Assembly (NCBI RefSeq): GCF_023078455.1
Contig: NZ_CP095740.1
Location: 1,724,001-1,788,000 of the forward strand
DNA: 64,000 nt
Source: Luteibacter aegosomatis
GTDB lineage: Bacteria; Pseudomonadota; Gammaproteobacteria; Xanthomonadales; Rhodanobacteraceae
Reading direction: 5' to 3'
Shown here: in pieces, positions 1 to 64,000 of the stretch
How the letters are laid out: each line of letters opens with the position of its first letter
Position numbering within the stretch: position 1 is the first letter of the stretch
The notes under the pieces: generated by a model
The model's input: the letters and a program-made list of their open reading frames with translations, nothing else
The model's database searches: none
What the model was told of the DNA's origin: nothing
Made by a program: the position numbers and the translations under genes

Positions 1-314
1 ACCGTGATTTCAGTGCCTTGCGGCAAGTCTTTAGCAGCGAAGATGAACCCGAGGTGCCAGAGCCCGGTGGGATCGAAACTGTGGTTCACGTAGCACTCGT
101 CGGGCCAATCGGGCGAGAGCGTGTAGCGGTCGCCGAACCAGCGTGCGGCGGCGTGGAGATCGGGGGAACGCTCGATCTCTTTCCAGGCGTAGGTGCGGTC
201 GATGGCGTCGGGCGCGGTGACGACCTGGCCGGCGGCCACGAATTCCTCGACGAACAACCCCTTGCCGGCCCCGGGAATACCCGAAGCGGCGATGCGATAA
301 CGCGGCAGGATCAT
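1..314 (-). CDS. SET domain-containing protein (partial, 3' end outside window)
   Basis: An open frame starts at the ATG at 312-314 and reads off the left edge, giving about 104 visible residues. The N-terminus runs MILPRYRIAASGIPGAGKGL, matching the opening of SET proteins (a G-x-G-K/R-G-[LV]-F segment). YVNHSFDPTG at residues 75-84 matches the conserved N-H-S SET core that binds AdoMet and the substrate lysine. Small stand-alone bacterial SET proteins are presumed lysine methyltransferases, but their targets are mostly unknown. The next upstream ATG (320-322) is followed at once by a stop, which fixes this start. The family call is fairly safe; the substrate is not predictable. Confidence 0.75.
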   Translation of the reverse strand, partial: MILPRYRIAASGIPGAGKGLFVEEFVAAGQVVTAPDAIDRTYAWKEIERSPDLHAAARWFGDRYTLSPDWPDECYVNHSFDPTGLWHLGFIFAAKDLPQGTEIT

Positions 315-434
315 CGGATCATCAGGCCCTTGTTCCGTCACGGGTGGCGAATGTTTCGCCCCCGGCATGGGGCGCGAGTGTAGCGCGTTCATGGCGGGGC
401 GAAAGGGGGCAGGCCGCCTTCCGCCCCGCGGGGG

Positions 435-758
435 TTACTCGTCGCTTTCGGTCGCGCGGGGCTTGCTGGCCGTTTTCGCCTTCTTTTTCGCGGGCTTGCC
501 GTCGGCAAGCAGGATCGCGTCGCGGTTGCGGTCGATCAACGAGGGGCCGATGCCCTTGACGTCGGTGAGCTGGTCGGCGGATTCGAAGGCGCCGTTGGCG
601 TCGCGCCAGGCGACGATGGCCTTGGCTTTCGCCAGCCCCACGCCGTCGAGCGACTGCGCGAGGGTGGACGCGTCGGCGGTATTGACGTTGACCGGCGTGG
701 AAGCGAAAGCGGGCGAGGCGAGCAGCATCGCGGTGAGGGTGGAAAGGTATCGATTCAT
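435..758 (-). CDS. ComEA-like helix-hairpin-helix DNA-binding protein, secreted
   Basis: This 107-residue protein starts at an ATG preceded by GAGGAG. It opens with a signal peptide (MNRYLSTLTAMLLASPAFAS), so the mature protein is periplasmic. VNVNTADASTLAQSLDGVG (residues 23-41) and ADQLTDVKGIGPSLIDRN (61-78) are the paired helix-hairpin-helix motifs of the ComEA family, which binds double-stranded DNA non-specifically during natural transformation. The Lys-rich tail (88-100) suits DNA contact. Single-domain ComEA-like proteins are common in Proteobacteria. A role in DNA uptake is inferred from the family; no other competence gene lies nearby. Confidence 0.85.
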   Translation of the reverse strand: MNRYLSTLTAMLLASPAFASTPVNVNTADASTLAQSLDGVGLAKAKAIVAWRDANGAFESADQLTDVKGIGPSLIDRNRDAILLADGKPAKKKAKTASKPRATESDE

Positions 759-919
759 GGGTATCTCCTCGTGACTCGCGTCGGGTGACGCGAACGGGTC
801 ACTTTGCGTCCGGCGGGACCGCTCGCGAACCGGTCGGGGGCGGTGAAACCTGTCGGCGCGCGGCCAGCAACCGGGCGTGGGCGAGGCCGTCGTCCCCGAG
901 GGCATGCCGTCGGCGCTGC

Positions 920-925
920 TACAAT
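920..925 (+). promoter_or_regulatory. Candidate -10 element upstream of the M20 peptidase gene
   Basis: TACAAT, within GCTACAATCG, lies about 30 bases before the M20 peptidase ATG and is a close match to the sigma-70 -10 consensus. No convincing -35 hexamer is visible. Confidence 0.35.
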
Positions 926-953
926 CGCGTTTTGCCCCACGAGCCGTCTCGCC

Positions 954-2399
954 ATGGATACCTCCCGCATCACTTCCTTCGTCAGCGGCCTCTGGGACGC
1001 GGAAATCGTCCCGCAACTGGTCGAGTACATCCGCATTCCGAACAAATCGCCGATGTTCGATGCGCAGTGGCGCGAGCACGGCTACATGGACCAGGCCGTG
1101 ACGCTGATGGAAACCTGGGCCCGTTCCAAGCTGCCGGCCTTCGACGGGGCCACGCTCGAGGTGGTGCGCCTGGAAGGCCGCACGCCGCTGATCTACATCG
1201 ACGTTCCCGCGCAGGGCATGAACGGCGACAAGGGCACCGACGAAACCGTCGTGCTTTACGGCCACCTCGACAAGCAGCCGGAGATGACGGGCTGGGCCGA
1301 CGACCTCGGTCCGTGGACGCCGGTGATCAAGGGCGACAAGCTCTACGGCCGCGGTGGCGCCGACGACGGTTACGCCATCTTCGGTTCGCTGGCGGCGCTG
1401 CTGGCCTTGCGCGACCAGGGTGTTCCGCACGCGCGATGCGTGATCCTGATCGAGGCCTGCGAGGAGTCGGGCAGCTACGACCTGCCTTACTACGTCGACC
1501 ACCTGGCCGACCGCATCGGCGACCCGGCCCTCGTGGTCTGCCTCGATTCGGGCTGCGGCAACTACGACCAGCTCTGGCTCACCACCTCGCTGCGCGGCAT
1601 GACGGGCGGCAACCTGACGGTGCAGGTGCTCGAGGAGGGCGTGCATTCGGGCGACGCCTCGGGCGTGGTGCCGTCGAGCTTCCGCATCCTCCGCCAGATC
1701 CTCGGCCGCCTGGAGGATCCGGCCACCGGCCGCATCCTGCCGAAGGAGCTTTATGTCGAGATTCCGCCCCAGCGTGTCGAGCAGGCGCGCCGCTCGGCCG
1801 AGGTGCTGGGCACCGCGGTGTACGACAAGTTCCCGTTCGTCGAAGGCATGACGCCGGTCAGCGACGACCTCACCGAGCTGGTGCTCAACCGCACCTGGCG
1901 TCCGCAGCTGGCGGTGACGGGTGTCGGCGGCATGCCGCCGCTGGATAGCGCCGGCAACGTGCTGCGCCCCAAGACCGCCGTGAAGCTCAGCCTGCGTGTG
2001 CCGCCGACCCTGTCGGGAGCCGAAGCCGGGCGGTTCCTCAAGCAGCTGCTGGAGAAGGATCCCCCCTACGGCGCCAAGGTCAGCTTCGCCCTGGAGAAGG
2101 ACGGCAGCGGCTGGAATGCTCCCGCGCTTTCGCCGTGGCTGGAGGAGGCGGTGGCCCAGGCCTCGGAAGACTACTTCGGACAACCCGCCGCCTACATGGG
2201 CGAGGGCGGCAGCATTCCCTTCATGGGCATGCTCGGCGAGAAATTCCCCAAGGCCCAGTTTCTGATCACCGGCGTGCTCGGTCCCCACTCGAACGCGCAT
2301 GGTCCCAATGAGTTCCTGCACATCCCCACCGGCAAGCGGGTGAGCATGCTGGTGGCCAGCGTCGTCGCCCGCCACTTCCAGGAAGCGGCCAAGGCATGA
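954..2399 (+). CDS. M20 family metallopeptidase (dipeptidase-like)
   Basis: This cytosolic zinc peptidase of 481 residues belongs to family M20 (ArgE/DapE/carnosinase group). Metal and catalytic signatures are intact: YGHLDKQPEM (about 102-111; H104 ligand, D106 supporting), YGRGGADDGYA (131-141; bridging Asp) and EACEESGSYD (167-176; the Glu-Glu pair giving the general base and a ligand). A late GPHSNAHGPNEFLHI supplies the last His. The insert between halves is the lid/dimerisation domain. Length and motif order fit non-specific dipeptidases such as CNDP-like enzymes rather than ArgE or DapE. The stop overlaps the next start (ATGA), so it is probably co-translated with the YggS-type gene. 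Confidence 0.85.
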   Translation: MDTSRITSFVSGLWDAEIVPQLVEYIRIPNKSPMFDAQWREHGYMDQAVTLMETWARSKLPAFDGATLEVVRLEGRTPLIYIDVPAQGMNGDKGTDETVVLYGHLDKQPEMTGWADDLGPWTPVIKGDKLYGRGGADDGYAIFGSLAALLALRDQGVPHARCVILIEACEESGSYDLPYYVDHLADRIGDPALVVCLDSGCGNYDQLWLTTSLRGMTGGNLTVQVLEEGVHSGDASGVVPSSFRILRQILGRLEDPATGRILPKELYVEIPPQRVEQARRSAEVLGTAVYDKFPFVEGMTPVSDDLTELVLNRTWRPQLAVTGVGGMPPLDSAGNVLRPKTAVKLSLRVPPTLSGAEAGRFLKQLLEKDPPYGAKVSFALEKDGSGWNAPALSPWLEEAVAQASEDYFGQPAAYMGEGGSIPFMGMLGEKFPKAQFLITGVLGPHSNAHGPNEFLHIPTGKRVSMLVASVVARHFQEAAKA

Positions 2400-3100
2400 C
2401 GGCCGACGCATCCACGCTCGCCGGCCGCCTCGCCGCCGTGCGGGCGCGGATCGACGACGCCTGCCGGGACGCGGGGCGCGATCCGGCGGCGGTGCGCCTG
2501 TTGCCGGTGAGCAAGACGTTCGGCGTCGACGTGGTGCGCGAAGCCGTGGCCGCCGGCGAGCGCCGCTTCGGCGAAAACAAGGTGCAGGAAATCCAGGCCA
2601 AGGCGATCGAACTGGCCGCCGAGCACCTGGAATGGGTGGTGATCGGCCACCTGCAGACCAACAAGGCCAAGGCCGTGGCGGCGCATGCCTCGGAGGTCCA
2701 GTCGCTGGACCGCCTCGACCTCGCCGTGGCGTTGGACAAGGCCCTGCAGGCGCAGGGTCGTGGCATCGACGTGCTGGTGCAGCTGAAAACCTCGACCGAG
2801 CCGACCAAGTCGGGCCTTGAGCCGGAACGCCTGCTGGACTTTCTCCGTCAGTTGAAACCGTTCTCCTCCTTGAACGTCAGGGGATTGATGACGTTGGCCG
2901 AAGCCTCCGACGACGAGGCCGTCGTCCGTCGCTGCTTTCGTGACCTGTATCGCTGGCGTGACAGGGCCAGGGAAGCCGGCCACGCCGTCGAGCGGCTGTC
3001 GATGGGCATGAGCGGCGACTTCGCCCTGGCCATTGCCGAGGGCAGTACCGAGGTTCGCATCGGCAGCGCGATTTTCGGGGCCCGAAGCGGCCACCCGTAA
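2396..3100 (+). CDS. yggS: YggS/PLPBP family pyridoxal phosphate homeostasis protein
   Basis: The 234-residue protein has the PLP-lysine segment LLPVSKTFG (K40), GENKVQEIQAK, IGHLQTNKAK and the phosphate-binding end SMGMSGDFALAIAEGSTEVR. These place it in the YggS/PROSC family, a fold-III alanine-racemase-like barrel without known enzyme activity. The family binds PLP and buffers vitamin B6 pools; E. coli mutants show altered PLP and amino-acid homeostasis. The start overlaps the M20 peptidase stop by four bases. In many genomes this gene sits beside proC or pilT, so the pairing with a dipeptidase is a local arrangement. Confidence 0.93.
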   Translation: MTADASTLAGRLAAVRARIDDACRDAGRDPAAVRLLPVSKTFGVDVVREAVAAGERRFGENKVQEIQAKAIELAAEHLEWVVIGHLQTNKAKAVAAHASEVQSLDRLDLAVALDKALQAQGRGIDVLVQLKTSTEPTKSGLEPERLLDFLRQLKPFSSLNVRGLMTLAEASDDEAVVRRCFRDLYRWRDRAREAGHAVERLSMGMSGDFALAIAEGSTEVRIGSAIFGARSGHP

Positions 3101-3362
3101 ACCCGCCGTACCGTCGAAGGTTGACCGGGCGCTTGCCGATAATGTGCAGCGAATCACCGGTTTTCGGCCAAGACCTTCATTACGTTCAGGTTTCACCTTT
3201 GTGATCGTAATTTTTTGACGGTCTCTGAATATTTCCTAGGAGTTGCCGTTTTTAACTTTAACCGAACAACATTGACGTTTCGGTTTGCTAACTTCACCGC
3301 TCGTTCACGGGCATCCACCCTTCGCGGTGGCTTAACTTATCGATGAATAGGCCTTCTCGCTC
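3101..3362. other. AT-richer intergenic region upstream of the NlpC/P60 gene
   Basis: The stretch 3180-3300 is clearly more AT-rich than its surroundings and probably carries the promoter of the NlpC/P60 gene. A small hairpin (CCACC...GGTGG, about 3315-3330) lies about 35 bases before the start codon. No ORF, RNA gene or convincing -35/-10 pair could be identified. Confidence 0.4.
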
Positions 3363-4070
3363 ATGCATTTAAAGCGACTGACCGCTCTCGCGTTAGCCAC
3401 CTGCTGTTTCGCCTCGGTTACGCCTGCCATCGCCGATACTGTCACGGCCCCGAAAGGTCTCGACCAGTCCGCTTCGATCCTCCTGACCGACCTGCCGGTG
3501 TTCACCCCGGCGAACGCGCTGGCCCAGTCCACCATTCCCGATGTCGCCTCGCTGATCGCGCCGAAGGCCCCCACGGTGGCCGACAACGCCGCCGTCGACA
3601 GCGACAACCCCGCCGACGACGATGACGACGACAGCCTCGTCGCCGCAGCTACCGCCAAGCTGGCCGGTCACGTCGACGGTCACGCCCGGGAGGCCCTCCT
3701 TTCCTTCGCCATGAAGCTGCGCGACATCCGTTACCACCGTGGCGGCCGCGCTCCTTCCACCGGTTTCGATTGCAGCGGCTTCGTCCGCTACGTGTTCCTC
3801 CACAGCATCGGCCTCGACCTGCCGACCAACTCGGCCAGCCAGTTCCTCGCCGGCCTCAAGGTCAAGCGCAACGAGATGAAGACGGGCGACCTCGTGTTCT
3901 TCCGCACGCGCGGCAAGGCCATTTCCCACGTGGGCATCTACATCGACAACGGCCAGTTCATCCACTCGCCGTCGGCCGGCAAGACCGTTCGCGTCGACAG
4001 CCTCAACGAGGCCTACTGGTCCAAGCATTTCGTGGGCGCGAAGCGTCCCGAGGGCATCAGCAACATCTGA
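3363..4070 (+). CDS. Secreted NlpC/P60 family cell-wall endopeptidase
   Basis: A 235-residue protein with a signal peptide (cleavage likely after PAIA, residue about 24), a poorly conserved linker with six consecutive Asp (85-90), and a C-terminal NlpC/P60 domain from about 113. Catalytic residues are visible: C137 in GFDCSGFVR, H189 in ISHVGIYI and H201 in FIHSPSAG. The family cleaves D-Glu-(gamma)-meso-DAP bonds in peptidoglycan peptides. Lacking an LysM or SH3 targeting domain, it resembles small Spr/MepS-like hydrolases, but without a lipobox it should be periplasmic or exported. An AT-rich upstream region and a downstream terminator suggest a single-gene unit. Confidence 0.9.
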   Translation: MHLKRLTALALATCCFASVTPAIADTVTAPKGLDQSASILLTDLPVFTPANALAQSTIPDVASLIAPKAPTVADNAAVDSDNPADDDDDDSLVAAATAKLAGHVDGHAREALLSFAMKLRDIRYHRGGRAPSTGFDCSGFVRYVFLHSIGLDLPTNSASQFLAGLKVKRNEMKTGDLVFFRTRGKAISHVGIYIDNGQFIHSPSAGKTVRVDSLNEAYWSKHFVGAKRPEGISNI

Positions 4071-4098
4071 CGGGCAACCCTTCAACGTATATTTCCGA

Positions 4099-4128
4099 AA
4101 CGGCGTGCTTCGGCATGCCGTTTTTTTT
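4099..4128 (+). terminator. Rho-independent terminator of the NlpC/P60 gene
   Basis: A 10-bp stem (AACGGCGTGC / GCATGCCGTT, one G:U pair) closed by a TTCG tetraloop is followed by an eight-T run. Confidence 0.9.
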
Positions 4129-4182
4129 GGTTCACCGCGGGCAGCCGTGGAGCCTTTGCCCAGCCAGCCGTATCCTTTCCCC

Positions 4183-4923
4183 ATGCCAGCACGACCGTCC
4201 CGCGCCACGACACCCACCTACGGCCTCGCCCGTGTGCTTTCCAAGCGCGGCATCTGCTCGCGAAGCCAGGGCGAGAAGGCCGTGCGCGAGGGTAGGGTGC
4301 GCGTGGACGGTCGGTTGGTTCGCGATCCCGAGTTTCCCATCGTGGGCCATGAGCGCATCGAATTCGACGGTGAAGGTGCACGGGCCGCGGCCGCCGTCTA
4401 CATCGCCGTGAACAAGCCCCGGGGACTCGTGGTTACCGCATCGGACGAGCGGGGCAGGGACACGGTCTATGCCTTGCTCGAAGGCGCAGGGCTGCCGTGG
4501 CTCGGCGCCGTGGGTCGGCTGGACAAGGCCAGCGAAGGCCTGTTGCTGATGTCGAACGACACGGTGTGGGCGTCGGGTATCACCGACCCGGCCACGCACG
4601 TGCCCAAGACCTACCACGTGCAGGTGTCGGGACAGCCCGACGAAGCCACGGTGGCGGCCATGCTTCACGGCGTGGTCGACGGGGGGGAGCCGCTGAAGGC
4701 GGGCGCCGCGTCGGTACTGCGGCGGGGCGAGAAGACCGCCTGGCTCGAGGTGACGCTCGACGAGGGACGTAACCGCCACATCCGGCGGTTGATGTCGGTG
4801 CTGGGATTCGAGGTGCAGCGGTTGGTGCGGGTGGCTATCGGGGGCCTGGTGCTCGGCGGGTTGGCGAAAGGGCAGTGGAGGCCTCTGTCCGCCGATGAGG
4901 TTGCCGCACTCAGGCGCCGCTGA
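4183..4923 (+). CDS. RsuA/RluB/E/F family rRNA pseudouridine synthase
   Basis: The 246-residue protein has an N-terminal S4 RNA-binding domain (about 13-60, LARVLSKRGICSRSQGEKAV) and then the RsuA/RluB/E/F catalytic domain. The catalytic Asp is D114 in GRLDKASEGLLLMSND; downstream GRNRHIRRLMSVLGF is the conserved C-terminal motif. It isomerises a specific uridine in rRNA. Sequence alone does not separate RluB-, RluE- and RluF-type targets, so no symbol is given. An upstream GTG in the same frame (4105) lies inside the preceding terminator, so the ATG at 4183 is preferred. No strong ribosome-binding site is visible. Confidence 0.88.
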   Translation: MPARPSRATTPTYGLARVLSKRGICSRSQGEKAVREGRVRVDGRLVRDPEFPIVGHERIEFDGEGARAAAAVYIAVNKPRGLVVTASDERGRDTVYALLEGAGLPWLGAVGRLDKASEGLLLMSNDTVWASGITDPATHVPKTYHVQVSGQPDEATVAAMLHGVVDGGEPLKAGAASVLRRGEKTAWLEVTLDEGRNRHIRRLMSVLGFEVQRLVRVAIGGLVLGGLAKGQWRPLSADEVAALRRR

Positions 4924-4924
4924 C

Positions 4925-4975
4925 CGCGGACGGGGTCCGCTCCCACCCTTCGGTAGGGAGCGGATCCCGTCCGCG
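4925..4975. repeat. REP-type palindrome (subtype A)
   Basis: Arms 4925-4944 and 4956-4975 (20 bp, one G:U mismatch) enclose an 11-base loop with TTCGGTAG. The arm core GGAGCGGA...TCCGCG recurs at 27037-27204 and 52517-52600. The palindrome separates the convergent pseudouridine synthase and kbl genes. Confidence 0.85.
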
Positions 4976-4996
4976 ATACCTGCGAAGCGAATCGTT

Positions 4997-6196
<1,200 letters not shown>

Positions 6197-6263
6197 GATG
6201 GGGGCTTCCGGGACGTCGAAGACCTCCGATTGTGAGGCCTTTGCCCGGTGGATAAAACCTCGG

Positions 6264-9200
6264 TCAGTGAAGGCCGAAATCCACCCGGGTCGTCCTGCCG
6301 CCGTCGTCGATGCCTTCGGCGTCGGTTTTCGGCGCCACGACGAACAGCCGCTTGTCGTCCGCCTTGCCCTGGAGCCACAGCCTCACCGCATTGGCCCGCC
6401 GTTCGGCCAGGTGGCGCAGGGCGTCGGCGTCGACCGGCATGTTGGTTTCCATGAGCGTGCGCATCTGGTCGGGCGGCAGGGACTTCGACAGTCCGATGAG
6501 GTTCTTCGGTTTGGGGAACGAGGCGTGCCGGTAAGCCCGCTTGAGGTACCGGTCTTCGTCGTCGGGCGTGGCCTCGTCGTTCTCGTTGTCGCCTTTTTCC
6601 TGCCGGATGAGGTCGTCAACCATCACGGCGCGCAGGCCCGGTTCGTCCTTGGCCGGGTCCACGCGGCCGACGATGTCCAGGCTGATCGTCGGCTTGTCGG
6701 CGAGTACCTTGGCGATGTCGGCCAGCTTCGACTGGGCGCCGGCATCGAGTTGCGCCGATCCCGGGGCGAACTCCACGTAGCCGAGGTCTTCGCGTCCGCC
6801 GCCGGCCGAGGCCAGCAGGCGGAACGGCGAGGTCACCGCCTTGACGATGAGGTTGCCGATGGCGCGCCAGACCAGGCCACCGAGACTGAACTGCGGATCG
6901 TCGAGCGAACCCGAGACGGGGATGTTCACGTCGATGCGCCCCTGGGTGTCCTTCAGCAGGGCGACGGCGAGCTTCACCGGCAGATGGCTGATGCCGGGCC
7001 CCTCGATACGGTCGCCGAAGGTCAGCTGGTCGATGAAGATATGGTTGTTCGCGGTGAGCTTGCGCTGGTCGAGCAGGTAGTGCACGTCGACGTTGAGGCG
7101 TCCCCTGGTGATGGGATAGCCCGCGTACTTGCCGGAGTAGGGCGACAGGTTGGCGAGCTGGATGCCGTCGGCCTTGGCCGTGATGTCGAGGAAGGCCACG
7201 GGCGTGAGCGGATTGATGGTGCCGCGGATGTCGACCGGCGCATTGTCGTCGAGCTGGCCTTGAAGGGTCAGCTCTGCCGGTGCGCTCCCTCCCGCGGTGC
7301 CGAATGCGCCGATCTTGCCGGTGAGCTTCGTCACGTCGGCGGTGTAGTTGGGCTTGATGAAATTATCGGTGTAGTTGAGGCGGCCGCCGGTGAGCGAGAT
7401 CTGGCCGATATGGATGTCCGCGGCGGGCGTGGCGCGCGCGGCCTCGGGTGCCGGCGTGGGCGGCGCGGGCGTGTCGCGGGCTTCGGTGACCGATACCGTG
7501 CCGGGCGCTTCCGGGCTGGCGACGACGTCCTGCAGGTTGAGGCGGCCGGTCGTGTTGACGATCACGCGGGCATAGAAATCGTCGAGCGCGAGCCCGCCGA
7601 TGGAGGCGCGCGGCGCGGCCTCGCCCACCTGCACCGTCATGTCCGAGGCACTGAGCGAACGCCAGCTAAGGAAATCCGCTTCGGTCACCTTGTCCAGCAC
7701 GCGCACGCGGCCGAGGGTGGCCTGCCCGCGGTAGGCGATGCGAGCCGCGGCGTTGCCGCGATCGGCGTAACGGATCCGTCCCTCCATGCTCAACAGGCCG
7801 CTGGCCACGCGTACGTTCAACGGCACGGTCACCAGCGACTGGAGAGGGGCGATGTCGATGCGGCTGGCCTTTACGGTGAGGTCCGCGTCGAGGGGGCTCG
7901 GTGTCACCGGTCCGGTAACGGCGAACGTACCCTTGCCCAGCGAGCCTTCCAGGTGCAGGGCGAGCGGCTTCTTCATGTCGTCGGAGAGGCCGTCGATGCC
8001 GAACGTCTTCGCCTGCAGCACCACGGTGTTGCGCCTGTTCGGTGACGACGCATCGCGCAGGGTAAGGGTGCCGTCGTTCAAGGCGAGATGCGCGATGCTC
8101 CAGCGCCATGGCGTGGAAGGCGCGGCGGGCTTCGACGGGGGTGGGCCCCTCACCACGCGCGTGAGGTCGAACGAGCCGTCGGCGAGACGGCGCGGTTCGA
8201 GCGAGAGGCCGTCGAGGGTGAGGTTGTCGAGGCGAGCCTCGCCGCCGGCCAGATCGAGCAGCGCGATCGATGCTTTCAGTGACGACCACGCCACGGGGAG
8301 CGCCTCGTCCCGATGCGGCACCAGGCGAAAGCCCTCGAGCTTCGCCTGTGTTTTCGCGATGCGCAGGGCGAAAGCCCGGCCCCAGTCCACGGCCAACTCG
8401 CCGTCGGCGCCCACGGTGCCCGAGGCCACGTCGGCGTCCAGGAGCGGCGGCGCCAGCGGCATCAGCGTGGCGAGCGCGATCCTGTCGAGCGATAGCCTGC
8501 CCGCGTAGCGGCCGGCGGCGAGGTCGAGCGTGCCCTTCGTCTTGAGACTGCCTCCGGCCATTCGCGCGGTGGCGTCCACGGTGGCGGCCCGGGCGGCCAC
8601 CGTGGACAGGCCACGTACGTCGCCGTCCAGCCCTTCGAGCACGAGCCGGCTGGGCGCCGGGCCGGCAAGGTTCGCGTATTCGAACCGGGAGCGTTTCAGC
8701 GTCAGCGTATCGATGCGCACGTCGGTGGGTTTGGCGTCGGCGCCGGGGGCGCCGGGCGTGCTCAGCGCATCGAGGTTGCTGCGGCCGTTCGGCAGGCTGG
8801 CGTAGCGCAGGTCGAGGCCGTCCAGGGCGACGATGCCCAGACGATAGCGCGAGGTCAGCGGTTCCAGCGCGGTCAGTTCCACGTCGCCGTGGCCGAGCCC
8901 CAGCAGCGGCGCGCCGTCTTTGCCGGCGACCTTCAGCCCGTCGATGACGAGTCGGCCGCTCAGGATCACGTGGGGTTGCGCGTCGGCCATGGTGAAACGG
9001 ATGTCCAGCCGTCCGGACAGCTTGCCGTCGGACATGCCGACCGGCAGTGGCGTGGGCACGAAGCCGACGTAGCGGGGCAGGTCGAGATGGTCGAGCCGGA
9101 AGCTCAGTAGCGACTCGCGGTCATTGGCGAACGGCTTGGTCTGTCCTTCCACGCGTAACGGGCTGCCGTCCACGTTCATCGCGAGCAGCGGCCGCACGTA

Positions 9201-9827
9201 GATGTCCGTCGCGCTGGGAAGGTTGGCGATGAAGGGGAGGCCCAGTTCGATATGGTCGAGGCGATGGCTGGCGTCCAGCACGCGATCGTCGACATCCACC
9301 TGTCCGCCGTGAACGGCGATATTGGACAGCGCGAACCGGACGGGTTCCGCATCGACGGGGGCCGGAGACGAGGCGAGGCGCTCGAGGATGTCGCTGAAGT
9401 TGAAGCGTTGCGGCGCGCTGCGCCGTATACGGATGCGCGGTCTTTCGACATCGAGTGCATCCAGGATCGGCGCCAAGCGGAAAAGCGACGACCAGGATGC
9501 GTTCGCGATGACGCGGTCCACGTCGACGAACGGGGAGGTGCCATCCGCTTCGCCGATGTGCAACGCCTCGACGGTAACCTCCAGGGTGAACGGATTCAGC
9601 GAAAGCCTGCCGACGGTCACCGGGCGTCCCAGCGCGGCGCTGGCGCGCGACTCGATCTGCGAGCGGAGCAAAGGCGGCGCGGCGAAGAAGCCGAGAAGCC
9701 CGAAGACGATCGTCGCGACGACGAGGGCGAAGACGATGCGCCGCGTGCGGTGCGAACGGTATACGGCCAGGGCGCGTTCGCGTCCCTCGTGCCAACGGAT
9801 CCGGCCCTTCGTCTTGCGCGTTTCCAT
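6264..9827 (-). CDS. DUF748 (AsmA-like) family envelope protein with C-terminal OmpA-like segment
   Basis: A 1187-residue protein: basic N-terminus, one membrane anchor (about 29-50, [20 protein letters not shown]), then a very long repetitive beta-strand region with the AsmA-like start [17 protein letters not shown], ending in an OmpA-like stretch ([20 protein letters not shown], near residue 1040). AsmA-like proteins (TamB, YhdP, YdbH) form periplasmic grooves linked to phospholipid transport to the outer membrane; DUF748 is a related family with unclear function. The start at 9827 follows an AGGGG-like site and removes 40 unlikely upstream residues. Its position between tdh and kbl is unexpected and does not by itself imply a role in threonine metabolism. 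Confidence 0.85.
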
Positions 9828-9847
9828 GCAGCACCCCTGGAACGAAC

Positions 9848-9880
9848 GTGGCCCCCGGCGAAGTGTACGCCGGGGGCCAC
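9848..9880 (-). other. Perfect 13-bp hairpin between tdh and the DUF748 gene
   Basis: Arms 9848-9860 and 9868-9880 are fully complementary around a 7-base loop, in the 79-base gap after the tdh stop. No T-run follows on the minus strand, so it may be a weak terminator or an mRNA-processing/stability hairpin that separates tdh from the downstream genes. Confidence 0.6.
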
Positions 9881-9906
9881 GATGGCGGCGATCCGTCAGA
9901 CGGCCG

Positions 9907-10941
9907 TCAGGTCCAGGAGCAGACCACCTTGCCGCACTGGCCGGCATCCATCAGGTCGAAGCCCCTCTGGAAGTCGTCGATGGCGATCTGGTGGGTGAGC
10001 ACCTTCTGAAGCGGGAAGCCGGTGAGCACCATCTGGGTCATCTTGTACCAGGTCTCGTACATCTTGCGGCCGTAGATGCCCTGCAGGGTAAGGCCCTTGA
10101 AGATCACCTTGTCCCAGTCGATGCCGGCACCGCGCGGCATGATGCCGAGCATGGCGATCTTGCCGCCGTGGTACATGCACTCGAGCATGTCGGCGAACGC
10201 GCGCGGGTTGCCGCTCATTTCCAGGCCCACGTCGAAGCCTTCGATGTGGAGGTCTTTCACAACGTCCTTCAGCGACTGGTTGGCCACGTTCACCACGCGG
10301 GTGGCGCCCATGTCGGCGGCCAGCTTCAGGCGATAGTCGTTGACGTCGGTGACCACCACGTTGCGCGCGCCCACGTGCTTGGCGATGCCGGCGGCGATGA
10401 TGCCGATGGGGCCGGCGCCGGTGATGAGCACGTCTTCGCCGATCAGGTCGAACTCGAGCGCGCAGTGCGCCGCGTTGCCGTAGGGATCGAAGAAGGCGGC
10501 CAGTTCCGAGGGAACCTGGTCGGGGATCGGCCACAGGTTGGAGGCCGGCATGGTCATGTATTCGGCAAAGGCGCCGTCACGGTTCACGCCGATGCCGAAC
10601 GTGTTCGGGCACAGGTGCTGGCGGCCGGCCCGGCAGTTGCGGCAGTGGCCGCACACGATGTGACCCTCGGCCGACACGCGGTCGCCCACCTTGTAGCCGG
10701 TGACCCCCGGGCCGATCTCGGCGATGCGGCCGACGAATTCGTGGCCGATGACCAGGCCCGGCTTGATCGTGCGCTGGGACCACTCGTCCCACTTGTAGAT
10801 GTGCAGGTCGGTGCCGCAGATCGCGGTCTTCTCGACCTTGATCAGCACCTCGTTGGGGCCGACGGTCGGCACCGGCACTTCTTCCATCCAGATACCCTGT
10901 TCGGGCTTGCGCTTGACCAGCGCCTTCATCGTCTGCTGCAT
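9907..10941 (-). CDS. tdh: L-threonine 3-dehydrogenase
   Basis: A 344-residue zinc-dependent medium-chain dehydrogenase that oxidises L-threonine with NAD+ to 2-amino-3-ketobutyrate, the substrate of Kbl. Catalytic zinc ligands are C42 in [14 protein letters not shown] and H67/E68 in IGHEFVG; the structural zinc cysteines are C97, C100, C103 and C111 ([15 protein letters not shown]). [20 protein letters not shown] is the Rossmann motif. Similarity to E. coli Tdh runs the full length. The in-frame ATG at 10929 (MKALVKRK) matches the E. coli start and is a good alternative, since neither has a strong ribosome-binding site. The gene is divergent from the first S46 peptidase. Confidence 0.97.
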
Positions 10942-10990
10942 GGTGGTTCAAGGTTCCGTGGGGAGCGTCCGCGGCGCGGACCAAACCGCC

Positions 10991-10996
10991 ATTATA
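10991..10996 (-). promoter_or_regulatory. Candidate -10 element of the tdh promoter
   Basis: On the minus strand this reads TATAAT, a perfect -10 hexamer, about 50 bases upstream of the tdh start. The -35 region is not well conserved. Confidence 0.5.
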
Positions 10997-11098
10997 GGCC
11001 GGTGAGGGGTGGCGATCTTGTGCGACGCGCCATTGCCAGGTGCCGGGGCGGCCCTCTATGGTCCGCAAGGTTTTACGATGCAAGGGATACCGAAGACG

Positions 11099-13252
11099 AT
11101 GCGAATCCGCACGATGATGCTGGGCGCCGCCATGGCGCTGGCGCTGGAGGCCCGGGCCGACGAGGGGATGTGGCTGCCCTCGCAGTTGCCCGACATTGCG
11201 AAAAACCTCAAAGAAGCCGGCTTCCGCGGTGACGCCCGCGATCTCGCCGACCTGACCCGCGCACCCCTCAACGCCGTGGTGCGGGTGGGAGGCGGCACGG
11301 GCTCGTTCGTGTCGGCCGACGGCCTGCTGGTGACCAACCACCACGTGGCCTTCGGGGTGATCCAGTACAACTCGCGGCCCGATCGCGACCTGATCTCGAA
11401 CGGCTACGTCGCCGCCGACCGGGCCGCGGAGCTGCCCGCCAACCCGGATTACCGTCTCCGCGTCACCGTGGGGTTCGACAAGGTCACCGATCGCATCCTG
11501 GCCGACGCGAAGGGGAAGACCGGCCGGGCGTATTACGATGCCGTGGACGCCGCCAGCAAGGCGCTGGTGGCCGAATGCGAGAAGGAGCCGGGCATTCGCT
11601 GCAGCGTGGCCAACATGTTCTACGGCCGCGACTTCTACCTGGTGAAGCAGCTCGAGCTTCGCGACCTTCGCCTCGTTTACGCTCCGCCGCGTGCCATCGG
11701 CAACTACGGCGACGAGATCGACAACTTCGTCTGGCCCCGGCACGCGGGCGACTTCACCATCCTGCGTGCCTATGTCGGCCCCGACGGCAAGCCCGCGGAC
11801 TATTCGCCCGACAACAAGCCGTACCATCCGCCGTCGCACCTGAAGCTGGCGACCGAAGGCGTGGCCGAAGGCGATTTCGTCATGCTGGCCGGTTATCCCG
11901 GCATCACCTATCGCCATCGCACGGCCGCCGAGTTCGCCGACCAGATCCAGTGGCGCCTGCCGACGTCGGTGGCCGTGCTGACCGGCCTGCAGGACGTCAT
12001 CGAGGCCCAGGGAAAGGCCGACAAGGACGCCGGCATCCGTTACGCCTCGCAGTTGCAGTCGCTCAAGAACGGCATCAAGCGCTTCAGCGGCGAACTCCAG
12101 GGGCTGGAGCGCAGCGACGCCGTCACCGTGCGTCGCGACGATGAGGCGGCCATGCTCGCGTGGCTGGCGACGCGCCCCGAAGCGAAGACGCTCAAGCCCG
12201 ACATCGACGCGGCCATGGCGTTGATCGAGCAGGGCAAGGACGTGCGCGATCGTGATCTTCTCGTCGGATTGCTTTCCACGCAGACGCAGTTGATGCGCGG
12301 CGCCCTCGCGCTGGACCGCCTGTCGGTCGAGCGGCCCAAGGCCGATGCCGAACGCGAATCGGGCTACCAGAAGCGTGACGAGGAGCTGATCAAGAGCCAG
12401 CTGAAGCAGATCCAGCGTCGCTACGATCCCAAGGTGGAGAAGGCGCTGGTCACCTCGCTCGTCACCCGCTACCAGGCGCTTCCCTCCGCCCAGCACCTGC
12501 CCGAGATGGACAAGGTGTTCGGGCGCACGGCCGCGGAGCTCGCGCAGGCACTCGATCGCATCTATGGCGCCACCAAGCTCAGCGACGAAGGCGAACGCCT
12601 GCGCCTGTTCGACGCCACGCCCGGTGAGGTGGAGAAGAACGGCGACGCCTTGCTCGTCGCCGCGCGCACCCTGCGCCCGGCCCTGCTGCGCATGGAAGAC
12701 CAGCGCAAGGCTCGCGAAGGCGATCTGCTTCGCCTGCGTCCCGCCTACATGCAGGCGTTGATCGCCTACCGCGAGAAGCAGGGCCGCGCGGTGTATCCCG
12801 ATGCCAACTCCACCCTGCGCGTGAGCTACGGCAAGGTCACGCCGCTGGTCGCGCGCGACGCCGTGGCCTATGCGCCCGTCACCACGGTGAAGGGCATCGT
12901 CGAGAAAAACACCGGCAAGGTGCCTTTCGATGCGCCCAAGCCCCTGCTCGACGCCATCCGCAAGGGCGATTTCGCGGGTTACGCCGATCCGGCCACGGGC
13001 GAGATGCCGGTGGATTTCCTCAGCAACCTCGACACCACGGGCGGCAACTCCGGCTCCCCCGTGCTCAACGCGAAGGGCGAACTGGTCGGCCTCAACTTCG
13101 ACAGCAACTGGGAAGCCGTGAGCGCGAGCTGGATGTACGACCCGCGCTACAAGCGCGCGATCCACGTCGACATGCGTTACATGCGTTGGCTGATGGACAA
13201 GGTCTATCCCTCGCCGTCGCTTCTGAAGGAGCTCGGCGTCCCGGTGCGCTGA
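11099..13252 (+). CDS. Family S46 dipeptidyl-peptidase, DPP11-like specificity residue
   Basis: A secreted S46 serine exopeptidase of 717 residues, releasing dipeptides from peptide N-termini in the periplasm. The signal peptide is MRIRTMMLGAAMALALEARA. The triad is visible as TNHH (residues 79-82), EIDNFVWPRHAGDF and GGNSGSP. The residue 18 past the catalytic Ser, at position 673 in the P. gingivalis numbering, is Ser (GLNFDSNWEA). In this family Arg or Ser there is associated with DPP11 (Asp/Glu at P1) and Gly with DPP7. An in-frame ATG at 11078 with AAGG upstream is an alternative start. The neighbouring paralogue has Gly, so the pair may be complementary. Specificity is inferred from this residue. 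Confidence 0.9.
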   Translation: MRIRTMMLGAAMALALEARADEGMWLPSQLPDIAKNLKEAGFRGDARDLADLTRAPLNAVVRVGGGTGSFVSADGLLVTNHHVAFGVIQYNSRPDRDLISNGYVAADRAAELPANPDYRLRVTVGFDKVTDRILADAKGKTGRAYYDAVDAASKALVAECEKEPGIRCSVANMFYGRDFYLVKQLELRDLRLVYAPPRAIGNYGDEIDNFVWPRHAGDFTILRAYVGPDGKPADYSPDNKPYHPPSHLKLATEGVAEGDFVMLAGYPGITYRHRTAAEFADQIQWRLPTSVAVLTGLQDVIEAQGKADKDAGIRYASQLQSLKNGIKRFSGELQGLERSDAVTVRRDDEAAMLAWLATRPEAKTLKPDIDAAMALIEQGKDVRDRDLLVGLLSTQTQLMRGALALDRLSVERPKADAERESGYQKRDEELIKSQLKQIQRRYDPKVEKALVTSLVTRYQALPSAQHLPEMDKVFGRTAAELAQALDRIYGATKLSDEGERLRLFDATPGEVEKNGDALLVAARTLRPALLRMEDQRKAREGDLLRLRPAYMQALIAYREKQGRAVYPDANSTLRVSYGKVTPLVARDAVAYAPVTTVKGIVEKNTGKVPFDAPKPLLDAIRKGDFAGYADPATGEMPVDFLSNLDTTGGNSGSPVLNAKGELVGLNFDSNWEAVSASWMYDPRYKRAIHVDMRYMRWLMDKVYPSPSLLKELGVPVR

Positions 13253-13259
13253 GGACAGG

Positions 13260-13293
13260 CATGACCTCCGGCACATAGCCGTCGGAGGTCATG
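13260..13293 (+). terminator. Hairpin between the two S46 genes
   Basis: An 11-bp perfect stem (CATGACCTCCG / CGGAGGTCATG) with a 12-base loop starts a few bases after the first S46 stop. The following sequence (TGCTGGATTGTTATATTG) is only moderately T-rich, so it is a possible but imperfect terminator. Confidence 0.5.
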
Positions 13294-13357
13294 TGCTGGA
13301 TTGTTATATTGTAACGAAAGCGGGGCGTCGTCCCGCCGTTCGATCCAAGGAGAATCC

Positions 13358-15520
13358 ATGCGTCGTCTCGCCCTCGCCACCGCCCTCGTGGCGGGCCTGG
13401 TTCCCGTCGCTCATGCCGTGGAAGGCATGTGGCAGCCGGCCCAGCTGCCGAAGATCGCCGCTGCGCTGCGGCAGCACGGCCTCAAGCTCGATCCGGCCAC
13501 CCTCACCGACCTGACGGCGTATCCGATGGGCGCCATCGTCAGCCTCGGCGGCTGCACGGCATCGTTCGTCTCGCCCGACGGCCTGGCGGTGACCAACCAC
13601 CACTGTGGTTACGGTGCCCTGCAATACAACTCGACGAAGGAAAAGAACCTCATCGAGCAGGGCTTCCTGGCGAAGACCCCTGCCGAGGAACTGCCGGGCT
13701 CGCCCGACATGCGCGTGTTCGTCACCGAGGAGATCCGCGACGTCACCCGGGAGGTGACCGCGAAGGTTACGCCGTCGATGACGGGGAAGCAGCGTTTCGA
13801 TGCCATCGACAGGGCGGAGAAGGAGTTGGTCAAGGGCTGCGAAACCGACGGTTACCGCTGCGACGTCTACGTCTTCCACGGCGGATACAGCTACCAGTTG
13901 ATCAAGCAGTTGGAAATCAAGGACGTGAGGTTGGTCTACGCGCCGCCCGAGTCGATCGGCAAGTTCGGCGGCGACATCGATAACTGGATGTGGCCGCGCC
14001 ATACCGGCGATTTCAGTTACCTGCGCGCGTACGTCTCGAAGGACGGCAAATCGGCCACGTATTCCAAGGACAACGTGCCTTATCACCCCAAGCACTTCAT
14101 CAAGCTCAATCCGCAAGGCGTGAACGAAGGCGATTACGTGATGGTGGTCGGTTACCCCGGCCGTACCAACCGGTATCGCCTGGCGCAGGAAGTGCAGGGC
14201 GCGATCGACTGGACGTACCCCACGCAGATCGGGTTGTACAAGGAACAGCTCGCGATCATCGCCGAGAACGGCAAGGCCAATCCCGACGTCACGGTGAAGT
14301 ACGCGAATCTCGTCGCGGGCCTCAACAATTACCTGAAGAACTTCGGCGGCCAGTTGGAAGGGTTGCGCCGAGCCGATGCGGTGGCCGTCAAGCGCAAGCA
14401 GGAGGCCGATCTCGATGCCTGGCTGAGGAAGCGGGGCGGCGCCGATAATCAGGCGCTGGCGAAAGACATCGCCGAACTCAAGGCTAAGCTCTCGGCCTAC
14501 CAGTCCACGCGCGCCCGCGATGCGTACCTGGCCCTCGTCGCGCGTACGCAACTGTTCTCCACGGGCGTCAGGCTGGCGCGTCTCGCACATGAACGCACGA
14601 AGCCGGACATGGAGCGCGACGCGGGGTACCAGCAGCGTGACGAGGTGCGCATCGAAGGCGCGCTCAAGCAGATGGATCGCCGCTACGACGCAAAAACCGA
14701 CCAGGCCCTGTTGTCCAGCGCGCTGGTGCACTATGTGTCGTTGCCGCAGGCGCAGCGTTTGCCGGCCCTCGATGCCTGGCTGGCCGGCGCGGACAACCCG
14801 TCCGCCATCTCGGCGAAGGTGGCGGCGCTCTACAAGGGTAGCCGCCTTGGCGAAAGCGAGCAGCGCCTGAAATGGTTCAAGGCCGATGACAAGGCGATCG
14901 CGGACAGTGACGACAGCATGTTGAAGCTCGCCACGGCCGTGTTGCCCGATTTGAAGAAGATCGAGGACGAAGGCGATGCGCGGGATGGCGAACTCGCCCG
15001 CCTTCGTCCGCGGTACATGCAGGCCATCATCGCCTGGAAGGAATCGCAGGGCCTGCCGGTCTATCCGGACGCCAACAGCTCGCTGCGCGTCACCTTCGGC
15101 AACGTGCAGGGGGTCGCGCCGCGCGACGGCGTGAGCTACGCACCCTTCACCACGGTTCAGGGCATCGTCGAAAAGAACACCGGCGAAGAACCCTTCAACG
15201 CGCCGAAGGCCGAAATCGACGCCATCAAGGCCAAGGCGTTCGATGGGTACGCGTCGGACAAGCTGGGCACGCTGCCGGTCGACTTCCTCGCCGACCTCGA
15301 CATCACCGGCGGCAATTCCGGTTCGCCGTCGCTCGATGCCGAGGGCCGCTTGGTGGGCCTCGCTTTCGACGGCAACTGGGAGTCGGTCAGCGGCGACTGG
15401 TTGTTCAATCCCCAGCTCAATCGCTCGATCCAGGTCGACGTCCGTTACATGTTGTGGGTGATGCACCACCTCGACCACGCCGACAACCTGCTGAAGGAGA
15501 TGGGCGTGCCGGCGAAGTAG
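13358..15520 (+). CDS. Family S46 dipeptidyl-peptidase, DPP7-like specificity residue
   Basis: A second secreted S46 peptidase (720 residues), a paralogue of the upstream gene. The ATG follows AAGGAG at ideal spacing, and the N-terminus MRRLALATALVAGLVPVAHA is a signal peptide. Triad segments are TNHHCGYGALQYNS, DIDNWMWPRHTGDFSYL and GGNSGSPSLDAEG. The discriminating position reads GLAFDGNWES, i.e. Gly, the DPP7 state (hydrophobic P1). S46 enzymes are absent from mammals and common in Bacteroidetes and Xanthomonadales, where they support growth on proteins and peptides. A hairpin separates it from its paralogue, so the two may be expressed independently. Confidence 0.92.
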   Translation: MRRLALATALVAGLVPVAHAVEGMWQPAQLPKIAAALRQHGLKLDPATLTDLTAYPMGAIVSLGGCTASFVSPDGLAVTNHHCGYGALQYNSTKEKNLIEQGFLAKTPAEELPGSPDMRVFVTEEIRDVTREVTAKVTPSMTGKQRFDAIDRAEKELVKGCETDGYRCDVYVFHGGYSYQLIKQLEIKDVRLVYAPPESIGKFGGDIDNWMWPRHTGDFSYLRAYVSKDGKSATYSKDNVPYHPKHFIKLNPQGVNEGDYVMVVGYPGRTNRYRLAQEVQGAIDWTYPTQIGLYKEQLAIIAENGKANPDVTVKYANLVAGLNNYLKNFGGQLEGLRRADAVAVKRKQEADLDAWLRKRGGADNQALAKDIAELKAKLSAYQSTRARDAYLALVARTQLFSTGVRLARLAHERTKPDMERDAGYQQRDEVRIEGALKQMDRRYDAKTDQALLSSALVHYVSLPQAQRLPALDAWLAGADNPSAISAKVAALYKGSRLGESEQRLKWFKADDKAIADSDDSMLKLATAVLPDLKKIEDEGDARDGELARLRPRYMQAIIAWKESQGLPVYPDANSSLRVTFGNVQGVAPRDGVSYAPFTTVQGIVEKNTGEEPFNAPKAEIDAIKAKAFDGYASDKLGTLPVDFLADLDITGGNSGSPSLDAEGRLVGLAFDGNWESVSGDWLFNPQLNRSIQVDVRYMLWVMHHLDHADNLLKEMGVPAK

Positions 15521-15537
15521 CCGCGTTCGCGGGGCGG

Positions 15538-15583
15538 TTATCCACAAGGGATGTGGATACCGCCTGCATAAGCGTGTGGATAA
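15538..15583. promoter_or_regulatory. Cluster of three DnaA-box-like 9-mers upstream of miaA
   Basis: TTATCCACA at 15538-15546 (plus) and TGTGGATAA at 15575-15583 (minus) both match the DnaA consensus TTATNCACA exactly. TGTGGATAC at 15552-15560 is a one-mismatch minus-strand copy. All lie within 46 bases between the second S46 gene and miaA. No dnaA, dnaN or AT-rich unwinding element is nearby, so this is not oriC as seen. Binding could regulate miaA or titrate DnaA. Confidence 0.5.
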
Positions 15584-15730
15584 GTCCCGCTTACGCTTGT
15601 GGGACAGGACGTTGCCTTACGCTGATCGTCGCGTGACCAGAGCGCCGTAGGCAGCCCCGTGCGTGCTTCGGCGCACGACCGGGCGGACGCATGGGTTAAC
15701 CTTGCGTCCGCCTGTCGATTCCTTCCCGCG

Positions 15731-16708
15731 ATGTCCCAAGACCGCCGTCCCCTCGCCATCTTCCTGATGGGGCCCACCGCCTCGGGCAAGACCGCGCTCG
15801 CCTGTTCGTTGGCCGATCGGTTTCCGGTGAAACTGATCAGCGTCGATTCCGCGCTGGTCTATCGAGGATTGGACATCGGCTCGGCCAAACCCGATGCCGC
15901 CACGCTCGCGCGCTATCCGCACGAGCTGATCGACATCCGCGATCCGGCCCAGCCGTATTCGGCGGCCGAATTCGTGGAAGATGCCCGCGCAGCGATGGAT
16001 CGCGTGGCGGAATCCGGCAAGGTGCCTTTGCTCGTGGGAGGCACCGGACTGTATTTCCGCGCCCTGCAGCGAGGCCTTTCCGAATTGCCCGAAGCCGATC
16101 CGGCCGTTCGCGAGCGCATCGGTGCCGAAGGCGCCCGGCTGGGCTGGGCCGCGCTACACGCGCGCATGGCCGCCGTCGATCCGGCGGCGGGGGAACGCAT
16201 CCGGCCGGGCGACGCCCAGCGCATCCAGCGGGCGCTGGAGGTCTTCGAGCTCACCGGCAGGCCGATCAGCGAGCTTCAACGCCAGCCGCGACAGCCTTTT
16301 CCGTGGCGTGTGCTCAAACTGGCGCTGCTGCCGGACGACCGGAGCCGACTCCACGAACGCATCGCGCGACGTTTCGAACAGATGATCGCGGACGGGTTTC
16401 TCGACGAAGTGCGCGCCCTGCGTGCGCGAGGCGACCTGCACGCGGATCTTCCCGCCATCCGCGCGGTGGGCTACCGTCAGGCCTGGGAGTTCCTGGGAGG
16501 GCAGGGAGACGCCACGAACTTCCGCGACCGTGGTATCTATGCCACCCGGCAACTCGCCAAGCGCCAGATCACCTGGTTGCGCAGCGAGCTGGATGCGCGC
16601 ATGTTCGATCCCGATCGGGGCGATCCGTTGCCGGAAGCGTCCATGGCACTGGAGCTGTTCCTCGGAATGCCGAAGACGTCACGTCAAAAGCTTCCAGGCG
16701 GCATTTAA
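15731..16708 (+). CDS. miaA: tRNA dimethylallyltransferase
   Basis: A 325-residue enzyme that transfers dimethylallyl from DMAPP to N6 of A37 in tRNAs reading UNN codons, the first step to ms2i6A. The P-loop GPTASGKT is at about 14-21, with family motifs [19 protein letters not shown] and [20 protein letters not shown] and [14 protein letters not shown] are in the C-terminal part. The ATG at 15731 is chosen because the upstream in-frame extension is not conserved MiaA sequence. The next gene is hfq, the standard gammaproteobacterial miaA-hfq-hflX-hflKC-purA order. DnaA-box-like sites lie about 150 bases upstream. Confidence 0.96.
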
Positions 16709-16797
16709 ATGCAGTTAAGATTCAAGACACTTGGGCCGGGGCGTCGCAAGGCGTTTTTTTACCCGGACCCGTACGATAGGCGTAGGGGAGAAGAAGA

Positions 16798-17058
16798 ATG
16801 TCCAAAGGGCAATCGTTGCAGGATCCGTTTCTGAATGCGCTTCGTCGCGAGCGCGTGCCGGTCGCCATCTATCTGGTGAACGGCATCAAGCTGCAGGGCA
16901 CGATCGAGTCGTTCGATCAGTTCGTGGTGCTTCTGCGCAACCAGGTCAGCCAGATGGTCTACAAGCACGCCATTTCCACGGTGGTGCCGAGCCGCAACGT
17001 GCGGGTGGGCGGCCATGAGAACCACGGGGAAGGCGGGGCGGGCGACGGCGAGGGTTGA
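16798..17058 (+). CDS. hfq: RNA chaperone Hfq
   Basis: Hfq of 86 residues forms a hexameric Sm-like ring that pairs small RNAs with mRNAs. The Sm1 region is [20 protein letters not shown] and the Sm2 signature is YKHAIST (about 55-61). The C-terminal tail is short and Gly/His-rich ([16 protein letters not shown]) compared with E. coli (102 residues). A GGGGAGAAGAAG ribosome-binding region precedes the ATG. Just upstream, seven Ts follow a weak stem (about 16740-16757), perhaps limiting read-through from miaA. A strong hairpin follows the gene. Confidence 0.98.
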
Positions 17059-17090
17059 GGGGCCCGCGGTCGGCACCCATATGAAAGGGC

Positions 17091-17117
17091 GGGTGCGCGT
17101 ACCATGTACGCGCACCC
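17091..17117 (+). terminator. Perfect hairpin between hfq and hflX
   Basis: A 12-bp perfect GC-rich stem (GGGTGCGCGTAC / GTACGCGCACCC) with a 3-base loop is followed by TTCTCCATTTCC. The T content is low for a classical terminator, so it may be a partial terminator or attenuator setting the hfq:hflX ratio. Confidence 0.6.
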
Positions 17118-17145
17118 TTCTCCATTTCCGAGGTCATCCCCCTAA

Positions 17146-18456
17146 GTGTTCGACAGGCAAAAGAAAGGCGACCGGGCCGTCCTGGTGTTGCCGCATTCAC
17201 GCGGCGAGGGCGACGCGATTCGCCGTGGCGAGGAGTTCGCCGAGCTGGTGAGTTCGGCGGGCGCCGAGATTCTCGCGAGCATTCCCGCGCGCGTCGAAAC
17301 CCCCAATCCCCGTTTCTACATCGGCAGCGGTAAGGCCGACGAGGTGGCCGAGGCCGTGCGCGCCCTCGAGGCCGACCTGGTCCTCGTCGACCACGAGCTC
17401 ACCCCGGTGCAGGAACGAAACCTCGAGAAGCACCTGAAGACCCGCGTGGTCGACCGTGCCGGGCTCATCCTGGACATCTTCGCCCAGCGCGCCCGGTCGC
17501 ACGAAGGCAAGCTCGAGGTCGAACTGGCCCAGTTGAAGCACGTGGCCACCCGCCTGGTTCGCGGCTGGACCCACCTGGACGCCCAGCGCGGCGGCGCCAT
17601 CGGCAACCGCGGCCCTGGCGAGACCCAGCTGGAAACCGACCGCCGCCTGCTCGCCGAGCGGGTGAAGATGCTCACCAAACGCCTTGAAAAGGTTCAGGTC
17701 CAGCGCGACCAGCAGCGTCGTGCGCGACTGCGCAACACGGTGCCCCGCGTGGCACTCGTGGGCTACACCAACGCGGGCAAGTCCACGTTGTTCAACGCCC
17801 TGACCACGGGCGGCGTCTACGCCGCCGACCAGCTCTTCGCCACCCTCGATCCGACGGTGCGCAAGATCGACGGCCTGTCCTGCGGCCCCGCGGTGATCGC
17901 CGATACCGTCGGCTTCATACGCGAACTGCCGCACGACCTCGTCGCCGCCTTCCGCGCCACCCTGGCCGAGGCCCGCGATGCCGACCTGCTCATCCACGTG
18001 AGCGATGCCGTCGACGAGGAGCGGGAGCTGTTGCGCCGGGTGGTGAACGACGTGCTGGAGGAAATCGGCGCGGGTGACGTGCCGCAACTGTCGGTCATGA
18101 ACAAGATCGACCTCGCCGACGACATCGAGCCGAGGGTGGACCGTGGCGACGACGGCAAGCCGACCCGGGTCTGGCTGTCGGCCCGTTCCGGCGCCGGCCT
18201 GGACGGCCTGCGCGAGGCCCTCGGCGAGTTGCTCGGCGGAGAGCGCATACGGGCCGGTATTGAGCTTCCTCTCACGGCCGGGCGACTGCATGCCCGCCTG
18301 AAGGCGGCGGGCGCGATCGCCGGCGAAGCCATCGACGAGCATGGCTGGCACCTCGACATCGATGCCCCGCGGTCCGTGCTGGCGCCGCTGCTGGGCGACG
18401 ACGTGCATGCACGCCCTTTACGCGACCTGATCGAACCGCCCCAGGCCGAGTTCTGA
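17146..18456 (+). CDS. hflX: Ribosome-splitting GTPase HflX
   Basis: A 436-residue Obg-HflX GTPase that rescues or splits stalled ribosomes, notably under heat stress. The N-terminal HflX domain (to about 185) includes HEGKLEVELAQLKH and RGPGETQLETDRR; the G domain follows with G1 GYTNAGKSTLFN (about 205-216), G3 DTVGFIRELP and G4 NKID. The start is GTG (VFDRQKKGD), which matches the conserved FDR N-terminus of the family and follows CGAGGT. It lies downstream of hfq, separated by a strong hairpin. Confidence 0.96.
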   Translation: MFDRQKKGDRAVLVLPHSRGEGDAIRRGEEFAELVSSAGAEILASIPARVETPNPRFYIGSGKADEVAEAVRALEADLVLVDHELTPVQERNLEKHLKTRVVDRAGLILDIFAQRARSHEGKLEVELAQLKHVATRLVRGWTHLDAQRGGAIGNRGPGETQLETDRRLLAERVKMLTKRLEKVQVQRDQQRRARLRNTVPRVALVGYTNAGKSTLFNALTTGGVYAADQLFATLDPTVRKIDGLSCGPAVIADTVGFIRELPHDLVAAFRATLAEARDADLLIHVSDAVDEERELLRRVVNDVLEEIGAGDVPQLSVMNKIDLADDIEPRVDRGDDGKPTRVWLSARSGAGLDGLREALGELLGGERIRAGIELPLTAGRLHARLKAAGAIAGEAIDEHGWHLDIDAPRSVLAPLLGDDVHARPLRDLIEPPQAEF

Positions 18457-18473
18457 TCCCCACACCTGTCTGG

Positions 18474-18479
18474 TAGAAT
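18474..18479 (+). promoter_or_regulatory. Candidate -10 element upstream of hflK
   Basis: TAGAAT, in CTGGTAGAATTTGCGG, lies 130 bases before hflK, just after the hflX stop. It may give hflKC its own promoter; no clear -35 is seen. Confidence 0.35.
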
Positions 18480-18611
18480 TTGCGGTGTTTGCGTGCCGAT
18501 CCGGCGCGGCGCCGGGTCGACACACGCCCCGCCGTTCGCTGCCGCCGTGCCCGGTCCATCTCACGGCTTGCCAGCCGCCCACCCTCCGGTCCCCGAAGGA
18601 GACTGCCGCCC

Positions 18612-21948
<3,337 letters not shown>

Positions 21949-21957
21949 GTTTTACTT

Positions 21958-21990
21958 GGAGGATATGACGCGCTTCGCGTCATATCCTCC
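21958..21990. repeat. Perfect 15-bp hairpin after purA, at the left edge of the AT-richer cassette
   Basis: Arms 21958-21972 and 21976-21990 (GGAGGATATGACGCG and its complement) are perfect with a 3-base loop. No T-run follows. It marks the boundary between GC-rich purA and the AT-richer ATPase/HNH genes, so it may be a purA terminator stem or an element left at the insertion border. Confidence 0.7.
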
Positions 21991-22017
21991 GCAAAGGCGC
22001 CCCGCCCAGGACATAGC

Positions 22018-23466
22018 GTGATTGACGGACTAATGCCCATGAAATCAATACCGCGGCTCGAGTCGCTCGTTTTGTACAAGGTGGGCGTTTTTGATCACCT
22101 CAAGCTGAATTTCTGTCCAATAAGCTCTTCTGAGAAAGATAAAGATAAGGCGGAAATACACATACTTACGGGCCCCAATGGTTGTGGTAAGAGCACCGTG
22201 CTGTACGCCATCGCCGAATTCTTTGGGCCCCTAAACGCCGGTGTAATTTCTCCGGCTCAGGCGCGATTTCGTGACGTTAATTCGCGTCTGGAATTTTCCT
22301 TTTCAGGAAACACTTACTGCGAGCTTCCTTCAGAGAATGGTACTCCGGGCCTCATGGGGACTGGTGCACTGACGGTGCAGCAACTTACTTTCGATCTAGG
22401 CGAATACCGATTTTCCGGATATGCCCAGGCGGGTGCGGCGAGATGGGCGGAGGGCATGCACAACAACCCCGATATCAGTGCTTCCATCCACGCCTATAGA
22501 GCAGCAATCTCGAATGTCTCGTATGGGATTCACGCGTTCCAACCTGTTCCGTTTATTGCTGTTGCCTACGCGGGTCAGAGAAATACTGCTGACGGTTCGC
22601 TGGCTTCCATACAAGAGATACAGAATTCTCCTTTTGAGAATGCGCTCGGGTTTGATCAGGCCGTGCGCCCTCATCTGCTAATTCAATGGATCGCTAATAA
22701 GCGCACTAAAGCGGCGCTCGCAGCACAGGATAACGATTTTTCTGCTGCCGCTGACGAGAATCGGTCTGTTCAGCGGCTGGAGCGTTTTATAAAGGATATC
22801 TGTGATCTCGACGTCAGCTTTCAGCTCAAGCGCAACCCTTTGGCGGTTGCGACTTCGATAGATGGGAAACCAATCAAATTCAACCTTCTTCCTGATGGAT
22901 TAAAGTCAATTATCAGTTGGGTCGCAGATCTTCTGATAAGGCTTGAGATGATGAAGTGGGATGGGGTTGGTGACGCTTTATCTCGGCCGGTAATTTTGCT
23001 ATTGGACGAGATTGATATATATCTTCATCCTAAGTGGCAGCGCAGAATACTTCCCGCTTTGCAACTTTTGCTTCCGAACGCCCAGATTTTCGTGTCGACA
23101 CATTCGCCTTTCGTAGTCGGATCGGTCGAGGATGCTTACGTTTATCAGTTGGAGCAAAGGCCTGTTTTGGCGCAATCGGCTGGCGCGGGAAAGAGCTATG
23201 AAGCGATACTTGAAGAAGTGTTTGATGTGGAAGAACGCTTTGATGTCGAAACTGAAAAGTTATTCGCGTCTTTTTATCAGGCGCGCGACAAGCTGTTGAG
23301 CGATAAGGTGCTGAACAATACTGGTGCGGAGCTTGCCTTGGTTGAGGCGGCTAAAATGCTGCTGCCTCGCGGTGAAGAGGTGTCGGCGATTGTTCGGCGC
23401 GAGATAAAGCAGGTTTCTAGAGTGCTCGGTAAGGAGATCGACCTTGTTTCCCTGCATTCGGATTGA
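22018..23466 (+). CDS. PtuA-like AAA/ABC-type ATPase (Septu-like defence cassette)
   Basis: A 482-residue ATPase: Walker A TGPNGCGKST (51-60), then RPVILLLDEIDIYLHPKWQR (about 322-341; Walker B with the SMC/OLD-like D-E) and the H-loop-like FVSTHSPFVVG (about 359). A coupled HNH gene follows, the arrangement of the Septu anti-phage system, where PtuA is the ATPase and PtuB the nuclease. Codon and base use are much more AT-rich than in neighbouring genes, suggesting acquisition. The GTG at 22018 gives the longest product; ATGs at 22033 and 22039 are alternatives. Function is inferred from domain pairing. No reverse transcriptase or retron RNA is visible. Confidence 0.75.
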   Translation: MIDGLMPMKSIPRLESLVLYKVGVFDHLKLNFCPISSSEKDKDKAEIHILTGPNGCGKSTVLYAIAEFFGPLNAGVISPAQARFRDVNSRLEFSFSGNTYCELPSENGTPGLMGTGALTVQQLTFDLGEYRFSGYAQAGAARWAEGMHNNPDISASIHAYRAAISNVSYGIHAFQPVPFIAVAYAGQRNTADGSLASIQEIQNSPFENALGFDQAVRPHLLIQWIANKRTKAALAAQDNDFSAAADENRSVQRLERFIKDICDLDVSFQLKRNPLAVATSIDGKPIKFNLLPDGLKSIISWVADLLIRLEMMKWDGVGDALSRPVILLLDEIDIYLHPKWQRRILPALQLLLPNAQIFVSTHSPFVVGSVEDAYVYQLEQRPVLAQSAGAGKSYEAILEEVFDVEERFDVETEKLFASFYQARDKLLSDKVLNNTGAELALVEAAKMLLPRGEEVSAIVRREIKQVSRVLGKEIDLVSLHSD

Positions 23467-24034
23467 GGGGCCTGAGTGCCTCGTGACTAGGGGTGAAGAA
23501 TGGGGTAGGGAATGGGAGAGGGAGCTGACTACTCGTGGGGCAACTTTCCGGTGGCGTTCCGATTCTTGCTACCAAGCTGTTCGCGCGGCTTTGTTTATGA
23601 TGACGGCGCATCATTGTGCTTTTTGCGATGTTGTTACCGGAGTGTCGAGTCGGGAAACTGTCGAGCACTTCAAACCGAAGCGTCGATTTCCGCGTGAGGC
23701 TTATTCGTGGGCAAACCTCTATCCTTGCTGTGACGTCTGCCAAGCGTCAAAGCGTGAAAATTATGACGAAATGCTCTTGGCCCCAGACATGGAAGCATTT
23801 CGTTTCGAAGATTATTTTGTTTTCAATTTTCTGACAGGCGAAATCGAGCCGTCGCCTGCTGCGAGTGAGTCTGAGCGTGCTCGAGCAGCGACGACAATTC
23901 GTCTCTACGCGTTAAATAGTGCTGCTCGGAATAAGGCTCGCCTTCAGGAGCTAAGGCAAATGGGACTTGACCGCGAATCTTTGATGGAGGACTGGAACTT
24001 TAGGTTCTTGTACCAGTCTTCTCGTATCGAGTAG
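23444..24034 (+). CDS. PtuB-like HNH endonuclease (Septu-like defence cassette)
   Basis: A 196-residue protein with HCAFCD (C58, C61), TVEHFKPK (H75) and WANLYPCCDVCQASK (N91, C96, C99), i.e. an HNH/zinc-ribbon nuclease core of the TIGR02646/PtuB type. The start is TTG at 23444, seven bases after a perfect AAGGAG inside the end of the ATPase gene; the reading frames overlap by 23 bases. N-terminal FPCIRIEGPECL resembles the conserved beginning of this family, supporting the TTG. It is AT-richer than the host genes. In Septu systems the nuclease is held by the ATPase and released on phage infection; that behaviour here is inference. Confidence 0.75.
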   Translation: MFPCIRIEGPECLVTRGEEWGREWERELTTRGATFRWRSDSCYQAVRAALFMMTAHHCAFCDVVTGVSSRETVEHFKPKRRFPREAYSWANLYPCCDVCQASKRENYDEMLLAPDMEAFRFEDYFVFNFLTGEIEPSPAASESERARAATTIRLYALNSAARNKARLQELRQMGLDRESLMEDWNFRFLYQSSRIE

Positions 24035-24046
24035 AGGTGCCAGATG

Positions 24047-24084
24047 GCCTGAAGAACGCCGCCTGCATGGCTGCGTCTTCAGGC
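24047..24084. terminator. Imperfect inverted repeat between the HNH gene and purB
   Basis: GCCTGAAGAACGC (24047-24059) pairs with GCGTCTTCAGGC (24073-24084) with one bulged base and a 13-base loop. It lies between convergent genes and is placed like a bidirectional terminator, though T-runs are weak. Confidence 0.5.
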
Positions 24085-24098
24085 GTATGAATGCTTCA

Positions 24099-25589
<1,491 letters not shown>

Positions 25590-25624
25590 CTACCTTACGG
25601 ACGTCCCCTCCCGGAGTTCCCCGC

Positions 25625-27022
25625 ATGAGCAAGTTCCGAACCGAACGCGACAGCATGGGCGAGTTGCAGGTGCCCGCCAAAGCCCTCTACGGCGCGCAGA
25701 CCCAACGGGCGGTGGACAACTTCCCGGTCTCGGGGCTCACCATGCCGCGCGAGTTCATCCGCGCGCTGGGCCTGGTCAAGCTGGCCGCCGCCGAGGCCAA
25801 CGTCAAGCTCGGGCACCTGGACAAGGGCGCCGCCAAGGCGATCCGCGCGGCGGCCGAGAAGGTCATCGCGGGCGAGGTCGACGAGCATTTCCCCATCGAC
25901 GTGTTCCAGACCGGTTCGGGTACCAGTTCCAACATGAACGCCAACGAGGTGATCGCCCACCTCGCCGCGGCGGCGGGCACCCAGGTTCACCCGAACGATC
26001 ACGTCAACGCGGGGCAGAGTTCCAACGACGTGATTCCCACCGCGATCCTGGTCAGCGCCTCGCTGGCCACGGGCGAGAAACTCCTGCCCGCGCTGAAGCA
26101 TCTGCGAAAGACCATCGACGTTCGCGCGAAAGAACTGAAAAAGGTCGTCAAGACCGGGCGCACCCATCTGATGGACGCCATGCCGATCACCTTCGGCCAG
26201 GAACTCTCGGGCTGGTCGGCGCAGATCCGCGATGCCGAGGAACGCCTCGGCGACACGCTCAAGCGCACCCGCCGCCTGCCGCAGGGCGGCAGCGCCGTGG
26301 GTACGGGCATCAACGCCGATCCGAAGTTCGGGCCGGCCGTGGCCGTCGAGCTGGGCAAGCTCACGGGCGTGAAGTTCGAGTCCTCCGACAATTACTTCTC
26401 CGGCATGGCCGCGCAGGACGCGCCCGTGGAACTGTCCGGCCAGTTGCGTACGCTGGCGGTGGCGGTCATGAAGATCGCCAACGACCTGCGCTGGATGAAC
26501 TCCGGTCCGTTGGCGGGCCTGGGCGAGATCGAACTGCCGGCCTTGCAGCCGGGCTCGTCGATCATGCCGGGCAAGGTGAACCCGGTGATCCCTGAGGCCG
26601 CCGCGATGGTGGCCGCGCAGGTCATCGGCAACGACGCGACCATCGCGGTGGCCGGCCAGTCGGGCAATTTCCAGCTCAACGTCATGCTGCCGGTGATCGC
26701 CTACAACCTGCTGCAGTCCATCGAGATCCTCGCCAACGTGACGGTGCTGCTGGCCGACAAGGCCATCGCGGGCTTCAAGGTGAACGAAGAACGCGTGCGC
26801 GAGGCGCTCGACAAGAATCCCATCCTGGTCACGGCGCTCAACCCGGTCATCGGCTACGAGAAGGGCGCGGCGACGGCCAAGCAGGCCTACAAGGAAAAGC
26901 GTCCCATCCTGGACGTGGCGCTGGAGACCACCGGGCTGTCCAAGGCCGAACTGGCGAAGCTGCTGGATCCCGCCGCGTTGACCAAGGGAGGTATCCATGG
27001 CGGCGGCGGCGGTGGCGGCTGA
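25625..27022 (+). CDS. fumC: Class II fumarate hydratase
   Basis: A 465-residue oxygen-stable, iron-free fumarase interconverting fumarate and malate. Motifs: KALYGAQTQRAVDNFPVSG, QTGSGTSSNMNANEVIAHLA, GRTHLMDAMPITFGQE and the signature GSSIMPGKVNP, in which the catalytic Ser lies in the mobile SS loop. Length matches E. coli FumC (467). The protein ends in an unusual GGIHGGGGGGG tail, encoded by a run of GGC/GGT codons, absent from the E. coli enzyme as I know it. MSKFRTERDSMG is the conserved N-terminus, supporting the chosen ATG. It is divergent from purB. Confidence 0.95.
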   Translation: MSKFRTERDSMGELQVPAKALYGAQTQRAVDNFPVSGLTMPREFIRALGLVKLAAAEANVKLGHLDKGAAKAIRAAAEKVIAGEVDEHFPIDVFQTGSGTSSNMNANEVIAHLAAAAGTQVHPNDHVNAGQSSNDVIPTAILVSASLATGEKLLPALKHLRKTIDVRAKELKKVVKTGRTHLMDAMPITFGQELSGWSAQIRDAEERLGDTLKRTRRLPQGGSAVGTGINADPKFGPAVAVELGKLTGVKFESSDNYFSGMAAQDAPVELSGQLRTLAVAVMKIANDLRWMNSGPLAGLGEIELPALQPGSSIMPGKVNPVIPEAAAMVAAQVIGNDATIAVAGQSGNFQLNVMLPVIAYNLLQSIEILANVTVLLADKAIAGFKVNEERVREALDKNPILVTALNPVIGYEKGAATAKQAYKEKRPILDVALETTGLSKAELAKLLDPAALTKGGIHGGGGGGG

Positions 27023-27036
27023 GCCAAGCCGACCTA

Positions 27037-27204
27037 CCGAAGGGGTGGGAGCGGACCCTGTCCGCGAACCCTCGGAATAGCGACGGCGAATGAGGCTTCG
27101 CGGTGAGCGGGCGAGCGGTAAAAGCCGGCCCCATCACCGCAAAGCCTCATTCGCTCCAGGCGAAGCCGAGGGTTCGCGGACAGGGTCCGCTCCCACCCCT
27201 TCGG
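27037..27204. repeat. Long composite inverted repeat (REP subtype A pair with nested palindrome)
   Basis: Outer arms 27037-27075 and 27166-27204 are a perfect 39-bp inverted repeat carrying the subtype A REP core. Inner arms 27086-27106 and 27134-27154 are 20/21 complementary. The whole 168-bp block fills most of the fumC-truA gap and could form a very stable cruciform or RNA hairpin. Confidence 0.9.
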
Positions 27205-27252
27205 TCGGTGCACAGTGGTACCCTTGGCCGTTTCCCGACCCGCTGAAACCCC

Positions 27253-28020
27253 ATGCGCATCGCCCTAGGCGTCGAATACGACGGCACCGACTTCCTCGGC
27301 TGGCAACGGCTCAGCCACGGAAAGACGGTGCAGGGCGCGCTCGAGGATGCCCTGGCCGTCGTTGCCGACGAGCCCATCGAGGTGACCGCGGCCGGCCGTA
27401 CCGATGCCGGCGTGCATGGCCGTTGCCAGGTGGTGCATTTCGATACCGACGTGGTGCGCGACATGCGCGGCTGGGTGCTCGGCGCCTGCTCCAACCTGCC
27501 GCGCAGCATGGCCGTCACCTGGGCGCAGCCGGTGGCCGACGATTTCCACGCGCGCTTCTCGGCACGCGCGCGTCGCTATCGCTACCGCTTGCTGCCGCGC
27601 TACGTGCGACCCGCGCTCGACGCGCGTTTCGTCGCCTGGGAACGCAAGCCGCTGGACGCCGCGCGCATGCACGAGGCCGCCCAGGCGCTGATCGGAGAGA
27701 ACGACTTCTCCGCCTTCCGCGCCGTGTCGTGCCAGGCCGCGCACGCGCGGCGCAACGTGCGCGCCATCCGTGTTTTCCGTGACGACATCCACGTCGTGGT
27801 CGAGATCGAGGCCAATGCGTTCCTGCACCACATGGTGCGCAATATCGTCGGTTCGCTCATTCCCATCGGCCGCGGCGAACAGCCCATCGAATGGATGGCC
27901 GAACTGCTCGCCGGCCGCGACCGCGACGTGGCCGGCGCCACCGCGCCGGCGGAAGGCCTGACCTTCCTCGGCCCTCTCTACGAAGCCCATTGGGGCCTGC
28001 CACAGGAAGTGACGCTATGA
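27253..28020 (+). CDS. truA: tRNA pseudouridine(38-40) synthase
   Basis: A 255-residue enzyme modifying U38-U40 in the anticodon arm of many tRNAs. The catalytic Asp is in [11 protein letters not shown] (about 46-56); [11 protein letters not shown] and [13 protein letters not shown] are other TruA signatures. [18 protein letters not shown] is the typical N-terminus. The stop overlaps the trpF start (ATGA). truA beside trpF and accD is a conserved order in Pseudomonas and Xanthomonas. Confidence 0.96.
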
Positions 28021-28640
28021 CCCGGATCAAATGCTGCGGACTCACCCGCATCGACGACGTGCAGCTCGCCGCGCGCCTCGGCGCCGATGCCGTCGGCTTC
28101 GTGATGACCCACCGGAGCAAGCGTTTCGTCGACCCCGTCGCCGCGGCCGCGCTGCGCGACGCCGTGCCGCCCTTCGTCACCACCGTGGCGTTGGTGATGG
28201 ACGATACGCCCGAGTATGTCGCCGAGGTCGTTCGCGTGCTGCGTCCGGACATGCTCCAGTTCCACGGCGCGGAGACCGACGAGGCCTGCGCCGCGTTCGG
28301 CGTGCGCTATCTCAAGGCCATCGCGATGGGCGAGGGCGAGGCGGCGCTGACGCGCCTGCGAGCCTATCCCCGCGCCGCCGGCCTCCTGCTCGACGGCCAT
28401 GGCCTGGGTGAACTGGGCGGTAGCGGCAAGCGATTCGACTGGTCGACGATGCCCCGGGATATCGCGCAACCCCTCGTCCTCGCCGGTGGACTCACCGCCG
28501 ACAACGTCGGCGAGGCCATCCGCGTCGCCCGTCCCTGGGGCGTAGACGTCTCCAGCGGCATCGAATCGTCGCCGGGCATCAAGGATGGGGATAAGATGGA
28601 GCGCTTCATATCCGCCGTGCGCGCCGTCCCCAGCGCCTGA
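28017..28640 (+). CDS. trpF: Phosphoribosylanthranilate isomerase
   Basis: A 207-residue monofunctional TIM-barrel enzyme for the third step of tryptophan synthesis (PRA to CdRP). RIKCCGLTR at the N-terminus contains the catalytic Cys (KxCG motif); the catalytic Asp lies in [31 protein letters not shown] and [16 protein letters not shown] complete the phosphate-binding end. Translationally coupled to truA by a 4-base overlap and 29 bases ahead of trpB. trpE, trpG, trpD and trpC are not in the window, so the pathway is split, as usual in this group. Confidence 0.96.
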
Positions 28641-28669
28641 CACGGCCATCGAGAAGGTAGACCAAGGCA

Positions 28670-29881
28670 ATGACCGAGATCGCGGACTTTCACGCCTATC
28701 CCGACGCCCACGGGCGCTTCGGCGACTTCGGCGGCATCTACGTGGCCGAGACGCTCATGGAGCCGCTCGCCGAACTCACCGCCGCCTACGAGAAGCTGCG
28801 CGTCGATCCGGCCTTCATCGCCGAACTGGACCGCGACCTCAAGCATTACGTGGGCCGCCCCAGCCCGATCTACCACGCCGAGCGTCTGTCGAAGCACGTG
28901 GGCGGAGCGCGCATCGTGCTCAAGCGCGAAGACCTCAACCACACCGGCGCGCACAAGATCAACAACACCGTGGGCCAGGCGCTGGTCGCCCGGCACATGG
29001 GCAAGACACGCATCATCGCCGAGACCGGCGCGGGCCAGCATGGCGTGGCCAGCGCCACCGTCGCCGCGCGGCTGGGCCTGAAGTGCGTGGTCTACATGGG
29101 CGCCGTCGACATCGAGCGGCAGAAGATCAACGTCTACCGCATGCGCATGCTCGGCGCCGAGGTGGTGCCGGTCACTTCGGGTTCGAAGACGCTGAAGGAT
29201 GCGCTCAACGAAGCGATGCGCGACTGGGTCACCAACGTCGCCGACACCTTCTACATCATCGGCACCGTGGCCGGTCCGCACCCGTACCCGCAGATGGTAC
29301 GCGACTTCAACGCCATCGCCGGCCGCGAGGCCCGTGCGCAGATGCTCGAGGAGTACGGACGCCTTCCCGACGTCATCACGGCTTGCGTCGGCGGCGGTTC
29401 AAACGCCATCGGCCTGTTCCACGCCTTCCTCAACGATCGCGACGTGCGCATCGTGGGTGCCGAAGCCGCCGGCGACGGCATCGACACCGGCCGGCACGCC
29501 GCCTCGCTCGCCGCGGGCAAGCCGGGCGTGCTGCACGGCAACCGCACGTACGTGCTGTCCGACGCCAATGGCCAGATCATGGAAACCCATTCGGTATCGG
29601 CCGGGCTGGATTACCCGGGCGTCGGTCCCGAGCATGCCTTCCTGAAGGATGCCGGTCGCGCCGAATACGTCGGCGTCACCGACGACGAGGCCCTGGAGGC
29701 GTTCCATCTCCTGGCCCGTACCGAGGGCATTCTCCCCGCGCTCGAATCCAGCCACGCGATCGCCCAGGCGATCAAGCTGGCGCGCGAACTGCCCCAGGAC
29801 GGCATCGTCCTCGCCAACCTTTCCGGGCGTGGCGACAAGGACGTGCACACCATTGCCGCGCGCGAAGGAATCGAACTCTGA
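28670..29881 (+). CDS. trpB: Tryptophan synthase beta chain
   Basis: A 403-residue PLP enzyme condensing indole, channelled from TrpA, with serine to tryptophan. The PLP-Lys segment is [16 protein letters not shown] (about 84-99), the phosphate loop [10 protein letters not shown], and the catalytic Glu lies in [27 protein letters not shown] is also typical. It begins [17 protein letters not shown] after a short extension. Its stop shares one base with the trpA start (TGATG). Confidence 0.98.
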
Positions 29882-30681
29882 TGAGCCGCATCGACCGCCG
29901 CTTCGCGGCGCTGAAGTCCGCCGGCCGCACCGGCCTCATTCCCTTCGTGACCGCGGGCGATCCCTCGCCCGACCACGTGGTGCCCCTCATGCACGCGCTG
30001 GTCGCCGCCGGCGCCGACGTCATCGAACTGGGCGTGCCGTTCTCCGACCCGATGGCCGACGGCCCGGTGATCCAGCGTTCCTCCGAACGCGCCATCGAGA
30101 AGGGCGTGAGCCTGACCAACGTGCTCGCCTGGGTCGCGGCCTTCCGTGAGACCGATGCCGACACGCCGATCGTGCTGATGGGTTACCTCAACCCCATCGA
30201 GATGCATGGTTACGCGGAGTTCGCCGAAGAAGCCGTCGAAGCCGGCATCGACGGCATCCTCGTGGTCGATTGCCCGCTGGAGGAGTCCCACGTGCTGGCA
30301 CCGCTGCGGGAGGCCGGTCTCCACCAGATCCTGCTGGCCTCGCCGACCACCGCCGAGCGCCGACTGGGCGCGCTTTGCGAGGCCGCTTCCGGCTTCCTGT
30401 ACTATGTGTCGTTCAACGGCATCACCGGTGCCGCCCAGCTCAGCACCGGCGACATCGCCGAGCGCGTGGCCGGCATCCGGGCTCGCTCGAAGGCGCCGGT
30501 CGCCGTCGGTTTCGGCGTACGCGACGCGGCGTCGGCCAAGGCCATCGGCGAGTTCGCCGATGCCGTGGTCATCGGCAGCGCCCTGGTCCAGCGCCTTGAA
30601 GGTGCGACCTCGGCCGACGATGCCGCCGGCCGGGCGCGGGATTTCCTCGCGCCCATCCGCGCCGCGCTCGACGAGCGCTGA
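29881..30681 (+). CDS. trpA: Tryptophan synthase alpha chain
   Basis: A 266-residue TIM barrel that cleaves indole-3-glycerol phosphate to indole and G3P. The catalytic Glu is in [20 protein letters not shown] and the catalytic Asp in [12 protein letters not shown]; phosphate binding is by [27 protein letters not shown] C-terminal loops. It starts within the trpB stop, which ensures balanced alpha2beta2 synthesis. accD follows after 29 bases. Confidence 0.98.
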
Positions 30682-30710
30682 GCGGTCGAAACGATACTCG
30701 GAGAGACACG

Positions 30711-31583
30711 ATGAACTGGCTGCAAAAGATCATGACGCCGAAGACCCGTGCGCCCAGCGCGGCCGGCGGCAAGGGCAAGGTGCCCGAGGGCGTCTGGGAG
30801 AAGTGCGCCGGCTGCGGCACGGTTCTCTACAAGCCGGAGCTAGAGAAGTCGCTGATGGTCTGCCCCAAGTGCGGTCATCATCATGCGATCAGTGCGCGCC
30901 TGCGCCTGGCGGCGTTCTTCGACGAGGGCAGCACGACCGAGCTGTGGCCGAAGATGGAAGCCGTCGACGCGCTCAAGTTCAAGGACCAGAAGAAATACAA
31001 AGACCGCGTCGCCGCCGCGCAGAAGTCCACCGGCGAGAAAGATGCCCTGATCGCCATGTCTGGCACGCTGCTCGGGCGACCGCTCGTGTCGGTGGCCTTC
31101 GAGTTCGCTTTCATGGGTGGTTCGATGGGCTCGGTGGTGGGCGAGAAGTTCACGCGCGCCGCGGAGAAGGCCCTGGCCGAGAAGAGCGCGCTGGTCTGCT
31201 TCGCCGCCACCGGCGGTGCGCGCATGCAGGAAGGCCTGTTCTCGCTCATGCAGATGGCGAAGACGTCCGCCGCCCTCGCGCGCATGCGGGATGCCGGCGT
31301 GCCGTACATCTCGGTGCTCACGCATCCCACCACCGGCGGCGTCTCCGCCAGCCTCGGCATGCTGGGCGACATCAACGTGGCCGAGCCGAAGGCGTTGATC
31401 GGCTTCGCCGGCCCGCGCGTCATCGAGCAGACCGTGCGCGAGACGCTGCCGGAGGGTTTCCAGCGGCCGGAGTTCCTCGTCGACCACGGCGCGGTCGACG
31501 TCATCGTCGACCGTCGCGAGATGCGCGACAAGCTGGGGGCGATGCTGGGCATCATGCAGAAGGCGCCGCGCGCGGCGGCTTGA
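30711..31583 (+). CDS. accD: Acetyl-CoA carboxylase carboxyltransferase subunit beta
   Basis: The 290-residue beta subunit carries the N-terminal zinc ribbon CAGCGTVLY...CPKCGHHH (four Cys, about 33-55) and the crotonase-fold carboxyltransferase core ([48 protein letters not shown]). With AccA it transfers carboxyl from biotin to acetyl-CoA, the first step of fatty-acid synthesis. It closes the truA-trpFBA-accD run and is followed by a strong terminator. In many relatives folC comes next; here a lanthipeptide locus does. Confidence 0.97.
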
Positions 31584-31587
31584 TGCG

Positions 31588-31620
31588 AAAGAAAACCCGG
31601 CGAAAGCCGGGTTTTCTTTT
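31588..31620 (+). terminator. Rho-independent terminator of the trp-accD operon
   Basis: A perfect 14-bp stem with a GAAA loop (arms 31588-31601 and 31606-31619) ends in GGGTTTTCTTTT. It isolates the lanthipeptide genes from accD transcription. Confidence 0.95.
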
Positions 31621-31785
31621 AGGCCGATCGCGGTTTCGCGCCTCGCGTCCGAGCGATAGCTTCACCGACGTGCAACGCCGGGACATCCCTCAACCCTGCC
31701 GAATGCGCTCAACCCCACCTCCCCGCATGGCGAAGAATCGCCCGGCCGGCATGCCGCCGGTCAACCGCGCAAGGAGAGTGACACG

Positions 31786-31998
31786 ATGAACATCGAAACG
31801 ATCCAGGCATCGAACCCGGCGAGCCGTGCCGCCCTGTGGCGCAGCCAAGCCGGCAACGGCAATCCGGCGGGCGAGCTATTCGCGGCGGACTTCGCCGAAG
31901 CCGACATCGTCGGGGGCACCGACATCATCGTGACCAACTGCGTGCTTTGCACCGGCTCGGTTGATGCGAACACCCGTCACGTGCAGTGCGGTGCCTGA
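31786..31998 (+). CDS. Class II lanthipeptide precursor 1 (LanA-like)
   Basis: A 70-residue precursor behind a strong AAGGAG site. The leader (1-44) contains NPAGELF (26-32) and ends AEADIVGG, the NPAG and double-glycine signature of mersacidin/lichenicidin-type class II leaders. The 26-residue core (45-70) has three Cys (core positions 8, 11, 24) and five Ser/Thr (T1, T6, T12, S14, T19), built around TNCVLCTGS. LanM would dehydrate Ser/Thr and add Cys to form up to three (methyl)lanthionines. It is a clear paralogue of the second precursor (leaders collinear, both 44 residues). Product structure and activity are unknown. Confidence 0.88.
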   Translation: MNIETIQASNPASRAALWRSQAGNGNPAGELFAADFAEADIVGGTDIIVTNCVLCTGSVDANTRHVQCGA

Positions 31999-32276
31999 TC
32001 CTTCCGGCGGCGCAGGGAGGCGCTGCCGAATCGGCGCACAACTTTTTCCGCGCCTCCTCAGGGGAGGTAACCGACGGGCCATACAGGAAAAGTTTCCGGT
32101 GCAAGCATCGGGTCGCTCGCGCGCGGCTCTTGTGAACGTCGTGTCCGCGTGGAAAGAATCGCGCGGGGCCGGCAGGAAGGTGGCTTGGTTCATCGCATGC
32201 GTCGCCATTCGCTCTGTCAGCACCACCGACGAAGTCCAGTTTTTCCCAACCGAAACTGTGCAAAAGGAGTGTCACG
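31999..32276 (+). other. Intergenic region between the two lanthipeptide precursors
   Basis: The 278 bases contain an 8-bp inverted repeat (GGAGGCGC 32016-32023 / GCGCCTCC 32050-32057) and then a CCTCC-TCA-GGGGAGG hairpin. They could form an intercistronic terminator or processing site that makes precursor 1 mRNA more abundant, or the gap may hold a second promoter. No further precursor ORF with a GG leader was found in it. Confidence 0.4.
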
Positions 32277-32483
32277 ATGAGCAACGAAATGATCCATGCC
32301 GCCAAATCCGTCAGCCGCGCCACCCAGTGGCGTCACCAGGCCGGTTCCGACAATCCGGCCGGCGAACTGTTCGCGAACGGCTTCGCCGAGGCCGACATCG
32401 TCGGTGGTACGGAAATGCTGGTAACCGGTTGCGCGATGTGTACGGGCTCGATCGAGCACACCATCCGCATCGCCTGCGCCTGA
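32277..32483 (+). CDS. Class II lanthipeptide precursor 2 (LanA-like)
   Basis: A 68-residue paralogue of precursor 1 with its own AAAGGAG site. The 44-residue leader again has NPAGELF and ends FAEADIVGG. The 24-residue core has Cys at 8, 11 and 23 and Ser/Thr at T1, T6, T12, S14, T18, centred on TGCAMCTGS. The spacing T-x4-T-x-C-x2-C-T-x-S is identical to precursor 1, while the last Thr and Cys positions shift by one, so the terminal ring may differ slightly. The single LanM gene begins 10 bases after the stop. A two-peptide lantibiotic is possible, but the cores are too alike to be obviously alpha/beta partners. Confidence 0.88.
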   Translation: MSNEMIHAAKSVSRATQWRHQAGSDNPAGELFANGFAEADIVGGTEMLVTGCAMCTGSIEHTIRIACA

Positions 32484-32493
32484 TCGTCTCGCC

Positions 32494-35442
32494 ATGACGT
32501 CGAGCAGGGAAGCTGACTTCAGCGAATCGCTGGGTTGCCTCGTCGCCGATGCGTCGGCTCGCCTGGCAACCCAGCTCCAGCGCATCGGTGGGCTCGCGCA
32601 AGGCGAGCGCCAAGTGATCCATGACAGCGTGCGCGGCGCCGCGATCGCCACCTTGCACGGACGCACCTGCCGCCTCCTGCTGCTGGAACTCCACGCCGCC
32701 GTCGACGACGGCAGGCTATCGGCCGCCGACGGCGCGGGACGCTGGAACGAATTCGTCGCGCTCGCGTCGAAGCGGTCGTTCTGGACCGGTCTCGACGAAC
32801 ACTATCCGGGGCTATGGGAACGCGTGCAGGCACTCGTCGAAGGACGCTTCCATGCGGGCTACGAACTGGCGCGTCGCCTGGCGCGCGACAGGAGCGCGCT
32901 CGCCGAACTGTGCGGCATGCCGACGATCGGTGAACTGACCGGACTGGACGTCGGTGCGGGCGACAGCCACCAGGGCGGAAAGACGGTGATGCTCATGCGC
33001 TTCGCGCAAGGCCGCGTGGTGTATAAGCCCAGGCCCGTCGGCATCGATGTGGAACTGCGCCGGTTCATCGACGGCCTGGGCATCGATACGTCGATGCGCG
33101 TGCCGCGCGCGATCGAGCGCGAGGGGTATGGCTGGACGGAATTCATCGAGCATCGGCACGCCGACGATGCCGACGCCTTGCGTACCTTCTACCGCGGCAT
33201 CGGCGAATGGCTGGCCACGATGCGCCTGCTCGGCGGCACGGACCTGCACGCGGAAAACCTGATCGCCCAGGGGGCGCATCCGGTGGTGATCGACTGCGAA
33301 ACGCTATTCACGCCCCGCGTCGATGCGCCCCCGTCGGGCCTGGGCGAAGCCTACGATCGCGCGTCGGCGATGGTCGACGGCAGCGTATTGAACATGGGGC
33401 TGCTGCCGGGCCGTGGTGGTGCGCTGGCCTTGCGCGGCGTCGACCTGTCAGGCATCGGCGCGCTGCCCGGCGAGCAGCCGAAGGTGGCGGTGCCCGCGAT
33501 CGTCGACGCGGGTACCGACAAGGCGCGCCTGGGCACGAAGTGGATCGACATCGTGCCGGGTCGCAACCATCCCAGCGGACGCCCCGAACTGGCGACCTAC
33601 TGGCCCGACGTGCTCGGTGGATTCGAAGCGCTCACCGCGCACCTGCGTGCGCTCGACGCGGGCGGCGAACTGGCCGCGCGGATGCGGCCTTTCGCCCGCT
33701 GCGAGGTGCGCGTGGTGGTTCGCGCGACGGAAACCTATGCGGAACTCGCGCGCATGCTCTGGCACCCGGTATCGCTGCACGATCCGAGAAAAGCCTGGGC
33801 GCAGGCGGCGGAACTGCTGCTCAAGGCGGGCAGGGCACGTGCCCTGTCGCCGGACGACGAAGACGTGATCGCCGCCGAGATCGCCGAACTGGTGGATGGC
33901 GACATTCCCTACTTTTCCACTCGCGCATCGGAAGGACGCCTGGCGGGTCCACGCGGAACGCATTGGCTGGCGCCCGGCCATCGGGTCGAGGCCGCTCTTG
34001 CGAGCTGGCGGTCCGCCGACTTCGCCCTCGAGCGACTGGTGATCCATGGCGCGCTGGCCAGCGCCTACGCCAGCGAAGGCCCGGGCACGGCCGAAACGCT
34101 GCGCGTCGCCGTACCGAGGGTGAAGGATATCCATGCCCGTCGTCGCGCCCAGGCCGCCGCGATCATGCGCTCGTTGATGTCACGCGCGATCCGTGGCGCC
34201 GACGGCAGCGTGTCCTGGATCGCCTCGGTACTCGGTCCGATGGGCCGTAGCGTGCAGCCGTTGGCGCAGGACATGTACGGTGGCATGGCGGGCCTCGCCC
34301 TGCTGGTATCGGGCTACGTCAACGAACAGCGCGACGGCCGTGCCGACGCCGTGGAAGGCGTGACGTCGCTGCGCGACGCCGTGGTCGACTCGATGCGCAT
34401 GGCCGACGACGAAACCTACGTCCGTCGCGCGCGGGTCGCCCGTCCGCGTCCGGCGCCTCCGGGCGGTTACATCGGCCTCGGTTCGCAGATAGGCACATGG
34501 CTTTCGCTGGAAGAAGCCGGCGCGGCGTCGGGCGAGGGCGTGGAACGTGCGCGGCGGCTGTCGGCGCTGATGGAAGAAAGCATGGAGGCCGACGACATCG
34601 ACGACGTGTTGACCGGGTCGGCGGGCGGCATCGTTCCCCTGATACGCCTGCATGGAGCCACCGCGGACATCGTTCACCTCGACCGGGCCCGTGCCATCGG
34701 CGACCGCTTGTGCGAACGCGCGCGCCTCGTCGACGGCAAGGCCTGCTGGGTCGGCGAGCGCTGGCCCGACGGGCTCGGCGGCTTCGGGCATGGTGCGACG
34801 GGCATCGGCTGGGCCTTGTCGAAGCTTGCCCTCGCCACGGGAGAATCGCGTTATGCGTCGATGGCCGAAGCCGCGATGGCGTTCGAAGACGCTTTGTTCG
34901 ACGCGGACGCCGGGCACTGGCGCGACCTGCGCAGCCTGCAGGGCGGTGAGGTGTCGGCGGCCGCCTGGTGTCATGGCTCCGTGGGTATCGGCCTGGCCGG
35001 GTTCGATCTCGGTTGGGCGCGTCATGCGCGGCGCGACCGGCTGCGCGCGGCCGTCGCGGACGCCTGGCGCCGGGGCCTGGGTGTCAACCACGGCATCTGC
35101 CACGGCGATACCGGCGCATGGGAGTTGCTCGACCGCGCCGTGACCGAAGGCTTCGCGCCCGACGGACTGACCCGCGAATCCCTGGCCGCCGCCATCGTCG
35201 GCAGCCTGGAAATGCATGGCCCACGGTGTGGGGCGATCGGCGAGGTATTGTCGCCCGGCCTGATGACCGGCCTGGCCGGCGTGGCCTATCAATTGCTGCG
35301 CATGGACCCGCGCTGCCCGCTACCCTCGGTGATGCTGCCCACCGTCGCCTGGAAGGGTCAGAGCAGCACGCGCTCCGCCCACAGCGACAGCGTACCCAGC
35401 CCGCCGCCGATGGCGGTGGCGGCGAGCACGTCGCTCGGGTAG
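32494..35442 (+). CDS. lanM: Class II lanthipeptide synthetase LanM
   Basis: A 982-residue bifunctional enzyme. The N-terminal DUF4135 dehydratase phosphorylates and eliminates Ser/Thr; it shows KTVMLMRFAQGRVVYKPRPV (kinase-like Lys region) and GTDLHAENLIAQ...VVIDCETLF (about 249-273). The C-terminal LanC-like cyclase has GFGHGATGIG (H766), WCHGSVGIGL (C826) and HGICHGDTG (C869, H870), i.e. intact zinc ligands C/C/H and the catalytic His. The 3' end runs 85 bases into the convergent PAP2 gene, so the last about 28 residues overlap it antisense. No LanT transporter/protease, LanFEG immunity or regulator is adjacent. LanM enzymes are less common in gammaproteobacteria than in Firmicutes. Confidence 0.93.
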   Translation: MTSSREADFSESLGCLVADASARLATQLQRIGGLAQGERQVIHDSVRGAAIATLHGRTCRLLLLELHAAVDDGRLSAADGAGRWNEFVALASKRSFWTGLDEHYPGLWERVQALVEGRFHAGYELARRLARDRSALAELCGMPTIGELTGLDVGAGDSHQGGKTVMLMRFAQGRVVYKPRPVGIDVELRRFIDGLGIDTSMRVPRAIEREGYGWTEFIEHRHADDADALRTFYRGIGEWLATMRLLGGTDLHAENLIAQGAHPVVIDCETLFTPRVDAPPSGLGEAYDRASAMVDGSVLNMGLLPGRGGALALRGVDLSGIGALPGEQPKVAVPAIVDAGTDKARLGTKWIDIVPGRNHPSGRPELATYWPDVLGGFEALTAHLRALDAGGELAARMRPFARCEVRVVVRATETYAELARMLWHPVSLHDPRKAWAQAAELLLKAGRARALSPDDEDVIAAEIAELVDGDIPYFSTRASEGRLAGPRGTHWLAPGHRVEAALASWRSADFALERLVIHGALASAYASEGPGTAETLRVAVPRVKDIHARRRAQAAAIMRSLMSRAIRGADGSVSWIASVLGPMGRSVQPLAQDMYGGMAGLALLVSGYVNEQRDGRADAVEGVTSLRDAVVDSMRMADDETYVRRARVARPRPAPPGGYIGLGSQIGTWLSLEEAGAASGEGVERARRLSALMEESMEADDIDDVLTGSAGGIVPLIRLHGATADIVHLDRARAIGDRLCERARLVDGKACWVGERWPDGLGGFGHGATGIGWALSKLALATGESRYASMAEAAMAFEDALFDADAGHWRDLRSLQGGEVSAAAWCHGSVGIGLAGFDLGWARHARRDRLRAAVADAWRRGLGVNHGICHGDTGAWELLDRAVTEGFAPDGLTRESLAAAIVGSLEMHGPRCGAIGEVLSPGLMTGLAGVAYQLLRMDPRCPLPSVMLPTVAWKGQSSTRSAHSDSVPSPPPMAVAASTSLG

Positions 35443-35894
35443 TGCAGGCCGAGGATCACGCGCGAGGCGCCGATGAGCGCGGCGAAACCGACGAGGAACG
35501 GAGCCAGCACCGGATAGTGCGCCACCGCCACCACGGTGAACGCGACGGCCTGCAGCGTATGGCCCGACGGGAAGCTGAACTCGTCCAGCGGCGGCACGTG
35601 TGCGATCACGCCCGGGCAGGTGCGGAACGGGCGCGGCCGACGGGTCCAGCGCTTGAGCACGCGGTAGAGCATCAGCGCGGTGAGCCCGGTGATCGCCATC
35701 TGCACCGCCACGGCCACGCCGTGCCAGCCGCCGACCACGGCGATCACGGTCATCAGCGAGTACCAGAACACGCCGTCGCCGAGGCGGCTGACGGCACCGA
35801 AGAAGAGACCGATGGCACGCCGCGTGCCCCAGCGGTTGGCGGCCACGCACATGCGGGAATCGAGGTTATGCCGCGACGGCGGTCGTGCGCTCAT
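35358..35894 (-). CDS. PAP2 family lipid phosphatase
   Basis: A 178-residue membrane phosphatase of the type 2 phosphatidic-acid phosphatase family. All three motifs are present: KRWTRRPRPF (K-x6-R-P), FSFPSGHTL (PSGH) and SRVILGLHYPSD (SR-x5-H-x3-D), separated by hydrophobic helices. Likely substrates are lipid or undecaprenyl phosphates in the inner membrane. The start overlaps the end of the glycosyltransferase gene by 29 bases, so the two are co-translated and may act on the same glycolipid. The 3' end overlaps the lanM 3' end by 85 bases. Confidence 0.88.
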   Translation of the reverse strand: MSARPPSRHNLDSRMCVAANRWGTRRAIGLFFGAVSRLGDGVFWYSLMTVIAVVGGWHGVAVAVQMAITGLTALMLYRVLKRWTRRPRPFRTCPGVIAHVPPLDEFSFPSGHTLQAVAFTVVAVAHYPVLAPFLVGFAALIGASRVILGLHYPSDVLAATAIGGGLGTLSLWAERVLL

Positions 35895-37026
35895 GGACGT
35901 TGTCCTCGGCCAGGGATTGCATGATGGATTCGAATTCGGTGACGACGGAATCGGGCGAGAGCCCCTCGACCGAGGCGCGCGCGGCCAGCCCCAGGGCACG
36001 GCGCGCGACGAGGTCGGCGCCCAGCGTCGCGGCGCGCTCCACCAGGCCGCCCTCGTTGCCGGGAGCGATGCGGATGCCGTTCTGCCCGTTGCGGATGAAT
36101 TCCCGCGCGGCGGCTTCGGCATAGGCCACCACCGGCACACCGGACGCCATGGCCTCGAGCACCACGTTGCCGAAGGTTTCGGTGAGACTGGGAAAGACGA
36201 AGAGATCCGCGCTGGCGTAGAACGCGGCCAGTTCGTCGCCCCGTCGCGTGCCGGCGAAGATCACGTCCGGATGCGCGGCTTCCAGCGCGGCCCGGCCCGG
36301 GCCGTCGCCGACGATGACGCAGCGCGCCCTCGGCACGCGGCGGGCCAGGGCACGGTAGGCGTCGATCACCACGTGCAGGTTCTTTTCCGGCGCGACGCGG
36401 CCCACGCTCAGTACCACCGGCGTGTCGGCATCGGCGCCCCAGGCGCGACGCAGGTCGTCGTCGCGGCGTTCCGGGTGGAAGCGCCGCGTGTCCACCGCGC
36501 GGCGCAGTACGCGCACGTCGTGCACGCCCAGGTCGTTGAGCTCGCCGGCGAGCTGGCCGGTCGGCACCAGCGTGACGTGCGCGCGGCGATGGAAACGGGC
36601 GAGGTAGCGGCGCACCAACGGGGTGAGCGCGCCGAAGCCGTAGTGGCCGACGTAGAAGTCGAAGCGGGTATGGAATCCGGTCGCGACGGGGATGCCGAGG
36701 CGGCGCGCGGCGCTCACCGCGCTCCAGCCCAGGGGGCCTTCCGTGGCCACGTAGATCGCGTCCGGGCGTTCGGCGCGCCAGCGGCGCTCGATGCGGAAGC
36801 GGGAAGGCAGGCCGAAGCGGAGGCTCGCGTAGCGCGGCACCGCGGCGCCTTCGACCGCGAGGACGTCCATGCCGGCATCCGCCAGGGGCGGGCTGTCGGG
36901 ATGGATCGGCCGGATGAGGTCGATGCCGTGACCCTTGCGGACGAGTCCGCGGGCCAATGCCTGGACGGTGAGGGACACCCCGTTGACGTCCGGAGCGTAG
37001 GTCTCGGTGACGATGCCGATTCGCAT
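35866..37026 (-). CDS. GT4-family glycosyltransferase
   Basis: A 386-residue GT-B enzyme. The N-terminal domain starts MRIGIVTETYAPDVNGVSLT, typical of MgtA/PimB/SqdX-like GT4 enzymes that glycosylate lipids. The nucleotide-sugar domain has VLSVGRVAPEKNLHVVIDAY, FVFPSLTETFGNVVLEAMAS (E-x7-E) and GVPVVAYAEAAAREFI. The 91 upstream in-frame residues are not conserved, so the ATG at 37026 is used. Pairing with a PAP2 phosphatase suggests membrane glycolipid synthesis (for example mannosyl- or glucuronosyl-diacylglycerol); donor and acceptor are unknown. Confidence 0.87.
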   Translation of the reverse strand: MRIGIVTETYAPDVNGVSLTVQALARGLVRKGHGIDLIRPIHPDSPPLADAGMDVLAVEGAAVPRYASLRFGLPSRFRIERRWRAERPDAIYVATEGPLGWSAVSAARRLGIPVATGFHTRFDFYVGHYGFGALTPLVRRYLARFHRRAHVTLVPTGQLAGELNDLGVHDVRVLRRAVDTRRFHPERRDDDLRRAWGADADTPVVLSVGRVAPEKNLHVVIDAYRALARRVPRARCVIVGDGPGRAALEAAHPDVIFAGTRRGDELAAFYASADLFVFPSLTETFGNVVLEAMASGVPVVAYAEAAAREFIRNGQNGIRIAPGNEGGLVERAATLGADLVARRALGLAARASVEGLSPDSVVTEFESIMQSLAEDNVHERTTAVAA

Positions 37027-37130
37027 GGCGGTGCCCCTCGTGGCCTGGCTTGACGCATGCTCGCGTGCGGGCGTGTCGGGGCGGTTATCGGGGCATGACC
37101 GGGATGTGACAGCGATGCTCGTTTTTGCTC

Positions 37131-37215
37131 GCCAGGAGCCGATGCATCGGCGGTCGTGCCTTGCCAGGTCACCGCTTCGTCGGCCTTTCGCCGATGCATC
37201 GGTTCCTACCGAACC
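37131..37215. repeat. REP-type palindrome pair (subtype C)
   Basis: AGGAGCCGATGCATCGGCGG (from 37134) and the inverted CGCCGATGCATCGGTTCCTA (from 37189) face each other across a 34-base spacer in the divergent region between the glycosyltransferase and gltX. Each half contains its own palindrome CCGATGCATCGG. Confidence 0.75.
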
Positions 37216-37227
37216 TGCTTCGTAGGC

Positions 37228-37233
37228 TAAAAT
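37228..37233 (+). promoter_or_regulatory. Candidate -10 element of the gltX promoter
   Basis: TAAAAT, in GTAGGCTAAAATCC, sits 31 bases before the gltX ATG. The adjoining REP sequence occupies the expected -35 area. Confidence 0.4.
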
Positions 37234-37264
37234 CCATCTCTTGCCCGAGATCGATGACCTTCCG

Positions 37265-38668
37265 ATGACCGTCCGCACCCGTTTCGCCCCCAGTCCCACC
37301 GGCTACCTCCATATCGGCGGCGCCCGCACCGCGCTCTATTGCTGGCTGGAAGCGCGCCGCCGTGGCGGCGAATTCGTGTTGCGCATCGAGGACACCGACC
37401 GCGAACGCTCCACCCAGGAAGCCGTGCAGGCCATCCTCGACGGCATGTCGTGGCTGGGTCTCACCGCCGACGAGGGCCCGTACTACCAGACCCTGCGCAT
37501 GGACCGCTATCGCGAGGTGGCCGATCAGCTCCTGCGCGAGGGCAAGGCCTACTACGCCTACGAGAGCAAGGAAGAGATCGAGGCCATGCGCAACGCGGCG
37601 ATGGCCGCCGGCACCAAGCCGCGCTACAACGGGTACTACCGCGATCGCAATGAGCCGTATCGCGACGACCCCCATCGCGTGATCCGCTTCAAGAATCCCA
37701 CCGCGGGCTCGGTGGTGTTCGACGACAAGGTGAAGGGTCGCGTCGAGTGGTCCAACGACGAGCTCGACGACCTGGTGATCTTCCGTTCCGACGGTTTTCC
37801 CACCTACAACTTCGCCGTGGTGGTCGACGACATCGACATGGGCATCACCGAGGTGATCCGTGGCGACGACCACGTGAACAACACGCCGCGCCAGATCAAC
37901 ATCTACAAGGCCCTGGGCGCGCCCGTGCCGGAATTCGCGCACCTGCCGATGATCCTCGGTCCCGACGGCCAGAAGCTTTCCAAGCGCCACGGCGCGGTGA
38001 GCGTCATGCAATACCGCGACGACGGCTTCCTGCCGCATGCGTTGCTCAACTACCTCGTGCGCCTGGGTTGGTCGCATGGCGACCAGGAAATCTTCTCCGA
38101 GAAGGAGATGATCGACCTCTTCGACATCGCCGACGTCAACAAGGCGGCCTCGCGCTTCGACCTGACCAAGCTGTCGTGGCTCAACCAGCATTACCTCAAG
38201 ACCGACGATCCGGCGTCGCTCGGGCCCGAACTGGCCTGGCATCTCGGGAAGATCGGCATCGACGCGACGCAGGGCCCGAATCCCGCCGACGTGGTGGTGG
38301 CTTTGCGCGACCGCGTGCAGAATTTCAAGGACATGGCCGAGCGCGCCAGGATCTGGTACGGACCGATCGTCGAATGGGACGACAAGGCCGTCGAGAAGCA
38401 CCTTCGTACCGACAGCGCCCCGGCCGCGCTGGGGAAGGCGAAGGCCGAACTGGCCGCATTGCCCGAATGGACGCCCGAGGCGGTGCATGGCGCCGTGGAA
38501 CGCGTCGCCGCCGCGTTGGAACTGGGCATGGGCAAGGTCGCCGCGCCGCTGCGCGTGGCGATGACCGGCACGCAGGTGTCGCCGTCGATCGAGCACACGA
38601 TCTACCTGTGCGGCCGCGAAGGTGCGCTGGCGCGCATCGACGACGCGCTCGCTCGCGCCGCGACGTGA
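37265..38668 (+). CDS. gltX: Glutamate--tRNA ligase
   Basis: A 467-residue class I aminoacyl-tRNA synthetase. The HIGH motif is in [20 protein letters not shown], followed by [14 protein letters not shown] and [13 protein letters not shown]; the KMSKS motif is KLSKRHG (about 240). The anticodon-binding helical domain follows. The length and the [16 protein letters not shown] segment fit discriminating GluRS. The chosen ATG gives the conserved [13 protein letters not shown]; the upstream TTG (37241) is less likely. Confidence 0.97.
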
Positions 38669-38682
38669 TCGCCAGCCCGGTC

Positions 38683-38756
38683 CGCCGATACGATCGGCTC
38701 CCACCCCTTCGGTAGCTACCTTCCTACCGAAGGGATGGGAGCCGATCGTATCGGCG
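38683..38756. repeat. REP-type palindrome (subtype B)
   Basis: Arms 38683-38715 and 38724-38756 (33 bp, one mismatch) around an 8-base loop. The core GGGAGCCGATCGTATCGGCG recurs at 56292-56373 and 59778-59858. Confidence 0.9.
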
Positions 38757-38790
38757 AACATGCTCGCGGCCAGCATCCAAGGGAGTAAGC

Positions 38791-39072
38791 GTGGACGACC
38801 TTCTCGCCAAAGCCATGCAAGGCGTCGATCCCGCCGATCCCGGGGCGTTCTTCGTCATCTTCACGAACCTGATGCGGCTGGTTCCCTGGGGGCAGCTCAT
38901 CCTCTGGCAGGTGGTGTTCATCGTGGTGGGCGCGGTGCTCGGAGGGTGGCGTGGCCGCTTGGGCGCCACGCTCGTCGCGACCCTGATTTTCGGGCCGTTC
39001 GGCTGGATCGTTCCCTTCCTGCCGCGCCGACCCGCGGGGCCGCCGCCCTTGCCGGGCTCGAAAAAACGCTGA
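38791..39072 (+). CDS. Small uncharacterised membrane protein
   Basis: A 93-residue protein with a GTG start after AAGGGAG. There is a short acidic N-terminus (MDDLLAKAMQGVDPADPGAF), two hydrophobic helices (about 31-51 and 58-77) separated by GGWRGRLG, and a Pro/Lys/Arg-rich tail. I do not recognise a family. It lies between gltX and zur with a putative zur operator 6 bases after its stop, so co-transcription into zur is possible. Confidence 0.7.
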   Translation: MDDLLAKAMQGVDPADPGAFFVIFTNLMRLVPWGQLILWQVVFIVVGAVLGGWRGRLGATLVATLIFGPFGWIVPFLPRRPAGPPPLPGSKKR

Positions 39073-39077
39073 TGCGT

Positions 39078-39104
39078 CCTCATGTTAGGATGCATTACAT
39101 GAGG
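39078..39104 (+). promoter_or_regulatory. Palindrome immediately upstream of zur (possible autoregulatory operator)
   Basis: CCTCATGT and ACATGAGG (39078-39085 / 39097-39104) are a perfect 8-bp inverted repeat around 11 bases. The centre TTAGGATGCATTA partly resembles Zur/Fur half-sites (ATGTTA), but the spacing differs from the better box at 41811. The right arm also holds the GAGG that could serve as the zur ribosome-binding site, so a bound protein would block both transcription and translation. Confidence 0.45.
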
Positions 39105-39112
39105 ATCTCGCC

Positions 39113-39577
39113 GTGACCACCGCCGCCCACCGCCATCATCACCACGACACGCCGGGCGATTTCGTCGCCGCGGTGGAGCATGCGTCGAACGAGCGCGGCC
39201 TGCGCCTCACGCCGCTGCGCCGCGAGGTGCTCGAACTGGTGGCGAGCGCGGGCAAGCCGGTGAAGGCCTACGACTTGCTCGACCGCCTGCGCGAGAAGCA
39301 CGGCAACGCCGCGCCGCCCACGGTGTATCGCGCGCTCGATTTCCTCCTCGAGAACGGCTTCATCCACAAGCTGGAATCGATCAACGCTTTCGTCTCTTGC
39401 CATCATCCGGCCGAGTCGCACCAGGTGCCGTTCCTCATCTGCGACAAATGCCAGAGCGCGCAGGAAGTCTGCGACGAGCGCGTGGCGGAATTGATCGAGC
39501 TGCAGGCCAAGGCCCTCGGTTTTCGTCCGCAGGCGCAGACGCTCGAAGTGCACGGCATCTGCAAGAACTGCCGCTAG
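39113..39577 (+). CDS. zur: Zinc uptake regulator, Fur family
   Basis: A 154-residue Fur-family repressor with GTG start. The winged helix (about 24-84) includes LRLTPLRREVLELV and PPTVYRALDFLLENGFIH. The metal domain has SCHHPAESHQVPFLICDKCQ and a C-terminal EVHGICKNC: the two CxxC pairs of the structural zinc site in Zur, and the -SCHHP...H- region of the sensory site. This pattern matches E. coli Zur rather than Fur. The N-terminus has a short His cluster (HRHHHH). Neighbours (ZnuD-like receptor, MerC-domain protein, CDF exporter) support a zinc role. Confidence 0.92.
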   Translation: MTTAAHRHHHHDTPGDFVAAVEHASNERGLRLTPLRREVLELVASAGKPVKAYDLLDRLREKHGNAAPPTVYRALDFLLENGFIHKLESINAFVSCHHPAESHQVPFLICDKCQSAQEVCDERVAELIELQAKALGFRPQAQTLEVHGICKNCR

Positions 39578-39598
39578 CCATCCTACGAAGACGGCTTG

Positions 39599-39675
39599 GT
39601 AGGAGCCGATTCATCGTCGAAAAGCCAACGAAGCGGTGACGCCATGGCGCTGATCGCCGATGAATCGGCTCCTGC
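39599..39675. repeat. REP-type palindrome pair (subtype C)
   Basis: GGTAGGAGCCGATTCATCG (from 39599) and its near-complement CGCCGATGAATCGGCTCCTG (39656-39675) flank a 35-base spacer between the convergent zur and receptor genes. Confidence 0.75.
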
Positions 39676-39680
39676 GAGCA

Positions 39681-39717
39681 AGAAAAAACGGGGCGTCGCG
39701 GTGATGCGACGCCCCGT
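39681..39717 (-). terminator. Rho-independent terminator of the TonB receptor gene
   Basis: On the minus strand a perfect 12-bp stem (arms 39706-39717 and 39688-39699, 6-base loop) is followed by a TTTTTT run. It sits 51 bases after the receptor stop. Confidence 0.9.
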
Positions 39718-39767
39718 CGTGTTTCCGGCCCGCCGGGAGGGAGGTGGGCGATAAACGGGCCGGGAAC

Positions 39768-41783
39768 TCAGAAGTAGGCGCGCACGCCTACCGACACGTT
39801 GCGACCGGGCAGCGGCGCGACGTCCTTGAACAACGACGTCGCGGGACGCGCCGTCTGGTTGGTGAGGTTGTTGCCGTCGACGAAGGCTTCCCACTGGCTG
39901 CGTTCGTCGTTGACGAAGGTCCAGGCGAAGTGCGCGTTGACCAGCGTGTAGCCCGCGGTATCCGTTTCGAACGCCGCCACCTTGTCCTGTTTCATGTAGC
40001 GCACGGCACCCACGCTCGCGCGCAACGAATCGGCGTTCCAGCTGAGCGTCGAACCGATGCGGCCGGCGGGAATGCGCGGCACGTTGCCGCCGCCGTCGGT
40101 GAGGGTCGCGCGTACGGTGTCGCCGAACACGCGCAGGTCCCAGTGGCCTGACGGGCCCTTGGCGAGATGGAACGTCGCTTCGGCTTCGGCACCGCGGAAA
40201 TTCGCGTCGTTCTGCGACCAGATGCGCACGGGCAGGTCGTCTTCCACCTCGCCGGTGTCGGCGAGGTAGATGAAGTTCTTGTAACGGTTGTAATAGACGG
40301 CGACCTTGCCTTCCACCACCTCGCCGTGGAAATGCAGGCCCAGTTCGGCCTGGTTGGATTTCTCCTTCTGCAGGTCGCTGCCGATCTCGAAGGTGTTCGA
40401 TGCCTCGTGCGGTCCGTTGGCGAAGAGTTCCTCTTCCGACGGCGCCCGCTCGGCATGGTCGAGGTTCAAGGACAGGTGCCAGCGTTCGGCGAAGCGCCAG
40501 GCGACGCCCGCCGAGAAGCTGTTGGGGGCGAAGTCGCGCTTGGGGCCGTTGTCCGGGTCCACGCTCTGCTTGTCGTGGCGCAGGCCCAGGTCGACCTTCA
40601 CCGGGCCGAACTCGCGCTGCTCCGTCAGGAACACGCCGACGCCCTGGGTGGTGGTGGCCGGCACGAAGGTCTCCTCGCCCACGGCGGCGAACTGGCGGTG
40701 TTGGGTCTGCACGCCGAACGCGCCTTCCCAGCCGGCGATCGGCTCGTGGGTGACCACCAGGCGGCCCTGGTTGCTGTCGGTGGAGAACGTGGTTCCGGGC
40801 GTATCGCCTTCGTATTCCACGTGCTGGTAGGCCCCGTGGCCGAGGCTGAACTCGATCTTGTGGATGCCTTCGAACGGCTGCACCAGCCCGCCCTTGAGGG
40901 TGTAGTTGGTCTGCGCCATCTTGATGTGCACCGGATCCTCGCCTTCGGCCGGATCGCCGGGTTCGGCGGGGCTGCCGTAGAGGTCCATGAAGCGCGAGAT
41001 CGACAGGCCCAGGTAACCCCACGAACCGAGCAGCGAGGCGCCCACCGAGCCGGAGGTGGTCTTCACGGCGCTGTTCTTCAGCGTGCCGCCGGGGATGTCG
41101 TAATCGTCGTTGTCGCGGTGCATGCCGTCGACGTGGATGGCGAACGTCTCGTTACCCGCATCCAGGCGCAGCAGGCCCGTGCTGCCGTCGGAGACGGAGT
41201 CGTGGCGCACTTCGGCACGGCCGGCGAAGCCGTTCTCCGGGGCCTTCTCCGGCACGCGACCGTCCACCACGTTGACCACGCCGCCGATGGCGCCCGAGCC
41301 GTAGAGCAGGGTGGCGGGCCCCTTGAGCACTTCGATCTGGTCGGCGAGGAACGGCTCCAGCGTCACCGCGTGGTCCTGGCTCACGTTGGACACGTCCTGC
41401 GACGACAGGCCGTTCTCGAGCACCGCCACGCGGGGGCCGTCGAGGCCGCGGATCACAGGGCGACCCACGGCCGTGCCCAGGGCCGAGGTCTGCACGCCGG
41501 GAATGGACGAGACGGTCTCGCCGAGGGACACGCCCTTGGCGTCGTCGAGCGCGGATCCGGCCAGCACGGCGACAGGGGCCACGATCTGGTCGGCACTCTG
41601 GCCCAGGGGCACGGCGTTGACCACGATGGCATCGAGCTTGTCGGCGTGCTTGCGCGACTTGCCGGGGGCATCCCCGTCCTGGCCGGCCGGCGTCGTGTCG
41701 TCCTGGGGGGCCGTGTCCGCCATGGCGGGCAGGGCCGTGCCGAGCGTCGCGGCGAGGGTCAGGGCAAGGAGGGATCGTCGCAT
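39768..41783 (-). CDS. TonB-dependent outer-membrane receptor, ZnuD-like (zinc uptake)
   Basis: A 671-residue receptor: signal peptide (MRRSLLALTLAATLGTALPAMA), plug domain (LGETVSSIPGVQTSALGTAV, RPVIRGLDGPRVAVLENGL, DQIEVLKGPATLLYGSGAIG) and a 22-strand-type barrel ending in NVSVGVRAYF, with terminal Phe. GMHRDNDDYDIPGG resembles the ZnuD segment of Neisseria zinc receptors. A Zur box candidate lies in the upstream promoter region, and zur and zinc exporters are neighbours. The ATG at 41783 has GGAG nine bases upstream; a longer frame starts at 41798. Zinc specificity is an inference from context and ZnuD-like features. Confidence 0.87.
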   Translation of the reverse strand: MRRSLLALTLAATLGTALPAMADTAPQDDTTPAGQDGDAPGKSRKHADKLDAIVVNAVPLGQSADQIVAPVAVLAGSALDDAKGVSLGETVSSIPGVQTSALGTAVGRPVIRGLDGPRVAVLENGLSSQDVSNVSQDHAVTLEPFLADQIEVLKGPATLLYGSGAIGGVVNVVDGRVPEKAPENGFAGRAEVRHDSVSDGSTGLLRLDAGNETFAIHVDGMHRDNDDYDIPGGTLKNSAVKTTSGSVGASLLGSWGYLGLSISRFMDLYGSPAEPGDPAEGEDPVHIKMAQTNYTLKGGLVQPFEGIHKIEFSLGHGAYQHVEYEGDTPGTTFSTDSNQGRLVVTHEPIAGWEGAFGVQTQHRQFAAVGEETFVPATTTQGVGVFLTEQREFGPVKVDLGLRHDKQSVDPDNGPKRDFAPNSFSAGVAWRFAERWHLSLNLDHAERAPSEEELFANGPHEASNTFEIGSDLQKEKSNQAELGLHFHGEVVEGKVAVYYNRYKNFIYLADTGEVEDDLPVRIWSQNDANFRGAEAEATFHLAKGPSGHWDLRVFGDTVRATLTDGGGNVPRIPAGRIGSTLSWNADSLRASVGAVRYMKQDKVAAFETDTAGYTLVNAHFAWTFVNDERSQWEAFVDGNNLTNQTARPATSLFKDVAPLPGRNVSVGVRAYF

Positions 41784-41810
41784 CGGGAAAAGCTCCATGG
41801 GTTCAGGTTT

Positions 41811-41833
41811 GCAATGTTATAAAGTATCATCGC
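41811..41833. promoter_or_regulatory. Candidate Zur box between the receptor and merC genes
   Basis: ATGTTATAAAGTATCAT (41814-41830) with flanks matches about 17 of 22 fixed positions of the gammaproteobacterial Zur operator pattern (GAAATG-TTATANTATAA-CATTTC as I recall it). It lies 28 bases from the receptor start and 30 from the merC start, so one site could control both divergent transcripts. Confidence 0.65.
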
Positions 41834-41862
41834 TTGCCTCGACTTGTGCAAATAGTCACGCT

Positions 41863-42318
41863 ATGGCTCCCATGACCGACCTACCCACCGATTCCGACGC
41901 TCCCCGCCGCTGGTGGCACGCCGCCGACCGACTCGGCGCGACGGCGTCTTTCCTGTGCGCCATCCATTGCGCGGCGCTGCCGTTCGTCATCGCGCTGCTG
42001 CCGGTGATCGGCCTGTCGTTTCTCGCCGACCATCGTTTCGAGACGGGCTTCGTCCTCTTCGCCTGCGTGCTGGCGTCGGCCGCCCTGTATTCGGGCTACC
42101 GTCGCCATCGCCGCCGCCTGCCGCTGACGCTCGCCGTGCCGGGCCTGTTGCTGCTGGTGCTCGGCGTCACCTTCCTGCACGGCAATTCGCTGCTGGTGCA
42201 CAGCGTGCTGGTGACTTGCGGCGGCCTTCTCGTGGCATCGGCCCATTTCGTGAACCTGCGCGTCGATCGTAGCGGTCATGCCGGGCATATCCACGGGCCG
42301 AGTTGCGCGCATCCGTGA
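41863..42318 (+). CDS. MerC-domain membrane protein
   Basis: A 151-residue protein with four predicted membrane helices and the MerC-type motif SFLCAIHCAALP (C-x2-H-C, about 27-38), plus a His-rich end (HAGHIHGPSCAHP). MerC proteins move Hg(II) or other thiophilic metals across the inner membrane; stand-alone chromosomal copies beside zinc genes are probably zinc- or other metal-linked. No mer genes are present. It starts 30 bases from the Zur box and lacks an obvious ribosome-binding site, so it may be leaderless. The CDF exporter follows after 36 bases. Confidence 0.82.
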   Translation: MAPMTDLPTDSDAPRRWWHAADRLGATASFLCAIHCAALPFVIALLPVIGLSFLADHRFETGFVLFACVLASAALYSGYRRHRRRLPLTLAVPGLLLLVLGVTFLHGNSLLVHSVLVTCGGLLVASAHFVNLRVDRSGHAGHIHGPSCAHP

Positions 42319-42354
42319 TTGTGTAACCGCGGTTCCATTGCCTAGCCTTCGACC

Positions 42355-43326
42355 ATGGCACACCATCACGCCCACTCGCACGCCGATCACGGCCACGGTC
42401 ATGCGCACGCGCATGCGCACGATCATTCCCATGGCGCGGGTGGCAGCGAGCGAAAGCTGCTGATCGCGTTCGTGCTCACCACGTTGATGCTGGTCGCCGA
42501 GGCGGCGGGTGGCCTCGTTTCCGGATCGCTGGCGTTGCTGGCCGACGCCGGCCACATGCTGGTCGATGCGCTCGCGTTGCTGCTGGCCTTCCTCGGCGCG
42601 CGATTCGCCGCCCGCCCGGCGGACGCGCGACGCACCTACGGTTACGGGCGGATCGAGGTGCTGGCGGGTTTCGTCAACGCGCTCACGCAGTTCGCGCTGG
42701 TCGCGTTCATCGTGTTCGAAGCGGTGCAGCGCCTGTTCTCGCCGCAGCCGATCCTGTCCGGCGTGATGCTGGCCGTGGCCTCGCTCGGCCTTCTGGCGAA
42801 CGTGTTCGTGTTGCGCCTCCTGCACGGCCACGATCCCGACGACGTGAACGTGGCCGGTGCCAGCCTGCACGTACTGGGTGACCTGCTCGGCTCCGTGGCC
42901 GCCGTGCTGGCCGCCCTGGCCGTACGCTGGCTCGACTGGACATGGGCCGACCCGCTGCTGTCGATCCTGGTGTCGCTGCTGATCCTGCGCAGCGCCTGGT
43001 CGTTGCTGCGCCGTTCGGGTCACATCCTGCTCGAGGGCACGCCCGACGGTCTCGACCTGACGGAGATCGAGAAGGCGCTGCTCACGGCCGATCCCGACAT
43101 CACGGGCGTCCACCACGTTCACGTATGGCAGGTCACGGCCGGCTCGCGCATGGCCACCCTGCATGCGGAACTCCAGCCGGGTACCGACCAGGCCCGCGTG
43201 CTCCGGGCCCTGAAGACCATGCTCAGCGAGCGCTGGCGGGTCGGACACGCCACCATCCAGTTCGACCCGGGCCGCTGTCCCGACGAGCTGGAAGGGTGCG
43301 GCAAGGGCCGCTCCCACGCCCGTTGA
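42355..43326 (+). CDS. Cation diffusion facilitator (CzcD/ZitB-type zinc exporter)
   Basis: A 323-residue CDF transporter. The N-terminus is extremely His-rich (most of residues 3-26), a likely metal buffer. Transport-site motifs ALLADAGHMLVDALAL (TM2, H-x3-D) and SLHVLGDLLGSVAAV (TM5, H-x3-D) are present, and the cytoplasmic CTD contains HHVHVW. It should export Zn2+ (or Cd2+/Co2+) in exchange for protons. It probably shares a transcript with merC. Placement of an exporter behind a Zur box is notable, since Zur normally represses uptake; in Xanthomonas campestris Zur is known also to activate an efflux gene. Confidence 0.93.
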   Translation: MAHHHAHSHADHGHGHAHAHAHDHSHGAGGSERKLLIAFVLTTLMLVAEAAGGLVSGSLALLADAGHMLVDALALLLAFLGARFAARPADARRTYGYGRIEVLAGFVNALTQFALVAFIVFEAVQRLFSPQPILSGVMLAVASLGLLANVFVLRLLHGHDPDDVNVAGASLHVLGDLLGSVAAVLAALAVRWLDWTWADPLLSILVSLLILRSAWSLLRRSGHILLEGTPDGLDLTEIEKALLTADPDITGVHHVHVWQVTAGSRMATLHAELQPGTDQARVLRALKTMLSERWRVGHATIQFDPGRCPDELEGCGKGRSHAR

Positions 43327-43407
43327 GCGGGCCGCTCTTGCGCTTTACGTGGCCGCTGATACGATGGCCGGCCGTTTCCTCAATACTTACGAATCAAGGA
43401 GATTCCC

Positions 43408-43566
43408 ATGGGCAAGGGCGATCGTCGCACCCGTCGCGGCAAGATCTACCGTTCCAGCTATGGCAACGCGCGTCCGCACGTGGACATCGTGACCGGCGCC
43501 GCCGTCGCCAAGCCGGCCGCCACCAAGGCGGCCGCGAAGAAGGCGGCTCCGCGCAAGAAGGCCTGA
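43408..43566 (+). CDS. 30S ribosomal protein bTHX
   Basis: A 52-residue basic protein. [20 protein letters not shown] is nearly the Thermus THX sequence ([20 protein letters not shown]), followed by an Ala/Lys-rich tail typical of proteobacterial versions. THX binds in the head of the 30S subunit and stabilises 16S rRNA. A clear AAGGAG precedes the ATG, and a strong terminator follows, so it is a monocistronic gene. Confidence 0.93.
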   Translation: [52 protein letters not shown]

Positions 43567-43588
43567 GGTCTTTCCTCCAGGCGACACG

Positions 43589-43620
43589 AAAAGCCCCGCA
43601 TCGCGGGGCTTTTTGTTTTT
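43589..43620 (+). terminator. Rho-independent terminator of the bTHX gene
   Basis: An 11-bp perfect stem (AAAAGCCCCGC / GCGGGGCTTTT) with an ATC loop is followed by TTTGTTTTT. Confidence 0.95.
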
Positions 43621-43669
43621 GCGGGCCCGTGCGCCCAGAATCGACCCTTTCATGCCCAGGGGTGCGTCG

Positions 43670-45679
43670 ATGGTGAAGTGGCTGAACGTAGGCATCGTGC
43701 AGTTGGCGTTGCTCTTTTCGTCGTGCGCGACGGCGGCCGACAAGCCTGCCATCGGCGATTTCGGTTTCGACGTCGGTGGCATGGATTGCAAGGTGACCCC
43801 TGGCGACGACGTTTACGCCTATGCCAACGGCACCTGGGCGCGGACGACGCCCATTCCCCCCGACAAGGCCAACTACGGGCAATTCACGCGCTTGGCCGAC
43901 ATCAACACGGCCCGGGTGGGGGAGATCCTCGACGATGCGCGAAGGGATTCGTCCAGTCGCATCGGCGCGGCCTATGCGAGCTACCTCGACGCGGCGCGCG
44001 TGGAGGCCCTGGGCATGGCGCCCCTGGCATCGTGGCTCGCACGCATCGATGCCATCCACGACCGCTCCGGGTATCGCGCGATCGTGGCGGACGCGGCGGC
44101 GCTTGGCGTGACCTTGCCGTTGACCGCCGAGATCGGCCCGGACGACGGCCGGCCCGATCGGTACGTACCCATCGTGTCCCAGTCCGGATTGGGCATGCCC
44201 GATCGAAGCTATTACCTCGCCGACGGCGCATCGATGGCGTCGGCGCGAAAGGCCTATACGACATGGCTCGCGGCGATGCTCGGTTTCGCCGGGCAGGGCG
44301 ATGCGGCAACACGTGCCGGGGCCGTGATGGATTTCGAGACGGCCATCGCGAAGGTGAGCTGGACGCCGTTGCGGAATCGCGATGCATCGAAAACCTACAA
44401 CCCCACCACGCTGGCGACGCTGGCGCATGAGGCGCCGGGTTTCGATGTCGGCGCGTTGTTCGCCGGCCGGGTGGCCGCCGGTGACCGCGTGGTCGCGATG
44501 CAGCCCGATGCCATCGCCGCCGTCGCGAAAATCGTGGCATCCACGCCGGTGGACGTGCTCAAGGACGCCTTGCGCGCGCACACCTTGCACGCGTTCGCCG
44601 ACGTGCTTCCCGACGAGGTCGGCGACGCCGACTTCGCGTTTTACGGCAAGGTCGTCGAAGGCAGCGAGAAACGCGAACCGAGGCAGGCACGTGCGGCCGC
44701 TTTCGTCGTCGACGCCATGCCCGACGACGTGAGCCGTATCTACGTGGCGCGCTGGTTTACGCCGGAGACGAAGGCCGCCGCGATGGCGATGGTGAAGAAC
44801 ATCATCGCCTCGATGGATCGCCGTCTCGATGCCCTCGACTGGATGACGCCCGAGACGAAGAAACGCGCGCACGCCAAGCTCGCCGCCTTCACGCCGCGCA
44901 TCGGTTACCCCGACCGTTGGCACGATTACACCGGCCTCACGATGAAGGCCGACGATCTGTTCGGCAACGCGGTGCGGGCACGCCGCTGGAAGCACGATTG
45001 GGAGCTGGGGCGTATCGGCAAGGCGGTCTACCGTTGGGAATGGTCGGCCACGCCGATGACCGTGGATGCCTTCGCGAACTATCCGACCATCGGCATCACC
45101 TTCCCGGCGGCGATCCTGCAACCCCCGTTCTTCGACCCGCACGCCGATCCGGCCATCAACTACGGCGGCATCGGCGCCGTGATCGGCCATGAGATGAGCC
45201 ATCAGTTCGATGACCAGGGCGCGAAGTACGACGAGAAGGGCAGGCTGTCCACCTGGTGGACACCCGCCGACGACAAGGCGTTCCGTGAGCGCACCGGTGC
45301 GTTGGCGACGCAATTCGATGCCTACGAGCCCTTGCCCGGCATGCATGTCGACGGCCGCCTCACGCTGGGCGAAAACATCGCCGACCTGGCGGGCCTCACG
45401 GTGGCCTACGACGCCTACAAGGCGTCGCCCGAAAGTCGCCAGGCGAAGACGATCGACGGATTCACGCCCGACCAGCGCTTCTTTCTCGGTTGGGCGCAGC
45501 TATGGCGATTGAGCTACCGCGATGCCGACCTCCGTCGCCGTCTCATCACCAACGGCCACGCGCCCGCCGTGCAACGCGTATGGACCATGCGCAATCTCGA
45601 CGCCTGGTACGCCGCTTACGCGGTGAAGCCCGGACAGGCGCTCTATCTCCCTCCGGAGGCGCGCGTGAGGATCTGGTAG
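43670..45679 (+). CDS. M13 family zinc metallopeptidase (neprilysin/PepO type)
   Basis: A 669-residue secreted endopeptidase. The N-terminal signal (MVKWLNVGIVQLALLFSSCA) includes FSSC, so it could be a lipoprotein, or be cut later after ATA. The M13 N-domain begins GDDVYAYANGTWARTTPIPP; zinc ligands are H507 and H511 with catalytic E508 in VIGHEMSHQFDDQG, and E568/D572 in LGENIADLAGL. The conserved C-terminal NLDAWYAAYAVKPGQALYL segment is present. The ATG at 43670 follows AGGGG; 43652 is an alternative. M13 enzymes degrade peptides; together with the S46 enzymes they suit a peptide-using lifestyle. Confidence 0.93.
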   Translation: MVKWLNVGIVQLALLFSSCATAADKPAIGDFGFDVGGMDCKVTPGDDVYAYANGTWARTTPIPPDKANYGQFTRLADINTARVGEILDDARRDSSSRIGAAYASYLDAARVEALGMAPLASWLARIDAIHDRSGYRAIVADAAALGVTLPLTAEIGPDDGRPDRYVPIVSQSGLGMPDRSYYLADGASMASARKAYTTWLAAMLGFAGQGDAATRAGAVMDFETAIAKVSWTPLRNRDASKTYNPTTLATLAHEAPGFDVGALFAGRVAAGDRVVAMQPDAIAAVAKIVASTPVDVLKDALRAHTLHAFADVLPDEVGDADFAFYGKVVEGSEKREPRQARAAAFVVDAMPDDVSRIYVARWFTPETKAAAMAMVKNIIASMDRRLDALDWMTPETKKRAHAKLAAFTPRIGYPDRWHDYTGLTMKADDLFGNAVRARRWKHDWELGRIGKAVYRWEWSATPMTVDAFANYPTIGITFPAAILQPPFFDPHADPAINYGGIGAVIGHEMSHQFDDQGAKYDEKGRLSTWWTPADDKAFRERTGALATQFDAYEPLPGMHVDGRLTLGENIADLAGLTVAYDAYKASPESRQAKTIDGFTPDQRFFLGWAQLWRLSYRDADLRRRLITNGHAPAVQRVWTMRNLDAWYAAYAVKPGQALYLPPEARVRIW

Positions 45680-45691
45680 CCCCGGGGATCG

Positions 45692-46414
45692 TCAGAGTTC
45701 CATGCGTCCGCCGAACGAGAACGGCGCGTCGGCCGGTGCGGCGACGATGTTTTGATGCACCAGTCCGGGGAAGATGTTCTCGGTGGCGCCCGCGTGGTTG
45801 TCCACGTTGAAGAGATAGGGCAGGTGCGACCAGACGCGGTAGCCGGCCGACTTGAGCGCCGCCACTTCGTCGGCCGCATGCTCCATGCCGGAAAGGCGCG
45901 CATAGATGAGCGGGCGGTGCACCCGGAGGGTTTCCGCGGCGCCGGCCACGGCTTCGACGAGTGCGTGGGTCAGGTTGACCTTGATCAGGTGCAGCGCGTC
46001 GAGCGCGAGGCTGTCGAGCGTGGCCATGCGGACCTGTTCCTGCTCGCCGCCCGCGGTAAGGGCGATCTTGCCGTTGGTGCGGCCCAGCCACAGGGGATGG
46101 GCGAAGACGTTGTCGAGACCGTTCAGGGCGACGTTGGCGCACAGTTGCTGGAAACGGATGCGCCGCGGCTCGACGACGTGCACCTGTCCCGTGGCGCCCA
46201 CGGCGCGGGCCATCCACATGGCGTGCGCGGCGTAGTCGCCGCCCAGCTCGAGTACGGTATGCCCCTCCTCGAGCAGGCCGCTCAGCAGGTCGGTCTCGTG
46301 TTCGGCCCATTCGCCGTAGACACGCAGCGAGCGGACGACGGGATCGTTGCCGCCCACGGCCGCGGCGACGCCATAGCGGGTAGTCCAGAGGGAGGGGATC
46401 GCGGATGCTGGCAT
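45692..46414 (-). CDS. FkbM family methyltransferase
   Basis: A 240-residue protein with an AdoMet-binding start EEGHTVLELGGDYAAHAMWM (about 49-68), VHVVEPRRIRFQQLCANVAL and the acidic/late motif IKVNLTHALVEA, characteristic of FkbM-type O-methyltransferases often acting on sugars or polyketides. The substrate cannot be told. It starts 20 bases after the upstream membrane-protein stop, so the two are probably co-transcribed. It is convergent with the M13 peptidase, 12 bases apart. Confidence 0.78.
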   Translation of the reverse strand: MPASAIPSLWTTRYGVAAAVGGNDPVVRSLRVYGEWAEHETDLLSGLLEEGHTVLELGGDYAAHAMWMARAVGATGQVHVVEPRRIRFQQLCANVALNGLDNVFAHPLWLGRTNGKIALTAGGEQEQVRMATLDSLALDALHLIKVNLTHALVEAVAGAAETLRVHRPLIYARLSGMEHAADEVAALKSAGYRVWSHLPYLFNVDNHAGATENIFPGLVHQNIVAAPADAPFSFGGRMEL

Positions 46415-46434
46415 GGAAGGGCCTTGGGCGGGAA

Positions 46435-48138
46435 TCAGGTGGTGGATCGCGCGACGGCGAGTTGGCGCAGGGCCTGAGCGAGCGCCTCGCGGTCATGTCC
46501 GGCCGTCGCCGCGGTTTCGCTCCAGCCGCGGCAGGCGTCGTGCCACAGCGTGAACAGGCGGGCATCGTTCGCGCCGCTGCGCCAGGCGGCCTCGCATAGC
46601 GCGCTCGCACCGGCGAAATCGCCTTCGCGCAGCCGCGCCGTGGCCATGGCCAGGCGCGCGCCCGCGGATTCGGCATCCATGGCGGCGAGTTCGCGTTCGA
46701 GCGTGGCCACCACCTCGCCTTGCGTGGTGCGGCCGGGCAGCGATTCGTAGGTGAGCTGTATGGCGAGGCGGCATTCCAGCGCCTCCACGCGCCATGCGGG
46801 GTGTTGTTCGGCGAGAAACGCATGCATGAGTGCGTGGGAGCACGCGTCGGCCGCTTCCGTGGGCGGCAGCGCGACTGCCAGGCGATGCGCGGTCCGTGCG
46901 ATGAGGAGCGCCGTGTGCGCATCGCCATCGAGCGCATGGGCTTCGCCGAGAAGGGCCTGTGCACGATCGAGCTGGTCGACGTACGAGGCCGCGCGCGGAT
47001 TGTCGGCTTGTCGCAGGACGATGGCCGCGCGACGTTTCAACGCGAGCGCCGGGCCGTCGTCACCGGCGTCGGCCAGCCGTTCGCACAGGGATTCGGCTTC
47101 GGCGTAGCGTGCGTTCGCGCCATCGCCGAGCAGCCAGCCCGCCCATGCCAGGTGCACGTCGATCCAGGCGTCGAGCACGCAGGGCGCGTCGCCGGCGAGG
47201 TCGGTGGACTGCCTCGACTGGAGGGCGCGCAACGCGAAGAGCCTCGTCGCGCCCGACTGACGCTCGATCTTCGCCAGTTCGATGCGGATGGCGCGTGCGA
47301 TCCAATGGGGCCGGTCGCCCGACGATGCGCCCAGGATGCCGTCGGCGGCGAGCCCCGCCGCCTCGTCGAGCAGGATCTCCGCGTCGTGGCGGCGCAGGGA
47401 TCGGGATTGCATGACCAGCAGCGCCGGGAGCAGCCACGACGCCAACGCCGCATCGGCGCCATCCGTCGATGCGATGCGCGAAAGCCGCTCGCGCCACGCG
47501 TCGAACGGTAGCGGCACGTCGCCGACCCGATGGAGTTCGGGATGTCGCGCATCGCCGACGAGGTGCAGGGACGCGTGGTCGTCGAAGAACGTCGATGGCA
47601 CGGAGGCGTCTTCCGCGGGCGATGAGGCTGCTTCGACGGGAATCGTCGGCGTGGCGGTGACGGGAGTGGCGGTCGACGTGGGCGTCGGGCGATTCATCGC
47701 ACCCGGAACGGGGGGCGGGACGCTGCCCGCGAACAGACTGGCCAGGGAGACGGTGTCGGACATCGATGGGCGTTTCCTTCGGCGAACGAAGTGGAACAGC
47801 AGCAAGGCCGTCGGTGGCAGGCCGAGCAGTAACCAGCGCGGGTCGCGACCCTGGACCGATGGATCGTTCGGATAGGGCGATGCGAGATCGACGGTGGCGC
47901 CCGAGGCATCGACCGGCGTGATGGCGGACAGGGAGGCGGGCACGGTGCCGTCGGACGTCTCGAGGGCGTCGAGCATGCGCGTGGCGTCGCGTAGCTGACG
48001 CGTCTGCCGGGCGTAGCGTGCCGCGTCGGCTTCCCTGTCGCGACAACCGGCGAGCAGGGCGAGTGACAGGCACAGCACGACCGTGAGACACCATGGCGAG
48101 ATTCCCGCACGAGGCGGGAGACGGGACGGAACCTTCAA
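46435..48138 (-). CDS. Uncharacterised membrane protein with helical-repeat (TPR-like) C-terminal region
   Basis: Unrecognised. With a TTG start preceded by GAGGAATG the product has 567 residues: an N-terminal hydrophobic segment ending LLAGC (lipobox-like, about 28-32), a short soluble stretch, a second hydrophobic helix (RWLLLGLPPTALLLFHFV) followed by RRRKR, a Pro/Thr/Ser-rich linker, and about 330 residues of Ala/Leu/Arg-rich helices resembling TPR repeats. Topology would place the helical repeats in the cytoplasm if both helices span, which conflicts with lipidation. The start is uncertain (a GTG lies about 20 codons later). It is upstream of an FkbM methyltransferase in the same operon; joint function is unknown. 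Confidence 0.6.
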   Translation of the reverse strand: MKVPSRLPPRAGISPWCLTVVLCLSLALLAGCRDREADAARYARQTRQLRDATRMLDALETSDGTVPASLSAITPVDASGATVDLASPYPNDPSVQGRDPRWLLLGLPPTALLLFHFVRRRKRPSMSDTVSLASLFAGSVPPPVPGAMNRPTPTSTATPVTATPTIPVEAASSPAEDASVPSTFFDDHASLHLVGDARHPELHRVGDVPLPFDAWRERLSRIASTDGADAALASWLLPALLVMQSRSLRRHDAEILLDEAAGLAADGILGASSGDRPHWIARAIRIELAKIERQSGATRLFALRALQSRQSTDLAGDAPCVLDAWIDVHLAWAGWLLGDGANARYAEAESLCERLADAGDDGPALALKRRAAIVLRQADNPRAASYVDQLDRAQALLGEAHALDGDAHTALLIARTAHRLAVALPPTEAADACSHALMHAFLAEQHPAWRVEALECRLAIQLTYESLPGRTTQGEVVATLERELAAMDAESAGARLAMATARLREGDFAGASALCEAAWRSGANDARLFTLWHDACRGWSETAATAGHDREALAQALRQLAVARSTT

Positions 48139-48283
48139 ACGACATTCCTCGATTCCGGCCTTCCATGGCCCGGAGTCATCCTTCACCCCGAAAGAGAGTG
48201 CGAGGTGGCGCGATGTTAGGGAGGGATGTGCGCGCGATCTATGGAAGGATTCTGAAAAATCCGTCGGATGATGCGTCGTGCCG

Positions 48284-49519
48284 TCAGTCGGCCACGCGTT
48301 CGCCCGCGATCCAGCTTTGGCGCAACAGGGTTCCGCCGATCCAGTAACACAATTCCGGCAGATGGCCCACGTTCCACGCGACGAGATCGGCGCGCTGGCC
48401 GACGGCGAGCGTGCCGCGATCGTCCAGGCCCAATGCGCGTGCGGCGTGCTGGGTCGCGCCGCGCAGGGCCTCTTCGGGCGTGAGTCGGAACAGCGTGCAT
48501 GCCATGCCCATGGCGAGGCGAAGCGAAAGCAGCGGCGAGGTGCCGGGATTGAGGTCGGTGGCGACGGCCATCGGCACGCCGTGTTCGCGGAACGCGGCGA
48601 CCGGAGGCGGCCGCGTGTCGCGCAGCGCGTAATACGCGCCGGGCAGCAGCACGGCCACGGTGCCGGCCCGCGCCATCGCCTCGACGCCGTCGACGCTGGT
48701 CCATTCCAGGTGATCGGCGGAAAGGCCACCGTAGCGCGCGACCAGAGCCGCGCCGCCGAGATCGGACAGTTGTTCGGCATGCAGCTTGACGGGCAGGCCC
48801 AGCGACGCGGCCTTCGCGAACAGCCGCTCGGTTTCCTCGTGGGTGAAGCCGATGCCTTCGCAGAAGGCGTCCACCGCGTCGACGAGGCCCTCGTCGGCGA
48901 GCGAGGGCAGCATGGTGTCGCAGACGAGGGCCACGTAGTCGTCGCGGCGGCCGGCGTATTCCGGCGGCAACGCATGCAGGCCGAGGAAACTGGTGCGCAC
49001 GTCCAGGCCCAGCGTTTCGCCGATGCGTCGCGCCACGCGCAGCATGCGCCGCTCGGCGTCGGGTTCCAGGCCGTAGCCGGACTTGATTTCGACGGTGGTG
49101 ACCCCGTCGGCCTTCAGTGCCCGCGCACGCGGCAACGACTGGCGAAGGAGTTCGTCCTCGCCCGCCGCGCGTGTGGCGCGCACGCTGGAGACGATGCCCC
49201 CGCCGGCGCGCGCGATCTCTTCGTAGGTGGCGCCTTCCAGTCGCCGTTCGAACTCGCGCGCGCGGTCGCCGCCGAACACGAGGTGCGTATGGCAGTCGAT
49301 CAGTCCGGGGGTGATCCAGCTGCCCGGCATCGATTCGACGCGGTGCGAGAGCGCATCGGGCGCGCCCGGCAGGTCGGCGCGACGCCCCGCGAAGACGATG
49401 CGTCCGTCGCGCCAGCCGATCGCACCGTCTTCGATGGCGCCGTAGGGATGGCCGTTGTCGGTGAGCGTGGCGAGGCCGACGTCGACGAGCAGATGATCCC
49501 AGCGCGTATCGGCCGTCAT
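48284..49519 (-). CDS. hutI: Imidazolonepropionase
   Basis: A 411-residue amidohydrolase that opens 4-imidazolone-5-propionate to N-formimino-L-glutamate, step three of histidine degradation. The metal motif DCHTHLVFGG (H-x-H, about 75-84), GGGIVSSVRATRAA, TVEIKSGYGLE, KLHAEQLSD and TDLNPGTSP are HutI signatures. The ATG overlaps the upstream clc stop by four bases. HutF, the next enzyme, is encoded 3.1 kb away on the opposite strand; hutH, hutU and hutG are outside the window. Confidence 0.95.
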   Translation of the reverse strand: MTADTRWDHLLVDVGLATLTDNGHPYGAIEDGAIGWRDGRIVFAGRRADLPGAPDALSHRVESMPGSWITPGLIDCHTHLVFGGDRAREFERRLEGATYEEIARAGGGIVSSVRATRAAGEDELLRQSLPRARALKADGVTTVEIKSGYGLEPDAERRMLRVARRIGETLGLDVRTSFLGLHALPPEYAGRRDDYVALVCDTMLPSLADEGLVDAVDAFCEGIGFTHEETERLFAKAASLGLPVKLHAEQLSDLGGAALVARYGGLSADHLEWTSVDGVEAMARAGTVAVLLPGAYYALRDTRPPPVAAFREHGVPMAVATDLNPGTSPLLSLRLAMGMACTLFRLTPEEALRGATQHAARALGLDDRGTLAVGQRADLVAWNVGHLPELCYWIGGTLLRQSWIAGERVAD

Positions 49520-50909
49520 GCCGATTCTTCCGGCCTGGGTTCACGGCGCAGGCGTTCTTCCTCGTACCGGTTGACGAGGTCTTCGGCCAACGCCTTGTAG
49601 ACCGGTACGCGACAGACCAGCGCGGAAGTGGCCCGGGCGAGCAGGCAGGCCGCCATGATGGGCAGGGCCATCTGCCGGTTGGCGGTGAGTTCGAGCGAGA
49701 TGACGGTCGCGGTGAGCGGCGCCTGCGTGACGCCGGAAAGGTAGGCGGCCATGCCCAGCAACACCACCGACGATACGTCGGCGCCCGGCAGGAGTTGAGC
49801 GATGTTGTTTCCGAGGCCGGCACCGACGGCCAGCGCCGGAGAAAAAATGCCGCCGGGGATGCCCGCCCACGAGGACGCGATGTTGCCGAGGAATTTCAGC
49901 ACGCCGAACAAGGGGCCGGCCATGTCGTGTCCCTGCAGGATGTCGCGCGCCTGCGTGTAACCGGTGCCGTAGAGTCCGTTGGCGCTGAGCAGGCTCAGCA
50001 GTACCAGGCCCAGCCCGCAGAAGGCGGCGAATACTACCGGCTGACGTGCGCGTATGCGGCCGACGAGGCCGCGCAGGCCGGTGGCCGACGGCAGGATCAT
50101 CCGCGCGAACAGGCCCCCCGCCAGTCCACAGACCAGCCCGGTCAGGAGTACCGCGAGCCAGGCCTTGCCGAACGGCAGCGACGCGGTGACGTCGCCGAAG
50201 TACGCGTAGTTGCCGAGGATGCCGAGGGAAACCACGCCCGCGACGATGACGGCGGTGAGCAGCGTGCCGCTCATGCGGTGTTCGAAGGCGCCGGACATTT
50301 CCTCGATGGCGAACACCACGCCGGCCAGCGGCGTGTTGAACGCGGCGGCGAGTCCGGCGGCGGATCCGGCGAGGATGAAGCGGCCGGCGGCGGCCGGCTC
50401 CGCGAAACCGAAGCGGCGGCCCAGCGAATAGAGCAATCCGGCACCGACATGAACGGTGGGACCCTCGCGCCCGACCGACGCGCCGCCGAGCAGCGCGGCG
50501 AGCGTCAGCGCCATCTTGCCCGCCGCGATCTTCAGCGACATCAATCGCCCGCGAAAGCCGTCGTCCTCGACCTTGAGGGCCGCCATCGCCTGGGGGATGC
50601 CCGAACCGCGCGTCGCCTTGAGGGCACCCTCGGTGAGCCAGCACAGCAGGGCGAACACCGCCGGGGTGATCAGCAGCGGCACCCACCATCCGTGCGATGC
50701 CACGCGCCGGAACAGCTCGAACGCGTAGTCGGCCGCCTGGGCGAAGAAAACGGCCGCCAGGCCGACGAGGACGGCGCCGGTCCAGAAGATGATGCGGCGG
50801 CGCCACTCCGTCGGAGAAAGCCACTCGTGATTGCCCAGGGCGCGCAGGCGCCCGGCCGTCGAGGGGCGGGGAGAGTCGTTCGAAGGTTGTTCCTGCACGT
50901 GGGACTCGC

Positions 50910-50913
<4 letters not shown>
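49516..50913 (-). CDS. ClC family chloride transporter
   Basis: A 465-residue ClC protein with the selectivity motifs GSGIPQ (103-108), VGREGPTVHVG (E150 = gating/proton glutamate) and PGGIFSPALAVGAG, and about ten membrane helices. The conserved gating Glu suggests a Cl-/H+ antiporter rather than a channel. No CBS domains. It overlaps both neighbours by four bases (ATGA), between a GNAT-nitrilase gene and hutI, so all three form one translationally coupled operon. Why a ClC transporter lies with histidine catabolism is unclear; acid or osmotic adaptation is possible. Confidence 0.92.
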
Positions 50914-52481
<1,568 letters not shown>

Positions 52482-52516
52482 CCCATCATTATGCGCCCGT
52501 CGTGCAGGCTACCGCC

Positions 52517-52600
52517 GGAATCGCGGACAGCGTCCCGCTTCCCACCCTCCGGTAGGAAACTCGCTACCGGAGGGTGGGAGCGGACCCTGTCCGCGATTCC
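52517..52600. repeat. REP-type palindrome (subtype A)
   Basis: Arms 52517-52555 and 52564-52600, largely complementary with an indel in the left arm, carry the core GGAGCGGACCCTGTCCGCGA. The palindrome occupies the divergent promoter region of the GNAT-nitrilase gene and hutF. Confidence 0.8.
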
Positions 52601-52635
52601 CGGTAGCATCGACACTTCCCGAGCAAGGACCACCC

Positions 52636-53991
52636 ATGCCCCACGCCACCTATTCCGCCGACTTCCTCTGGCAGGGCGCCTCCTGGCAGGCGGGGCAGGA
52701 CGGCGTCGCGATCGAGAACGGACGTTTCGTGCCCGGCGCCAAAGGCGGCGAACGCGTCGGTCGTTTCCTGCTGCCCGGCATGCCCAACCTGCATTCGCAC
52801 GCCTTCCAGCGCGCCATGGCCGGGCTCGCCGAGCGGCGCGGCCCGGGTGAGGACAGCTTCTGGACCTGGCGCGAAACGATGTACGCCTTCGCCGAAGCGA
52901 TCGATCCGGACGACCTCAAGGCCATCGCCACCCAGCTCTACGTGGAGATGGTGAAGGCGGGCTATACCCAGGTCTGCGAATTCCACTACCTGCACCATGG
53001 CCCGGGCGGCGTGCCGTACGCGGATCCCGCGCAGATGTCGCTCGCCCTGATCGAGGCGGCGAAGGAGGCCGGCATCGGCCTCACGCTGCTGCCGGTGCTC
53101 TACATGACCGGCGGCTTCGACGGTCGCCCGCTGTCCGGACGGCAGCGCCGTTTCCGCCACGACGTGGGCCAGTACGTGTCCCTGCTGGAGCGGCTCGTGC
53201 CGATGCAGGACGACATGCTGCGTGTCGGCATCGCGCTGCATTCGCTGCGGGCGGTGCCGGAGGAGGCCATGCGTTCGCTGCTCGCCACCGGTATCTCGAA
53301 AACGCTACCCATCCACATCCACGTGGCCGAACAGATCGGCGAGGTGCAGGACTGCCTCGCCGTGCGCGGCGCCCGTCCCGTGGAATGGCTGCTCGATCAT
53401 GCCGAGGTGGACGAACGCTGGACCCTGATCCACGCTACCCACCTCAGCGCCCACGAAACCCAGCGGCTGGCGAAGAGCGCCGCGGTGGCCGGCCTGTGTC
53501 CCACCACCGAGGCCAACCTCGGCGACGGCCTGTTCCCGCTGGCCGATTTCATCGACGCGGGCGGCACGCTCGGCATCGGTTCGGATTCGCACATCTCGGT
53601 GTCGCCGGTGGAGGAACTGCGCTGGCTCGAATACGGCCAGCGCCTGGTGACGCGCCACCGCAACGTGGCCGCGCGGCGGCCGGAGGAGAGCGTCGGCGAT
53701 CACCTCTGGCGCCGCGCCCTCGACGGCGGCGCACGCGCGTCCTCGATGGATATCGCCCGCCTCGGCGCCGGTGCCCGCGCCGACCTGCTCGTGCTCGACG
53801 ATCGGTCGCCGCTGCTCGCCGCGCGCGACGAAGCCGATGTGCTGGACAGCTTCCTCTTCGCAGGCAATACGCCGCTCGTGCGCGACGTGATGGTGGGCGG
53901 CCGCTGGCGCGTGCGCGATTTCGCGCACGCCGCCGAGGAACGCGTCGCGAAGGCCTACCGCGGCGTGGTGGAGAGGTTGGCGGCCGCGTGA
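52636..53991 (+). CDS. hutF: Formimidoylglutamate deiminase
   Basis: A 451-residue amidohydrolase converting N-formimino-L-glutamate to N-formyl-L-glutamate, the branch of histidine degradation used by Pseudomonas and Xanthomonas (followed by HutG). Motifs: PGMPNLHSHAFQRAMAGLAE (H-x-H metal pair), HIHVAEQIGEV, HATHLSAHETQRLA and GIGSDSHISVSP. The upstream frame is not conserved, so the ATG at 52636 is used. The 3' end overlaps the small convergent secreted-protein gene by 37 bases. Confidence 0.94.
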   Translation: MPHATYSADFLWQGASWQAGQDGVAIENGRFVPGAKGGERVGRFLLPGMPNLHSHAFQRAMAGLAERRGPGEDSFWTWRETMYAFAEAIDPDDLKAIATQLYVEMVKAGYTQVCEFHYLHHGPGGVPYADPAQMSLALIEAAKEAGIGLTLLPVLYMTGGFDGRPLSGRQRRFRHDVGQYVSLLERLVPMQDDMLRVGIALHSLRAVPEEAMRSLLATGISKTLPIHIHVAEQIGEVQDCLAVRGARPVEWLLDHAEVDERWTLIHATHLSAHETQRLAKSAAVAGLCPTTEANLGDGLFPLADFIDAGGTLGIGSDSHISVSPVEELRWLEYGQRLVTRHRNVAARRPEESVGDHLWRRALDGGARASSMDIARLGAGARADLLVLDDRSPLLAARDEADVLDSFLFAGNTPLVRDVMVGGRWRVRDFAHAAEERVAKAYRGVVERLAAA

Positions 53992-54383
53992 GAGACGGGG
54001 CCGGACGGGCATTTCACCTTGCCGTAGAGGCCTTCGGCATCCGGCGCGTTCTTCGCCAGGGACTCGGGCGAGGCGTAGATCGTCACGCCGAGGTCGCAGC
54101 GGTTCTCGCGAAGCGTCAGCCGCACGGTGTCGATCCGCGCGGGCGGATCGCCGCCGAGAAGGCAGCGGCTGTCCCCGGCGAGTTTCAGCGTGACGCTGTC
54201 GCCGTCGACCGACGTCACGTCGTAATGCGCGCCGCGGCATTCCTTCCAGTCGAGCGTGCTTTTGCCGATGCTGAGCATGCCCAGGCCGAGGAAGGCATTG
54301 CTGTAGGGCTCCCAGTCGCCCGCGAGCCAGGCGGGGGCGGGCTGGGCCGCGGACAGGAGGGCGAGGGCGAGCAGGGAATGCAT
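53955..54383 (-). CDS. Small secreted hypothetical protein
   Basis: A 142-residue protein with AAGGAGATATCC before the ATG and a signal peptide (MHSLLALALLSAAQPAPA, cleavage near 18). The mature part begins WLAGDWEPYSNAFLGLGMLS and contains four Cys (WKECRG, SRCLLGG, NRCDLG, VKCPSG), which could form two disulfides in the periplasm. No family recognised; its length and WxxG/D opening suggest a lipocalin-like or META-like beta domain, but this is weak. It overlaps the 3' end of hutF by 37 bases. Confidence 0.65.
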   Translation of the reverse strand: MHSLLALALLSAAQPAPAWLAGDWEPYSNAFLGLGMLSIGKSTLDWKECRGAHYDVTSVDGDSVTLKLAGDSRCLLGGDPPARIDTVRLTLRENRCDLGVTIYASPESLAKNAPDAEGLYGKVKCPSGPVSHAAANLSTTPR

Positions 54384-54397
54384 GGATATCTCCTTCG

Positions 54398-54415
54398 GTA
54401 TTGCAACCGCAATAC
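54398..54415. promoter_or_regulatory. Small palindrome in the divergent promoter region before the asnB leader
   Basis: GTATTGC-AACC-GCAATAC is a perfect 7-bp inverted repeat 22 bases upstream of the asnB leader ATG and about 15 bases upstream of the divergent secreted-protein start. It could be an operator; no regulator is assigned. Confidence 0.4.
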
Positions 54416-54436
54416 GAATCATGGTCTATTCGACCC

Positions 54437-54505
54437 ATGATCCGCATCGCCGCCAATAACGCCAATACCAATAATGCCCGGAACCTCGGGAGGGTCGGCG
54501 TGTAG
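54437..54505 (+). CDS. Asn-rich leader peptide of asnB (attenuation peptide)
   Basis: A 22-codon ORF (ATG at 54437, TAG at 54503-54505) begins MIRIAANNANTNNARN. Six of residues 7-16 are Asn, encoded by both AAT and AAC. It ends 31 bases before a strong intrinsic terminator, which precedes asparagine synthetase. This is the layout of classical amino-acid operon leaders (trpL, hisL, thrL): low Asn-tRNA(Asn) would stall ribosomes on the Asn codons and prevent terminator formation. The ribosome-binding site is weak. Enrichment for the very amino acid made downstream makes chance unlikely. Confidence 0.85.
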   Translation: MIRIAANNANTNNARNLGRVGV

Positions 54506-54536
54506 GCGGTTGCAAGCGAAACCACCGGTACACACC

Positions 54537-54565
54537 AAGGCCCGCCCTCACCAGGCGGGCCTTTT
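54537..54565 (+). terminator. Attenuator terminator in the asnB leader
   Basis: A perfect 10-bp stem (AAGGCCCGCC / GGCGGGCCTT) with a 7-base loop is followed by TTTTCTTTG. It lies between the Asn-rich leader ORF and asnB. An upstream segment, GAGGGTCGG (54490-54498), could pair with CCCGCCCTC in the terminator 5' arm (one mismatch, one wobble) as an antiterminator; GTGTA (54500-54504) with TACAC (54529-54533) and nested GGCGGTT/AACCACC could form the competing pause hairpin. Confidence 0.85.
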
Positions 54566-54613
54566 CTTTGTGCGTCTTTTCGTAGCAGTGCCCCCACCAA
54601 GGAGAGAAAGGCC

Positions 54614-56284
54614 ATGTGTTCGATTTTCGCCATGTTCGGCCTCGCACCGGGCGACGACCTCGTCGCCCTGCGCGCGAAGGCGATGGAGCTTTCCCAGCGG
54701 CAGCGCCATCGCGGCCCCGACTGGAGCGGCGTGTACGTGGACGGGGGTGCCATCCTCGTGCACGAGCGCCTGGCCATCGTCGATCCGGCCAGCGGCGCCC
54801 AGCCGCTTCGCTCGCCGGAAGGCGACCTGGCCCTCGCTGTGAACGGCGAGATCTACAACCACCGCGAACTGCGTGCCGCCAGCGGCTATGCGTTCACCAC
54901 CGGCTCCGATTGCGAGGTGATCAATGCGCTGTATCGCGAACACGGCGCCGACTTCCTCGGCCGGCTGAACGGCATCTTCGCCTTCGCGCTGTGGGACGCG
55001 GCTCGCGGACGGTTCGTCATCGCGCGGGATCCGGTGGGGGTCTGCCCGCTGTATTGGGGGCATGACAAGGAAGGACGCCTGTGCGTCGCTTCCGAAATGA
55101 AGTCGCTGGTGGGCGTGTGCGCGGACGTGGCGCCGTTTCCGCCGGGCCACGTGTACGACAGCGAGCGGGGTGAGGCGGTGCGTTACTGGCATCCCGCATG
55201 GCGCGACTACGCGGCGACCGAGGGCCACGACATCGACCCCAGGGCCCTGCGCGTGGCGTTCGAGGCGGCGGTTCACCGCCAGTTGATGACCGACGTGCCC
55301 TATGGCGTGCTGTTGTCCGGCGGCCTGGATTCCTCGCTGGTCGCCGCCGTGGCGGCGAGCTTCGCCCGCCATCGCATCGAGGACGACGATCGCGGCGAGG
55401 CGTGGTGGCCGCGCCTGCATTCCTTCGCCATCGGGCTGGAAGGCTCGCCGGACCTGAAGGCCGCCGAGGTGGCGGCCGAGGCGCTGGGCACCGTGCACCA
55501 CGGCTTCCGCTACACCTTCGAGGAAGGCCTCGACGCGCTGCCCGAGGTGATCCGCCACATCGAGACCTACGACGTCACCACCATTCGTGCGTCCACCCCG
55601 ATGTTCCTGCTGGCGCGGCGGATCAAGGCCATGGGCGTGAAGATGGTGCTGTCCGGCGAAGGCTCGGACGAGGTCTTCGGCGGTTACCTGTATTTCCACA
55701 AGGCGCCCTCGGCCCGCGAGTTCCACGACGAGACGGTGCGCAAGCTCGATGCCCTGCATTATTACGACTGCCTGCGCGCGAACAAGTCGATGTCGGCCTG
55801 GGGCGTGGAGGCGCGGGTGCCGTTCCTCGATACGGCGTTCCTCGAGGTGGCCATGGGCTTCGATGCCCAGGCGAAGATGGTGGCCCGCAAGGGCATCGAG
55901 AAGGGCATCCTGCGCGAGGCCTTCGAGGGCGCGCTGCCGGAGTCGATCCTCTGGCGGCAGAAAGAGCAGTTCAGCGACGGCGTGGGCTACGGCTGGATCG
56001 ACGGCCTGAAGGCGCACGCCGAGGCCATGGTGTCCGATCGCGAATTCGCCGCGGCGGCGTCCCGCTTTCCGCACAACACGCCGGCGACCAAGGAGGCGTT
56101 CTTCTATCGCACGATCTTCGAGAAGCATTTTCCGGGCGAGGCCTGTGCGGCGACGGTGCCGGGGGGGAAGTCCATCGCCTGTTCGTCGCCCGCGGCCTTG
56201 GCGTGGGATCCGGCCTTCGCGGCGGCGGCCGATCCGTCGGGACGGGCGGTGCGCGGGGTGCATCGCGAGGCTTTGCCGGCCTGA
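54614..56284 (+). CDS. asnB: Asparagine synthetase (glutamine-hydrolysing)
   Basis: A 556-residue AsnB making asparagine from aspartate, ATP and glutamine. The N-terminal Ntn glutaminase domain has catalytic Cys2 (MCSIFAMFG) and RHRGPDWSG, VNGEIYNH; the synthetase domain has the PPi loop LLSGGLDSSLVAA (about 232-244), LSGEGSDEVFGGYLYFHKAP and SAWGVEARVPFLD. Length matches E. coli AsnB (554). AAGGAG precedes the ATG. It is preceded by an Asn-rich leader peptide and terminator, so expression is predicted to rise when charged tRNA(Asn) is scarce. Confidence 0.97.
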   Translation: MCSIFAMFGLAPGDDLVALRAKAMELSQRQRHRGPDWSGVYVDGGAILVHERLAIVDPASGAQPLRSPEGDLALAVNGEIYNHRELRAASGYAFTTGSDCEVINALYREHGADFLGRLNGIFAFALWDAARGRFVIARDPVGVCPLYWGHDKEGRLCVASEMKSLVGVCADVAPFPPGHVYDSERGEAVRYWHPAWRDYAATEGHDIDPRALRVAFEAAVHRQLMTDVPYGVLLSGGLDSSLVAAVAASFARHRIEDDDRGEAWWPRLHSFAIGLEGSPDLKAAEVAAEALGTVHHGFRYTFEEGLDALPEVIRHIETYDVTTIRASTPMFLLARRIKAMGVKMVLSGEGSDEVFGGYLYFHKAPSAREFHDETVRKLDALHYYDCLRANKSMSAWGVEARVPFLDTAFLEVAMGFDAQAKMVARKGIEKGILREAFEGALPESILWRQKEQFSDGVGYGWIDGLKAHAEAMVSDREFAAAASRFPHNTPATKEAFFYRTIFEKHFPGEACAATVPGGKSIACSSPAALAWDPAFAAAADPSGRAVRGVHREALPA

Positions 56285-56291
56285 CGGCCGG

Positions 56292-56373
56292 TTCGCCGAT
56301 TCGATCGGTTCCCACCCCTCCGGTAGGCGGTGACTTCGCTACCGAAGGGGTGGGAGCCGATCGTATCGGCGAA
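56292..56373. repeat. REP-type palindrome (subtype B)
   Basis: Arms 56292-56326 and 56339-56373 (35 bp, a few mismatches) around the loop GCGGTGACTTCG. Loop and arms are nearly identical to the copy at 59778-59858, indicating recent common origin. Confidence 0.9.
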
Positions 56374-56400
56374 ACCCGGTCGCGACAGCGCCCGATTTGC

Positions 56401-56406
56401 TAGAAT
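56401..56406 (+). promoter_or_regulatory. Candidate -10 element of the prfB promoter
   Basis: TAGAAT, in TTTGCTAGAATCGG, lies 51 bases before the prfB ATG. No clear -35. Confidence 0.4.
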
Positions 56407-56456
56407 CGGCTGCTTTAGCCGGCGCGCCCCGCGCCGCACCAGCAGGCCAGCCAACC

Positions 56457-57582
56457 ATGATCGAGACCAATCCGATCCTCGCGCAGATCGCGGACCTCAA
56501 GGGCCGCGTCGAGTCGCTTAGGGGGTATCTTTGACTACCCTGTCAAGAAAGAACGCCTAGAAGAAGTCAACCGCGAGCTCGAGAGCCCCAACGTCTGGGA
56601 CGATCCCAAGCGCGCGCAGGACCTGGGTCGCGAGCGCGCCCAGCTCGACACCATCGTGACCGGCATCGACGAGATGACCGGTGCACTCGACGATTCGAAG
56701 GAGCTGCTCGAGATGGCCGCCGCCGACGGCGACGAGGCCACGGTGCAGTCCGTCGCCGACGATCTGAACAAGGTCGAGGCACGGGTCAGCAAGCTCGAAT
56801 TCCAGCGCATGTTCTCCGGCAAGCTCGACGCCGCCCCGGCGTTCGTCGACATCCAGGCCGGCGCCGGCGGCACCGAGGCCCAGGACTGGGCCGAAATGCT
56901 CCTGCGCATGTACCTGCGCTGGGCTGAGTCGCGCGGCTGGAAGGCCGAGCTGATGGAAGTGTCCGGCGGCGAAGTCGCGGGCATCAAGTCGGCCACGTTC
57001 CGCGTCGAAGGCGATTACGCCTACGGCTGGCTGAAAACCGAGATCGGCGTGCATCGCCTGGTGCGCAAGAGCCCGTTCGATTCGGACAACCGCCGCCACA
57101 CGAGCTTCACCTCGGTGTTCGTCTCGCCCGAAGTCGACGACGACATCGAGATCGACATCAACCCGGCCGACCTCAAGACCGACGTCTACCGCTCGTCGGG
57201 CGCGGGCGGCCAGCACGTGAACAAGACCGAATCGGCGGTGCGCATCACGCACATCCCCACCAACACGGTGGTGGCCTGCCAGACCGAGCGCAGCCAGCAT
57301 GCCAACCGCGACCGCGCGATGAAGATGCTCAAGGCCAAGCTGTACGAGCTGGAAGTGCAGAAGCGCAACGCCGAAAAGGATGCGCTGGAAGCCACCAAGT
57401 CGGACATCGGCTGGGGCAGCCAGATCCGCAACTACGTGCTCGACCAGTCGCGCATCAAGGACCTCCGCACGGGCATCGAGCGTTCCGACACGCAGAAGGT
57501 GCTCGACGGCGACCTCGACGAATTCGTCGAAGCCAGCCTCAAGGCGGGTCTCGAAGCCGGTTCCAAGCGTATCGACGCGTGA
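56457..57582 (+). CDS. prfB: Peptide chain release factor 2 (programmed +1 frameshift)
   Basis: RF2 recognises UAA and UGA. The gene is in two frames: 25 codons from the ATG at 56457 reach an in-frame TGA (56532-56534), and a +1 shift continues to 57582, giving 374 residues. SPF (KSPFDSDN) is the stop-codon anticodon-like motif as in other RF2, and GGQ in [14 protein letters not shown] (about residue 250) drives hydrolysis. An annotation beginning in the second frame would lose the N-terminal region. lysS follows after 58 bases, the usual prfB-lysS pair. Confidence 0.97.
56517..56535 (+). promoter_or_regulatory. RF2 autoregulatory +1 frameshift site
   Basis: CTTAGGGGGTATCTTTGAC contains the internal Shine-Dalgarno-like AGGGGG three bases before CTT-TGA-C, the canonical slip site. 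When RF2 is low, ribosomes pause at UGA and shift from CUU to UUU, allowing full-length RF2 synthesis. Confidence 0.98.
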
Positions 57583-57640
57583 TGCACCGCCGGGGGCGCA
57601 TGGGCGCCCCCGCTCATCCATGAAGCCACTCCCAAGAGCC

Positions 57641-59173
<1,533 letters not shown>

Positions 59174-59202
59174 GCGGCCTCGCCATCCCCGGAGCCCAAG
59201 CC

Positions 59203-59502
59203 ATGTACTACGTCATCGTCGCGCTCGACCATCCGCATTCGCTGGAAAAGCGGCTTGCCGCCCGTCCGGCGCACATCGCCCGCCTGAAGGGCCTGCTCGA
59301 AGAGGGGCGGCTCAAGCTGGCCGGCCCGTTTCCGGCCATCGATTCGGAAGACCCGGGTGAGGCCGGTTTCGACGGCAGCATGATCGTGGCCGAATTCGCC
59401 GACCTGGCCACCGCCAAGGCCTGGGCCGATGCCGATCCCTACGTCGAGGCGGGCGTCTATCGGGACGTCACCGTGCGGCCGTTCCGCGTGGCCCTGCCGT
59501 GA
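59203..59502 (+). CDS. YciI-like (YCII domain) protein
   Basis: A 99-residue dimeric alpha/beta-barrel-like protein. [60 protein letters not shown] and ending [10 protein letters not shown] match YciI. The conserved Asp-His pair in this fold (here near D9/H10 and H12) suggests an enzymatic site, but the reaction is not established for most members. It follows lysS by 29 bases and overlaps bolA by four bases (GTGA). Confidence 0.9.
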
Positions 59503-59762
59503 CCGTCGAGAAGGTTGAGCGCATCCGCCGACTGCTGACCGAGGCCCTGGCCCCGGTGGATCTGGACGTGATCGACGAGGGCCACAAGCACGCGGGGCAC
59601 GCGGGCGAGGGCAGGGGGCATTTCTTCGCGCGCATCGTCAGTCCGGCCTTCGCCGGCAAGAACCCGATCCAGCGGCACCGGATGGTCTACCAGGCCTTGG
59701 GCGACATGATGCCGGACGGCATTCATGCGCTGTCGATCGAGGCGAAGGCGCCGGGCGAGTGA
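59499..59762 (+). CDS. BolA family protein
   Basis: An 87-residue BolA-like protein with GTG start inside the yciI-like stop. [31 protein letters not shown] and [20 protein letters not shown] are the class II KH-like fold and the conserved H/GHAG metal-contact region. BolA proteins partner with monothiol glutaredoxins, sharing Fe-S clusters, and affect morphology and stress responses. YciI-BolA pairing is common in Xanthomonadales and other gammaproteobacteria. Confidence 0.92.
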
Positions 59763-59777
59763 TCGCTCCGCGTGAAT

Positions 59778-59858
59778 TCGCCGATACGATCGGCTCCCAC
59801 ACCTCCGGTAGGCGGTGACGTCGCTACCGAAGGGTGGGAGCCGATCGTATCGGCGAAT
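59778..59858. repeat. REP-type palindrome (subtype B)
   Basis: Arms 59778-59812 and 59825-59858 around GCGGTGACGTCG. Near-identical to the 56292 copy. It lies 16 bases after bolA. The remaining 168 bases to smc are AT-richer and may hold the smc promoter; nothing further was recognised there. Confidence 0.9.
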
Positions 59859-60026
59859 GGCCCTGGTCTCGTTTCGGCTAGTGGACCTTGTTCAATCAGA
59901 AGCTTACCCTTCCTTTTTCGCGTTGTTTCGCGTATTGCACCTCAATGACCCCTTTGGCAAAGTGATCGATCTGCCAGGGGGTGGCTCCCGACCGGAGCCC
60001 ACGGCCGCGTCCCAACGGAATCAAAC

Positions 60027-63000
60027 ATGCGTCTGACCACCATCAAGCTGGCGGGATTCAAGTCCTTCGTGGACCCGACCACGCTGCACCTGCCCACCAA
60101 CATGACCGGCGTCGTCGGTCCGAACGGTTGCGGCAAGTCGAACATCATCGACGCCATCCGCTGGGTCATGGGCGAGTCGGCGGCCAGTCGCCTGCGTGGC
60201 GATTCGCTCACCGACGTGATCTTCTCCGGCTCCAGCGCCCGCAAGCCCGTGGGCCAGGCGGCGGTGGAACTCATCTTCGACAACAGCGACGCTACCATCC
60301 AGGGCGAATACGCCAGCTTCGCCGAAATCTCGGTCAAGCGCGTGGTGAGCCGCGACGGCCAGTCGTCGTATTTCCTCAACGGCGCGCGCTGCCGCCGCCG
60401 CGACATCACCGACCTGTTCCTAGGTACGGGCCTGGGCCCGCGTTCCTACTCGATCATCGAGCAGGGCATGATCAGCCAGATCATCGAGGCGGCGCCCGAA
60501 GAGCTGCGCACCCACCTGGAAGAAGCCGCCGGCATCTCCAAATACAAGGAGCGCCGCAAGGAAACCGAAAGTCGCATCAAGTCCACCCGCGAAAACCTCG
60601 ACCGCGTGCGCGACGTGCGCGACGAGGTGGACAAGCAGCTCGATCACCTCAACCGCCAGGCCCGCGCCGCCGAGCGCTGGAAGGCCTTCAAGGAAGAGCA
60701 GACCCGTCGCGAGGCCGAGCTGCGTGCGCTGGAATACCGCACGCTCGACCGGCAGCGCCAGGGCGAAGGCTCCGGCCTGCGCGAGGCCGAGCTGGAGATC
60801 GAGAAACACACCGCATCGCAGCGCCAGGTCGAAGCCCAACTGGAAAGCGTGCGCGAGCGTCACCAGGGCGCCAGCGAACACCTGAACCAGGTGCAGGCCG
60901 AGGTCTACAAGGTGGGCGCCGAGATCGCCCGCGTCGAGCAGCAGGTGCGCCACAACCGCGACCTCGCCGAGCGCCTGACCCGCGCCCGTGCCGACACGGA
61001 GCGCGAGTACGAAGAGCTGCTCGGCCACATCACCACGGACCGCGAGCAGGTGGAAACCCTGCGCATGGCGCTGGCCGAAGGCGAGCCGAAGCTCGAGGCG
61101 CTGCAGCAGATCCAGGACGAAACCGCCGAGTCGCAACGTGCCACCGAATCGCGCATGGCCGATTGGCAGCAGCGTTGGGATACCCACACGCGCGGTGCCT
61201 CCGAATCCACGCGCGCGGCGGAAGTGGAGCGCACCAAGCTGGCGTACCTCGACCGGCAGGCCGTGGATCTTTCCCGACGCCGCGAGACGCTGGAAACCGA
61301 ACAGCGCGCCACCGACGTCGCCGCGCTGGATGCCGCCGCCGAACAGCTCGACACCGAGCACGACACCCAGCGCGAACGCGTCGAACAGCTCGGCACCGTG
61401 CTCGACCAGCATAAGGTCGCCTATGAGCGCGTGCTCGACGAGGAGCGCCAGGTGCAGTCGTCGCTCAACGACGCCCGCCAGCAACTGCAGACCGCGCGTG
61501 GCCGCCAGGCCTCGCTGGAAGCCCTGCAGACCGCCGCGCTCGGCCAGGAGGAATCGGCCGCCACCGGCTGGCTCAAGCGCCTCGGCCTCGACGGCGCGCG
61601 CCGACTCGGCGAATCGCTGCAGGTGGATGCCGGTTACGAATCGGCCGTGGAAACCGTGCTGTCCGGCCTGCTCGACGGCGTGCTCGTCGATGCGCCGGCG
61701 GCGCTGGCTCCCGAATTCGAAGGCCTCGGCCAGGCCGACGTGGCCTTGTTCGCGTCCGCGCAGGGCGGTCCGGGCGCCCCGGGCACCCTGGCCGGGCACG
61801 TGCGCGGCCCGGCCGCCGCCGTGGCCCTGCTCGGCAACGTCTTCGTCGCCGATTCGGTGGAGGAGGCCGCCTCGCGCGTGGCCTCGCTGTCCGAACACCA
61901 GTCGGTGATCACCCGCGACGGAGCATGGATGGGGCCGGGCTGGGCCCGCGTGTTGCGCGCGCAAGGCAACCAGGTGGGCGTACTGGCACGCGAACGCGAG
62001 ATCCGCCAGCTCGCCGAACAGATCGAAACCCTCGAGGCCACGATCGAGGAAGGCACCGAAACGCTCGAGGCATTGCGCACGCGCAAGTTCGAGACCGAGC
62101 GCCAGCGCGACGACGCGCAGCGCGATCTCTATGCCGCGCATCGCCGCCTTTCCGAGCTGGCCGGCCAGTTGCAGAGCCACCGCGGCAAGATGGAAACCGC
62201 GCGCGCCCGTGCCGAGAAGATCGGCGGCGAGATTTCCGCCATCGTCGAACAGCTCGACGAACTCGAGGGCCAGACCCGCGAAGCGCGCGCCCGCCTCGAC
62301 GAGGCCGTGGGCCACATGGGCGATCGCGAGGACGAACGCCGCGAACTGGAGAACGAGCGTCGTGAACTGCTCGAGGCGCGCGAGGAAGCCCGCATCAATG
62401 CCCGCGAGGCCGCCGACCAGGCCCACCAGCTCGAACTCGGCCTGGGTTCCAAGCGCGCGGCGCTCACCTCGCTGGAACAGGCCCTGGCCCGCCTCGACAC
62501 CCAGCTTCGCCAGGTGACCGCGCGTCGGGACGAGATCGACGAACAGCTCGCCGCCGGCTCCGATCCCATCGTCGAACTGGAGGCCGAGCGGCAGACCTAT
62601 CTCGACCAGCGCCTGCTCGTCGATAAGCAATTGGTGGACGCCCGTCGCGCCGTCGAAGACTGCGACGCCGAATTCCGTCGCCTGGAGCAGGAGCGCCAGC
62701 GCATCGAGCACGTGATGAACCAGGTGCGCGAGAGCGTATCGGAGAAGCGCCTCGCCGCCCAGGCCCTGCAACTGCGCGCCGAACAGCTCGCCCAGGCCAT
62801 CAGCGCATCGGGGCTCGAACTGGAGCCGTTGCTGGCCGAGCTGGCGGAAGACGCCGAGCCCGCCCACTGGCAACAGCAGCTCACCGATCTGGCGCAGAAG
62901 ATCGCCCGCCTGGAGCCGGTGAACCTGGCCGCCATCCAGGAACACGCCGAGCAGTCGCAGCGCAAGGAATACCTCGATGCGCAGCTGACCGACCTCACCA

Positions 63001-63527
63001 GTGCCATGGAAACCCTGGAAGGCGCGATCAAGAAGATCGACCGCGAAACGCGCCAGCGCTTCAAGGAGACCTTCGACCGCGTCAACGCCGGCGTGCAGGA
63101 ACTCTTCCCGCGCCTGTTCGGCGGCGGCCACGCCTACCTCGAGCTCACCGGCGAAGACCTGCTCGACACCGGCGTGGCCATCATGGCGCGTCCGCCGGGC
63201 AAGCGCGTTTCGAACATCACGCTGCTTTCCGGCGGCGAGAAGGCGCTCACGGCGGTATCGCTCGTATTCGCCATCTTCGGCCTGAATCCCGCGCCGTTCT
63301 GCCTGCTCGACGAGGTGGACGCGCCGCTGGACGAAGCCAACGTCGGCCGCTTCTCGGCGATGGTGCGCGAGATGAGCGAGAAGGTGCAGTTCATCTTCGT
63401 CAGCCACAACAAGGCCACGATGGAGGCCGCGCACCAGCTGTGTGGCGTTACCATGCGCGAACCGGGCGTCTCGCGCCTCGTCCAGGTCGACCTGGCCGAA
63501 GCGTCGAAGCTCGCCGGCGTCGCTTAG
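60027..63527 (+). CDS. smc: Chromosome segregation protein SMC
   Basis: A 1166-residue SMC ATPase. Walker A GPNGCGKSN is at 31-39, followed by a long coiled coil (about 165-500), a flexible hinge (about 510-660, with SLEALQTAALGQEESAATGW before it), a return coiled coil, and the C-terminal ABC signature TLLSGGEKALTAVSLVFAIF with Walker B FCLLDEVDAPLDEANVGRF. SMC condenses and resolves sister chromosomes with ScpA/ScpB. The Gln/Arg/Glu-rich coils account for the long antisense open frames. smc followed by zipA is the conserved order in Xanthomonas; here a structured repeat begins at the stop codon. Confidence 0.97.
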   Translation: MRLTTIKLAGFKSFVDPTTLHLPTNMTGVVGPNGCGKSNIIDAIRWVMGESAASRLRGDSLTDVIFSGSSARKPVGQAAVELIFDNSDATIQGEYASFAEISVKRVVSRDGQSSYFLNGARCRRRDITDLFLGTGLGPRSYSIIEQGMISQIIEAAPEELRTHLEEAAGISKYKERRKETESRIKSTRENLDRVRDVRDEVDKQLDHLNRQARAAERWKAFKEEQTRREAELRALEYRTLDRQRQGEGSGLREAELEIEKHTASQRQVEAQLESVRERHQGASEHLNQVQAEVYKVGAEIARVEQQVRHNRDLAERLTRARADTEREYEELLGHITTDREQVETLRMALAEGEPKLEALQQIQDETAESQRATESRMADWQQRWDTHTRGASESTRAAEVERTKLAYLDRQAVDLSRRRETLETEQRATDVAALDAAAEQLDTEHDTQRERVEQLGTVLDQHKVAYERVLDEERQVQSSLNDARQQLQTARGRQASLEALQTAALGQEESAATGWLKRLGLDGARRLGESLQVDAGYESAVETVLSGLLDGVLVDAPAALAPEFEGLGQADVALFASAQGGPGAPGTLAGHVRGPAAAVALLGNVFVADSVEEAASRVASLSEHQSVITRDGAWMGPGWARVLRAQGNQVGVLAREREIRQLAEQIETLEATIEEGTETLEALRTRKFETERQRDDAQRDLYAAHRRLSELAGQLQSHRGKMETARARAEKIGGEISAIVEQLDELEGQTREARARLDEAVGHMGDREDERRELENERRELLEAREEARINAREAADQAHQLELGLGSKRAALTSLEQALARLDTQLRQVTARRDEIDEQLAAGSDPIVELEAERQTYLDQRLLVDKQLVDARRAVEDCDAEFRRLEQERQRIEHVMNQVRESVSEKRLAAQALQLRAEQLAQAISASGLELEPLLAELAEDAEPAHWQQQLTDLAQKIARLEPVNLAAIQEHAEQSQRKEYLDAQLTDLTSAMETLEGAIKKIDRETRQRFKETFDRVNAGVQELFPRLFGGGHAYLELTGEDLLDTGVAIMARPPGKRVSNITLLSGGEKALTAVSLVFAIFGLNPAPFCLLDEVDAPLDEANVGRFSAMVREMSEKVQFIFVSHNKATMEAAHQLCGVTMREPGVSRLVQVDLAEASKLAGVA

Positions 63528-63814
63528 GGGTGCGCTGAACAAGTTATCGCAAGCGCCACCGAGCCTGACTGTTCGCAGGTCACAGGGCCGTCGGCGAAGG
63601 CAGACTGGCCGTCTGTTGAGCCGACGGACCGAAGAGATGCGGACAGACAGGCTCGGCCCTCACGAGAGATAATTAGAGATAGGGTGACGTCAGGAAGGGC
63701 CGTCAAGGCCGTCGTGCCGCTTGAAAAGGGGGCCACCCTTCTCGGCGCGACACAACGGCCTTGGCGGCCCTTCCTGACGTCATGGCGCTTGCGATAACTT
63801 GTTCAGCGCACCCC
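63527..63814. mobile_element. 288-bp MITE-like element with perfect terminal inverted repeats
   Basis: Perfect 31-bp terminal inverted repeats occupy 63527-63557 and 63784-63814 (ends GGGGTGCGCTGAAC). Internally 63685-63712 and 63755-63782 are 27/28 complementary, and 63559-63572 and 63644-63657 are 13/14 complementary, with further nested stems (GTCGGC/GCCGAC, CAGAC/GTCTG). There is no transposase ORF. The first G is the last base of the smc TAG. No obvious target duplication. Alternatives are a non-autonomous IS remnant or a structured RNA/terminator between smc and zipA. Confidence 0.75.
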
Positions 63815-63836
63815 CCGCACTACCCAAGGAATCCCC

Positions 63837-64000
63837 ATGACACCAGCCATCGGCCTCGCCTGGAATCCGGCAGTCGGCATCCCGATGCTCTTCGTCGGCA
63901 TCGTCATCCTCGTGCTGATCTGGCTCTTCGGCCAGCCGCGCAAGGAGCAGGGCCGCCGCAAGCCCGCGCCCGAGCAGCCCGAGCGTCCGCGCGAACGGCG
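63837..64000 (+). CDS. zipA: Cell division protein ZipA (partial, 3' end outside window)
   Basis: The visible 54 codons give a short periplasmic N-terminus (MTPAIGLAWNPAVG), one membrane helix (IPMLFVGIVILVLIWLFG, about 15-32) and the start of a basic, Arg/Lys/Pro/Glu-rich linker (QPRKEQGRRKPAPEQPERPR), the N-terminal layout of ZipA, which anchors FtsZ to the membrane. The FtsZ-binding domain lies beyond the window. Position after smc supports the call. An AAGGAATCCCC site precedes the ATG. Confidence 0.85.
   Translation, partial: MTPAIGLAWNPAVGIPMLFVGIVILVLIWLFGQPRKEQGRRKPAPEQPERPRER

Follow-up and report, generated by a model that had tools for sequence, protein, structure and literature searches.

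A probable rhodanocin biosynthetic locus with two precursor genes and one LanM in Luteibacter

The window analyzed here is the whole stretch of 64,000 nucleotides from Luteibacter aegosomatis (contig NZ_CP095740.1, positions 1,724,001 to 1,788,000), and the locus within it, two precursor genes (P1 and P2) followed by one LanM gene, is very probably a rhodanocin biosynthetic locus. It is a sibling of the known rhodanocins and not the source of a new ring topology. What is new is modest: a precursor pair kept in 4 of 5 loci, a large ring predicted to be lengthened, and a locus that contains neither an exporter nor a protease gene. The locus adds natural variants, including one with a longer ring, to a small NMR-solved lanthipeptide family of Gram-negative producers, and its lack of protease and exporter genes makes leader cutting and exit of the peptide testable for the family. 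An earlier note on this DNA had proposed a compact class II lanthipeptide locus with two precursors in a gammaproteobacterium, and this description holds, as the ORFs lie where it had placed them and LanM matches the expected profiles (Table 1). The hallmarks of class II are present: the LanM has dehydratase and LanC-like cyclase domains with their catalytic and zinc motifs, and a gene adjoining it encodes a leader followed by a core bearing Ser, Thr and Cys.

Table 1. Features of the locus and its neighbors (positions in the window)
Feature	Position	Strand	Basis
accD, conserved left neighbor, outside the pathway	30711..31583	+	PF01039/PF17848; 23/23 genomes of the genus
Stretch present only with the locus	31585..35357		DNA of relatives aligns with the window as far as about the accD stop and resumes near the PAP2 stop
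P1, lanthipeptide precursor, 70 aa, DUF6229	31786..31998	+	ORF; leader 1-44, core 45-70
P1 core after GG; predicted rings T6-C11, C8-S14, T12-C24, Dhb19	31918..31995	+	Sequence; rings from rhodanocin NMR
P2, lanthipeptide precursor, 68 aa, DUF6229	32277..32483	+	ORF; leader 1-44, core 45-68
P2 core after GG; predicted rings T6-C11, C8-S14, T12-C23, Dhb18	32409..32480	+	Sequence; rings from rhodanocin NMR
LanM, class II lanthipeptide synthetase, 982 aa	32494..35442	+	TIGR03897, PF13575, PF05147, motifs, LicM2/CylM alignment
PAP2-family phosphatase ORF, conserved right neighbor, convergent, overlaps LanM	35358..36140	-	PF01569

LanM scored 548.6 bits against TIGR03897 (cut-off 304), and PF13575 and PF05147 matched as well. 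The dehydratase motifs GDSH, VYKP, DLHAENL and VIDCETLF are located at residues 156, 176, 250 and 265, and the zinc-site motifs WCHGS and NHGICHGD at 825 and 865. Both sets align with the equivalent stretches of LicM2, and the dehydratase motifs also with CylM, in agreement with the intact motifs assigned to this enzyme earlier. The gene begins directly after P2, and no obvious ribosome-binding site precedes it. The five LanMs that adjoin precursors of the rhodanocin layout form one clade (SH-aLRT 99).

Both precursors matched PF19740 (DUF6229), P1 with 41.0 bits and P2 with 47.8 bits (cut-off 25), as did all 10 members of the close family alignment; the only other Pfam match was DMSP_lyase to P2, which at 15.1 bits is below its cut-off of 27. 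They were found to be paralogous, 70 and 68 aa long, with NPAG leaders ending in ADIVGG, as the earlier note had described. Identity is 29 of 44 residues in the leaders, with only 5 among the first 13, and 10 of 24 aligned residues in the cores, so the description of near-conserved leaders and diverging core ends is fair. Counted after GG, the P1 core has T6, C8, C11, T12, S14, T19 and C24. The proposed core pattern T-x4-T-x-C-x2-C-T-x-S-x(3-4)-T-x(3-4)-C is present in its layout, except that both cores have x4, and not x(3-4), as the final T-to-C spacing; the S-to-T spacing alone varies, being x3 in P2 and x4 in P1. This layout is not due to chance, because it arose in only 0 (P1) and 1 (P2) of 200000 core shuffles and is retained by related peptides from four further genomes of the genus.

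We compared the cores with rhodanocin, the name given to the product of 'Dyella sp. 333MFSha', whose DUF6229 precursor was produced in E. coli together with its LanM and solved by NMR in 2022 (PMC9576775). The strain has been listed among Luteibacter mycovicinus strains, with a proposed reclassification as Luteibacter. The text of PMC9576775 gives the connections Thr6-Cys11, Cys8-Ser14 and Thr12-Cys23 with Thr18 as dehydrobutyrine (Dhb), LL-lanthionine and DL-methyllanthionine stereochemistry, four dehydrations (its Table 1), and weak activity against Klebsiella (126 uM). According to these published positions, the P2 core has all 7 of the modified residues (6, 8, 11, 12, 14, 18 and 23), and P1 has 5 of the 7, the last two being at 19 and 24 because one residue is inserted. 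The extra residue lies between Ser14 and Thr, and the predicted large ring of P1 is accordingly one residue longer. The likeness comprises the DUF6229 precursor, the LanM, a host that belongs to Rhodanobacteraceae as rhodanocin hosts do, and the seven modified positions in P2, judged by the residue numbering published for rhodanocin (WP_043693394.1). The window locus differs in having two precursors, whereas the text of PMC9576775 speaks of 'the precursor peptide' for the 333MFSha cluster and describes no product of the P1 type.

The comparison bears directly on the ring topology, which the earlier note had considered possibly new. The C-x2-C-T-x-S arrangement is that of the rhodanocin core reported as solved by NMR (PMC9576775), and we rejected a new topology on this basis. 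Since its seven modified positions coincide with those of rhodanocin, P2 falls into a characterized lanthipeptide family, the very outcome that had been named as speaking against novelty, and instead of up to five dehydrations, four are expected by analogy with the four given for rhodanocin. Four dehydrations would mean a loss of 72.04 Da, the calculated neutral monoisotopic masses being 7086.37 (P1) and 7047.27 (P2) for the untagged full-length peptides. The AspN product of rhodanocin is called a '23-mer' in PMC9576775, a length that would fit cores starting with T-D (D2 to A24, 23 residues), and this arithmetic is only suggestive of rhodanocin identity because P2 in the window starts with T-E and the T-D cores of P2-type relatives also hold Asp7, where AspN might cut too.

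Other lanthipeptides are more distant. The DUF6229 peptides of Lysobacter and relatives, as far as they are presented in PMC11451712 and, for the lysobactin-region peptide, in PMC9576775, have the leader family and a class II LanM in common with the window locus but differ from its cores in the positions of Cys, Ser and Thr. The rhodanocin layout is found in 9 of the 62 DUF6229 matches from 233 genomes of the family. The mersacidin/lichenicidin and lacticin 481 types are likewise class II with a double-Gly-like leader end, although their core layouts differ from those of P1 and P2. A mersacidin-type precursor was rejected, as no curated NCBIfam precursor model matched P1 or P2 (0 families at a maximum E-value of 10, in a search where HMMER filters drop most matches above E ~0.1).

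By analogy with rhodanocin, P1 and P2 would be made as leader-core precursors, and the single LanM would recognize the DUF6229 leader (R..W...A...NPAG..F..FAEADIVGG) of both, dehydrate Thr6, Thr12, Ser14 and Thr18 (Thr19 in P1), and close the thioether rings Thr6-Cys11, Cys8-Ser14 and Thr12-Cys23 (Cys24 in P1). The Cys8-Ser14 ring is predicted to be a lanthionine in which Cys precedes Ser, interlocked with the Thr6-Cys11 ring, and one dehydrobutyrine would stay within the large ring. Cleavage of the leader near GG may then fall to an enzyme whose gene lies outside the locus, and the exported product would probably be a weak, narrow-spectrum antibacterial.

The locus is present in 5 of 23 genomes of the genus, namely that of the window and four others, and it occupies the accD/PAP2 junction in all three of the other carriers that could be checked whole. 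In blastn comparisons with 12 of the 18 locus-free genomes, the matches stopped at 31572-31619 and restarted at 35334-35379. The gap from accD to the glycosyltransferase gene was 524-2581 bp in the 18 locus-free genomes and 3809-4975 bp in 4 of the 5 carriers (it is split over contigs in G113). PAP2, whose true start is probably inside the annotated ORF, was found between accD and the glycosyltransferase in 12 of 12 fetched locus-free genomes. A tblastn search of 12 of the 18 locus-free genomes with P1, P2 and LanM residues 1-950 gave nothing at 1e-3. The final 28 codons of LanM are antisense to the 3′ end of PAP2 (35358-35442), and the short C-terminal LanM matches in locus-free genomes, considered as possible remnants, correspond to this PAP2 end (coordinates compared for G108 and G119). 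Across the 233 genomes of the family, each of the 61 DUF6229 ORFs over the cut-off was followed by a same-strand LanM match 6-1125 bp downstream. Among named sequences, a Luteibacter MAG comes closest to the window locus, and P0002 is assigned by name to Luteibacter sp. PPL201. Of 200 bootstrap trees of the peptides, 2% set P1 apart on one side of a branch. G109 has a P2-type gene alone, about 0.2 kb from accD, so the history of the pair is compatible with a late duplication as well as with a clean loss.

The window locus contains no C39-ABC exporter (LanT). Only one C39-ABC gene (L091) was found in the genome, at a distance of over 2 Mb. Next to it is another candidate substrate, a 272-aa ORF that has a RELxxxELxxVxGG leader of its own, and the L091 protein had no match in the flanks of loci L084, L088 and L089 or in the covered part of L086. 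Near full-length relatives of L091 occur in locus-free genomes of the genus (e.g., G115, G112 and G123). In G116, a 60-contig draft that carries the locus, no C39-ABC exporter was found: the only C39 domain found there is a stand-alone one, and among the matches listed to L091 there were only ones without the C39 part, although such a gene may have been lost in a gap of the draft. Dedicated export through L091 is thus not supported, given its neighboring substrate, its relatives in locus-free genomes and the result for G116. Counter to this, C39 domains in ABC-sized frames do exist in G000, G105, G109 and, weakly (41.5 bits), G113. We also considered and rejected processing of P1 and P2 by a stand-alone C39 protein (L092), which most resembles the FapD/FilB amyloid and pilus peptidases but scores far under their cut-offs. 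All but one of the 23 genomes of the genus have this protein, and it is unlinked to the locus; it may still have a general role. In the sister loci L058 and L066 an ABC transporter adjoins LanM, and with that of L066 as query the best match in G000 was 43%, in the ATPase part only. We consider it unlikely that P1 and P2 yield a functional, near-isomorphic rhodanocin pair, differing by one residue in the large ring, whose maturation and release follow an unlinked route that is undescribed for class II lanthipeptides and involves neither a C39 nor a dedicated ABC exporter.

In the known two-component lantibiotics the peptides act in synergy, their topologies differ and there are usually two LanMs. 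The products of P1 and P2 might, like pairs of the haloduracin or roseocin type, act jointly at different steps, and the retention of both genes in unchanged order in 4 of 5 loci of the genus, with a 278-bp spacer between them in the window, is consistent with it; this spacer is alignable over its length in four genomes. However, essentially one layout is common to both cores, the locus has one LanM and G109 carries a lone P2-type gene, which makes joint action quite improbable.

A decaying or silent locus from which no product is made is still harder to accept and appears very unlikely, since the reading frames of P1, P2 and LanM are all open, AGGAG-type ribosome-binding sites precede P1 and P2, and none of the seven ring residues of the core varies among the 10 aligned peptides of the close family. 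The LanM genes of L084, L088 and L089 likewise have these motifs and no stops, as does the dehydratase half of the gene in L086, which ends inside it; the loose dehydratase pattern R[AP]T..Y is absent in L084. In favor of decay or silence are the patchy spread in 5 of 23 genomes, the lack of an exporter in the locus and a scan of 31560-35700 that found 0 sigma-70-like promoters (0.3 expected by chance) and can miss other types. A new ring topology particular to the window locus is scarcely credible: ring connections do not follow from the sequence, and a LanM can direct how rings form, but P2 shares all seven modified positions, as published, with an NMR-solved relative, and the window LanM is in one clade with those of other rhodanocin-layout loci.

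Terminator-like sites were no more frequent than expected by chance (2 found versus 2.1 in shuffles), and one of them is located directly 3′ of P1 (32020-32037).

The two DUF6229 precursors P1 and P2 and the synthetase LanM form a class II lanthipeptide locus. The earlier note described two precursors followed by a LanM, which was correct according to the ORFs at 31786-35442, the TIGR03897 match, the domains and the motifs. LanM scored 548.6 bits against TIGR03897, above the cut-off, and carries a DUF4135 dehydratase and a LanC-like domain; its motifs align with those of LicM2, and the dehydratase motifs also with CylM. Both P1 and P2 matched PF19740 (DUF6229, Pfam), and neither matched any NCBIfam model at max_evalue 10. 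LanM and the PAP2 gene overlap tail-to-tail on opposite strands by 85 bp (35358-35442), and the last 28 codons of the LanM C-terminal tail are antisense to conserved PAP2 codons.

Features of the locus, its neighbours and the C39-ABC exporter stretch L091
Feature	Position	Strand	Remark
P1, lanthipeptide precursor, 70 aa	31786-31998	+	ORF
P2, lanthipeptide precursor, 68 aa	32277-32483	+	ORF
LanM, 982 aa	32494-35442	+	ORF; starts directly after P2
accD	30711-31583	+	neighbour on one side
PAP2-family gene	35358-36140	minus	ORF; convergent neighbour on other side
HlyD-family protein, C39-ABC exporter (720 aa), 272-aa ORF and aspartyl-protease-family ORF	L091 5795-11421 (G000 C1:4312000-4328000)		

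We compared the cores with rhodanocin, for which PMC9576775 reports that a DUF6229 precursor of Dyella sp. 333MFSha, co-produced with its LanM in E. coli, gave a product with four dehydrations and three rings, determined by NMR as Thr6-Cys11, Cys8-Ser14 and Thr12-Cys23, and Thr18 was present as dehydrobutyrine. When numbering starts at the first residue behind GG, the P2 core TEMLVTGCAMCTGSIEHTIRIACA carries all seven modified residues at equal positions (Thr6, Cys8, Cys11, Thr12, Ser14, Thr18 and Cys23), whereas the P1 core TDIIVTNCVLCTGSVDANTRHVQCGA shares the first five and has the last two one place later (Thr19 and Cys24). The core pattern proposed earlier holds overall, with a single slip in the final T-to-C distance: both cores have x4 there. 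The suggestion of a possibly new ring topology does not hold, because the layout is that of rhodanocin. By analogy, the locus is an added rhodanocin member, predicted to bring no new topology. The layout T.C..CT.S.{3,4}T.{4}C arose 0 times (P1) and once (P2) in 200000 core shuffles. A search of 233 genomes of the family gave 62 DUF6229 matches from 42 genomes, and the nine precursors bearing the layout all came from five genomes of the genus to which the window belongs, G000 (the genome of the window) included. When a large protein collection was searched with the family alignment, the layout was found in 12 of 32 proteins, P2 among them, corresponding to the 13 best matches minus P0011, whose end is shortened. 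P0011 is a 77-aa rhodanocin-like metagenomic precursor whose core closes with the shortened stretch CTGSQNIPCGA; the Thr converted to Dhb is absent from it, and it is possibly a small-ring variant.

The P1 variant and the conserved P1/P2 pair are not described in the available parts of PMC9576775, PMC11451712 and PMC11165876, and no other paper was found on them by title or abstract start; PF19740 was not mentioned in the full-text literature searched. PMC11165876 mentions uncharacterised lanthipeptide clusters in L. mycovicinus, and also places 333MFSha among L. mycovicinus strains, proposing its reclassification as Luteibacter. Since the closest named relatives of the window at this locus are Luteibacter as well, published rhodanocin and the present locus very probably belong to the same genus.

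Within the genus, the locus was found in 5 of 23 genomes (G000, G105, G109, G113 and G116), with a single, P2-type precursor in G109. The LanM of G113 is 79% identical to that of the window over residues 1-561 alone; the figure is 67% for both G105 and G116, and 61% for G109. The five proteins formed one clade in a LanM tree of 54 rows. Three of the relatives' copies (L084, L088 and L089) sit between accD at one end and PAP2 with a glycosyltransferase at the other; the fourth, L086, has accD, and its contig ends inside LanM. The accD-to-glycosyltransferase gap was 3809-4975 bp in the four measurable genomes with the locus (G113 is split over contigs) versus 524-2581 bp in the 18 without it. 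In 12 of these 18, similarity to the window ends at 31572-31619, near the accD stop, and restarts at 35334-35379, near the PAP2 stop. In four genomes of the genus (junctions L093-L096) the interval is filled by about 1-2 kb of other DNA, in which P1, P2 and LanM had no match; the accD/PAP2 junction may therefore be a spot of repeated cargo gain.

The locus contains no exporter or protease gene. Among the sister DUF6229 loci sampled for LanM neighbours (L058, L066 and L040), L058 and L066 encode next to LanM an ABC-transporter protein that lacks a C39 domain, and G000 shows no close relative of it. The sole C39-ABC exporter found in G000 lies >2 Mb from the locus with its own candidate substrate, a 272-aa ORF whose double-glycine leader has the form RELxxxELxxVxGG and for which neither Pfam nor NCBIfam gave a match. 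L091 thus resembles a microcin-type export system of its own, for which this candidate substrate would be unusually large. In G116, a 60-contig draft that has the locus, no C39-ABC protein was found among the matches listed or the C39 domain matches, the only C39 being the FapD-like peptidase common to nearly the whole genus. This agrees with the report in PMC9576775 that LahT150 failed to cut the leader of rhodanocin, although that leader may contain a double-Gly motif. C39-ABC-sized proteins are present in the other genomes with the locus (weak in G113), so that G116 is the one genome carrying the argument from C39 absence.

Across the family, a same-strand downstream LanM match was found beside all 61 DUF6229 ORFs over the cut-off, 6-1125 bp away when the distance is taken to the point where the tblastn match begins; one sub-threshold match outside these 61 (22.6 bits) had no LanM match. 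Two of the 54 LanM matches were short, that of L086 at the contig end and that of L069 (G125). The latter covers residues 8-453 only, in a 453-aa frame adjoining an intact DUF6229 precursor, and this LanM is possibly broken or split.
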